Shown here: positions 1-45,734 of the stretch, piece after piece | How positions within the stretch are numbered: position 1 is the first letter of the stretch | Layout: each line of letters starts with the position of its first letter | DNA from: Verrucomicrobiales bacterium | Lineage (GTDB): Bacteria > Verrucomicrobiota > Verrucomicrobiia > Limisphaerales > UBA9464 | Length of the DNA stretch: 45,734 nucleotides | Assembly: GCA_027489875.1 (NCBI GenBank) | Contig: JAIXZE010000386.1 | Coordinates: 1 to 45,734 of the forward strand | Direction of reading: 5' to 3' | Program-made: the position numbers and the translations under genes | The notes under the pieces: model-generated | The model's database searches: none | Seen by the model: only the letters and a program-made list of their open reading frames with translations | Told to the model about the DNA's origin: nothing

Positions 1-15
1 CCGCGACGAGACGCG

Positions 16-1467
16 GTGACGATGTTGTTGATCACGCCGACCCGGTTGATCCGGGCGGATTTCGAGGGGAAGCGGGAGCTGTTGTTGAAGCAGATCTGGG
101 AGGCCCGGGCGCCGGCCGGGGAGACGCTGCCGGTGTTGGTCGAGGCGGCGTTCATGCTGGGAGCGCCGAAGAAGGTTTCGGTGTACGTGCTCGCGTCCGG
201 GTTATCGACGCAGGTGCTGCAGGTGCCTGCGGGGAAGGTGGCCGGTCTGGAAGGGGATGAGCTGGCGAATGCGTTGAGTTTCGAGGCGGAGGCGATTTCG
301 GGGATCAATCCCTTTGATTCGGCGTTGTCGGCGGTGCCGGCGGGTGGATCCGGAACGGATCGTTCCTTCTGGGTGACGCAGATGTCGCAGGCGGACCTGG
401 CCCAGATCCAGGATTCGCTGCATGTCCGGAAGGCGGTCTTGCGCGGCATCTCGCACCCGGGTGGATTGTTGCGGGCGCTGGGTCATTCCAGTTCGGGCTG
501 GCAGCGTGTGGAGTTGTGGAACGACATCGTGCTGTGTGTGGACGGGAGCAATCCGGCCACGCCGCGATCGCATGTGGTGGCGACGCCACCCTCGCGTGGG
601 CTCTGGCGGCCACAGGTGGACCAATGGTTTGGTGCGTTGCTTTCGGACCGGGCGGTGATGGTGGCGGACAGTTCCCTGATCCAGTATGCGGATGGTCCGA
701 CGGTTTCCCTGGATGAGGAGATGGTGCTCAAGTCGTGGCTGCAGGAATGGGCCACGGAGCTGACGGCGGATCGGACCCGGATGCCGGTGGTGAAGCCGGC
801 ACCGAAGCCGATGCCCGACGCCCAGCGGGTGGCCTTGGCGGCATCCCTGGCGTTGGGGGCGGGTGCGATCTGTGTGGCCCATTTCTTCTTCATGGGGCAC
901 CGCATGGACGTCCTCCGCACGGAATTGGTGGAAGCGGAGAAGCCGGCGAAGGAGCTTGCTGAGTTCTCGAACCGGGCCAACGCGCTGCAAACCCAGCTGG
1001 AGCAAGTCCGGGCGGAAGCGCAGGAGCTTCGGGAACTTCGGGAGTTCTGGAAGGACACCCTCGACAAGGAACATCGGCGCCATGCCACGTTGCTGTTGAC
1101 GCTGGCGCAGGCGACCCCGGTGGATCTGGCGATCGTGACGATCGACGAGTACGCGGGCGAACTGCATCTCACGGGGCTTTCGATGACGCCGGATGTTCCT
1201 GGTTTTGCCACGAATGTCGCGGCGGCCGTGGAACCCTTCGGCTGGCGCATTGAGCCGCCGAGGCGGCGTGCGTTGAACATCGCCGCCGATGGTGGACCTT
1301 GGCAGTTGGATTGGTCCCTGAAGACGGTGATCATGAATCCCGGAGTGGTCCTTGGCCCTCCGACGAATGCTCCGGCGACGGTATCGTCGGAAGCGATCCG
1401 CGCGGCCGCCGGTGCGGCGGGTGCGGCTGCGGCAACGGTGGTGACGGATGGGATGACGGGGCGGTGA
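16..1467 (+). CDS. GspL/PilM-like assembly platform protein
   Basis: Likely inner-membrane component of a type II secretion or type IV pilus machine that links the cytoplasmic ATPase to the periplasmic parts. About 270 N-terminal residues look like the cytoplasmic actin-like half of GspL/PilM. A single hydrophobic segment lies near residues 272-294 (rich in Ala, Gly, Val and Phe). A charged coiled coil (about 300-350) and a small periplasmic domain follow, with an Ala-rich tail. The GTG start at 16 overlaps a TGA at 17-19 that closes a frame entering from the left edge (ending RDETR), so the gene is probably coupled to an upstream operon member; ATG at 22 is an alternative. The identification rests on architecture and on the neighbours (M-like protein, two ATPases, GspF, secretin); sequence similarity to classical GspL is weak by eye. 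Confidence 0.72.
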   Translation: MTMLLITPTRLIRADFEGKRELLLKQIWEARAPAGETLPVLVEAAFMLGAPKKVSVYVLASGLSTQVLQVPAGKVAGLEGDELANALSFEAEAISGINPFDSALSAVPAGGSGTDRSFWVTQMSQADLAQIQDSLHVRKAVLRGISHPGGLLRALGHSSSGWQRVELWNDIVLCVDGSNPATPRSHVVATPPSRGLWRPQVDQWFGALLSDRAVMVADSSLIQYADGPTVSLDEEMVLKSWLQEWATELTADRTRMPVVKPAPKPMPDAQRVALAASLALGAGAICVAHFFFMGHRMDVLRTELVEAEKPAKELAEFSNRANALQTQLEQVRAEAQELRELREFWKDTLDKEHRRHATLLLTLAQATPVDLAIVTIDEYAGELHLTGLSMTPDVPGFATNVAAAVEPFGWRIEPPRRRALNIAADGGPWQLDWSLKTVIMNPGVVLGPPTNAPATVSSEAIRAAAGAAGAAAATVVTDGMTGR

Positions 1468-1494
1468 ACAACCTGAACTTCAACTGAACCAGCC

Positions 1495-2112
1495 ATGGGA
1501 ACAACAGGCGGCATCACCATTACGCGACGGGACAAGATCCTGCTCGTGATCGTTCCGGCCCTCTTCATCATCATCGTTTACGCCTATGCGTTCACGAAGG
1601 CTCCGATCCAACGACTGAAGGCGCTGAACGCCCAGGTCGAGGCGGCCCGGGCCAAGGCGCCGCGGAAGATCGACGTCGAGGCGGAGCGGGTCCGGGGAGT
1701 CCTGCTGACCCGCGATCTGGAGAAGGCGCGTGCGGAACTCAAGCCGCTCCGCGAGGAGTTGGGCCGGTTGACATCGTCGTGGACGAACAGCACTGATCGT
1801 TTGATGGGCAGTGACATGCTCTCCGCGCTCTGGGTCCGACATGGCCTGAAGCTTCAGGAGCAAACGGCGCTGACCAATCAGGCGATCCTGGCACCGGCAC
1901 TCCAGCAGTTGGCGGATCGCGCCCGTGCGACGCTGGGTCCCGGACGCTATCCGGTGCTCTGGGAGGTCCAGCTGCAAGGCGGATACATGAACATGCTGGA
2001 CGCCTTGGACGAGCTCTCCCGTTCCGATGTCGCGGCCGTGCCTGTGGCCCTCGAAATGTCTGACACCCCAAATCAGCCCGGCAAATCGTGGAAAATTCGT
2101 CTCTGGCAGTAG
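1495..2112 (+). CDS. GspM/PilO-like inner-membrane protein
   Basis: A 205-residue bitopic protein with a short basic N-terminus, a hydrophobic segment at about residues 16-33, a coiled coil (about 38-90) and a small C-terminal periplasmic domain. This is the size and layout of GspM or PilO, which pair with GspL or PilN to form the inner-membrane alignment platform. It starts 27 bases after the GspL-like gene and its end overlaps the longest reading frame of the next gene. No catalytic motif is visible. The family assignment is from position and topology, not from a signature sequence. Confidence 0.65.
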   Translation: MGTTGGITITRRDKILLVIVPALFIIIVYAYAFTKAPIQRLKALNAQVEAARAKAPRKIDVEAERVRGVLLTRDLEKARAELKPLREELGRLTSSWTNSTDRLMGSDMLSALWVRHGLKLQEQTALTNQAILAPALQQLADRARATLGPGRYPVLWEVQLQGGYMNMLDALDELSRSDVAAVPVALEMSDTPNQPGKSWKIRLWQ

Positions 2113-2129
2113 GAACGGGGAAGGGTGCC

Positions 2130-3269
2130 ATGCACCCGAGACTCCGGGCCCTCCTGCGGGCAACGGTCCAGATGCAGGCCTCGGACCTGCATCTGGTGCC
2201 GGATCAATATCCGCTCCTGCGCACGGCGGGCCAATTGCATCCGTTGGCAGGTGAGGACCGGCTTTCGGCGGACGACCTTCGCAGCATCACCACCGAGTTG
2301 ATTCAGACCACGGATCGCAAACGGCTGGATTCGGTTGGGGATATCGACGGGGCCATCACCTGCGAGGATGTCCGGTACCGTTTCAACGTCTTCAAGCGTG
2401 GGCGTGAGCTGTGCGTGGCATTCCGTCGTCTCGACGATCGGTTTCGGTCGCTTGGTGAGTTGGGGATGCCGGAGTCGCTCTACACGCTGTGCGATCTGCC
2501 GGACGGGTTGATCATTGTTGCGGGACCGACCGGTGCGGGCAAAAGCACGACCCTGGCGGCGCTCATCGACCGCATCAACCGGACCTACAACGCCCACATC
2601 ATCACGATCGAGGACCCGGTCGAATACGTGCATCCGCCGGCGAAGAGCCTCGTGAACCAGCGTCAGGTGGGAGCGGATTGCGGGACGTTTTACGACGCGC
2701 TCGTGGCTTCCCTGCGTCAGGATCCGGACGTGATCCTGGTGGGCGAAATCCGGGAGATCAGCACCATCCGGACGGCGATCACGGCGGCGGAGACGGGCCA
2801 CCTCGTGTTCACCACCGTTCACGCGGGCGACTGCGTGGGTGTCATCGAGCGTCTGGTTTCGGTGTTTCCGGCAGGTGAACAGGACGGCGTGCGCCGCCAG
2901 CTCGCGCTGGTGCTGCGGGCCGTGATTGCCCAGCAGTTGTTGCTGGCCGATGGACCCCAGGCCCAGCCGGGGGCGCATGGCCGGCGTCGTCGGGTGGCAC
3001 TCAGTGAAGTCCTGCTGGTGAACCCGGCAGTGGCGAACCTGATATCCACGGCGCGCTCCGCCCAGGTGTACTCGGCGATGGAAGTCGGCGGCATGCACGG
3101 CATGCAGACCTTCGAACAGGATCTGGCGCGTTTGCTCGTGGACGGCCTGATCTCGGAGCCGACCGCCTTCAACTTTACCCGGAATCCGGCGGTGCTCCGC
3201 GAACGGATCCAGCGGTTCAAGAGCAACCCGGCCTTGTTGCGTCGCCCCAATCCAATCCCGGCGAAGTGA
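2130..3269 (+). CDS. PilT-like secretion/twitching ATPase
   Basis: Hexameric ATPase of the GspE/PilT superfamily, probably the retraction-type motor of the adjacent machine. The N-terminal region carries the PilT-like ASDLHL motif. Walker A GPTGAGKST is at residues 132-140, an Asp box (TIEDPVEY) follows, Walker B (ILVGEIRE) is near 200-208, and the GHLVFTTVHA His box comes after. The C-terminal part contains ANLIS and GMQTFEQDL, resembling the PilT segments around AIRNLIRE and GMQTLDQ. It lacks the long N-terminal domain and the zinc motif of GspE/PilB. I chose ATG 2130 because an AGGAACGGGGAAGGG stretch precedes it; an in-frame ATG at 2088 would overlap the M-like gene by 25 bases. Its stop overlaps the start of the next ATPase gene (TGATG). 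Confidence 0.85.
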   Translation: MHPRLRALLRATVQMQASDLHLVPDQYPLLRTAGQLHPLAGEDRLSADDLRSITTELIQTTDRKRLDSVGDIDGAITCEDVRYRFNVFKRGRELCVAFRRLDDRFRSLGELGMPESLYTLCDLPDGLIIVAGPTGAGKSTTLAALIDRINRTYNAHIITIEDPVEYVHPPAKSLVNQRQVGADCGTFYDALVASLRQDPDVILVGEIREISTIRTAITAAETGHLVFTTVHAGDCVGVIERLVSVFPAGEQDGVRRQLALVLRAVIAQQLLLADGPQAQPGAHGRRRRVALSEVLLVNPAVANLISTARSAQVYSAMEVGGMHGMQTFEQDLARLLVDGLISEPTAFNFTRNPAVLRERIQRFKSNPALLRRPNPIPAK

Positions 3270-4792
3270 TGAGTGCGGCCAACGATCCATCCATCATCGA
3301 CAAGCCAACGGTCACGCGACCGTTGGATATGGACGATGTGCGGGTGGATCCGTTGCTCGCGCTGAGGGTTCCGGCGAATCTGGCACTCCGACGCGAGGTG
3401 CTTCCCTTCATCGAATGGCGGGGCAGGGTGCATGTCGCGTGCAGTGATCCCCGGGATGCCGCGAGCCTGGGCGCCGTCCAGCGGGCCTTCGAGTTGCCGG
3501 TGGAAGCGATTCCCGCCGAGCCTGAATCCCTGCGTCGGGCGCTTTCCCGGATCTACGGAAACCTGAAACCAGGAGCCGGAGGTACGGCGGCCATCGGACG
3601 TCCGACCGGCCGTGGCTCCGAAGCGGAGGTCATCGATGCGGCGAGCCTGTCCGACGATCTTCTTTATTCCGCAATCCTGCGGCAGGCCTCGGATATCCAC
3701 ATCGATCCGGGTGCCGAGACCCTGCGGATCCGGTTCCGGGTGGACGGCGGACTGGAGGAGATCCAACGCCTGCCGATGTCCGTCGCGGGCAACCTGACCA
3801 ACCGGTTCAAGGTTCTTTCCCAGATGGACATCTCTGAAAAGAGAGCGCCTCAGGACGGAGCCTTTCGGCATACGTACGGGGATGGAAGGACGCTGGACAT
3901 CCGGGCGGCGACCCTGCCGACGAAATGGGGAGAGCGGTTGACGCTCCGGTTGCTTGGATTGCAGACGGGCGTGCTGACGCTGGAGCGGTTGGGCATGGAC
4001 GCCGGTCATCTCAAGCTGTTCGAGGCCGCGCTGGCCCAGCCGCATGGAATGATCCTCCTGACCGGGCCCACGGGATCCGGCAAGTCGACCACCCTCTACG
4101 CCGGGATCCGGCGGTTGCTGGAGTTGGAGGCCCTCAACATCATCACGGTCGAGGATCCGGTGGAGTACGACATCCACGGCGTGGCCCAGGTGACGGTGGA
4201 CTCGGCGGACAAGACGTCGTTTGCAAAGGCGCTTCGGAGCATCCTCCGTCATGACCCGGACGTGGTCATGATCGGTGAGATCCGCGATGGCGAGACCGCG
4301 GACATCGCGGTCAAGGCGTCGCTCACGGGTCACCTGGTCTTCAGCTCGCTGCACACCAATACAGCGGCGGGAGCGGTGACACGCCTGGGGGACATGGGTG
4401 TTGAGCGTTACCTGATCGCCTCCACGCTGCGTCTGAGCATTGCCCAACGGTTGGTGCGGCGTTTGTGCGCCCGGTGTCACCGCCCCGGGGCGTTGACCGC
4501 TGCTGAGGCGATCGCGCTGGGCCTTCCAGACCTGGAAGGTCGCCCCTCCTTCTCCAAGGGTGGCTGCCTTTACTGCGGCGGGAAGGGGTCCGTGGGCCGG
4601 TTGGCGATCTTCGAATTCCTGCCGCTGGATGAAACCTGGTCCCAGATCGTGAACCGGGGTGCGCAGGAAGTGGAGATCCTCGAAGAAATGAAGCGGCGCG
4701 GGCTGCCCCTGCTTCTGGATGACGCGCTCAGCAAGCTGGCGAAGGGAATGACCACCTTCGAGGAAATCCGCAACGCCGTGGCTGCCTGGTGA
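3269..4792 (+). CDS. gspE: GspE/PilB-type assembly ATPase
   Basis: Cytoplasmic ATPase that powers pseudopilus or pilus assembly. The N-terminal region (about residues 1-100) resembles the T2SSE_N domain, followed by the RecA-like ATPase core. Walker A GPTGSGKST is at 266-274, the Asp box (TVEDPVEYD) follows, Walker B is MIGEIRDGE, and the His box is GHLVFSSLHT. A tetra-cysteine zinc motif (C400, C403, C433, C436) is typical of GspE and PilB and absent from PilT. ATG 3269 overlaps the stop of the PilT-like gene, implying translational coupling. A GTG at 3266 is the only nearby alternative. With the preceding gene it gives the cluster an extension-type and a retraction-type motor side by side. 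Length (507 residues) is normal for GspE. Confidence 0.9.
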   Translation: MSAANDPSIIDKPTVTRPLDMDDVRVDPLLALRVPANLALRREVLPFIEWRGRVHVACSDPRDAASLGAVQRAFELPVEAIPAEPESLRRALSRIYGNLKPGAGGTAAIGRPTGRGSEAEVIDAASLSDDLLYSAILRQASDIHIDPGAETLRIRFRVDGGLEEIQRLPMSVAGNLTNRFKVLSQMDISEKRAPQDGAFRHTYGDGRTLDIRAATLPTKWGERLTLRLLGLQTGVLTLERLGMDAGHLKLFEAALAQPHGMILLTGPTGSGKSTTLYAGIRRLLELEALNIITVEDPVEYDIHGVAQVTVDSADKTSFAKALRSILRHDPDVVMIGEIRDGETADIAVKASLTGHLVFSSLHTNTAAGAVTRLGDMGVERYLIASTLRLSIAQRLVRRLCARCHRPGALTAAEAIALGLPDLEGRPSFSKGGCLYCGGKGSVGRLAIFEFLPLDETWSQIVNRGAQEVEILEEMKRRGLPLLLDDALSKLAKGMTTFEEIRNAVAAW

Positions 4793-4805
4793 ACCCCTGA
4801 TCTTC

Positions 4806-6023
4806 ATGCCCTCCTTCAATTTCACCGCACGTGACACTTCCGGTCGGACCCAGCGTGGCGTTCAATCCGCGGCTTCCGCAGTCGTGCTGGCCTCCGAGTT
4901 GCGCGCGCGGGGGTGGCTGGTCCTCGACATCCAGATTGCGGCGGAGACGCGCGTCGGGCTGACGGACGCACTGAATCCGAGCGGGTGGCTGCCGGTGCGT
5001 TCGATTGACGTGGAGATGTCGCTCCAGCAATTGGCGGTGATGCTCCGGTCTGGCCTGACGCTGTTGAACGCCTTGCAGACGGCTGCGGAGCATGCCGACC
5101 GGCTGAAGCTCCAACGGATCCTGCGGCGAGTGATGGTCCGGATCGAGGAGGGCAGTTCGTTTGCGGACGCGCTGTCCGAACACCGGGTGTTCAACAACCT
5201 GACGGTCCAGTTGGTCAAGGTGGGTGAACAGACCGGTAATCTGGATGTGGTGGTGGTGCGGGCCGCGGAGGCGATGGAGCGGCGACGTCACCTGATCCAG
5301 CAGGTGATGACTGCGCTGACCTATCCCTTCATCACCCTGATGGCAGCGATCGGCGTCTCCCTGTTCATGGTGCTGAACGTCATCCCGAAACTGGAGATCT
5401 TCATCAAGGCCCTGGGGCGGAAACTGCCTCCCACGACGGTGATGCTGATGGATCTCTCCGCATGGTTCCGGACGAATGGGACGGCGTTGTTGGTGGTGAT
5501 GGTGGTGAGCATGCTGGGTATCCTCTTTGCGACACAGATGCCGGGGCTACGTGCTCCGTTGGACAAGTTCATGTTGCGCGTGCCGTTGATCGGTCGGGTG
5601 CTTTGTGTGGCCGGTACCGCCCTGTTTGCCCGGGCGCTCGCGATCCTGCTGCGCTCGGGGGTCACCGTGCTGGACGCCCTCCGGACGATGGAAGCGCTGG
5701 GAAGCAACAAGCACCTCGCCGGTATCGTCGCCAAGACCCGGCAGCGCGTGTTTGCCGGCGGATCCCTGGCTGAAGCGTTGACGGAACCGGGCGGTTTCAT
5801 GCCGATGTTGGGCCGGATGATCGCGGTGGGTGAATCCTCCGGACGGCTGGATGACGTCCTGGAAGAAGTGGCCCGCTTCTTCGAGAACCAACTCGCGGTC
5901 CTGATCCGCCAGCTCTCCGCCGTTGTTGAACCAGCCATCATCGTTTTTGTCGGCGGCGTGGTCGGGTTCGTGTACATCACCTTCTTCCTGACGATCTACG
6001 CCGCTGCCGGCTCCCAAAAATGA
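4806..6023 (+). CDS. gspF: GspF/PilC inner-membrane platform protein
   Basis: Polytopic inner-membrane protein around which the pilus or pseudopilus is assembled; it contacts the GspE ATPase. Its 405 residues contain two T2SSF repeats: the first (about 68-190) has the LAVMLRSGLTLLNAL pattern and the second (about 270-395) has the matching LAILLRSGVTVLDAL. Three hydrophobic segments follow the repeats, near residues 170-195, 220-240 and 370-398. The N-terminal FNFTARDTSGRTQRG is typical of the family. It starts 13 bases after gspE and its TGA overlaps the ATG of the secretin gene. Confidence 0.93.
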   Translation: MPSFNFTARDTSGRTQRGVQSAASAVVLASELRARGWLVLDIQIAAETRVGLTDALNPSGWLPVRSIDVEMSLQQLAVMLRSGLTLLNALQTAAEHADRLKLQRILRRVMVRIEEGSSFADALSEHRVFNNLTVQLVKVGEQTGNLDVVVVRAAEAMERRRHLIQQVMTALTYPFITLMAAIGVSLFMVLNVIPKLEIFIKALGRKLPPTTVMLMDLSAWFRTNGTALLVVMVVSMLGILFATQMPGLRAPLDKFMLRVPLIGRVLCVAGTALFARALAILLRSGVTVLDALRTMEALGSNKHLAGIVAKTRQRVFAGGSLAEALTEPGGFMPMLGRMIAVGESSGRLDDVLEEVARFFENQLAVLIRQLSAVVEPAIIVFVGGVVGFVYITFFLTIYAAAGSQK

Positions 6024-8227
6024 ACCCTCAGACGAAGTCCAAACACACCTTGCGTTGGAGCCATGCTGTCGCCCTCTTTTCGGCAGCGGGTTTCACGACG
6101 CTGCTCGCACAGGCGCCCGCCGGAGACATCCGGATGAACAACGCGGTCAACGCGCTCCGCGATCCCACACAGGCGGGTGCCGGCTTGCAGGCGGTGTTGC
6201 AGGGCGGCGGGGGCGGCGTTGGCGGTGTTCCCAGCGGTCGCCTGCTCAAGATCGAGGTGGTCGGGCTTGGGACCAATGCCACGCCCGCGGAGGTTGAGAT
6301 GTACCGGACGGCGAAGCCCGCGGAGCGCATGATCCGGTTGATCGACGTCAACACCGTTTCCTTTGCAGAAGTGTCGCGCACGCTGTCGCGGATGACCGGG
6401 TTGAATGTGGCCCCCACGGCAACCGCCGGGACCAACAATGTCTCGCTGTTCCTGTCCAACCTTCCGGTCCAGTCCGTTCTGGAAACGATGTGCACGGCGA
6501 ACGGGCTGTGGCTCCGGGAGGACGAGAAGACCGGCATCGTCCGTGTCTACACGGTGGGTGAGTTCCGACGCGATCTGGCTTCCTTCCGGGATGAACAGAC
6601 CGAGATCTTCACCCTGCTTTATCCGAACTCCTTCGACATCGCCAACGCCATCTCGGACCTGTTCGGCGAGCGGGTTGAGGTGAGCACCGGGGACAATGAC
6701 ATGGAGTCCATGATGGAGTTGCAGCAGCGGATGATGCGCTTCGACATCCTCGACCAGCGGGCGACGGGACTGGGCATGGCCGCCGCCGGTCAGGGGGGTG
6801 GTGGCATGGGCATGGGGGGCGGAATGGGCGGCATGGGCATGGGGGGCGGAATGGGCGGCATGGGGATGGCCGGCGGCATGGGCGGAATGGGTGGCATGGG
6901 GATGGCCGGCGGCATGGGTTTTGGCGGGTTCGGCATGGGCGGCATGATGGGCAATCAGGGCCAGCAGCGGCGGCGGCAAACCACATTGCCCCAGCAGCAG
7001 CAGTTGCTGACCAATCCCAACCTCAATGCCGAACAGGTGCAGGCGTTGTCGGACGCCCAACAGAACGGTGAAACGGGCAATGCGGTCCAACAGGTGGATC
7101 AGGCCTTGGGGCGTCGCGTGACGATCCACGTCACCGTGCTTCGCCGACAGAACAAGCTCCTGGTACGGACCGCGGACGAAAACGCGTTGAAGGATATCCG
7201 GAACCTGGTGGCCAAGCTGGATGTTCCGCAGTCGATGGTCCTACTCGATGTCCGGGTCCTCCGGGTGAGCCTGGGCGACGGATTCAATTCCGCATTCGAT
7301 TACTCCTTCCTGAAGGGCGTTGGCGACGGCCAGTTGAACGGGGCTTTCAGCCCGACCGAGATCCTGCCTCCTGCGTCTGTCACCAGCGGAGTCACCCCGA
7401 ACTTCAATCCGGGGGGTGGCGTCGATGCACAGGCGATGGTGTTCCAGTACCTCGGCCAGAATGTCCGGGCGCGCATGCAACTGCTCGAGACCAAGGGTCG
7501 CCTGAACGCGGTGGCGAGTCCGGTGCTGTTGACCGCGAACAACGAAGTCAGCCGTGTGTTCGTGGGCGAGGAAGTTCCGATCACCCGCGGTTTCAGCGGT
7601 GCCGCCACGATCCCCACCGGTGGGAACGGCGGCGCGATTGCCCAGGCGGCCAACGCGCAGTTGGAATTCCGGCCTGTGGGCACGACCCTGCTGCTCACGC
7701 CGAACATCAATGCGGATCGGACCGTGACGCTGCGGCTTGTTCAGGAGAATTCCTCCCTGCGTCGCAACGGCGCGACGATTCCGGTGCCCACTGAAGGTGG
7801 CGGCTTCCGTAGCCAGGCGGTGGACACGGTCCAGTCGCGTACGGTCAGCGGCACCTTCATTGCCCAGCATGAACAGGCCGTGGTCGTGGGTGGATTGATC
7901 GAGGAGAGCGAGACGGTGGATCGGAGCGGCATTCCCATCCTCAGCTCGATTCCCTATCTGGGAGCCCCGTTCCGCAAGGACACCAAGGCCAAGGTCCGGT
8001 CGGAATTGGTTGTGATCATCCGACCGTTCATCGTGAACACGCCCAAGGACGCCGAGGCGATCTCGCAACGCGTCACCCGTGAGCTGAGCCTGAACCCTGC
8101 GGCGTGGAAGATGGGGGATTCGTCGATCGGTCTGTACACGACCAACGACGTCGTGAATCCGGATCCGGCCAAGGCCCGCAAGGCGAACCGTGAAGCGCAG
8201 AAGAACGCGCCCAAGGCCAAGCCTTGA
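6020..8227 (+). CDS. GspD/PilQ-like outer-membrane secretin
   Basis: Subunit of the multimeric gated outer-membrane channel. The N-terminus carries a probable signal peptide (basic start, hydrophobic stretch, cut near the AQAPAG region at about 26-30). Periplasmic N-domains follow. A Gly/Met-rich insert occupies about residues 260-313, and then an N-domain with VTIHVTVLRR and NLVAKLDVPQ. The C-terminal secretin core contains the conserved ETKGRLNAVASPVLLTANN, VFVGEEVPI, VGTTLLLTPNIN and VVVGGLIEE, ending with GIPILSSIPYLGAPFR. The C-terminus is a short Lys-rich tail with no obvious pilotin-binding domain. ATG 6020 overlaps the gspF stop. The insert interrupts the N-domains at a place where secretins often have flexible loops, but its composition is unusual. 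Confidence 0.92.
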   Translation: MNPQTKSKHTLRWSHAVALFSAAGFTTLLAQAPAGDIRMNNAVNALRDPTQAGAGLQAVLQGGGGGVGGVPSGRLLKIEVVGLGTNATPAEVEMYRTAKPAERMIRLIDVNTVSFAEVSRTLSRMTGLNVAPTATAGTNNVSLFLSNLPVQSVLETMCTANGLWLREDEKTGIVRVYTVGEFRRDLASFRDEQTEIFTLLYPNSFDIANAISDLFGERVEVSTGDNDMESMMELQQRMMRFDILDQRATGLGMAAAGQGGGGMGMGGGMGGMGMGGGMGGMGMAGGMGGMGGMGMAGGMGFGGFGMGGMMGNQGQQRRRQTTLPQQQQLLTNPNLNAEQVQALSDAQQNGETGNAVQQVDQALGRRVTIHVTVLRRQNKLLVRTADENALKDIRNLVAKLDVPQSMVLLDVRVLRVSLGDGFNSAFDYSFLKGVGDGQLNGAFSPTEILPPASVTSGVTPNFNPGGGVDAQAMVFQYLGQNVRARMQLLETKGRLNAVASPVLLTANNEVSRVFVGEEVPITRGFSGAATIPTGGNGGAIAQAANAQLEFRPVGTTLLLTPNINADRTVTLRLVQENSSLRRNGATIPVPTEGGGFRSQAVDTVQSRTVSGTFIAQHEQAVVVGGLIEESETVDRSGIPILSSIPYLGAPFRKDTKAKVRSELVVIIRPFIVNTPKDAEAISQRVTRELSLNPAAWKMGDSSIGLYTTNDVVNPDPAKARKANREAQKNAPKAKP
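6803..6856 (+). repeat. 27-bp perfect tandem duplication in secretin gene
   Basis: Two exact, adjacent 27-bp units (6803-6829 and 6830-6856) encode part of the Gly/Met-rich loop. Shorter GGCATGGG-type repeats continue to about 6950. All are multiples of three, so the frame is kept. The pattern suggests growth by slippage. Confidence 0.85.
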
Positions 8228-8245
8228 TGCGGTCCATTCGATGAA

Positions 8246-8309
8246 ACGGGTGGCGACGTCCCCGTCGCCCTCCGCTTTCCAATCGGCGTGCGATGAGGAC
8301 ATCGCGGCC
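8246..8309 (+). repeat. REPIN-like paired hairpin, copy 1
   Basis: The first hairpin is GGCGACGTCCCCGTCGCC at 8252-8269. The second, in opposite orientation, is GCGATGAGGACATCGC at 8290-8305. A spacer of about 20 bases separates them. The same layout recurs at 30428-30535, 30875-31006 and 44534-44598. This copy lies just after the secretin operon and lacks the outer inverted repeats found at 30875-31006. Confidence 0.75.
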
Positions 8310-8311
8310 CT

Positions 8312-8339
8312 GAAACCATGCCTCCCGGGGAGTGGTTTC
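8312..8339. other. stem-loop after secretin operon
   Basis: GAAACCA at 8312-8318 pairs with TGGTTTC at 8333-8339, and an inner CTCCCGGGGAG extends the stem. No T-run follows on the plus strand, so it is not a standard intrinsic terminator. It may protect mRNA ends or belong to the neighbouring repeat. Confidence 0.5.
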
Positions 8340-8411
8340 GTGAGGTCCATCGAACGTAACCCTGAGCGGGGTTGCCAGTGATCGGAGATTGCCCTACCTC
8401 TTGGTCGCCTT

Positions 8412-9092
8412 ATGGCAGCTGATCCCATCGTCCAGGTTCGCGACCTCTCCAAGCTGTACCGTCAGGGGGACATTGATGTCACCGCCCTGAACCATGTCTC
8501 GGTGGACATCCAGCCGGCCGAGTTCGTGGTGTTGATGGGGCCGTCCGGATCCGGGAAGTCGACCTTGCTCCACATCATCGCAGGCATCGACCGCCCCACG
8601 TCCGGGGACGTTCTCGTGCAAGGCATCAACGTCGGAAACCTTTCCGAGTCCGACCTGGCCACATGGCGCAATCAGTACGTGGGATTCGTCTTCCAGTCGT
8701 TCAATCTGATCCCTGTCCTGACGGCGGCGGAGAACGTGGAATTGCCGTTGCTGCTGACGCGTCTTGATCGCAAATCCCGGAAAGAGCAGGTGCAGGCGGC
8801 ACTGGAATTGGTGGGGCTGGGTGACCGGCTTCACCATCGGCCCGACCAGCTCTCGGGCGGTCAGCAGCAGCGTGTGGCCATCGCGAGGGCCTTGGTGACG
8901 GATCCCGTCCTGATCGTGGCGGACGAGCCTACGGGCAACCTGGACGCGAAGTCCGCGTCGGACGTGCTCGACATCCTCCGGTCGCTTTCGAGCCGTTCCG
9001 GGAAAACGGTGATCATGGTGACGCACGATCCGAAGGCAGCGGGCTACGGAACGCGCAGCCTGCACCTCGAGAAGGGGGAGATCGTCGCGTGA
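8412..9092 (+). CDS. LolD/MacB-type ABC transporter ATPase
   Basis: ATP-binding subunit (226 residues) of an efflux or lipoprotein-type ABC system. Walker A GPSGSGKS is at residues 43-50, a Q-loop glutamine follows in FVFQSFNL (about 92-99), the signature LSGGQ is at 147-151, Walker B LIVADE at 167-172, and the switch His in MVTHDP. The short length and the preserved [15 protein letters not shown] are typical of the LolD/MacB/FtsE branch. It overlaps the next permease gene by four bases (GTGA), and two FtsX-like permeases and a membrane-fusion protein follow. That set matches a tripartite exporter with separate ATPase and permease chains. The substrate cannot be read from sequence. Confidence 0.92.
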
Positions 9093-10234
9093 CGGTGTTC
9101 GGTTTCATCCTGAAGAACGCACTGCGGAACACCCGGCGTGCGTTGCTGACGATTTCGAGTGTCGCGGTCAGTTCGGCACTGCTGGTTTCGCTCATGACGC
9201 TGGAGCGGGAATTGACGGTGCCACCGGAGGCGGAGGGCGCGTCCCTGCGGATCATCGCGCGCAACAAGGTGTCGTTGATGCAACCGCTGCCGGCAAAGCA
9301 GTTGTCGGCCATCCAACGGATTCCGGGCATCGTGACGGTGACGCCGTTCACGTATTTCGGAGGACTGTACGAGAACGAGGAGTTCACCAGTTTTGCCCAG
9401 TTCGCCGTCGATCCGGTGCCGTTCCAGTCGATCATCGTGGACGGCCCGGTGATCGACGGCAGCTACGAAGCCTGGGTGAAGAACCGCACCGGATGCCTGG
9501 TGGGTGCGGACACGATGAAGCGGTACAACCTGAAGGTCGGGGACCAGATGCGGTTCCGGGGGACGTTTTACCCGTGCGATCTGGATCTGAAGATCGAGGC
9601 GGTTTATCAGGGCACGGTCGATGATCGGAACATCTTCTTTCACCACAAGCTGCTGGATGAGTTGACCGGAGATCCCGGAACGGTGGGCACGTGGTATCTG
9701 CGGGCCGAGTCGGTGGAGGTGGCCGACCGTGTGATCCAGCAGGTGAACGACACCTTTGCCAACACATCGGCGGAAGTCCGTGCGGAGTCGGAGCGCGCCT
9801 TCCAGATGGGGTTCGTGAGCATGTGGGGCAATGTCAGCAACCTGATCCGGGGCGTGAACCTGGTGGTGGTCTTCACCCTGGTGCTCGTGGCGGTGAGCAC
9901 CATGAGCATGGCGGTGCGCGAGCGGTTCCGCGAATTGGCCGTGTTGAAGGCGCTGGGTTTCCAACGACGGGACCTGTTCGGTTTCATCCTTGCCGAGGGC
10001 TTTGGCCTGTCGGTGATCGGAGGGGCGGTCGGCATCGGAGGCGCGTGGGCGTTCTGGACGTTCTCCGACATCCAGCAGATGACCAATGGCTTCCTGATCG
10101 TGTTTGAGGTGACACCGCGGATCGTCGGGATGGCGGCCGCGGTGGCCTCGGTGCTGGGAGTGGTTTCGTCCATCGGACCGGCGATTTCGGTGGGACGGAT
10201 GAGCGTGGTCGAGGGCTTGAAGACGCTGGACTGA
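9089..10234 (+). CDS. FtsX/MacB-like ABC permease 1
   Basis: Membrane subunit with the MacB/FtsX layout: one N-terminal transmembrane helix (about residues 15-35), a long extracytoplasmic domain of roughly 200 residues, then three C-terminal helices (about 258-280, 302-325 and 345-368). The segment RFRELAVLKALGFQRRDLFGFILAEG is the typical cytoplasmic coupling region of this family. The GTG start overlaps the stop of the ATPase gene, indicating coupled translation. It is followed after nine bases by a second permease, so the transporter is probably a heterodimer of permeases. Confidence 0.88.
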   Translation: MTVFGFILKNALRNTRRALLTISSVAVSSALLVSLMTLERELTVPPEAEGASLRIIARNKVSLMQPLPAKQLSAIQRIPGIVTVTPFTYFGGLYENEEFTSFAQFAVDPVPFQSIIVDGPVIDGSYEAWVKNRTGCLVGADTMKRYNLKVGDQMRFRGTFYPCDLDLKIEAVYQGTVDDRNIFFHHKLLDELTGDPGTVGTWYLRAESVEVADRVIQQVNDTFANTSAEVRAESERAFQMGFVSMWGNVSNLIRGVNLVVVFTLVLVAVSTMSMAVRERFRELAVLKALGFQRRDLFGFILAEGFGLSVIGGAVGIGGAWAFWTFSDIQQMTNGFLIVFEVTPRIVGMAAAVASVLGVVSSIGPAISVGRMSVVEGLKTLD

Positions 10235-10243
10235 GGAATCCCG

Positions 10244-11497
10244 ATGAGAGGCGGCACGACAGGAATCGAGTGGTTGGTGCTGGTGGGCCTGGTTGCGGCC
10301 GGCGTTGGCGCAGTCTGGGGACTGGCCACGCTGGCGGGCCTGCCCATCCAGTACAATGTCCGGAATGTCCTCGTCCGATGGCGCTCGTCGCTGACGACGA
10401 TCCTGGGGATTGGTGCGGTGGTGGCGGTGTTTGTGGTTTTGCAGGCGGTGGCGCGCGGGATCGAGGCCAGTTCAGGGAACACCGGGGATGACCGGAACGT
10501 CCTGGTGGTGCGGCGTGGTTCGCAGGCGGAGTCGGGCAGCCTCGTGACGCGGGAGCATTTCAAGACGCTCTCGTACATGGAGGAGATTGCGCGCAACGAA
10601 GCCGGACAACCGTTGATCTCGGCCGAGGTGATCATGATCGTCTCCGTGCCGCGCGTGGATGGGACCGGCGAGGCGAATACCCTGCTGCGCGGCTTGACCG
10701 CCCGTGGGATGGAACTGCGCCCGCAGGTGTCGTTGGTGGAAGGCCGATGGTTCGAACCCGGCAAGCGGGAGATCGTGGTCGCCCAGCGGTTGGCCAAGCG
10801 TTTCCAGGGCTTCGAACTGGGCGGAACGGTGAAGGCGGGTCTGACACGGTTGAAGGTGGTTGGCCACTTCGATGCGGGCGGCAGCGCCTTCGATTCGGAA
10901 GCGTGGATGGACTCCGATGAATGCCGCGCCATCTTCGAACGGGACCAGTATTCGAGCATCCTGCTGCGTCCGCGGGATACGAATGCGATGACGGTCCTGA
11001 CCAACCGGATCGACACGGACAAACGGTTGGCGCTCCGGGCCGAAGGAGAGGTTCAGTACTACAAGGGGCAGACGGTCACCGCGGCACCGATCAAGATCAT
11101 CGCCGGCTTGCTGGGTGTGGCGATGTCGATCGGGGCGGTGTTCGCCGCGATGAACACGATGTACGCGAGCGTCGCGTCGCGGACCCGCGAAGTCGGCACG
11201 CTGCGGGTGATCGGATATTCGCGGAAGTCGGTCGTGGTGTGCTTCCTCATCGAGGGAGCCTGTCTGGCAGCATTGGGTGGCATCTTCGGCTGTGCGCTGG
11301 CCCGCCTGACCGATGGGTTCAGCACCGGGACGCTCGACTTCCAGTCCTTTGCCGAAACGGTCTTCCAGTTTCAGGTCACGCCCATGTTGATGGCGAAAGG
11401 CCTGCTTTTTGCCGTGGTGATCGGAGTGGTTGGCAGCCTGCTGCCGGCCCTGCGAGCGGCCCGCATTCCCGTCATTTCCGCATTGAAATCCGTATGA
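10244..11497 (+). CDS. FtsX/MacB-like ABC permease 2
   Basis: Second permease chain of the same exporter (417 residues). There are hydrophobic segments near the N-terminus (about 8-28), a second one around 43-68, an extracytoplasmic domain, and three C-terminal helices. The coupling region SRTREVGTLRVIGYSRKSVVVCFLIEGA is characteristic of MacB/FtsX permeases. Start ATG 10244 has a good ribosome binding site (TGAGGAAT). Its stop overlaps the adaptor start (ATGA). The extra N-terminal hydrophobic segment distinguishes it from permease 1, which supports a heterodimer rather than a recent duplication. Confidence 0.87.
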   Translation: MRGGTTGIEWLVLVGLVAAGVGAVWGLATLAGLPIQYNVRNVLVRWRSSLTTILGIGAVVAVFVVLQAVARGIEASSGNTGDDRNVLVVRRGSQAESGSLVTREHFKTLSYMEEIARNEAGQPLISAEVIMIVSVPRVDGTGEANTLLRGLTARGMELRPQVSLVEGRWFEPGKREIVVAQRLAKRFQGFELGGTVKAGLTRLKVVGHFDAGGSAFDSEAWMDSDECRAIFERDQYSSILLRPRDTNAMTVLTNRIDTDKRLALRAEGEVQYYKGQTVTAAPIKIIAGLLGVAMSIGAVFAAMNTMYASVASRTREVGTLRVIGYSRKSVVVCFLIEGACLAALGGIFGCALARLTDGFSTGTLDFQSFAETVFQFQVTPMLMAKGLLFAVVIGVVGSLLPALRAARIPVISALKSV

Positions 11498-12507
11498 GCC
11501 AGGACCCATTGGAGCGTCTCCGCATCTCGTCGCAGCAGAAGCAACGGCGAGGCAGTGCCACTTTCTGGATCGTGGCCGTCGCGCTGCTGGTCATTGCAGC
11601 CGCCGCCTATTTCGCCGTTCCCCGTGCCGGCGATAACGTCCGCTCACCGGTGAAGGCGGCGGAGAAGAAGCCCGGATCGAAGCCGCCAACGCCGACCGCA
11701 TCCGCTCCGGGCACCAACGCGGTCTCGTCAACGTCTGCGGCCTCGGTCGGTTCGTCGCGGGTGGAAGGCTCCGTCCTGACCGTGACCGGGTACATCGTGG
11801 CGCGGGAGCGGATCGAGATCAGTCCGCGGTTCATGGGGATCGTGAACTGGATCGGGGTACGGAAGGGGGATTCCGTGACGAACGGTCAGGTGGTGGTTCG
11901 GTTGGACGACTCGGAGTATCAGGCCCGATTGGCCGAGAATGATGGCCAGTTGGCCGTGGCCCGGGTGGCCGTGGATCGGGCACGGATGGATCTGAAGCGG
12001 GCGGAAGGGTTGGTGGCCAGCCAGGTGGAGATGCAGAAGTTCCTCGATGATGCCCGTCTGGCGATGGCTTCCGCAGAGGCGACCGTGAAGCAGGTCGAAG
12101 GCGGCCGACGCTTGCTGGAGACCTGGATCGACTGGTGCGTCATCCGTTCCCCCGTCAACGGGATCGTCCTGGAGAAGTTGGTCGATGCGAACGAGCTCGT
12201 GACGCCCCAGACGTTCGGGGGAGGACGAGGTCCGAGCACGTCGTTGGTCGCCGTGGCGGATCTGGGAGACCTGCAGGTGGAGATTGATCTTGGGGAATCC
12301 GACCTGGCGAAGGTCGCCATCGGGCAACGGTGCGTGGTCTCGCCGGAAGCCTACTCGGACCGAAAATACGAGGGTGAGGTCGTGGAGATCGCGCCGGAGG
12401 CGAGCCGTCAGAAGGGGACCCTGCAGGTGAAAGTCCAGATCCGGAACCCGGATCGCTACCTGACCCCCGAGTTGAGTGCCCGGGTCGATTTCGTAGGTTC
12501 GAAGTAG
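11494..12507 (+). CDS. HlyD/MacA-type membrane fusion protein
   Basis: Periplasmic adaptor of the ABC exporter (337 residues). It has a cytoplasmic basic N-terminus, one transmembrane anchor (about residues 22-41), a Pro/Ala/Ser-rich linker, then a biotinyl-lipoyl-like half (VTGYIVARERIEISPRFMG), a coiled-coil hairpin (about 145-200) and the second lipoyl half plus beta-barrel (VIRSPVNGIVLE). The frame is open upstream to 10921 inside permease 2, but ATG 11494 overlaps that gene's stop and starts a sensible MSQDPLERLR N-terminus. No outer-membrane TolC-type gene lies next to it. Confidence 0.87.
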   Translation: MSQDPLERLRISSQQKQRRGSATFWIVAVALLVIAAAAYFAVPRAGDNVRSPVKAAEKKPGSKPPTPTASAPGTNAVSSTSAASVGSSRVEGSVLTVTGYIVARERIEISPRFMGIVNWIGVRKGDSVTNGQVVVRLDDSEYQARLAENDGQLAVARVAVDRARMDLKRAEGLVASQVEMQKFLDDARLAMASAEATVKQVEGGRRLLETWIDWCVIRSPVNGIVLEKLVDANELVTPQTFGGGRGPSTSLVAVADLGDLQVEIDLGESDLAKVAIGQRCVVSPEAYSDRKYEGEVVEIAPEASRQKGTLQVKVQIRNPDRYLTPELSARVDFVGSK

Positions 12508-12535
12508 GGCTCCCCTGAGAGGGGTAGGGAGAATT

Positions 12536-12566
12536 CCGCAGATCGCCACTCTGGCAAGGTCTGCGG
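12536..12566. other. stem-loop between adaptor and ygiQ-like genes
   Basis: CCGCAGA at 12536-12542 pairs with TCTGCGG at 12560-12566, and an inner GCCACTCTGGC extends the hairpin. There is no T-run on either side, so a terminator role is uncertain. It is the only notable structure in the 100-base gap. Confidence 0.4.
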
Positions 12567-12607
12567 TTGCCGCGCTTGGAACACATGGCCATGATCGCAG
12601 TCTGGAA

Positions 12608-14386
12608 ATGAGTGCCGCCAAAAAGACGATCCCGAAGGAGTACGAGGGGTTCCTGCCGATGTCCCGCGCCGAAATGGATGCCCGGGGATGGGATGAACTC
12701 GATGTGCTGATCATCACCGGGGACGCGTACGTGGACCATCCGTCCTTCGGGGCGGCGATGATCGGGCGCGTGCTGGAGGCGGACGGACTCCGCGTCGGCA
12801 TCGTGGCGCAGCCCGACTGGAAGACGATCGAGTCGATCCAGGTGATGGGAACGCCGAAGCTGTTCGTGGGTGTGACCGCCGGGAACCTGGATTCGATGCT
12901 GTCGAATTACACCGCCGCCCGCCACAAGCGGAAGGAGGACGTGTACAGCGAGGGAGGTATCCCGGGGAAACGTCCCAACCACGCCGGTGTGGTTTACTCG
13001 CAGATGGCGCGGCGGGCCTTCCCGGGAGTCCCCGTCGTTCTGGGTGGGATGGAAGCCAGCATGCGCCGGGTGGCGCATTACGATTACTGGGAAGACAAGC
13101 TCAAGCCCTCCATCATGGCGGACGCCAAGGCGGACGTGCTGGTGTACGGCATGGGTGAACGGGCGGTGCGTGAGATCACGCGGCGGTTGCGCGAGGGCAA
13201 CCGGGACTTCCGGGAGATTCCCGGCACGACGTTGTTCCTGGGCAGCAAGGCGACGGCAGCGATGGATTTCAGCGACTGCATCATCCTGCCTTCGTGGGAG
13301 GAGTTGCAGGCGGACAAGACCCACCTGATGCGCCTGACCAAGGTGGTCGAGGCGCAGCAGACGCCTTATTGCGGGAAGCGGTTGGTCCAGATGCACGGGA
13401 ACCGTGCGGTCTACATGGAACCGCCCGCGATGCCCGTGGATGGTCCGGAGCTGGATGCGCTGTACGAGTATCCCTTCATGCGGTTGGCCCACCCCATCTA
13501 CAAGCTGCCGGTGCCTGGGTTCGCGACGATCAAGGATTCGATCATCGTTTCACGCGGGTGCGCGGGAGGATGCACGTTCTGCGGTCTGGGCTTCCATCAG
13601 GGGAAATTCCTGTCCAGCCGGAGCGTCGACTCCGTGTTGAAGGAAGTTCGGCGGCTGGCGAATTCGCCGAATTTCCGGGGGACGATTTCGGACCTGGGTG
13701 GACCCACGGCAAACCTGTATGCGGCCCAGAACGGGCATGCGGAGGCGTGCAAGAAGTGTCACCGTCCGAGCTGCCTCTGGCCATCGATCTGCCCGCATTT
13801 CGGCATCAATGAGCAGCCGGGGTTGGACATCCTGCGTGGAGCGCGCGCCCAGCCCGGGGTGAAGCACGTGTTCGTTCAGTCCGGCATCCGGATGGATGTG
13901 GCCCTGCGGACACCGGAGTACATGAAGGAACTGGTCCAGAACCACGTTTCCGGCCACATGAAGGTGGCTCCCGAGCACATGCATCCCGAGGTCCTGCGGC
14001 GGATGCGCAAGCCCGCCGGCGACTTTCCGGCGTTCATGGACAAGTTCTTCGAACTGAGCGAGGCCGCCGGCAAGGAGCAATATCTCGTGCCGTACTTCAT
14101 CTCGAGTTTCCCGGGCTGCACCGAGAAGGAGATGGGCGCGGTCGAGGAGTTCCTGAAGAAGGAGAAGTGGAACCTCCAGCAGGTGCAGGACTTCATCCCG
14201 CTGCCGATGACGGGATCTGCCGCGATGTACGTGACCGGTCTGGACATCAATTCCGAACAGCCCATTCCGATCGTCCGGAATGCAGGCGACCGGGAACGCC
14301 AGAAGCGGATGCTGCGTCCCAATCTGAATCCGAAACCGATTCCGGGCGGGCGCGATCGCGAGGACAACCTCGACCGCGTCGACTGA
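12608..14386 (+). CDS. YgiQ family radical SAM protein
   Basis: Putative iron-sulfur enzyme of the YgiQ (UPF0313) family, 592 residues, whose substrate is not established. The N-terminal part (about 20-110: DVLIITGDAYVDHPSFG and later VGIVAQPDW) resembles a cobalamin-binding-like Rossmann region. The radical SAM motif CAGGCTFC places the cluster ligands at C318, C322 and C325. Extra cysteines (CKKCHRPSC) occur near residues 380-390, as in the family. The C-terminal half contains VAPEHMHPEVLRRMRKP and a final basic region of the kind described as DUF3362. Length is normal. No ribosome binding site stands out before ATG 12608, and its neighbours suggest no pathway. Confidence 0.9.
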   Translation: MSAAKKTIPKEYEGFLPMSRAEMDARGWDELDVLIITGDAYVDHPSFGAAMIGRVLEADGLRVGIVAQPDWKTIESIQVMGTPKLFVGVTAGNLDSMLSNYTAARHKRKEDVYSEGGIPGKRPNHAGVVYSQMARRAFPGVPVVLGGMEASMRRVAHYDYWEDKLKPSIMADAKADVLVYGMGERAVREITRRLREGNRDFREIPGTTLFLGSKATAAMDFSDCIILPSWEELQADKTHLMRLTKVVEAQQTPYCGKRLVQMHGNRAVYMEPPAMPVDGPELDALYEYPFMRLAHPIYKLPVPGFATIKDSIIVSRGCAGGCTFCGLGFHQGKFLSSRSVDSVLKEVRRLANSPNFRGTISDLGGPTANLYAAQNGHAEACKKCHRPSCLWPSICPHFGINEQPGLDILRGARAQPGVKHVFVQSGIRMDVALRTPEYMKELVQNHVSGHMKVAPEHMHPEVLRRMRKPAGDFPAFMDKFFELSEAAGKEQYLVPYFISSFPGCTEKEMGAVEEFLKKEKWNLQQVQDFIPLPMTGSAAMYVTGLDINSEQPIPIVRNAGDRERQKRMLRPNLNPKPIPGGRDREDNLDRVD

Positions 14387-14458
14387 CGGGATGGGACCGC
14401 CGCTTGCCAGCGCCGCTGGGGGGGATACGCTCGTCCGAGCATTTTTCGGTTCGACCCC

Positions 14459-15688
14459 ATGAAAATCCTCCTCAACTCGGCCGCTGTCGTTGGCACCTTC
14501 CTCCTCACCCAATCCGCGGTTGCGGGCGACTGGCCCACGTGGCGCGGTCCCAAGGGCGATGGCATCACGCCGGAGCGGTTTCCCGATGCGCTCCCGGTGG
14601 ATGGGCTGAAGCGGGCCTGGAAATCCCAGGTCGGTGTCGGATTCACCGCCGTCAGCGTGTCGGGTGGACGCTTGTTCACGATGGGCAATCGGGACAAGTC
14701 GGATACCGCCACGCTCTTCTGCCTCGATGCGGCGACGGGAAAGGCGGTCTGGACGCGGGAATGGGAGAGCCCGCTGGCTGCGACGATGTATGAGGGCGGA
14801 CCGAATGCGACGCCGGTCCTCGAGGGCGATTCCCTGTACGTGGTGGTCAAGCCAGCGCGCGTCCTGCGGTTGAAGGCAACCACCGGTGAGACCGTGTGGG
14901 ACGTGAACCTGGTGGAATCCCACAAGACCGACCTTTCGCCATGGGGCATCGCGGGCGCTCCCCGACTGACATCCGAAGGCGTGGTCCTGAATTACGGCAG
15001 CAACGGAACACTTCTGGACAGGGAGACGGGCAAGGTCCGATGGACCACCGGAGGCAAAGGTTCGAGTTTCAACGTACCGGCGACGGGGCAAATCGGTGGT
15101 GAACCCGGCTTGCTGGTCCTCGCGACCAACGCGGTTGTCGGAGTCCGGTTGAAGGATGGGGGTGAGGAATTCCGGCATCCGTTTGGCGAGGGATACTTCT
15201 GTCACGCGAGTGATCCGATCGTTCGCGAGAACGAGGTTTTCGTGAGTTCTGCCGATCACGGGGGGCAGTTGCTGAAGTTCGGAAAGGGGCAGGTCGAGTT
15301 GGTGTGGAAGACGCGCGAGTTCGGCAACTTCATGTCGACCCCTGTGGTGCGGGACGGTCACCTCTACGGTATCAATGCCTGTGGAGTGAAAGCGGCGGAC
15401 ACAGCGCTGGCCTGTGTGGAATGGAAGACGGGGAAGGTGCTCTGGACGGAGAAGGGTTTCGGCTGGGGTTCCCTGGTTGCCTCCGAGGACGGAAAGTTGT
15501 TTCTGCTAAGCGACAAGGGAGAGCTGACGCTGGCGTCCGTATCCCCCAGCGGGTTCAAGCTTCTGGGTCGGTTCCAGGCCATCGGTGGCAAGTGCTGGAC
15601 CCCGCCGGTGATCGCCAACGGGCGCATCTATCTTCGCAATGCCGCCGGGGAGTTGGTCTGCTACGAGGCCATTCCATCGGCCTCGTGA
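14459..15688 (+). CDS. exported PQQ-like beta-propeller protein
   Basis: A 409-residue secreted or periplasmic protein. The signal peptide covers about residues 1-22 (MKILLNSA then a hydrophobic run ending AVAGDW). The mature part has repeated blades of the outer-membrane-assembly/PQQ type, visible as ATGKAVWTREW, TTGETVWDVN, ETGKVRWTT and KTGKVLWTEKG. These proteins are common in Planctomycetota and Verrucomicrobiota, where their partners are generally unknown. No quinone-dehydrogenase catalytic motif is seen, so an enzymatic role is not claimed. Its start lies 72 bases after the radical SAM gene; the glycosyltransferase gene follows within about ten bases. Confidence 0.82.
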   Translation: MKILLNSAAVVGTFLLTQSAVAGDWPTWRGPKGDGITPERFPDALPVDGLKRAWKSQVGVGFTAVSVSGGRLFTMGNRDKSDTATLFCLDAATGKAVWTREWESPLAATMYEGGPNATPVLEGDSLYVVVKPARVLRLKATTGETVWDVNLVESHKTDLSPWGIAGAPRLTSEGVVLNYGSNGTLLDRETGKVRWTTGGKGSSFNVPATGQIGGEPGLLVLATNAVVGVRLKDGGEEFRHPFGEGYFCHASDPIVRENEVFVSSADHGGQLLKFGKGQVELVWKTREFGNFMSTPVVRDGHLYGINACGVKAADTALACVEWKTGKVLWTEKGFGWGSLVASEDGKLFLLSDKGELTLASVSPSGFKLLGRFQAIGGKCWTPPVIANGRIYLRNAAGELVCYEAIPSAS

Positions 15689-15698
15689 CATCCTTCCG

Positions 15699-16712
15699 GT
15701 GAACCGCCTCGATGCCTCGACGGGTGATTCCGTCCCGCCTGCCGCCGCCTCCCTTGGGGTGACGCCGTCACCCGTCCAGGTACGGAGCCGCGGCCGGATG
15801 TTGGTCATCCGAGGCGGCGCACTCGGAGATTTCATCCTCACGATGCCGGTGCTTTCGGCACTGCGGCAGGCGTTTCCCGAGACCCACATCGAGGTGCTCG
15901 CGTACCCCCGCTTCGGGGAGTTGGCAGTGGCTTCCGGATTGGCCGATGCGTGTCGGGCGCTGGAGTCGCGGGGCCTTGCCGGATTCTTTGCGCGGAAGGG
16001 GGATCTGGACCGTTTCTGGTCGGAGTATTTTGCCGGGTTCAACGTGATCCTGTCGTACCTCTACGATCCGGATCTGTTCTTCCAGACCAACATTGCCCGG
16101 GTTTCGAAGGCGCAGTTGCTCATCGGCCCCCATCGCCCGGATGAGTCCCGCGAGGAGCACGCCACGCAGCAGTTGCTCCGCCCTCTCGAGAAGCTGGCGA
16201 TCTTCGATGCCGAACCCTCACCGCTGATTCCGGGTGCCCGTTTTCGGGCCATGCTCGGGTCGGAGGAGGCTCCAGACGCGCGTCGCGTTGTGATCCATCC
16301 TGGATCCGGCAGCGAATCCAAGAACTGGCCCGAGGTTCGTTGGCGTGAGTTGTTGGAGCGGTGGTCGCGGGCAGGGGAATGGCAGGTGGATGTCGTCGGG
16401 GGCGAAGTCGAAGGCGATCGGTTGGAGCGTCTGGCGCGGGGTCTTGCCAACGTCCGGGTCCTGCGCAACGCGCCACTGGTCGAACTGGCGGCACGGATCT
16501 CGGGAGCCCAGCTTTTTGTGGGACACGACTCCGGAGTCTCGCATCTGGCGGCCGCCACCGGTGTGCCGGGCCTGGTTTTGTGGGGACCCACCCACGAACC
16601 CACATGGCGTCCTCGGAGTGATCGGTTTGTGAGCCTCCGACACACGAATGGGCTGGGTGGTTTGACGACGGATGTCGTCGAGGCGCGCGTGCGGGAATTG
16701 ATGGATTCCTGA
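15699..16712 (+). CDS. family 9 glycosyltransferase (heptosyltransferase-like)
   Basis: Probable glycosyltransferase acting in lipopolysaccharide core assembly on the cytoplasmic face. The N-terminal domain begins MLVIRGGALGDFILTMPVLSALRQ, the standard GT9 opening. The second domain contains HPGSGSESKNWP (donor-sugar binding) and the terminal GHDSGVSHLAAATGVPG motif followed by LWGPT. The start is uncertain. GTG 15699 gives about 33 extra residues without family similarity, while ATG 15798 begins exactly at the conserved domain and has GGAG about ten bases upstream. A longer frame from 15639 would overlap the beta-propeller gene. An A-run and hairpin follow immediately. Confidence 0.85.
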   Translation: MNRLDASTGDSVPPAAASLGVTPSPVQVRSRGRMLVIRGGALGDFILTMPVLSALRQAFPETHIEVLAYPRFGELAVASGLADACRALESRGLAGFFARKGDLDRFWSEYFAGFNVILSYLYDPDLFFQTNIARVSKAQLLIGPHRPDESREEHATQQLLRPLEKLAIFDAEPSPLIPGARFRAMLGSEEAPDARRVVIHPGSGSESKNWPEVRWRELLERWSRAGEWQVDVVGGEVEGDRLERLARGLANVRVLRNAPLVELAARISGAQLFVGHDSGVSHLAAATGVPGLVLWGPTHEPTWRPRSDRFVSLRHTNGLGGLTTDVVEARVRELMDS

Positions 16713-16720
16713 AGGAAAAA

Positions 16721-16750
16721 GGGCGCACAGGTCAGGAGTCCTGTGCGCCC
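16721..16750 (-). terminator. intrinsic terminator (minus strand)
   Basis: GGGCGCACAG at 16721-16730 pairs with CTGTGCGCCC at 16741-16750 (ten uninterrupted pairs, plus one more inside). On the minus strand the stem is followed by TTTTTCC. It would end transcripts of the outer-membrane protein gene that stops at 16946, and could also slow plus-strand transcripts leaving the glycosyltransferase gene. Confidence 0.75.
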
Positions 16751-16797
16751 ACACCGGGCGGTCCCGCGACCGGCCGGCGAAAGGGTCCTCGGTTACC

Positions 16798-16925
16798 CGC
16801 GTGGGGGCACGCGGCCACAATTGGGTGAGGTGAAGGCCGGGTGACCTCACCCTGCGGCTTTGGGGAGAGCGCCGCGTGGGGGCACGCGGCCTTCAATCGG
16901 GAACCTGGCCCGGGGGCACGCGGCC
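16798..16925. repeat. three copies of a short GC hairpin repeat
   Basis: CGCGTGGGGGCACGCGGCC occurs at 16798-16816 and 16873-16891, and a degenerate copy CCCGGGGGCACGCGGCC at 16909-16925. The first two units are self-complementary (CGCGTG/CACGCG around GGGG). A separate inverted repeat, GTGAGGT...ACCTCAC, lies between about 16826 and 16851. All lie between the minus-strand barrel gene and its terminator, so they fall in that transcript's 3' untranslated region. Confidence 0.75.
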
Positions 16926-16945
16926 AACGGCCGCTGGATGGAGGC

Positions 16946-18055
16946 CTAGAAGGCGCGGGATGCGCTGAAGGTGATGAGGAAGCTGGCGAAGGCCGCGTCA
17001 CCGTGGCGGTAGCGGCTGGGGTTGTCGTTCGTCCAGCGTTCGTCCGCCACGCTGCGTTGGCGGTTGGCGTAGACCATCACCGGTGCGGAAACCGCGAAGG
17101 TCCATTGGCCGGGCATCCACGAAATGCCGGGTTCGATGCCAACGGAGAACCCCGGGCGCCGGAATCCGTTTTCATCTCCGATCAGGTCCTCGACGGGTAC
17201 GCCCTCAAGCCGGGCTCCCAGGGTGACGGTGACTCCCTTGAGGCGCGGGATGACGTATCCCAGTCCGCCGCGCACGAGGTAGGCGTCCGGCACGGAAGTG
17301 ATCTGCTCATAGGGGTTGCCTCGGGTCGTTCCGGAGACCGTCGAGGTCCCGTTCACGTCGCGGGGATTCGACAGGTAGAATGCCTGGCCGTAGGCGAAAA
17401 GATCCTGTGTGATGCTTCGGTAGCCATTCAATTCGAGGGTGACACCCCAACCGCCGTCGCCAGGTTGGATGGATTGGTCGACGTAGCCCGTGACGGGACC
17501 GTTTACCGTGGTGAATCGGTCCGTTGCGGCGTAATCACCCGTGGGTGCCTTGACGCCGATTCCGATCTGAAGGTTGCCTTTGGGCAGTTTGGCAGGATCG
17601 AGGATCCAGGCGCTGAACGTCAGGCGGGCGTCGCCGAGGCCGCCGGACTGGCTGCCGTGGCGATTCGTGCGGGTGTGCTCGTACCAGGAGGTGCGGTCAT
17701 GTCGGACGAAGGGAAGTGCCAGCGTGGCGGAGTAGCGTGGGGTGAAGGCGTAGCTGATTCCGAGGTCGATGAAGTGGGAATCATTGACGACCTGGTTCCC
17801 GATTTCATGGCGTTGGGTTTGCTCCACATCGCCCACGAAGTGGCGATCCGAGTGGAGCCAGCGGTACGAGACCGAGGCGAGCCACTTTGAATCCAGGAGG
17901 TTGGTCATTCCCGCTGGTGTCGCAGCGCAGCTGCCTGCGCCGCGGACAGCGACACAGCCTTGGCTGTGCGCTGTTTGGGGAGCCAACGCAAGGCAGGCTG
18001 CCAATGCGGTGAGTGGAAGGATATGGGTAGGCTGGAGTCGGCTGGAATCGTTCAT
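16946..18055 (-). CDS. outer-membrane beta-barrel protein
   Basis: A 369-residue protein with a signal peptide (about 1-32, LPLTALAACLALAPQTAHS) and alternating beta-strand sequence that ends in Phe, as expected of a barrel assembled by the Bam complex. Recurrent features include YSATLALPFVRHDRT, LQIGIGVKAPTGDY, GWGVTLELNGYRS and FLITFSASRAF. The overall look is that of the transporter-like barrels grouped with MetA-pathway phenol proteins, but the substrate cannot be inferred. It is a probable single-gene transcript: 120 bases separate it from the glycosyltransferase gene upstream, and a terminator follows about 195 bases downstream. Confidence 0.75.
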   Translation of the reverse strand: MNDSSRLQPTHILPLTALAACLALAPQTAHSQGCVAVRGAGSCAATPAGMTNLLDSKWLASVSYRWLHSDRHFVGDVEQTQRHEIGNQVVNDSHFIDLGISYAFTPRYSATLALPFVRHDRTSWYEHTRTNRHGSQSGGLGDARLTFSAWILDPAKLPKGNLQIGIGVKAPTGDYAATDRFTTVNGPVTGYVDQSIQPGDGGWGVTLELNGYRSITQDLFAYGQAFYLSNPRDVNGTSTVSGTTRGNPYEQITSVPDAYLVRGGLGYVIPRLKGVTVTLGARLEGVPVEDLIGDENGFRRPGFSVGIEPGISWMPGQWTFAVSAPVMVYANRQRSVADERWTNDNPSRYRHGDAAFASFLITFSASRAF

Positions 18056-18175
18056 GGATACGCGGTCGTTTTACCCCAGGTTTGCCGACGGCCCCTCTCT
18101 TGTGGGGCGATGTGCAACGGAGGTGGGGTCAACGGCTCGCCCCATGGGGTGAAGCGTCCGCGCCAACCCTTCACC

Positions 18176-19381
18176 TCAGGCTGCGGAGCCTGGGATGCCT
18201 TTTCGTCCGAGCCACTCGCGATACAACCGGGCGAGATCGTCCACCATCCGCTGGGTCGGAAATCGATCCATCACGAAACCTCGGCCCTGCTGGCCCAGGT
18301 CGTGCGCGAGTTCCGGGGCGTCGGCCAGTTGCCCGACACGATTGACGAGTGCGTTCAGGTCGTCCGGAGGGATGAGGAATCCCGTTTCGCCATCGATGCA
18401 CACCTCAGATGCGCCATCGCAATCATAGGCCACGATGGGTTTTCCGCAGGCGAGGGATTGGGGAAGGACCCGGGCGAGGCCTTCGCGACGGGAGAGGTGG
18501 ACGACGGCATCCATGAGGGCGATGTGACGTCCGACCTGGGAGGGCGGGATCAGCCCAGCGAAGATCACCCGGTCCGCCAGTCCGGAGGCACGGGCCTCGG
18601 CCTCGAAGCGTGGACGCCACGGACCATCTCCCACGAGCAAAAGCTTGAGGCGGGGAATGCGGCGCACGAGTTCCGGGAGGGCCAGGAACAGGTCCTCGTG
18701 CCCCTTCAGCGCGAACAGGCGGGCGATCTTTCCGAGGACAAAATCACCCTGCTGGATGCCCAGTTGGGCCGCGAGCGCCGCGTCGGGACGACTCTTGAGA
18801 AATGGATCCAGGTCGAAGCCACTGAACACGCGTGTGTAGTCTTCAGGGCGTCCGATTCCAGCATCGCGGTATTGTCGCGCCATGGCGTTGGCGACGACGA
18901 CAAAATGGTCGGTGCAACGGGCGGCCATTTTTTCCGCCCGGGTGAATGCCGCATTCGCGAGCATGCCTTGAAACGGTCCAAAGGAAGGCCCGTGGATGGT
19001 GTGGAGGATGATGGGAACGCCCGCCTTTCGGGCCGCGAGTCGACCGAGGATTCCAGCCTTCCCCGAATGCGTGTGGACGATGTGCGGCTGTTCGTCGCGG
19101 AAGAGTCGCGTCAGATCCCGGTAGGCGTACCAGTCGAGGAGCGGATGGATCTTTCGGATCAGGTGCGGGATGACGGTCAGGAGTCCGGGAGTTCCCGAGA
19201 CCTGATCCACAATCGAGCCCTCGGGGCCCGTCGTGGGCCCTGAGATCAGGCGGAGATGGAACTCCGGCATCCGGGCGAGGCCCAGGACGGACGAGACGGT
19301 ATTCTCCTGAGCGCCACCGAGGATCAGGCGGGTGATGACATGGTGGACGCGTTGCGGTTGGAGGGCGTCCGGTGCAGTCAT
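18176..19381 (-). CDS. family 4 glycosyltransferase
   Basis: Retaining GT-B glycosyltransferase, 401 residues. The N-terminal acceptor domain has HVITRLILGGAQENTVSS, typical of GT4 enzymes in polysaccharide synthesis, and IVHTHSGKAGILGRLAARKAG. The C-terminal donor domain has FVLGKIARLFALKGHEDL, LLLVGDGPWR and the segment REGLARVLPQSLACGKPIV. There the usual E-x7-E pair is E-x7-Q, a variant seen in part of the family. Its ATG overlaps the stop of the large DUF2723-TPR gene (ATGA), so the two are co-transcribed and translationally coupled. The role is probably in surface glycan or glycoprotein synthesis; the acceptor is unknown. Confidence 0.88.
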   Translation of the reverse strand: MTAPDALQPQRVHHVITRLILGGAQENTVSSVLGLARMPEFHLRLISGPTTGPEGSIVDQVSGTPGLLTVIPHLIRKIHPLLDWYAYRDLTRLFRDEQPHIVHTHSGKAGILGRLAARKAGVPIILHTIHGPSFGPFQGMLANAAFTRAEKMAARCTDHFVVVANAMARQYRDAGIGRPEDYTRVFSGFDLDPFLKSRPDAALAAQLGIQQGDFVLGKIARLFALKGHEDLFLALPELVRRIPRLKLLLVGDGPWRPRFEAEARASGLADRVIFAGLIPPSQVGRHIALMDAVVHLSRREGLARVLPQSLACGKPIVAYDCDGASEVCIDGETGFLIPPDDLNALVNRVGQLADAPELAHDLGQQGRGFVMDRFPTQRMVDDLARLYREWLGRKGIPGSAA

Positions 19382-22212
19382 GGCGCCGCTTTGATCGCTG
19401 CGAGGCGGGCGGTGATGTTGGACTGCGTCGGGCCGGTTTCCTTGATCAGGGAAAGGACCTTTTCCAGGCGCTGGATCGCCGAGGCCTTGTCCTTCTTGAG
19501 GAAGGCGGCTTCGGCGAGCCCGACCTGGGCATCAATCGCATCAGGAACCCGTTCCAGAACGGATTCGAAATCCTCGATGGCCTTGTCGGGACGATTGCCC
19601 GAGAGATGCAGGGCGGCCCGGTTCATCCGAGCAATGGTATCGTCGGGGTTCCGCTTCAGGATCTTGTCGTAGGTGCTGATGGCATCGTCGATTCGCCCCA
19701 AGTGGAGCAGGAGGTAGCCCCGACGCTGGAGAAGGACTTCATCATCCGGTTTGAGCTTCAGGATCCGATCGACATAAGGGAGGGCCTTCTCGCCGGCATT
19801 CGCGTTCATGTAGGCGAACGACAGGAGGTCCAGCATGGCGACGTCTTCAGGAAACTCGGTCAGGCCTGCGGTCAGGACGCGCTCCGCGCCGGGGAAGTCA
19901 CCACTCCGGAGCCGGGCATTGGCCTCCACACGGAAAAGGAGGCTGCGTTGGGCGGTTGTCGGCTTTCCCTTCCGTGCCAGTTCCATGGCCACGGCGTGCG
20001 CCTCGAGAGCCAGCTTGGGCTCGTTCGCCGCCGCGCAGGCGCGGGCATAGCCAATGGCGGCGTCGATGCTGGTGGGGTCGAGCTCGCGGGCTCGCAGGAA
20101 GGCGATCGCTGAAGCGCGCACCAATGGGTCGCCCAGGTCGAGGACACCGGCACCCAGACGCTCCAGGAAGCGGGGTTCGTCGATGGGACCGTGAACATCG
20201 GCAATCCCGATGCCGTAGGACTCAATGAGCTTGGCGGCCTCGGGCCCTACAGGCCGCTTGTTGCGGAGGGCGTCGTTCACCAGGAGGTTCACCGGCACCG
20301 ACAGGTTCTTGGAATCGAGCTTTCGGGCGAGGGCGAACAGGTTGCCTGCGACTTCCAGTTGGCCACTGCGCTGGAGTTGGACGCCTTGGGCATTGGCCGC
20401 CTGCGCCCAGAAGGAAGCCGCGTAAGCCATCGCGATGGAACTGCCTTCGGCTGGGACATCCGACATGCCGTCGAGGTTTGCCTTCTGCGATGACCAGAAG
20501 CGGTTGATGGCTTCCACTTCAGGAGCGGTGAGCGGTGGAGGTGCGACCTGACCGGGGACGTAGCGCCGGAACGCGAAGATCGCTCCGGCGGGAACGACGT
20601 ACGAATCCTCGGTGACGAAACTGGTGGTGAGGTTGAGTGTGAATGCGGCACCGCCTTCGACGGCCTTTGCGAAAAGCCGGAGGAACGTGTCGCCGACGCC
20701 CAACTTGGTTTCAGCAAAATCCTTGAGGCCTGGCCAGACATCGCCGTGGAGTTTCAGCAACTGCCGACGGTAGGCGGCTTCCGGTGCGCGGCTGGAGTTG
20801 AGGATGAGATGCCTGGGCGCGTTGGCGGTTCGGCGGATCTGGGCGTCGAGCAATGCCTGCAGCACCGGATTGTCGGTGACGATGAGCGCCGGTTTGGCGG
20901 GCAGGGGCGAGAGGAGTTGGGCAGCGAGGTGGGACAGGGCACCTCCGTTCTGCTGCTGCACGGCGGAAAGGTTGCGGTACAGCAGCGAGGCGGGAACGAC
21001 AACGACGCTCGCCAGCACCAGCCACGACAGCGCCGGATGAAGGAATCCACCGGCAAGGTCGGAGCGGTTCCACTGGCGGTCGGGTTTCACGGTCCCCAAC
21101 ACGATGAAGTAGCCAGCCAGGTAACCCAGCGAGAGGGCTGCGCAGTAGTGAAAGGTCAGGAGGGGCAGGGCACCGAAGTCGCCGGAGGTCGTCACCAGTC
21201 CCCGGGGACTGAACTTGCCGTCGAACACCATCCAGATGTTACCGGCAAACCAGACGACCTTGAGGATCGTCAGCGCGCCGAATGTCGCCATGCGCTCAAT
21301 GCCGGATCCGCGCGGGCTGGACCATCGGAATCCGGCGACTCCGAGGGGAAGGATCATGATGGAGGCGAGCATCAGGAAGACGGCTTTCGGGATGCCGAGG
21401 AGGATGTTCTTCTGGGTTGTGATGAGTGCCCAGAGGGCTTCCCAGAACGGCTCTGGAAGTCCGCCCCGACCAGCTCCTACGAGGGGTGTCACCAGATAAA
21501 AGACCAGGCCGGCCAGACCGATCAGCAGCAGGCGCAGGATGCGCTGGACGCGAAGCTCCTCCCAACCTCCGATCCAGAAGCACGCACCAGCAAATGCCGG
21601 GAGGAACCCGATCATGGCCCAGTCGTTCGTGATGCCCACACCGACCAACAGCGCCATCGCGTCCAGCCAGCGTTGGTTCCGGCTTTGCCGGTATTCCATC
21701 AGCGCACGAGCGGCGGTCGAGAACAGGAGCAGGTTGAGCATTTCCCCCGACAGGGCCGTGGCGTGTTCCCACGCGGTCAGTTGGAAGCCAAAGAATGCCG
21801 CGGCGAAAACCGGAGGAACCCACGCGAACCGGTTGTCCAGGCAGCGCCCGTCCGAGAATCCGCGGATGCGCTGGGGATGGGTGCGGTCCTGTGGAAAGAG
21901 TTGGACGGTCCGGGCGAGGTTCCAGACCGAGGCCGCCGCAAGGAGCGTGGTGAAGATGTTTCCAGCGATGGGCAGCAATCCCGAGGGAATCCACGTCAGG
22001 GGCCGCGTCAGCAGGTAGAGGACCGGGGCATTGGAGGGGAAATTGTCATCCCAGCCGCCCACCTGTGATACAACCGTGAGACTCTGGACGGTGAGCCAGC
22101 GACTTACGGTCGCGAGATACACCGCCAGGGCTGCGGCGGAAACAATCCATGGAAGCAGTCGGCCAAGGGACGACGCCGTGCGGGGCTGCTCTTGCATAGC
22201 TGAGATGGGCAT
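19378..22212 (-). CDS. DUF2723-like membrane protein with TPR domain
   Basis: Large membrane protein, about 944 residues. The N-terminal half has roughly ten hydrophobic segments (first at about 20-38) in the DUF2723 pattern, with GWDDNFPSNAPVLYLLTRPL near the first loop and WEHATALSGEMLNLLLF. The family is related to protein O-mannosyltransferase-like glycosyltransferases. A soluble extracytoplasmic region follows. About 300 C-terminal residues form TPR repeats such as KALPYVDRILKLKPDDEVLL and IDDAISTYDKILKRNPDD. The frame is open far upstream, but that part lies opposite the oxidoreductase gene; ATG 22212 starts a short N-terminus before the first helix, and ATG 22197 is possible. It is coupled to the GT4 gene downstream. 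Confidence 0.78.
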   Translation of the reverse strand: MPISAMQEQPRTASSLGRLLPWIVSAAALAVYLATVSRWLTVQSLTVVSQVGGWDDNFPSNAPVLYLLTRPLTWIPSGLLPIAGNIFTTLLAAASVWNLARTVQLFPQDRTHPQRIRGFSDGRCLDNRFAWVPPVFAAAFFGFQLTAWEHATALSGEMLNLLLFSTAARALMEYRQSRNQRWLDAMALLVGVGITNDWAMIGFLPAFAGACFWIGGWEELRVQRILRLLLIGLAGLVFYLVTPLVGAGRGGLPEPFWEALWALITTQKNILLGIPKAVFLMLASIMILPLGVAGFRWSSPRGSGIERMATFGALTILKVVWFAGNIWMVFDGKFSPRGLVTTSGDFGALPLLTFHYCAALSLGYLAGYFIVLGTVKPDRQWNRSDLAGGFLHPALSWLVLASVVVVPASLLYRNLSAVQQQNGGALSHLAAQLLSPLPAKPALIVTDNPVLQALLDAQIRRTANAPRHLILNSSRAPEAAYRRQLLKLHGDVWPGLKDFAETKLGVGDTFLRLFAKAVEGGAAFTLNLTTSFVTEDSYVVPAGAIFAFRRYVPGQVAPPPLTAPEVEAINRFWSSQKANLDGMSDVPAEGSSIAMAYAASFWAQAANAQGVQLQRSGQLEVAGNLFALARKLDSKNLSVPVNLLVNDALRNKRPVGPEAAKLIESYGIGIADVHGPIDEPRFLERLGAGVLDLGDPLVRASAIAFLRARELDPTSIDAAIGYARACAAANEPKLALEAHAVAMELARKGKPTTAQRSLLFRVEANARLRSGDFPGAERVLTAGLTEFPEDVAMLDLLSFAYMNANAGEKALPYVDRILKLKPDDEVLLQRRGYLLLHLGRIDDAISTYDKILKRNPDDTIARMNRAALHLSGNRPDKAIEDFESVLERVPDAIDAQVGLAEAAFLKKDKASAIQRLEKVLSLIKETGPTQSNITARLAAIKAAP

Positions 22213-22317
22213 AGGTGACGGGACGGAGGGCGGGAGCGCAAAGCAAAACTCACGTGACCGTCCCGCTTGCGGCCCGGGGCGGTCAACGTTCACAGTTTTG
22301 AAAAGTTGCTGCCACGT

Positions 22318-23478
22318 ATGAACGAACTCCGTCTTGGAATCATCGGAATGGGGAACATCGGCCGGCACCATGCCGGCTACCTCCTGGATGGGAAGGTTTC
22401 CCGATGTCACCTCACGGCCGTGTGTTCGACGTCGCCGGGGAAGCTGGACACCTACGCCGCCCGCGGGGTTCGCGTCTGGAGCCGTGGCAGCGAGCTGATC
22501 CGGAGTGGAACGGTCGACGCCGTCCTGATTGCGACGCCTCACTATGACCACACCACGCTCGGGATCGAGGCGCTGGAGGCGGGACTGCATGTGATGGTCG
22601 AGAAGCCGATCTCTGCGCACAAGGCGGACGCGGAACGTTTGCTGGCGGTCGCTCAAGGTCGGCCAAAGCAGGTCCTGGCCGGCATGTTCCAGCTCCGTGT
22701 GGAGCCCCGGTACCAGAAGATCCGGCGGTTGTTGGAGTCCGGCGAGCTGGGTCGTCTGGTGCGCGTGAACTGGATCAATACGGACTGGTTCCGGACGGAG
22801 GCCTACTATGCCAGTGGAGGATGGCGGGCGACCTGGAAGGGGGAGGGTGGCGGCGTCCTGTTGAACCAGTGCCTGCACAATCTGGATGTCCTCTCGTGGA
22901 TGCTCGGGCAACCGCGGCGGGTCCGTGGCTACTGTGGCTTTGGGCGTCACCACCAGATCGAGGTGGAGGATGAGGTCACGGCCTGTCTGGAGTATGCCAA
23001 CGGGGCAACCGGCGTGTTCGTCTCGAGCACCGCGGAAGCGCCCGGAACCAATCGTCTGGAGATCGTGGGTTCGCGCGGTCGGTTGGTATTGGAGGACGGG
23101 CGCCTGCGGTTCACCCGGAACGACGGGGACATGCTGGAGTTCCTGCGGACCGCGAAGGGTGGATTTACCAAGCCCGACGTCTGGAACGTCGACATCCCCT
23201 TTGAGAATGCGGCCGCGCCGCACGCGCAGTTGATGGAGAACTTTGTCGCCGCCGTGCTCGACGGAGCACCGCTCATCGCTCCGGGAAGCGATGGCCTGCA
23301 TTCGGTCGAGTTGGCGAATGCCATTGTTTTCTCGGCCCTGCAAGGCCGCGAGGTGGACCTGCCCCTGGATGGGGCCGCCTGGGAGGCCCGATTGAAGGAG
23401 TTGATTGCGGGGTCGCGGCTCCAGAAGACGGTTGTCGCTGGCGGTACCGACGACTTTGCCGCGAGTTTCCGGCGGTGA
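22318..23478 (+). CDS. Gfo/Idh/MocA family oxidoreductase
   Basis: NAD(P)-dependent sugar or polyol dehydrogenase, 386 residues. The Rossmann motif LGIIGMGNIGRHHAG is at about residues 5-19. DAVLIATPHYDH and the family motif EKPIS (near 95) follow, then a C-terminal alpha/beta domain beginning LRVEPRYQKIRRLL. The catalytic-region segment GGGVLLNQCLHNLDVLSWMLG matches the usual GGGxLxDxGxHxxD pattern with Asn for Asp and Cys for Gly. The frame is open from 22267, but ATG 22318 fits the family N-terminus. It is divergent from the DUF2723-TPR gene (105-base shared promoter region) and is followed at 53 bases by a Tat-exported TIM-barrel protein, a pairing common in this phylum. Confidence 0.92.
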   Translation: MNELRLGIIGMGNIGRHHAGYLLDGKVSRCHLTAVCSTSPGKLDTYAARGVRVWSRGSELIRSGTVDAVLIATPHYDHTTLGIEALEAGLHVMVEKPISAHKADAERLLAVAQGRPKQVLAGMFQLRVEPRYQKIRRLLESGELGRLVRVNWINTDWFRTEAYYASGGWRATWKGEGGGVLLNQCLHNLDVLSWMLGQPRRVRGYCGFGRHHQIEVEDEVTACLEYANGATGVFVSSTAEAPGTNRLEIVGSRGRLVLEDGRLRFTRNDGDMLEFLRTAKGGFTKPDVWNVDIPFENAAAPHAQLMENFVAAVLDGAPLIAPGSDGLHSVELANAIVFSALQGREVDLPLDGAAWEARLKELIAGSRLQKTVVAGGTDDFAASFRR

Positions 23479-23531
23479 ACGAAACGGATTTGGCGTCGAC
23501 GCACCGGGCGATATCAGGCAAAGGGAAGACC

Positions 23532-24446
23532 ATGAATCGGCGCGAATTTCTGGTGGCGGGTGGGTTGCTGGGCGGAGCCGTGGGCGTCGGGGCTGCGGAC
23601 CTGAAGAAGCTCCTGCCGCCGCCGCCAAAGCCCAAGCCACCGCTGGTGGGTTCGCAGTTGTATGGCTGGGGGCAGTATTACGGACGGATGGGCAAGGATT
23701 TCGGGAAGAGCCTCGATGAAATCCTGATCGCACTGAAAGACGCCGGGTACGATTACGCAGAGGGCAACCTGGATGTCGCCGTTCCGGAGAACAACGCGCG
23801 CTTTGCCGATCAGTTGCGGAAGCACGGGTTGAAGGCGGTCGCACTCTACACCGGTGGGGCGACCCACGTCCTGGGTCAGGCCACGCAGACCTGCGAGCGC
23901 ATCGCGAAGGCGGCCGCCGAGGCAGGCAAGGCCGGATTCGGCATCATCAATTTCAACCCGGATCCCATCGGCCGCTCCAAGACCGACCGTGAACTGGAGA
24001 TCCAGGCCGAAGCCTTGACCGAACTGGGCGAAGACATCCGCAAGGCGGGGATGAAGCTGGGGATCCATCACCACACGCCGGAGATGGCCAATGGCGGGCA
24101 TGAGTTCCACTCGAACTTCCGCCGTTGTCCGGCCGATACGGTAGGATTCTGCTATGACGTCCATTGGGTTTTCCGCGGCGGGATTTCCCCGGCGGACTGT
24201 CTCAAGACCTACGGCGATCGGATCGTGTCCTGGCACCTGCGCCAGAGCCGGGACCAGATCTGGTGGGAGGATCTCGACTCCGGCGACATTGATTTCACGG
24301 CGATCGCGGCGGAGGTGAAGGCGCGGAAGTTGCCGCAGTTCCTGACGGTCGAACTGGCCATCGAGGGTGGGTCGAAAGTGACCCGAACGGTGGTCGAGAA
24401 CCATGTGCGCAGCCGTCAGTTCGTGCGCCGCGTGTTCGGCGTCTGA
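23532..24446 (+). CDS. Tat-exported sugar isomerase/epimerase-like TIM barrel
   Basis: A 304-residue protein of the AP-endonuclease-2/xylose-isomerase-like TIM-barrel family. The N-terminus MNRREFLVAGGLLGGAVGVGA is a twin-arginine signal peptide, so the protein is folded before export. A Pro/Lys-rich linker follows. The barrel shows GYDYAEGNLDV, LGIHHHTPEMANGG and VGFCYDVHWVFRGG, with His, Asp and Glu residues that could bind a divalent metal; the last strand has LTVELAIEGG. ATG 23532 has an AAGGGAAG ribosome binding site; the open frame starts at 23475 inside the previous gene. Probably in one transcript with the oxidoreductase. The substrate is unknown. Confidence 0.88.
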   Translation: MNRREFLVAGGLLGGAVGVGAADLKKLLPPPPKPKPPLVGSQLYGWGQYYGRMGKDFGKSLDEILIALKDAGYDYAEGNLDVAVPENNARFADQLRKHGLKAVALYTGGATHVLGQATQTCERIAKAAAEAGKAGFGIINFNPDPIGRSKTDRELEIQAEALTELGEDIRKAGMKLGIHHHTPEMANGGHEFHSNFRRCPADTVGFCYDVHWVFRGGISPADCLKTYGDRIVSWHLRQSRDQIWWEDLDSGDIDFTAIAAEVKARKLPQFLTVELAIEGGSKVTRTVVENHVRSRQFVRRVFGV

Positions 24447-24503
24447 GAACCGGGGCGCGTCGCTTGCACTTTGGATGCGGCTTCGCAATGCTCCCGCCTT
24501 CCT

Positions 24504-26273
24504 ATGGCAGAACCGAAAGTCAACGAGCTGATGGAGAAGGTCGTCAGTCTCTGCAAGCGCCGCGGATTTGTGTACCAGTCCTCCGAGATTTACGGCGGCA
24601 TCAATGGCTTTTGGGATTACGGCCCGCTCGGCGCGGAACTGAAGCGCAATGTGAAGGACCTGTGGTGGACGTCGATGACCCGGCGCCGGGATGACGTGGT
24701 GGGCCTGGAGGCCACCATCATCATGCACCCGCAGATCTGGAGGGCTTCCGGACACGTGGATACCTTCAGTGATCCGATGGCGGACTGCCTGCTGACGCGG
24801 AAGCGTTTTCGTGCCGACCAGATCGATCCCCAGTCCGGCACGGCCTACCACTACTCCGGAGCGCGTGATGCGGAGACGGGGAAGATGGTGGCAGAGGCCT
24901 ACGCCGTCCTGCTGCCTGCTGGGAAACCGCCGGAGAGCGCCCGCAAGGTCGCGACGCAGTACTATCAGGCTCGCGGATTGAAGCAGGTGGAGTTGGAAGG
25001 GGAACGCACGGAGAAGGTCGAGAATTCGCAGCGGTTCAATCCGGAGAACGGTTCGCTCCTCACGGAGCCGCGTCCGTTCAACCTGATGTTCAAGACGTAC
25101 GTCGGGCCGGTGGCGGACGAGGACAACGTGGCCTACCTGCGACCCGAAACGGCCCAGGCCATCTTCGCGCAGTTCAAGAACGTGCTGGAGACATCCCGCC
25201 AGAAGGTGCCGTTCGGCATCGCCCAGGTCGGCAAGGCGTTCCGGAACGAGGTGACGCCGCGAAACTTCACCTTCCGCTCACGCGAGTTCGAGCAGATGGA
25301 GCTGGAGTTCTTCATCCCGCCCGACGAGGCGGTCGAGGCATTGACTGGATCCGTGGCGAAGCCGGCGGCCCCCGGGCATCCGGGCGCTCCGCAACGCAAC
25401 TGGGGTTGGCAGTTGTGGCACCAGTACTGGGTGGAGGAACGCATCCGCTTCTACGACTCCATCGGGTTGCCGCGGACCTCGCTCGAGGAGTACTGGCAGA
25501 AGCCGGACGAACTGGCGCATTACGCGCGGGCGACGGTGGACCTGCTCTTCAAGTTCCCCTTCGGGACGCAGGAGCTCGAAGGCATCGCCGCACGGAGTGA
25601 CTTCGACCTGAGCCAGCATGAGCGGTGCTCGGGGAAATCCCAGGGCGTGTTCGATGAGGAACTCCGGACGGCCTGGGGCAAGTTGGACGAAGCCACCCGG
25701 CAACGGTTGTCGGATTCCTACTTCCAGCACCGCCAGAAGTACCTGCTCAAGGCGGGTGTTCCTGCCGAACAGGCAGCACGCGATGCCAAGGAGGATGCCG
25801 AGGGGTTGGCCAAGGGGCAGTACATCCCGCACGTGATCGAGCCTTCGGCTGGCGTCGATCGTCTGATCCTCGGATTGCTGACGAATGCCTACAGCGAGGT
25901 GACCACCACGGACGACAAGGGGAAGACCGAGACCCGGGTCATCCTGCGGTTTCATCCCAAGGTGGCCCCCATCAAGGTCGGGGTTTTCCCGCTGTTGAAA
26001 AACAAGCCCGAATTGGTGGCGAAGGCGCGGGAGGTCAACGAGCTTCTGCGCGCCCACATGATGTCCTTCTACGACGATGCAGGAGCCATCGGCCGGCGCT
26101 ATGCGCGTCAGGACGAAGCCGGGACACCGTTCTGTGTGACGATCGATTTCGACACGCTGGGCGAGACTCCGGAACTGAAGGACACAGTCACCCTCCGGTA
26201 CCGTGACGATGGTCGTCAGGAGCGGATGCCCATCAGTGCGCTCCTGGGCTTCCTGCTGGAGCGGATCCGGTAG
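24504..26273 (+). CDS. glyS: glycyl-tRNA synthetase (single-chain, class II)
   Basis: Charges tRNA-Gly with glycine in the cytoplasm. This is the homodimeric GlyRS type (589 residues), not the two-subunit GlyQ/GlyS form. The N-terminus has SEIYGGINGFWDYGPLG, typical of the type. Motif 2 is FRNEVTPRNFTFRSREFEQME, motif 3 is VIEPSAGVDRLILGLL, and the anticodon-binding domain starts near APIKVGVFPL. It has an insertion between about residues 105 and 185 (Ala/Gln/Glu-rich) ahead of the FNLMF segment. ATG 24504 matches the family start; the open frame extends to 24471. The AI-2E transporter gene follows after 44 bases. Confidence 0.95.
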   Translation: MAEPKVNELMEKVVSLCKRRGFVYQSSEIYGGINGFWDYGPLGAELKRNVKDLWWTSMTRRRDDVVGLEATIIMHPQIWRASGHVDTFSDPMADCLLTRKRFRADQIDPQSGTAYHYSGARDAETGKMVAEAYAVLLPAGKPPESARKVATQYYQARGLKQVELEGERTEKVENSQRFNPENGSLLTEPRPFNLMFKTYVGPVADEDNVAYLRPETAQAIFAQFKNVLETSRQKVPFGIAQVGKAFRNEVTPRNFTFRSREFEQMELEFFIPPDEAVEALTGSVAKPAAPGHPGAPQRNWGWQLWHQYWVEERIRFYDSIGLPRTSLEEYWQKPDELAHYARATVDLLFKFPFGTQELEGIAARSDFDLSQHERCSGKSQGVFDEELRTAWGKLDEATRQRLSDSYFQHRQKYLLKAGVPAEQAARDAKEDAEGLAKGQYIPHVIEPSAGVDRLILGLLTNAYSEVTTTDDKGKTETRVILRFHPKVAPIKVGVFPLLKNKPELVAKAREVNELLRAHMMSFYDDAGAIGRRYARQDEAGTPFCVTIDFDTLGETPELKDTVTLRYRDDGRQERMPISALLGFLLERIR

Positions 26274-26317
26274 TTTCGGCCGCTCCGTCATTCCTGTCAC
26301 CCGGTCCCCATCCCTGC

Positions 26318-27313
26318 ATGAGTCAGCAGACACGCATTTCCTACCTGTTCATGCTGGCCCTGCTGGGGTTGCTGGCGGGGATGCACATGATGGTGCCGTT
26401 GATCACGGTGCTGTTCGCGTTCTTCGCCCTCAACCGCCTGAGCTTTGGCCAGCGCTGGCTCGGGATCGTGTTGTTCGGTGTGCTGATGATCGGGGTGGTC
26501 AGCGGGCTCTACTTCTTCGCGAAGCAGGCGGTGGTGGCTCTTCCCACCATCGCCGGGGAGGTGATTCCCAAGATCATCGATTACGCGGAAGGGCAGGGGT
26601 TTGAACTGCCTTTCACCGATATGAAGAGCCTCCGGACATTGCTCATGGCAAAGGTCCAGACGCAACTTGCCCAACTCGGTCAATTGGCTGGGTTGGGGCA
26701 TTACCTGCGGATCGCCGCCGTGGAGACCGTCAGCATCCTGATCGGGATCGTCGTGGCGGTGAGCCTCTTCTTCACCCGGAAACTGGACCTGGGAAGTCAT
26801 CCTGGAGCCGAGGAGGGCAACCTGTACACGGCGACCGGTCAGGCCATCATCGAACGGTTCACAACCTTCTACCACAGCTTCGCCACGGTCATGGGGGCGC
26901 AGATCCTGATTTCGGCGGTGAACACGGCCCTCACCTCCATCTTCCTGATCTGGAACGGCTACCCGCACCTCCTGGTCGTCATCGTGCTGACCTTCCTGCT
27001 CGGCATGCTGCCGATCCTCGGAAACCTCCTCAGCAACACACTCATCATCGGAGTCGGATTCACGGTCTCGCACCGGACGGCCTTCCTTGCGCTGGTGTTC
27101 CTCGTGGCCATCCACAAGCTGGAGTACTTCCTGAACTCCAAGATCATCGGCGACCGGATCCGGAACCCGATGTGGCTGACCTTGCTCGGGTTGGTGCTCG
27201 GCGAACGCTTGATGGGGATCCCAGGCATGATCCTGGCCCCCGTGCTCCTGCACTACGTGAAGGCCGAGACCTCACGCCTGAAGGCCGAGCAAACCCGGAC
27301 GAACGCGCCCTGA
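26318..27313 (+). CDS. AI-2E family transporter
   Basis: Inner-membrane protein of the AI-2E/PerM family, 331 residues. Family members export small molecules or act as sodium/proton antiporters; the substrate here is not known. It has two N-terminal helices (about 5-45), a third near 52-72, an amphipathic region, and a C-terminal set of helices with the characteristic ILGNLLSNTLIIGVGF and NPMWLTLLGLVLGERLMGIPGMILAPVLL motifs. The end is basic and soluble. It converges with prmA, whose stop lies 58 bases away; no clear terminator sits in that gap, only a 12-bp CCCTCCGGAGGG palindrome. Confidence 0.87.
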   Translation: MSQQTRISYLFMLALLGLLAGMHMMVPLITVLFAFFALNRLSFGQRWLGIVLFGVLMIGVVSGLYFFAKQAVVALPTIAGEVIPKIIDYAEGQGFELPFTDMKSLRTLLMAKVQTQLAQLGQLAGLGHYLRIAAVETVSILIGIVVAVSLFFTRKLDLGSHPGAEEGNLYTATGQAIIERFTTFYHSFATVMGAQILISAVNTALTSIFLIWNGYPHLLVVIVLTFLLGMLPILGNLLSNTLIIGVGFTVSHRTAFLALVFLVAIHKLEYFLNSKIIGDRIRNPMWLTLLGLVLGERLMGIPGMILAPVLLHYVKAETSRLKAEQTRTNAP

Positions 27314-27370
27314 TTCGCCGAAGCGCCTTTCCCGTTCCCTCCGGAGGGCAGACCGTGCCCGCGCCGGGCG

Positions 27371-28294
27371 TCATCTCGCCGCTTCTTCGGCGCGGACAAA
27401 GGAGCCTGATTTCCATTCGCGCTCCACGCAGTCGTGGAGGCGTGTCCATCCCAGCTTCGAAAACGTTTCCTCCACCGCGGGGAATTGGGTTGTCAGGATC
27501 CCGGCGAGGATCAGGCGACCGCCGGATGCGACCCGGGTGACCAGTCGGGGAGCCTCTGCAATCAGCAGGTCGGCCATCAGGTTGGCGCAGACCACGTCGA
27601 ACTTCCTCTTCGGTCGCTTCGGCAGGCGGGTGACGTCGGCCTGTTCGAAGGTGACCTTGGCTGTCATCCCGTTGAGTGCGGCATTCTCACCGGCGGTCCG
27701 GACGCAGTCCGGGTCGAAGTCAAAACCCTCCACGGGTCCGAACCCCAGGGCGACACCCGCCAGCGCGAGGATTCCCGAGCCCATTCCCGCGTCGAGCAGG
27801 GACTGGGGGCGGTTCCCATCCCGGACATCCACCAGTTCCTGCAGGCAAAAGCGCGTGGTGGCATGCTGTCCCGTACCGAAACTGAGGCCGGGATCCAGCA
27901 GCACGAGCGCCTGACCGGGGGCGGGTTTCTTCCGGTTCCACGTGGGTTTCACCAACAGCTTGCGCCCGATGGAAACGGGCTTGAAGTGACGCTTCCACGA
28001 TTCGGCCCAATCCCTGGCTGGGACCTTGCGGATCGAAAGCTTCGCCGGAGCCGGATCGATCCCGCACTCCACCAACCGGTCCATCGCGCTCCGGATCGCT
28101 CGCCGGATTTCCGGCATGCGGGCATCGGCCAGTTCAAGAAAGGCAGAGACCGTGACCGCCCCGGTCTGGACGTCGGTGTGGATGCCGGGCGTGATCCCTG
28201 TCACTCCTTCCAGCGCCACAGAGACGGCGTCTTCGGACTGTGCGTTGGTTGCGATGGCGATCTGCCGCAATGGATGTTTCAAAGGTCGCGCCAT
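27371..28294 (-). CDS. prmA: ribosomal protein L11 methyltransferase
   Basis: SAM-dependent methyltransferase that trimethylates ribosomal protein L11. The N-terminal domain (about 1-100) recognises the substrate. The motif LDPGLSFGTGQHATT is at about 133-147, the SAM-binding LDAGMGSG at 167-174, and the catalytic-site segment ANLMADLL at 237-244 (NILA in many homologues). Length (307) is normal. It is the last gene of a minus-strand operon: its start overlaps the end of the histidine phosphatase gene by 16 bases, and that gene follows rph by 18 bases. Confidence 0.9.
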   Translation of the reverse strand: MARPLKHPLRQIAIATNAQSEDAVSVALEGVTGITPGIHTDVQTGAVTVSAFLELADARMPEIRRAIRSAMDRLVECGIDPAPAKLSIRKVPARDWAESWKRHFKPVSIGRKLLVKPTWNRKKPAPGQALVLLDPGLSFGTGQHATTRFCLQELVDVRDGNRPQSLLDAGMGSGILALAGVALGFGPVEGFDFDPDCVRTAGENAALNGMTAKVTFEQADVTRLPKRPKRKFDVVCANLMADLLIAEAPRLVTRVASGGRLILAGILTTQFPAVEETFSKLGWTRLHDCVEREWKSGSFVRAEEAAR

Positions 28295-28905
28295 GGGGTG
28301 AAGTTGAGGAGTTGGATTTCCGTTCTGGGCCGACCGGCCTTCATTTCACCGACGTCCAGCCAGGAGACGCTGGCGTAGTCGATCTCGAAGTGTTCGAACT
28401 TCCGCATGGGCATCCCCAGCAGCACGGACAGCGCCATCCGGATCACTCCTCCGTGCGCAAAGATCGCGGCGGTCTGGCCCCGCGATTGTTCGATCGCGAA
28501 ATGGACGGACTGCGCCACCCGTTGCCGGAAGGCGTCAATGCGCTCCGCCTGATGGATGCGGTCGTGTTCCATGTGCTCGAGCCAGTCGAAGGCGCTCATC
28601 CCGAACTTCTCCTCCACCTGGTTCCAGCCGAATCCGGTCCAGGCCCCGAAATCGATTTCCCGCAGACCTTCGAGAAGCACGGGTTCGTTCGCGTGATGCT
28701 CCCGGAACGGGGCCAGCGTCAACTGGACCCGTTGCATCGGGCTGGCATACACCGCATCGAACTTCCGTGACTTGAGCCATGCGGCCAGCGCCCGCGCCTG
28801 CTCGTGGCCACGGGGAGAGAGTCCCATGTCGATGCGGCCGCCAAACACCCGATGGTAGGTTTCCTCGACCTCGGCGTGGCGGATGAAATACAGGCTCGTC
28901 TTCAT
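28279..28905 (-). CDS. histidine phosphatase family protein
   Basis: Phosphoglycerate-mutase-like phosphatase of 208 residues, cytoplasmic. The catalytic RH pair is Arg9-His10 (FIRHAE; most relatives have RHGE). Arg59 (SPMQRV), Glu83 (REIDFGAW) and His151 (FAHGGVIR) complete the phosphate pocket. The C-terminus has YASVSWLDV, the usual closing strand. The substrate could be a cobalamin precursor, a sugar phosphate or another small phosphate ester; there is no cobalamin context nearby. It sits between rph and prmA in an operon concerned with RNA and ribosome maturation, so a housekeeping role is possible but not shown. Confidence 0.87.
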   Translation of the reverse strand: MKTSLYFIRHAEVEETYHRVFGGRIDMGLSPRGHEQARALAAWLKSRKFDAVYASPMQRVQLTLAPFREHHANEPVLLEGLREIDFGAWTGFGWNQVEEKFGMSAFDWLEHMEHDRIHQAERIDAFRQRVAQSVHFAIEQSRGQTAAIFAHGGVIRMALSVLLGMPMRKFEHFEIDYASVSWLDVGEMKAGRPRTEIQLLNFTPWRDL

Positions 28906-28923
28906 TGCGGCAGGTCCGTCCGT

Positions 28924-29661
28924 TCAGGCAGCGATGGCTGCGGACTGCAACGCGAGAATCTCCCGGATGCCCGTACGCCCCAGCGCCAGCATGGACGCCA
29001 ATTGCGCGTCGCTGAAGGTGGCTTCTTCGCCCGACGCCTGGAGTTCCACGAATTCGCCCGACGCATTCATGACCAGATTCAGGTCGACGGCCGCGTCCTT
29101 GTCTTCGACATACGCGAGGTCGAGCAGGGCGACGTCCTTGACGACCCCCACGCTCACTGCAGCGACCCCCTTCAGAACCTCCGTGGCCGCGGCGAGCTTG
29201 CCCTCGGCCTTGAGACGTCGCATGGCCAGTCCGATGGCCACGTACGCCCCCGTGATCGAGGCCGTCCGGGTTCCGCCATCCGCTTGAAGGACATCGCAGT
29301 CGATCCAGAGTGTTCGGGTTCCCAGCGCTTCGAGGTCGACTGCAGCCCGCAACGATCGGCCGATCAGCCGTTGGATTTCCTGGGATCGGCCGTCGAGCTT
29401 GAGCTTTGAAATGTCCCGGGCCTTCCGATCCAGCGTGGAGTACGGAAGCATCGAGTATTCCGCGGTCAGCCAGCCGCCGGGAATCTTCTGGGACTGCATC
29501 CACTTGGGCACGGACTCTTCGATGGTGGCGGCGCAGATCACCCGGGTGTTGCCCCATTCGATGAGGGTGGAACCTGTGGCGTGGGGCGCGATGCCGTTCT
29601 GGAACCGGATGGAGCGCAATTGATGCGGAAGGCGCCCGTCGGCGCGCACGAACTCAGTCAT
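28924..29661 (-). CDS. rph: ribonuclease PH
   Basis: Phosphorolytic 3'-to-5' exoribonuclease that trims tRNA 3' ends. The N-terminal MTEFVRADGRLPHQLR aligns with the RPDGR motif of RNase PH. The conserved EYSMLPYST, RSQEIQRLIGRSLRAAVD and LQADGGTRTASITGAYVA (phosphate-binding) motifs are present, with GVVKDVALLDLAYVEDKDA further on. Length 245 is normal. It is the first gene of the minus-strand rph-phosphatase-prmA operon, so the promoter should lie just above 29661. Confidence 0.95.
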   Translation of the reverse strand: MTEFVRADGRLPHQLRSIRFQNGIAPHATGSTLIEWGNTRVICAATIEESVPKWMQSQKIPGGWLTAEYSMLPYSTLDRKARDISKLKLDGRSQEIQRLIGRSLRAAVDLEALGTRTLWIDCDVLQADGGTRTASITGAYVAIGLAMRRLKAEGKLAAATEVLKGVAAVSVGVVKDVALLDLAYVEDKDAAVDLNLVMNASGEFVELQASGEEATFSDAQLASMLALGRTGIREILALQSAAIAA

Positions 29662-30072
29662 GTGGGAGCGACGTTACCCGGGCGGATTGCCGGTTGTCGA
29701 ACGTCGGAGTGGAGGTTGAGGTAGGCAGCGCAGGCCGTGCGGAGTCAGCGACGCGCTTGCTGGAGAGTGAGGGACGAGGTGGAACGGCGCGGAAGGTGCG
29801 GCGGTGGCGATGGAAGATGCCGCTGGAAAAGGAAAACACCGGCAGAACCGCGGGCACCCTGATCTCCCTAGCCCGCAACGGTTTTGCCGGTGCATCTTTG
29901 AGCGTATCCAACCCTGACTACCCCGGGATCCGCCCTTGTGTTACCGCTGACGTTGTGGGCCAGCGACGTTGCCAGACTGGGCACATATTTTGGAAAGCGC
30001 GAGTCGGGGCACGTGTGAAAAATGTGAGGGAAAATCCCTTACGACTTTCTTCCACACCTTTGTTGCCACGGT
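29662..30072. other. 411-base intergenic region between rph and ferredoxin
   Basis: No credible gene is seen; frames on both strands are low-complexity or start inside neighbours. It should contain the rph promoter at the left side. It holds a strong stem-loop (29837-29892) and a small hairpin AGGGAAAATCCCT (30027-30039) 33 bases after the ferredoxin stop. Confidence 0.6.
29837..29892 (-). terminator. strong stem-loop, possible minus-strand terminator
   Basis: CACCGGCA at the left end pairs with TGCCGGTG at the right end. The inner AACCG/CGGTT and CGGGC/GCCCG extend the stem to roughly 18 pairs with small bulges around a 15-base loop. On the minus strand it is followed by TTTTCCTTTTCC, which is weakly U-rich. 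It could end the ferredoxin transcript or be a structured leader or small RNA. Confidence 0.5.
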
Positions 30073-30360
30073 TCAGTGCCCGGCCTTCAGAACCACCGAA
30101 TCCTTCAGGATCTTCACACAACAGGTGAGCCGGTACTTGTCCGGGTCCTTGTTCCACTGGTCCAGCACGTCCAACTCTTCATCGGAGGGCTCGGAAAGAT
30201 TCTCCATGCCCGAGACCACTTCAGCGACGCAGGTGCCGCAGGAACAATTGAAGCAACCCGCTTCCATCTCCACGCCCGCCTTCTCGCCTGCCTCCAGAAG
30301 GGTTTCGCCTGATTCGACGTCGGCGGAAACGTTCTGAGGCTGGATCGTGATTTTCGGCAT
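30073..30360 (-). CDS. 2Fe-2S ferredoxin
   Basis: Small electron carrier (95 residues), cytoplasmic. The plant-type 2Fe-2S ligands are C36, C41 and C44 in the pattern C-x4-C-x2-C, with C80 as the fourth. Further cysteines at 39 and 81 are not expected ligands. The acidic segment around residues 57-75 is typical of a partner-docking face. The frame is open to 30666, but ATG 30360 starts right before the first strand (MPKITIQPQN), consistent with the family length. No obvious ribosome binding site is present. No redox partner gene adjoins it. Confidence 0.9.
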   Translation of the reverse strand: MPKITIQPQNVSADVESGETLLEAGEKAGVEMEAGCFNCSCGTCVAEVVSGMENLSEPSDEELDVLDQWNKDPDKYRLTCCVKILKDSVVLKAGH

Positions 30361-30678
30361 GTTGAAAAAAGACGCCGGAAAGTGTGTTCCGCGCGTCGAG
30401 TTGTCAATGAACGGAATCCCAGCGGCAGGCGCATCCTGACACTGCCCCCCATGCAACGGGGTGGCGACGTCCTCGTCGCCGTTCCAAAGCCACTCCCAAG
30501 GCGATGAGGACCGCGGCCCCGAATCCTTTTCAAAGTTCCCAGGCGGTGGAAGCCGTGTTTCAGGTGCCTCGCGCTCCTCCTGTTTGGGAGGAGCGGGTCC
30601 GAATCGATTGAATTCTCGTCGTTCTGGAAATTGTGGCTTGCACGATTTTTGGAATCGTCTAATCAAGCGGCCCGGTTT
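30361..30678. other. 318-base region between ferredoxin and tRNA-Val
   Basis: No gene is supported. It holds the ferredoxin start-side region and a REPIN-like copy (30428-30535). The remainder up to the tRNA has A/T-richer stretches (for example TTGCACGATTTTTGGAATCG near 30632-30657) that could include the tRNA promoter; no clear -10/-35 pair was assigned. Confidence 0.6.
30428..30535 (+). repeat. REPIN-like paired hairpin, copy 2
   Basis: The left outer repeat GCATCCTGACACTGCCCCCC is at 30431-30450. The first hairpin GGCGACGTCCTCGTCGCC is at 30463-30480. The second, degenerate hairpin is at 30500-30518 (GCGATGAGGACCGCGG). Homology with copy 3 continues through GAATCCTTTTCAAAG and then stops, so the right outer repeat is missing. 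Confidence 0.8.
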
Positions 30679-30753
30679 GCGAGATTAGCTCAGTGGTAGA
30701 GCACTTGCTTCACACGCAAGGGGTCGCAGGTTCGAAACCTGCATCTCGCACCA
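30679..30753 (+). tRNA. tRNA-Val (anticodon CAC)
   Basis: A complete cloverleaf: acceptor GCGAGAT/ATCTCGC, D-arm GCTC-AGTGGTA-GAGC, anticodon arm CTTGC-TTCACAC-GCAAG giving anticodon CAC (reads GUG, valine), variable loop GGGTC, and T-arm GCAGG-TTCGAAA-CCTGC. The discriminator is A at 30750 and the CCA end is encoded (30751-30753). REPIN-like repeats flank it on both sides. Confidence 0.97.
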
Positions 30754-31069
30754 TCCTTCCCCATTCCAAAGATCCCCACTCGTTCAGGATCTCCCGTTAT
30801 CTCCGGCTGGTTCCCCTGATTTCCTCCCTTCGGATGGACCGTTGGGGCCTTGGTTTCGACTGCTGATGGAAGGGGGCGCATCTTGCACTGCCCCCACATG
30901 GAACGGGGTAGCGACGTCCTCGTCGCCGTTCCGGAGCCTTTCTCAGGGCGATGAGGACATCGCCGCCTCGAATCCTTTCCAAAGGGGGGCAGTGCCAAGA
31001 CGCGCCCGATGGAAGGCCGGGATCGAGGCGGGTATTCCCAGCTTGGGCTTCCAGCGGTAGCGTCTCCGC
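30754..31069. other. 316-base region between tRNA-Val and DUF885 gene
   Basis: No gene is supported. An apparent minus-strand frame here reads through the tRNA and is an artefact. The main content is the most complete REPIN-like copy (30875-31006). Confidence 0.65.
30875..31006 (+). repeat. REPIN-like element with terminal inverted repeats, copy 3
   Basis: A 132-bp nested palindrome. Left outer arm GCATCTTGCACTGCCCCC (30878-30895) pairs with right outer arm GGGGGCAGTGCCAAGACGC (30985-31003), the arms differing by about two changes. Inside lie the two opposed hairpins: GCGACGTCCTCGTCGC (30911-30926) and GGCGATGAGGACATCGCC (30948-30965). The whole element can fold as one long cruciform. It looks like a non-autonomous mobile unit; no transposase lies nearby. 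Confidence 0.8.
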
Positions 31070-32926
31070 ATGTGGCTTCAACGCGGTGGACGGGCATGGC
31101 GGTTCTGCGTGACTTCGTGTTGCACTGGCATGGCCGGCGTTCTGCTGGCTGCCGGTCCGGAGACGCCGGAAGCTTTTGAATCGGCGTTTGCCGGGTTGCG
31201 GGAGTCGCAAGGGGAGATGCCGGAGGTCCAGCGACTCAAATCCCTGTTTTCGCTCCAATGGCGCTACTCCATGTGGGACAGCCCGGAATCAGCGACCTAC
31301 ACGGGTTATCCCGAGTTCAACCATCGGTGGGCCGATCTCGGAAGGGAGGCGATCGAACGTCGGAAGCGGGAAGTGACGCGGACGCGCTCCACCCTCAACT
31401 CCATCGGAGTGTCCACCCTCGACGAGGAATCCAGGCTGCATCGGGACCTCTTCGATGCGTATCTCAAGATGGACGAGGAGGGGATCCGGTTTCCGGGTGA
31501 GTACCTGATCCTGAACCAGCTCCAGGGGCCCCAACAGGATGTGGCCCAGACGCTGTCGCTGATGTCTGGCAGCACGCCGCGCGGCGTGGAGGACATACTT
31601 TCACGCCTCGATGCGACCGCGGGGTATGTGCGTCAATGCATCGCCCTTCTGCGCGAAGGCCTGGCCAAGGGCATCACCCCGCCTGCCATCGTGCTGCGTG
31701 AGGTCCCGGGGCAGATGCTGAACCTGATGCCGGAAGATCCGGCGAAGAGCCCATTCCTGCTGCCTCTCTCGACGCTTCCATCGGCCGCGACCGACGCCGA
31801 GAAGGCGGCTTGGCGGGGGCGTGCGCTGGCCAGCATCACCAACGGAGTCTACCCGGCGTTCAAGGAACTCCATCGCTTCCTGGTGTCCGAATACATCCCG
31901 GGTGCCCGGACCAACATTGCGTGCGTCGACCTCCCCAACGGACGGGAGTGGTATGCGCATCGGGTTCGCCGGAGCACGACGACGTCGCTGACACCGGATG
32001 AAATCCACGAGATCGGCCTGTCGGAAGTCCGGCGTATCCGTGCGGCGATGGAAGACATCCGCAAGGAGACTGGGTTCGAGGGGAACCTGGGGGCATTCTT
32101 CGAGTTTTTGCGCAGCGACCCTCGCTTCTACCACGAGACCGGCAATGCCTTGCTTGCGGGTTATCGGGACATCTCCAAGCGTGTGGACGGTGGGTTGCCT
32201 CGGTTGTTTGGGAAGTTGCCCCGACTGCCCTACGGCGTGATGCCGATCCCTTCCTATTCCGAGCGGTCGCAGACGACGGCGTACTACCAACCGGGTTCAC
32301 TTTCTGCGGGGCGGCCGGGAAACTTCTTCGCGAATACCTACAACCTTCGGATGCGGCCCAAGTGGGAGATGGAAGCGCTGACCCTGCATGAGGCGGTGCC
32401 CGGCCATCACCTCCAGATCGCGCTGGCACAGGAGAACGAAGGATCCCCGGATTTCCAGAAGCATGCCGAGACGACGGCGTTTGTCGAAGGCTGGGCCCTG
32501 TATGCGGAGAGCCTGGGGCCGGATCTCGGCCTCTATGCCGACCCGTACTCACGGTTCGGGCAGCTGACGTACGAGATGTGGCGGGCGATCCGCCTGGTGG
32601 TCGACACCGGGATGCATGCCCGCGGATGGAGTCGGGACCAGGCCATCGCCTTTTTCCGCGAGAACGCCGGGAAGTCCGAGCATGACATCGTGGTCGAAGT
32701 CGACCGGTACATCGTCTGGCCGGGGCAGGCCCTCGCCTACAAGATCGGACAGCTCAAGATCCGTGACCTGCGACGGGAAGCGGAGGCGGCACTGGGGGCG
32801 CAGTTCGACCTGCGTGCGTTTCACGATGAGTTGCTCAGTCGTGGGGCATTGCCATTGACGATCCTGGAACCCCGCATGCGCGCGTGGATCGTCCGGCAGA
32901 AGGCCGCTTCGCCGCGCGGACAGTGA
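31070..32926 (+). CDS. DUF885 family putative metallohydrolase
   Basis: A 618-residue protein of the DUF885 family, probably exported: a basic N-terminus is followed by a hydrophobic stretch with cysteines (about residues 12-28), possibly a lipoprotein or ordinary signal peptide. The family motif HEAVPGHH is at residues 440-447, resembling an HExxH zinc site (H-x6-H), and the downstream FVEGWALYAESLG supplies a Glu and is strongly conserved in the family. Other hallmarks are FFANTYNLRMRPKWEME and WPGQALAYKIGQLKI. DUF885 proteins are thought to be peptidase-like, but the substrate is not established. It stands alone, with 327 bases before the sigma factor gene. Confidence 0.9.
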   Translation: MWLQRGGRAWRFCVTSCCTGMAGVLLAAGPETPEAFESAFAGLRESQGEMPEVQRLKSLFSLQWRYSMWDSPESATYTGYPEFNHRWADLGREAIERRKREVTRTRSTLNSIGVSTLDEESRLHRDLFDAYLKMDEEGIRFPGEYLILNQLQGPQQDVAQTLSLMSGSTPRGVEDILSRLDATAGYVRQCIALLREGLAKGITPPAIVLREVPGQMLNLMPEDPAKSPFLLPLSTLPSAATDAEKAAWRGRALASITNGVYPAFKELHRFLVSEYIPGARTNIACVDLPNGREWYAHRVRRSTTTSLTPDEIHEIGLSEVRRIRAAMEDIRKETGFEGNLGAFFEFLRSDPRFYHETGNALLAGYRDISKRVDGGLPRLFGKLPRLPYGVMPIPSYSERSQTTAYYQPGSLSAGRPGNFFANTYNLRMRPKWEMEALTLHEAVPGHHLQIALAQENEGSPDFQKHAETTAFVEGWALYAESLGPDLGLYADPYSRFGQLTYEMWRAIRLVVDTGMHARGWSRDQAIAFFRENAGKSEHDIVVEVDRYIVWPGQALAYKIGQLKIRDLRREAEAALGAQFDLRAFHDELLSRGALPLTILEPRMRAWIVRQKAASPRGQ

Positions 32927-33253
32927 GCAATCATTGACCGCACCTGATCATCGGGAGGTCGAATTGTTTCCCGTACGGCAGCCTGGGTGGAGGTGGGTTT
33001 GGGCCGGGCACTCGATTTGGCCGATGCCCCGTTGCCGGATGCCGCTTCTGGAGACTCGGCCCCATCGTTGCCGTGCACTGTCCAGAATCCTCTGAAAACG
33101 GGTCTTTTCTGGGGCTTTTTTGAACTCGGAGAGTGGGTTGGGGAGTTTCTCGGAGGGCGGATCGGAGGGCTTGTTCAGATTTTGTCCGATCTTTATCCAT
33201 GTTTTGTTTCGTGGTTGTCCAGAGCTGGCAAGCCGGCTGCTTTTGACTCCGGC
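32927..33253. other. 327-base region upstream of sigma factor gene
   Basis: No gene is supported, although one frame is open and in phase with the sigma factor from 32987. The part from about 33090 is richer in T (TTTTCTGGGGCTTTTTTG) than its surroundings. A possible promoter is TTGTTC near 33172 with TTTATC about 17 bases on; this is only a guess. The long leader suggests regulation of the sigma gene. Confidence 0.45.
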
Positions 33254-34330
33254 ATGATGCTGAATCGCGTGAAACGTCAGTCGGGCAAATCAATCCGGAC
33301 CGGGGCTCGCCTGACCGCCGCCCGCAGTCGTTCGAGCGGAAGCCGTCGATCCAAGGGCGGCGTGGGATCCAAGGCCAAGCTCACTGTGGTGGTTCCTGCG
33401 GTTCGCGTGGAAGTCCCGCGGGAGAAGGTGGACGCTCCGCCTCCCTTGGTGACCGGCAGGGCAGCCTGGGGCGGAGACTCCTCCCTCCGGATGTATCTGC
33501 GGGAAATCAGCGAGACCCCATTGCTGACACCGGATCAGGAGGTCGAACTGGCCGGGCGGATCCAGGCGGGCGACGCCGCGGCCCGCGACCAGATGATCCG
33601 GGCGAACCTGCGATTGGTCGTCAAGATTGCCCACGATTACGAAGGCATGGGATTGCCCCTGCTGGACATGATCAACGAGGGCAACGTCGGGCTCATGCGG
33701 GCGGTTCAGCGGTTTGATCCGACCAAGGGCGCGAAGCTCTCCACGTACGGCGCGTGGTGGATCAAGCAGTCCATCAAACGGGCCATTGCGAACCAAGGCC
33801 GGACCATCCGTGTCCCGGTGCACCTGGTGGATCGGATCGCGAAGATCCGGCGCATGGCGATGCAGCTTCACGAAGAACTGGGACGCGAACCGTCGGACGC
33901 GGAATTGGCCGAGGCGATGGGCATGACCCGCCGTCGTGTGACGGAGTTGCTCGAGGCCAGCCAGCGGACGACCTCGCTGGATGCTCCGATCGGAGAGGAC
34001 GACGACACCTCGATGGGTGAACGCGTTCGTGATGAAGCCATGATCACCGCCGATCAATCGATCCAGACGGAACAGTCGCATGCGATGATCCGTGAGTTCG
34101 TGGAGCGGCTGGACGAGCGGGAACAGACGATCCTGCGCTACCGGTTTGGGCTGGATGGCGGCGGCGAGAAGACTCTGGAGGAAGTGGGCCAACACTTCGG
34201 GGTGACCCGCGAACGGATCCGGCAGATCCAGAATTGCGCGATGATGAAGCTCAAGCGCTGGATCGAGAAGCGGGAGGCCGAACTGGATCCGGAGTTGTCG
34301 GAGCTTTCTGGGTTGTCGATCGCAGGTTGA
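33254..34330 (+). CDS. sigma-70 family RNA polymerase sigma factor (RpoD/RpoS-like)
   Basis: A group 1/2 sigma factor of about 358 residues without the large non-conserved domain of full-length RpoD, so more like RpoS or an accessory factor. The N-terminal 75 residues are basic and low complexity (Arg/Lys/Ser, then Val/Pro). Region 1.2 begins at about 77 (SLRMYLREISETPLLT). Region 2 covers 112-183, with LVVKIAHDY, DMINEGNVGLMRAV and the -10 recognition segment STYGAWWIKQSIKRAI. Region 3 has LGREPSDAELAEAMGM, and region 4 (about 290-345) has the helix-turn-helix LEEVGQHFGVTRERIRQIQ. I chose ATG 33254; ATG 33257 is equally possible. A strong terminator follows. Confidence 0.9.
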   Translation: MMLNRVKRQSGKSIRTGARLTAARSRSSGSRRSKGGVGSKAKLTVVVPAVRVEVPREKVDAPPPLVTGRAAWGGDSSLRMYLREISETPLLTPDQEVELAGRIQAGDAAARDQMIRANLRLVVKIAHDYEGMGLPLLDMINEGNVGLMRAVQRFDPTKGAKLSTYGAWWIKQSIKRAIANQGRTIRVPVHLVDRIAKIRRMAMQLHEELGREPSDAELAEAMGMTRRRVTELLEASQRTTSLDAPIGEDDDTSMGERVRDEAMITADQSIQTEQSHAMIREFVERLDEREQTILRYRFGLDGGGEKTLEEVGQHFGVTRERIRQIQNCAMMKLKRWIEKREAELDPELSELSGLSIAG

Positions 34331-34352
34331 TCGGAACCCGGGTGATGAAAGG

Positions 34353-34387
34353 AAAGGGGGTGCGAACATCGGGTTCGCGCCCCCTTT
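34353..34387. terminator. bidirectional intrinsic terminator
   Basis: AAAGGGGGTGCGAAC (34353-34367) pairs with GTTCGCGCCCCCTTT (34373-34387), fifteen pairs with one G-T, around a five-base loop. Plus strand: the T-rich right arm and CTGTTT follow. Minus strand: TTTCC follows. It separates the sigma gene from the convergent antiporter gene. Confidence 0.85.
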
Positions 34388-34406
34388 CTGTTTGGCGGAT
34401 GAACTG

Positions 34407-36443
34407 TCAGTGGGCAGCCATCGGAGCGATGGCATTCCGGGCCCGGGTGAGCTGTTCCGGGGTGCCCAGCAGCAGGAGTTGGTCGCCGGTGAGGAGTTCT
34501 TCGTCCGGGCCCGGATTCACAATCGAGGCGGAGCCGCGGGCGATGCCGACGACGCTGGCACCGGTGGTGGCACGGAGCTGGAGTTCGCGGATCAGGCGCC
34601 TTTCGGCCGGTGAACCGGGGGCGACGGCGACCTGTTCGATGCTGGCCCCGAGCAGGAGGCCGGCGGGTGAGGGCGAGGGATCGGGATCGGGATCGGTCTT
34701 GGTTTCCGACAAGGTTTCCTCCAGGGCCACCTGGGCTTCGGAGTAGACCCGGATGGACGATTTCCAGAGCACCCAGGTGAGCAGAGCGATGACAACCAGC
34801 AGCAGGACGAGCACGTTGGCTGGCGGGAGGATCGCGGAGCTCATGGCCATGCCGAACAGGACCAAGGCGACAAGTCCGGCGAGAGGGATGACGGTGGACA
34901 CGATGCGCCGGATGGAGTCCGTGCGTGCGCCGGCGTTGGCCTGGGTGACGCGGAGTTCGGCAACGAGCATTCCAAGCGCCTGGAGCTTGCGGAATGTCGC
35001 GATGAAAAGGGGCAGACCGGCCAGGACGGCCGCGAGCCAGACGATCGAACCCAGGATCGCGGGTTCCTGAAGTGCTTCCGGAAGCCACGGAAACGGACGG
35101 CGACCAAAGAACGCGGCAATGATGAAGATGCCGGCGAGCAGCACGGTATTGAGCAGCATCTGGAGCGACCATTTCCGGATGAGGCGGCCGGCCATGCTCA
35201 TCTTGCGGCCGCTGCCAAGACGGCCCACCCATTGGGTGTAGACCTCCAGGGCCCCCAGGAATCCGGCGGGCGCGAGGCGATCGAATCCGCTCACCAGCTT
35301 GTCCGTGCTGCGGATCAGGTAGGGGGTGGCGAGGGTGGTGATGGCGGAGACGGCGACGGCGATGGGATAGAGGAACCCGCTGGTGACCTTCAGCGAAACG
35401 CCGAGGGCAGCGATGATGAACGAGAACTCGCCGATCTGCGCAAGCCCCATGCCCACGCGGAGGGAGCTGCGGGTGTCGTTCCCTGCGATGAAGGTTCCGA
35501 AGGCGCAGGTCAGGACCTTTCCAACGATGACGGCCACGGTGATGGCTGCGATGGGAAAGGCGTATTGGACGAGGAGCTTCGGCTCGATCAACAGGCCGAT
35601 GGCGACGAAGAACACCGCGCTGAACATGTCCCGGACCGGTTCGATGAGGTGTTCGATCTTGCCGATCTGGCGCGACTCCGAGATCACCGCACCGATCACA
35701 AACGCCCCGAGGGCGACGCTGTATCCGAGCTTCATGGCCAGAAGGGAGAATCCGAAACAGAGGCCGAGCACGGTCACGAGGAGCATTTCATTGCTCTTGT
35801 AGCGGGCGACGTAGGCCAGCAGGCGCGGGACGGCGATCAATCCCAGGACGAGCGCGGTGACCAGGAAGATGGAGAGCTTGCCGAGCGTGCTACCGATGTC
35901 CCCGATGCTGAGGGATCCGGTCATGGCGATGCCGGAGAGCAGGGCGATCATGACGATGGCGAGGATGTCCTCGATGATCAGGATGCCGAAGATGAGCGAG
36001 GCGAAATGCTCCTTGGCGAGGCCGAGCTCGCCGAGGGCCTTGACGATGATGGTCGTCGACGAAATGGAAAGCATGGCCCCCAGGAAGAGGCTGTCCATGT
36101 GGCTCCAGTCGAACCATCGGCCGAGTTCGTAGCCGACCGCGGCCATCAATACGATTTCGAGGACTGCGGCGAGGAGCGCGGTGAGTCCGACGGCTTTCAG
36201 CTTCCGGAGGTTGAACTCCAGTCCGAGGGAAAACATCAACAGGATGATGCCCAGTTCCGCGAGGGTCTCGATGGTGTGCTGGTCCCGGATCAGCGCGTAC
36301 GGTGGAGTGTGGGGACCGATGATCAATCCAGCCAGGATGTAGCCGAGGACGACCGGTTGCTTGAGCCGGTGGAAGAGGAGCGTCACGAGGGCCGCGACGA
36401 TCATCACTATGGCGAGATCCTGGAGGAACGTGGATGTGTGCAT
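34407..36443 (-). CDS. CPA2 cation:proton antiporter (KefB-like) with TrkA-C domain
   Basis: A 678-residue membrane transporter. Residues 1-385 form the Na+/H+ exchanger domain with about twelve helices, including LGYILAGLIIGP, LMFSLGLEFNLRKLK, SISSTTIIVKALGE and GILIIEDILAIVMIALL (the ion-site ED pair). A second set of helices (about 430-570) resembles an added membrane region. After a DPDPDPSPSP linker, the last 75 residues form a TrkA-C/RCK-C type domain (GDQLLLLGTPEQL), which may bind a regulatory ligand. There is no RCK-N nucleotide domain, unlike classical KefB/KefC. Probably potassium or sodium efflux against protons; ion specificity is not readable. Transcribed alone, ending at the shared terminator. 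Confidence 0.88.
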   Translation of the reverse strand: MHTSTFLQDLAIVMIVAALVTLLFHRLKQPVVLGYILAGLIIGPHTPPYALIRDQHTIETLAELGIILLMFSLGLEFNLRKLKAVGLTALLAAVLEIVLMAAVGYELGRWFDWSHMDSLFLGAMLSISSTTIIVKALGELGLAKEHFASLIFGILIIEDILAIVMIALLSGIAMTGSLSIGDIGSTLGKLSIFLVTALVLGLIAVPRLLAYVARYKSNEMLLVTVLGLCFGFSLLAMKLGYSVALGAFVIGAVISESRQIGKIEHLIEPVRDMFSAVFFVAIGLLIEPKLLVQYAFPIAAITVAVIVGKVLTCAFGTFIAGNDTRSSLRVGMGLAQIGEFSFIIAALGVSLKVTSGFLYPIAVAVSAITTLATPYLIRSTDKLVSGFDRLAPAGFLGALEVYTQWVGRLGSGRKMSMAGRLIRKWSLQMLLNTVLLAGIFIIAAFFGRRPFPWLPEALQEPAILGSIVWLAAVLAGLPLFIATFRKLQALGMLVAELRVTQANAGARTDSIRRIVSTVIPLAGLVALVLFGMAMSSAILPPANVLVLLLVVIALLTWVLWKSSIRVYSEAQVALEETLSETKTDPDPDPSPSPAGLLLGASIEQVAVAPGSPAERRLIRELQLRATTGASVVGIARGSASIVNPGPDEELLTGDQLLLLGTPEQLTRARNAIAPMAAH

Positions 36444-36564
36444 CGTTTTGTCGGCGGACGGCTTCGGTTGCCTTCAGTCTACCTAGGTGTGCGGTTGGCC
36501 CAAGGCAAGGTTGCATCTGGATTCGCTGTTGCGTTGGTGCGGCGGGGCGGCGTACCTCAAGAGG

Positions 36565-37857
36565 ATGATCACTCCCGAGAGTTGTGCCCTGGTTCCAGGG
36601 ATGGGTCGCTTGCTGGGCATCGTCTTGTTTTCGCTGTGCGCGTTGGCCGAGGACAAGGCCGCGGTGCTCGCGAAGCCCGGAAGTGCCGCGGCCTTGGCCG
36701 GAGGGGCGAAGTCACCGGGTGGTGGCGGTTATCGGAGCACGGTGACGAACGGTGTCGTGGAGGTGCCGGTGGTGGTGGTGGGCGGGACGCCTTATCAGAT
36801 GGGCTGGCATTTTGGGCATCTGATGAAGGCGGAGATCAACGCGTTCGTTCCGGCGGTGGTGGCGGGCTTCAAGAAGGAACTGGGCGTTGGGGACGCCGAT
36901 CTCGACGACGTCTGGGCAGCGACCGCGGGGTACACGGATGATCGCGTGGAACAGGAGATCCTCGGGGTTGCCCAGGGGGCGGGCCTTCCCGTGCGGTTGA
37001 TGCAGCATGCCCACTGCCTTCCACTGCTGATGCCGTATTCGTGCAGCAGCATCGCGGCGTGGGGGGCGTCCACGGCGGATGGGCATCTTTACCAGACGCG
37101 AAATCTCGATTGGTCCCTTGAGGCCGGTGCCCACGAATTCCCGGTGGTGCTGGTCCGGTTGCCGGTTGAGGGACGGGCCCATGTGACGCCCACCTTCGCG
37201 GGCGTGGTCGGCGCCCATTGCGGTATGAACGCCGCCGGGATCGTGCTTTCGGAGATGGGTGATGCCTCGCGGAAGGATGCTCCGTACGACGTGCACGCGC
37301 CGCATTTCACGGCTTGGTTCCGGACGATGCTCTACGACGCCGGTTCCCTCACCGAGGCGATGAGTATATTCGGGCGTCAGTCGCAGACCAAGCGCTACCA
37401 CTTTGTCTTCGGCGATGGGCGCACGGAGAAGCGGGCGGTCAAGATCCGGACCGATGCGCGTGTCCAGGGGGGCGACCGGGTCAAGGTGTGGAGGGACGCG
37501 GATGCTTCCGATGAACTCGCCCCGCAGGTGCTTTCGTGCGTGGTCTATCAGGACGAGGGACGGGGAGCGTTCCCGACGTTGTCGAAGAGCCTTGGGCGCC
37601 TCGACGGGCCGGCGATGATTGCGTTGGCCAACTCAATCCCGATCAAGGGCGGGAACGTGATGAACGCGGTGTTTGATGGTACCGGTCTGCGGATGTGGGT
37701 GAGTTACGCCCACGGTTCCGAGGAAGCCTACCAGCGGCCGTATGTGCATCTCGACCTGCTGGCGCTGGATGGTGACCACGATGGAATCGGCGACCTGGCG
37801 GAGGGAGCGCAGGATCGCGATTCCGATGGGAAGCCCGACTTCCTGGGTGGGCGCTGA
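36565..37857 (+). CDS. exported C45-type autoproteolytic hydrolase/acyltransferase
   Basis: Probable N-terminal-nucleophile hydrolase of the C45 (acyl-CoA:6-APA acyltransferase-like) family, about 430 residues. It has an exported-type N-terminus (a hydrophobic run LLGIVLFSLCALA; starting at ATG 36601 gives a cleaner signal peptide, while ATG 36565 gives 12 more residues). The predicted autocleavage nucleophile is Cys160 in PYSCSSIAAWG, followed by YQTRNLDWSLEAG. NAAGIVLSEMG further on is typical of the family. The C-terminus has two Asp-rich segments (GDHDGIGD and RDSDGKPD) like thrombospondin type 3 calcium-binding repeats, frequent in Verrucomicrobial exported proteins. The substrate is unknown. 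Confidence 0.8.
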   Translation: MITPESCALVPGMGRLLGIVLFSLCALAEDKAAVLAKPGSAAALAGGAKSPGGGGYRSTVTNGVVEVPVVVVGGTPYQMGWHFGHLMKAEINAFVPAVVAGFKKELGVGDADLDDVWAATAGYTDDRVEQEILGVAQGAGLPVRLMQHAHCLPLLMPYSCSSIAAWGASTADGHLYQTRNLDWSLEAGAHEFPVVLVRLPVEGRAHVTPTFAGVVGAHCGMNAAGIVLSEMGDASRKDAPYDVHAPHFTAWFRTMLYDAGSLTEAMSIFGRQSQTKRYHFVFGDGRTEKRAVKIRTDARVQGGDRVKVWRDADASDELAPQVLSCVVYQDEGRGAFPTLSKSLGRLDGPAMIALANSIPIKGGNVMNAVFDGTGLRMWVSYAHGSEEAYQRPYVHLDLLALDGDHDGIGDLAEGAQDRDSDGKPDFLGGR

Positions 37858-37859
37858 GG

Positions 37860-39200
37860 CTAGAAGCCCATGCCGGGCATCTTCCCGCCGAACTTGCCCA
37901 TCATCTTCTGGAACTTGTTCATCTTGCGCATCATCTCGCGCATTTCATCGAAGCGCTTCAGGAGGTTGTTCACCTCCGCGACGGTCACGCCGCTGCCCTT
38001 GGCGATGCGCATCCGGCGCTTGCCATTCAGGATTTCGGGGTGATTGCGCTCCTTGGGGGTCATGCCGCAGAGGATGCCTTCCATGCGCTTGAATTCGCGT
38101 TCGCTCTTGGAGAGGTCGGCACCGCGGATCATGTCACTGCCACCGGGCAGCAGCTTCACGACGTCTTCGAGGGGGCCGAGCTTCTTCATCTCGCGGAGCT
38201 GGGAGAGGAAGTCCTCGAGGGTGAAGTTGCCCTTGCGCATCTTCTCCTCGAGTTCCATCGCCTTCTTCTGGTCGACGGCCTCGGCGGCCTTCTCGACCAG
38301 CGTCACGACGTCGCCCATGCCCAGGATGCGTTGGGCCATGCGCTCCGGGTGGAACGGTTCGAAATCCTCGGGCTTCTCGCCGGTGCCCATGAACTTGATG
38401 GGCTTGCCGACGACGGACCGGAAGGAGAGGGCGGCACCACCGCGCGCATCGCCGTCGAGCTTGGTCAGGATCGCGCCGGTGACGCCGAGGGCCTTGTCGA
38501 AGTGCGTGGCGACATTGACGGCTTCCTGGCCGGTGGCGGCATCGAGGACGAGGAGGATCTCCGAGGGCTGGATGAGGCCCTTCAGCCGGACGAGTTCCTG
38601 GACGAGGGGCTCGTCAATCTGGAGACGGCCCGCCGTGTCGAAGATCACCGTGTTGCGCCCAGTCGCGGCGGCGTGGGCGAGGGCGTCGCGACCGATCTTG
38701 AGGACGTCCTTTTCGCCGTGCTGGAGGAAGACGGGCACCTCGACCTTGTCACCGAGGACCTTGAGCTGGTCCATGGCGGCGGGGCGGTAGACGTCCGCGG
38801 CGACGAGGAGCACCTGGCGGCCCTGTTTCTGGAGGAGGCGCGCGAGCTTGGCGGAGGAAGTGGTCTTGCCGGACCCATGCAAGCCGCACATCAGGATGCA
38901 GGTGGGGTTTCCGGAGAGCTGGAGTCCGGCGTTCTCCGAGCCGAGCAGCACCACGAGTTCGTCGTGGATGATCTTGACCATCTGCTGGCCCGGCTGGACG
39001 GATTGCAGGACCTGCTCGCCGAGCGCCTTGTTGCGCACCGTTTCGATGAAGTCCTTCGCGACCTTGAAATGGACATCCGCTTCCAAAAGCGCGAGCCGAA
39101 CGTCGCGAAGGGAATCGCTGACATTGGACTCTGAAATCTTTCCGAGTCCGCGCAGATTGCGAAAGACGTTCTGGAGCCGGGAGCTCAACGAGTCGAACAT
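37860..39200 (-). CDS. ffh: signal recognition particle protein Ffh
   Basis: GTPase of the signal recognition particle, which targets nascent inner-membrane proteins to FtsY. The N-domain helical bundle is residues 1-90. In the G-domain, G1 is GLHGSGKTT (106-114), DVYRPAA lies in the insertion region, G3 is DTAGR, and TKLDGDARGG follows. The Met-rich M-domain binds 4.5S RNA and signal sequences (GMTPKERNHPEILNGKRRMRIAKGSGV, then a Met-rich end finishing PGMGF). Length 446 is normal. ATG 39200 is the family start (MFDSLSSRLQ); a longer frame to 39236 is unlikely. It diverges from the phospholipase D gene, with only 22 bases between the two starts. Confidence 0.96.
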   Translation of the reverse strand: MFDSLSSRLQNVFRNLRGLGKISESNVSDSLRDVRLALLEADVHFKVAKDFIETVRNKALGEQVLQSVQPGQQMVKIIHDELVVLLGSENAGLQLSGNPTCILMCGLHGSGKTTSSAKLARLLQKQGRQVLLVAADVYRPAAMDQLKVLGDKVEVPVFLQHGEKDVLKIGRDALAHAAATGRNTVIFDTAGRLQIDEPLVQELVRLKGLIQPSEILLVLDAATGQEAVNVATHFDKALGVTGAILTKLDGDARGGAALSFRSVVGKPIKFMGTGEKPEDFEPFHPERMAQRILGMGDVVTLVEKAAEAVDQKKAMELEEKMRKGNFTLEDFLSQLREMKKLGPLEDVVKLLPGGSDMIRGADLSKSEREFKRMEGILCGMTPKERNHPEILNGKRRMRIAKGSGVTVAEVNNLLKRFDEMREMMRKMNKFQKMMGKFGGKMPGMGF

Positions 39201-39222
39201 GGTCGCGGACGTTAGGAAGCCT

Positions 39223-40386
39223 GTGGGCATCGGCAAAGATCAAATTGGATGTGAGTGTGGCGCGGAGTGGCTGCCTTCGGGCGGTGTGGGACTGCCGCGG
39301 ATGCTTGCGGCCATCGAACTGGCGACACGGAGCGTGTGCCTGGAGATGTACATTTTCCAGGCCAGCGGCCCGGGTGAGGAGTTCCGCCAGGCGCTGGTCT
39401 CCGCCGCCGAGCGCGGGGTTCGCGTGCGTGTCCTGCTGGACGCCCTCGGGTCCGGTGGATTGGGCGAGGAGTATTGGCGGACATTGATCCGCGCGGGCGG
39501 GGAGGTTCGCGTGTTTCACCGCATGCGCAGTCGCCTCGCCATGGTGCGCAATCACCGGAAGATGCTGCTCTGCGACGGCCGCCTCGCCTTTGTCATCGGG
39601 TTCAACATCGGATCCGTCTACGACGGGGATGGGGTGGAAGCAGGCTGGCGGGACACGGGCGTGCTGCTGGAAGGCGCGCCGGCCATCGAGTTGCAGCGGC
39701 TCTTCGAGGAACAATACGCCGTGGCGGCCATGCGGCATCCGACCTCGGCGCGCTTGATGCGTCGAAGGGAGCAGCCCACGAGCGAATGCGGCGGCGAGGT
39801 CCGGATCCTGCCGGTCACGCCAGGCCGTGGCCCCAGTTGCATGACGACCGCGATCGAGGAGGACCTGATCCACACGGCGAGGACGGGAGGGGAAGTCGTG
39901 ATTGTCAGTCCCTATCTGGTTCCGACGCCGCCGTTGCGACGGGCCTTCCGAAAGTCCGTGCACAACGGGGTGAGGCTGCGATTGGTTGTCCCGTTGCAGA
40001 ATGATGTCCGGATCTCGCAACTGGCATCCCGGCGACTGTATGCCGGCTTCCTGCGGGCGGGCATCGACATCCTCGAGTACACCCCTCAGATGCTGCACGC
40101 GAAGGTGTTTCTTTTCCCGCACGCGGTGTACGTGGGGTCCTCCAATCTGGATCCCCGGAGCCTGCACCTGAACTTCGAGGTCATGGTCCGCCTCACGGGC
40201 GAAAGGGTTCTTTCCCAGGCGCGGGCAGACGTCGCTGATCTGGTCCGGCGTTCGCGTCCGGTGGACCCCCGTCAATGGGCGCGATCCCGTTCGTGGTGGA
40301 TGCGGTTGCGGGAGGAGTGGGCTTTCTGGGTGTTGTACCGGATTGATCCGTGGGTCACCGCATGGGCGGCGGGCAGCGCGCGGTGA
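39223..40386 (+). CDS. cardiolipin synthase-like phospholipase D
   Basis: Phosphatidyltransferase-type enzyme with two PLD domains, about 387 residues and without the N-terminal transmembrane helices of ClsA, so closer to ClsB. The first HKD motif is intact: H111, K113, D118 (HRKMLLCD). In the second, His292 and Lys294 are present but the Asp position (299) is Pro (HAKVFLFP), followed by the usual GSSNLDPRS. GTG 39223 is preceded by TTAGGAAG at good spacing. ATG 39199 would share its bases with the ffh start codon, and ATG 39301 would remove the first strand. The C-terminus is basic with a Trp-rich amphipathic segment. Confidence 0.85.
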   Translation: MGIGKDQIGCECGAEWLPSGGVGLPRMLAAIELATRSVCLEMYIFQASGPGEEFRQALVSAAERGVRVRVLLDALGSGGLGEEYWRTLIRAGGEVRVFHRMRSRLAMVRNHRKMLLCDGRLAFVIGFNIGSVYDGDGVEAGWRDTGVLLEGAPAIELQRLFEEQYAVAAMRHPTSARLMRRREQPTSECGGEVRILPVTPGRGPSCMTTAIEEDLIHTARTGGEVVIVSPYLVPTPPLRRAFRKSVHNGVRLRLVVPLQNDVRISQLASRRLYAGFLRAGIDILEYTPQMLHAKVFLFPHAVYVGSSNLDPRSLHLNFEVMVRLTGERVLSQARADVADLVRRSRPVDPRQWARSRSWWMRLREEWAFWVLYRIDPWVTAWAAGSAR

Positions 40387-40389
40387 AGG

Positions 40390-42150
40390 TCAGGCCCGGA
40401 ACAGTTGGCCGAGCTTCTTGCCCATGATCCGGCCGGCAATCAGGAGGCTGGACGTCAGGATGAGCATGCCGATCACGCCCAGGGCGCAGGCGACCGAGGG
40501 TGCGGAAGGGTTGATCCGGCCCATCAATTGCCAGATTTGCTTCGTCACGGGAAAGAACTGGTCCCGCATGGCGAGGATGAGGGAATCGCTGACCTCCAGC
40601 ATCGCGAACGAAAAGGTCAGGATAGTTCCAGCAACCAGGTTCGCCGCCACCAAGGGCAGCGTGATGCGGCGCAAGGTGCGCAGCGGAGAAGCTCCAAGGC
40701 TGGCGCTGGCTTCCTCGAGTGTGACCGAGGTTTGCTGGAATCCTGCGTAGGCCGAACGGACGATGTAGGGCAGACGACGCACCGAGTAGGAGATGATCAG
40801 GAGCAGGGTGGGGTTCGTTCGTGGATCAAACCAGCCGTCGAGCACAGGATGCGTCTTCTCGTTGATGTCGAAACCGGCAACGTACCCGAAGGCGAGCACG
40901 AGTCCCGGAATGGCGAGAGGCAACATCGCAAGCGCGTCGATGAGCCCGGCAAAGGGCAGGCGACGGCGGGTGAGCAGCCACGCGATCAGGACGCCCAGGA
41001 TCAGGTCGATGAAGGCGCTGATCGATGAGTAGAACAGGCTGTTCCGGATGGACGACGCCGTGAGGCCGTGTCCGAAGACCTCGGTGAAATGGGCCGTCGT
41101 CCACTCCTGCGGCAGGATGGAGAAGAACCATTTGCCGGCGAAGGCCTGGAGGATGACGGCGAAATGCGGCAGCAGGGCGACGCAGACCAACCCGCCCCCG
41201 GCGAGCCACGCGATGACGGCCTGCGAGCGCGAGGCGGAGCTTTCTGCGGCGGCCGTGTGCCCGCGGGCGATCATGGCATGGGACCGGCGGGCGAAGAGCC
41301 GTTTCGACAGCGTGAAGAGCAGGACGGTCACCATCAGCACCACCACGACCAGCGCGTATCCCTGTGGGTTGGTGTTGAGGTCATTCACCGCATCGAAGAT
41401 CTGCACCGGCACCAATCGCGGAAAACCGAAGATCAGGGGTGTTCCGAGATCCGTGAAACTCCAGATCCAGACGATGATCGCCCCGGCGAACCAACCGGGC
41501 AGGATCAGGGGGAGGGTCACCGTCCGAAACAGACGTGCACTGGAGGCCCCCAGGTTCTGGGCTGCCTCGCGAAGCGTCGGGTCCACGTTCGCCATGGCGG
41601 CGGACACGTTGAGGAAGAGGATTGGGTACAGGTTCAGCATCTGCAGGATCAGGATCCCCCAGAATCCGCCCGCTCCCAGCCAGTCGATGGGATCGGCGGG
41701 ATCACCGAGCCCCACCTTCTGGAGGAGGAGGTTGAGGGATCCGTACCGCGCGAGGATCTGCTTCAGTCCGATGGCACCGACGAACGGCGGCATGATCATC
41801 GGGATCAGGAGCAGGGAGGAGAGGATGCTGCGCCCGGTGAACTGCCATCGCGTGAAGATGTGGGCCAGCGGCAGGGTGATGAGGCTGCAGCCGAGGGTGG
41901 TGAGCGTGGCGAGGAGCGCTGAATTCAGGAGGGATTCCCGTTGGACGGGGCTCTGGAACAGCAGGACGAAGTACTTGAGGGTGAACTCATCTCCCGCACC
42001 AAACCCCCGCCGGAGCATGAAGCTCAGCGGATAGAACAGGAATGCCAGGAAGAAGACCGCCAGCACTCCCAGGAATGCCAGTGTCCAGCCGTTGAGATCC
42101 CATCGTCGCACCCGCGCACTTCCCGTTCGGCAGGGCGAAGATTCAAGCAT
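40390..42150 (-). CDS. two-domain ABC permease (iron/thiamine type)
   Basis: Inner-membrane permease of the FbpB/ThiP type, 586 residues, in which two BPD_transp_1 domains are fused. About twelve hydrophobic segments are present. Each half has a conserved coupling loop with an EAA-like pattern: the first REAAQNLGASSARLFRTVTLPLILPG, the second EEASASLGASPLRTLRRITLPLVAAN. The family imports ferric iron, other metals or thiamine with a periplasmic binding protein and an ATPase. Neither partner lies in the window, so this is an orphan permease or its partners lie elsewhere. ATG 42150 gives a short basic N-terminus; the longer frame to 42306 runs through palindromic repeats and is rejected. Confidence 0.9.
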   Translation of the reverse strand: MLESSPCRTGSARVRRWDLNGWTLAFLGVLAVFFLAFLFYPLSFMLRRGFGAGDEFTLKYFVLLFQSPVQRESLLNSALLATLTTLGCSLITLPLAHIFTRWQFTGRSILSSLLLIPMIMPPFVGAIGLKQILARYGSLNLLLQKVGLGDPADPIDWLGAGGFWGILILQMLNLYPILFLNVSAAMANVDPTLREAAQNLGASSARLFRTVTLPLILPGWFAGAIIVWIWSFTDLGTPLIFGFPRLVPVQIFDAVNDLNTNPQGYALVVVVLMVTVLLFTLSKRLFARRSHAMIARGHTAAAESSASRSQAVIAWLAGGGLVCVALLPHFAVILQAFAGKWFFSILPQEWTTAHFTEVFGHGLTASSIRNSLFYSSISAFIDLILGVLIAWLLTRRRLPFAGLIDALAMLPLAIPGLVLAFGYVAGFDINEKTHPVLDGWFDPRTNPTLLLIISYSVRRLPYIVRSAYAGFQQTSVTLEEASASLGASPLRTLRRITLPLVAANLVAGTILTFSFAMLEVSDSLILAMRDQFFPVTKQIWQLMGRINPSAPSVACALGVIGMLILTSSLLIAGRIMGKKLGQLFRA

Positions 42151-42194
42151 CAAGTGGAGGCGGACGAAGGTGAGCGGATACCGGAAGCCGGTGC

Positions 42195-42236
42195 TTTTGC
42201 AACTGGACGTCGCATATGCGACGTCCGGATGCAAAA
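42195..42236. repeat. 42-bp imperfect palindrome
   Basis: Centre at 42215.5, with the core ACGTCGCATATGCGACGT (18 bases, self-complementary). Nineteen of 21 arm positions pair; the ends are TTTTGCA and TGCAAAA. A related palindrome lies 72 bases further on. Both are upstream of the ABC permease gene and downstream of ligA. Confidence 0.9.
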
Positions 42237-42266
42237 CGGGGGCGAAAAACGAGGATTCGAGGGGTG

Positions 42267-42308
42267 ATTTGCAATCGCACGTCGCATATGCGACGTGCGA
42301 TTGCAAAT
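42267..42308. repeat. 42-bp perfect palindrome
   Basis: Every position from 42267 pairs with its partner to 42308 around centre 42287.5. The core is the same 18 bases as the first palindrome; outer ends are ATTTGCA and TGCAAAT. It differs from the first copy at positions changed on both arms, so pairing is kept. Confidence 0.95.
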
Positions 42309-42340
42309 GGAGGGGGATGGAGGGGGATGGAGGGGCGAAA
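42309..42340 (+). repeat. G-rich 10-bp tandem repeat
   Basis: GGAGGGGGAT occurs twice in tandem followed by GGAGGGG, directly after the perfect palindrome. Four or more G-runs on one strand could form a G-quadruplex. Confidence 0.75.
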
Positions 42341-42364
42341 CGCGGAAGGTGTAACCGGGGAGGG

Positions 42365-45734
<3,370 letters not shown>

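Follow-up and report, generated by a model that had tools for sequence, protein, structure and literature searches.

A dispersed, probably REPIN-like pair of long palindromes in two sister species of Verrucomicrobiota

The window analysed here is a 45,734-nucleotide stretch of DNA from a Verrucomicrobiales bacterium (assembly GCA_027489875.1, contig JAIXZE010000386.1), in which two palindromes lie between a permease gene and ligA (Table 1), ~40-45 bp upstream of the likely start of the former and ~57 bp past the end of the ligA frame. Below, G000 denotes the window's genome (6.2 Mb, 451 contigs) and G006 a congener that is its sister species. Both palindromes contain the identical 18-bp core ACGTCGCATATGCGACGT at a start-to-start spacing of 72, and with up to three mismatches allowed this core was found twice in the window, against 0.02 occurrences expected by chance. 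The coordinates, shared core and 72-bp distance between centres given in the original prediction were thus confirmed. The second palindrome pairs at 21 of 21 positions without a loop. Among the arm changes that had been described as compensatory, those at positions 1, 9 and 12 are indeed joint, whereas positions 8 and 10, the two mismatches of the first palindrome, have changed on one arm only. The ends of the 114-bp unit are related, being 85% complementary over 40 nt, and with DNA parameters the element is predicted to fold into two separate hairpins (-46.3 kcal/mol). The proposed spacing of seven helical turns is approximate, as 72 bp, with 10.5 bp to the turn, makes 6.86 turns; we rejected helical phasing on this ground and because spacings of 76-80 in G006 do not fit whole turns.

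Table 1. Features at the paired-palindrome locus of the window.
Feature	Position	Strand	Remarks
Two-domain BPD_transp_1 ABC permease	40390..42156	-	Neighbour only; start inferred; G006 ortholog without the element
Palindrome A of the pair	42195..42236	.	Arms ending GGACGTCGCAT; 19/21 pairs
Spacer between A and B	42237..42266	+	30 bp, G-rich; length kept, sequence nearly saturated across loci
Palindrome B of the pair	42267..42308	.	Perfect over 42 bp
Entire paired-palindrome element	42195..42308	+	114 bp; A-to-B orientation on the + strand
ligA, NAD-dependent DNA ligase	42365..44440	-	Neighbour only; 3' end faces the element

An operator role for the permease had been suggested from this arrangement. 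The label "iron/thiamine-type" given to the permease holds only approximately: the gene product is a BPD_transp_1 permease with two domains, and no listed NCBIfam model matched it above the cut-off. Its G006 ortholog, 81% identical at the DNA level, has no palindrome upstream. The G006 ligA ortholog has a different neighbour, ligA and the permease gene not being adjacent there, and the order permease-element-ligA was seen in none of the other congeners searched, so the window element sits at a break in synteny. We rejected the permease operator, since the G006 ortholog lacks the palindrome, the genes beside other copies are heterogeneous with no common theme, and both orientation and distance vary.

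G000 has 35 exact matches to the core, and 79 when up to three mismatches are allowed. With the more general frame TTTRCA-N8-TCNCANNTGNGA-N8-TGYAAA and at most two mismatches, G000 yielded 78 palindromes and G006 yielded 64, another 48 genomes from the family, including seven congeners, yielded none, and the backward control of the pattern gave no match. A version centred on CATATG was unmatched among the remaining genomes of a 293-genome sample from the order. A third congener (G002, L169) has one palindrome of this kind. Roseibacterium, Clostridiales, Chlamydiales and one viral contig also gave frame matches, none of which is palindromic; these were set aside as chance. Viral carriage was likewise rejected, with no match of the exact core in IMG/VR and only eight unrelated contexts for TGTCGCATATGCGACA. 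The element has no match in Rfam, and our literature search found no text containing these palindrome sequences. Among the genomes searched, the palindrome family is restricted to the two sister species. The 114-bp paired repeat itself occurs ~40 times in G000, and this genome-wide scan, with its 78 palindromes and a paired unit lying between unrelated flanks, supports the alternative of a repeat family that the original prediction had raised. Both genomes are fragmented drafts with many copies at contig ends. Because copies that share descent are not independent observations, the numbers of sites and arms given here are not counts of events.

The paired unit has a well-defined anatomy. In G000, core spacing was 72 in 28 of the 32 pairs examined, 73 in two, 63 in one and 105 in one; the arms of member A end in GGACGTCGCAT, those of member B mostly in CGCGTCGCAT, and the 30-bp spacer is usually G-rich when read with A first. 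Arm positions 2-7 (TTTGCA) and 15-21 (GTCGCAT) are conserved in nearly 100% of arms while positions 8-14 vary; the outer TTTGCA/TGCAAA and the core are almost invariant, and the spacer is almost saturated. Outside one recent subfamily, diverged spacers keep their length and show an identity of 0.337 in register versus 0.288 when shifted. The spacer alone has no tendency to form a hairpin (mean fold z -0.06), and no conserved motif was found outside TTTGCA/TGCAAA. Elements that are 92-96% identical lie between unrelated flanks (L034/L028, L034/L045 and L020/L027), and their identity breaks at, or within ~14 bp of, the palindrome ends; the occurrence of homologous 114-bp pairs in unrelated flanks indicates that the pair is copied as a unit. 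At L048, a single hybrid palindrome, its left half from B and its right half from A, lies within flanks otherwise shared with the recent subfamily and is an internal deletion between the two palindromes. G006 is looser than G000, with spacings of 62-63, 72-73, 76-80, 90 and 100-101 and with arrays of three and four palindromes, including a tandem array of four with a 63-bp period (L134, 2635-2840). A subset of G006 copies carries a recurrent, fixed core mismatch, TGTCCCATATGCGACA, that places C opposite C, and the G006 arms are oriented, with TCCG on one side and ATGG on the other.

The family thus comprises many copies in A/B doublets, with unit boundaries at the palindrome ends, conserved ends and a drifting spacer, and we consider it probable that the element is a REPIN-like, non-autonomous doublet of REPs that has been dispersed by copying into intergenic DNA. 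By anatomy, the paired unit appears to resemble REPINs most closely. In the GI doublets of Pseudomonas fluorescens SBW25, two conserved ends lie at 71 bp around a less conserved spacer (PMC3116915), and our element shares with them a doublet that acts as the replicative unit, a near-fixed spacing (71 in SBW25 and 72 in our element), conserved ends around a spacer that drifts, an intergenic location and a lineage-specific copy number. As in REPINs, doublets are over-represented at a near-constant distance and the ends are conserved more than the spacer. Unlike in REPINs, each end is a 42-bp palindrome without a loop and the spacer forms no hairpin, no RAYT gene flanked by the repeat was found in the DNA examined around the Y1 genes, there is no GTAG tag, and copies are placed upstream of genes; we also found no hairpin of the whole doublet with a pairing spacer. 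CGTC-tagged REPs offer a second comparison, since there too CGTC can change to TGTC, heterodimers are frequent and no dedicated transposase is known (PMC3733652). Their CGTC, however, stands unpaired as a tag at the end of an 8-9 bp stem that carries a 4-5 bp loop, whereas in the present element no such unpaired CGTC/TGTC tag was found, and CGTC is paired inside a continuous stem of up to 21 bp, in a gene context opposite to theirs. GTAG REPs and the BIMEs moved by TnpA-REP are similarly short intergenic palindromes that form pairs and arrays with two alternating unit types (PMC8266576), but our element has neither GTAG or another unpaired tetranucleotide nor an associated TnpA-REP gene.

A mechanism of spread may be proposed along these lines. 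The two long palindromes, kept a fixed distance apart, would make up the 114-bp unit copied into intergenic DNA, and a putative nuclease or transposase acting on the palindromes would most likely spread it, as RAYT does with REPs. Spread by a hairpin-recognising enzyme is possible. G000 contains three Y1 transposase genes, and a different REP family flanks one of them; the genome therefore has enzymes that can act on palindromes, and we infer that a Y1 enzyme may act on the paired-palindrome family. None of the palindromes was found within the ~0.4-1.5 kb examined around each of the three G000 and two G006 Y1 genes. A RAYT flanked by the paired palindrome was rejected as a candidate, because the family beside the Y1 gene of L054 is a different one, GCGATGAGGACATCGC, which looks like a genuine RAYT-associated REPIN. 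This second family is also found in the window, as GCGATGAGGACATCGC with inverted GCGACGAGGACGTCGC (8253-8305, 30464-30516, 30911-30963 and 44535-44550); it forms doublets with a start spacing of 37, and its 14-mer has 39 copies in the 341 kb of G000 examined.

The unit could instead be a MITE of a DDE transposon, its palindromes being, or lying in, terminal inverted repeats moved in trans. This we think quite doubtful: the related ends of the 114-bp unit and the presence of copies between unrelated flanks would agree with it, but each end is a full palindrome, no parent element was seen, and target-site duplications of 3-8 bp show no excess in G000. In G006, the signal was weak and within the shuffles, with 11 flank duplications of 4 bp versus 4.9; the largest shuffle also gave 11. 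The lack of a clear duplication signal, and of any empty site at base resolution, also counts against the REPIN-like reading.

Gene context was assessed with a simple codon-based gene caller over the stretches examined, from which the background was also drawn. A single cluster out of 77 overlaps with a gene prediction. Of the 58 with two known neighbours, 28 are flanked by divergent genes and 2 by convergent genes, against 15.3 and 14.5 expected from intergenic length, and overall 92 neighbours face the copies with their 5' end versus 42 with their 3' end. The outcome that the original prediction had named as contradicting an operator, many copies of the core unrelated to promoters, was largely observed, with 78 palindromes and a paired unit between unrelated flanks, yet copies favour regions upstream of genes. 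This placement is the opposite of that of published REPs, whose usual sites are unidirectional and convergent intergenic regions close to 3' ends (PMC3733652); here convergent pairs are avoided and the classical 3'-end placement was not found.

The upstream bias would fit a symmetric DNA-binding protein, whether dimer or tetramer, that bound both palindromes and controlled or organised promoters at ~40 loci. Spacing that is conserved in G000, symmetric conserved blocks around an unpaired variable linker in G006, and a species dialect that runs through the whole family in both its CATATG and CAGGTG subtypes also fit such operator or architectural sites. We nevertheless regard this explanation as unlikely. 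The neighbouring genes have no functional theme (they include those for PSD1/PSCyt proteins, LptF/G, an amidase, a biotin-synthase-like protein and rmlC), and A-to-B orientation relative to genes is unbiased, with 7 against and 4 along in 11 unidirectional cases. Distances to gene starts in G000 are broad, at 50-885 bp, and spacing in G006 ranges over 62-101; the G006 permease lacks the element, only three occupied orthologous sites were found, spacers are common to copies in unrelated flanks, and the family is absent from seven congeners. Transcribed RNA hairpins, acting as a terminator or an mRNA-stability element, would account for the stable predicted fold of the window element, but they are highly improbable given the near absence of copies between convergent genes, the lack of a terminator call at the window element and of an Rfam match, and arm-linker pairing that is not maintained in G006.

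This last point bears on the original argument that compensatory changes imply selected pairing, which holds locally and weakens across the family. Among unique G000 palindromes, arm positions 8-13 pair at a frequency of 0.705 versus 0.519 when arms are re-dealt, and much of this excess is an effect of the A and B classes. Within classes it is modest, with 69 (B) and 58 (A) of 3000 shuffles reaching the observed value; mixed G000 palindromes show no excess, nor does G006 (0.503 versus 0.536 re-dealt). A selected continuous hairpin is accordingly not established. Conservation lies in the symmetric blocks, which is what recognition by a protein would call for.

These blocks differ between the two species. 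G000 arms carry (A/G)CGTCGC and TTTGCA, G006 arms TGTCGC and TTTACA or TTTGCA, and the change from CGTCGC to TGTCGC is family-wide, present on both arms, and holds for both the common CATATG and the rarer CAGGTG centre, each of which is found in both genomes. Both species carry the element at three orthologous sites (L020/L221, L021/L229 and L128/L145), so not all copies are recent; at the first, the genes are 88% identical and the order of A and B is the same, with a spacing of 72 versus 62. Beside other neighbouring genes the element is present in one species only, which together with the shared sites indicates that the family predates the species split and has turned over since. The dialect may have arisen because copies were replaced or because they changed in situ. 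Under the REPIN-like reading, a trans-acting protein would recognise the conserved TTTGCA and GTCGCA blocks, and the species-wide change would reflect either a change in that protein or the replacement of copies.

A more speculative combination, which we put forward tentatively and would not expect to hold, is that a mobile paired palindrome enters promoter regions as it spreads and is recognised, in each species, by a symmetric DNA-binding protein that co-evolves with it; dozens of dispersed copies with two centre subtypes would thereby have shifted dialect together. As a lineage-specific doublet of long, loop-less palindromes that lies upstream of genes and has no adjacent RAYT, the element would be an addition to the REP/REPIN world, and the dozens of dispersed copies that have shifted in parallel between the two sister species provide a natural test of what keeps such repeats, a sequence-specific protein or copy turnover.

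Along with the two families described above, G000 contains further repeats. A ~66-bp repeat at L128 (3933-4000) has dozens of near-identical copies across the genome, often in tandem. The intergenic DNA that flanks L018, L019, L021, L037 and L042 is a mosaic of short repeats common to unrelated loci, among them CAGTTCCCAGAAGCCAGTTCCCAG, GTAGGCCGCGTGCCCCCAC and AACTTGAAACTTGAATCTGAAAAC.
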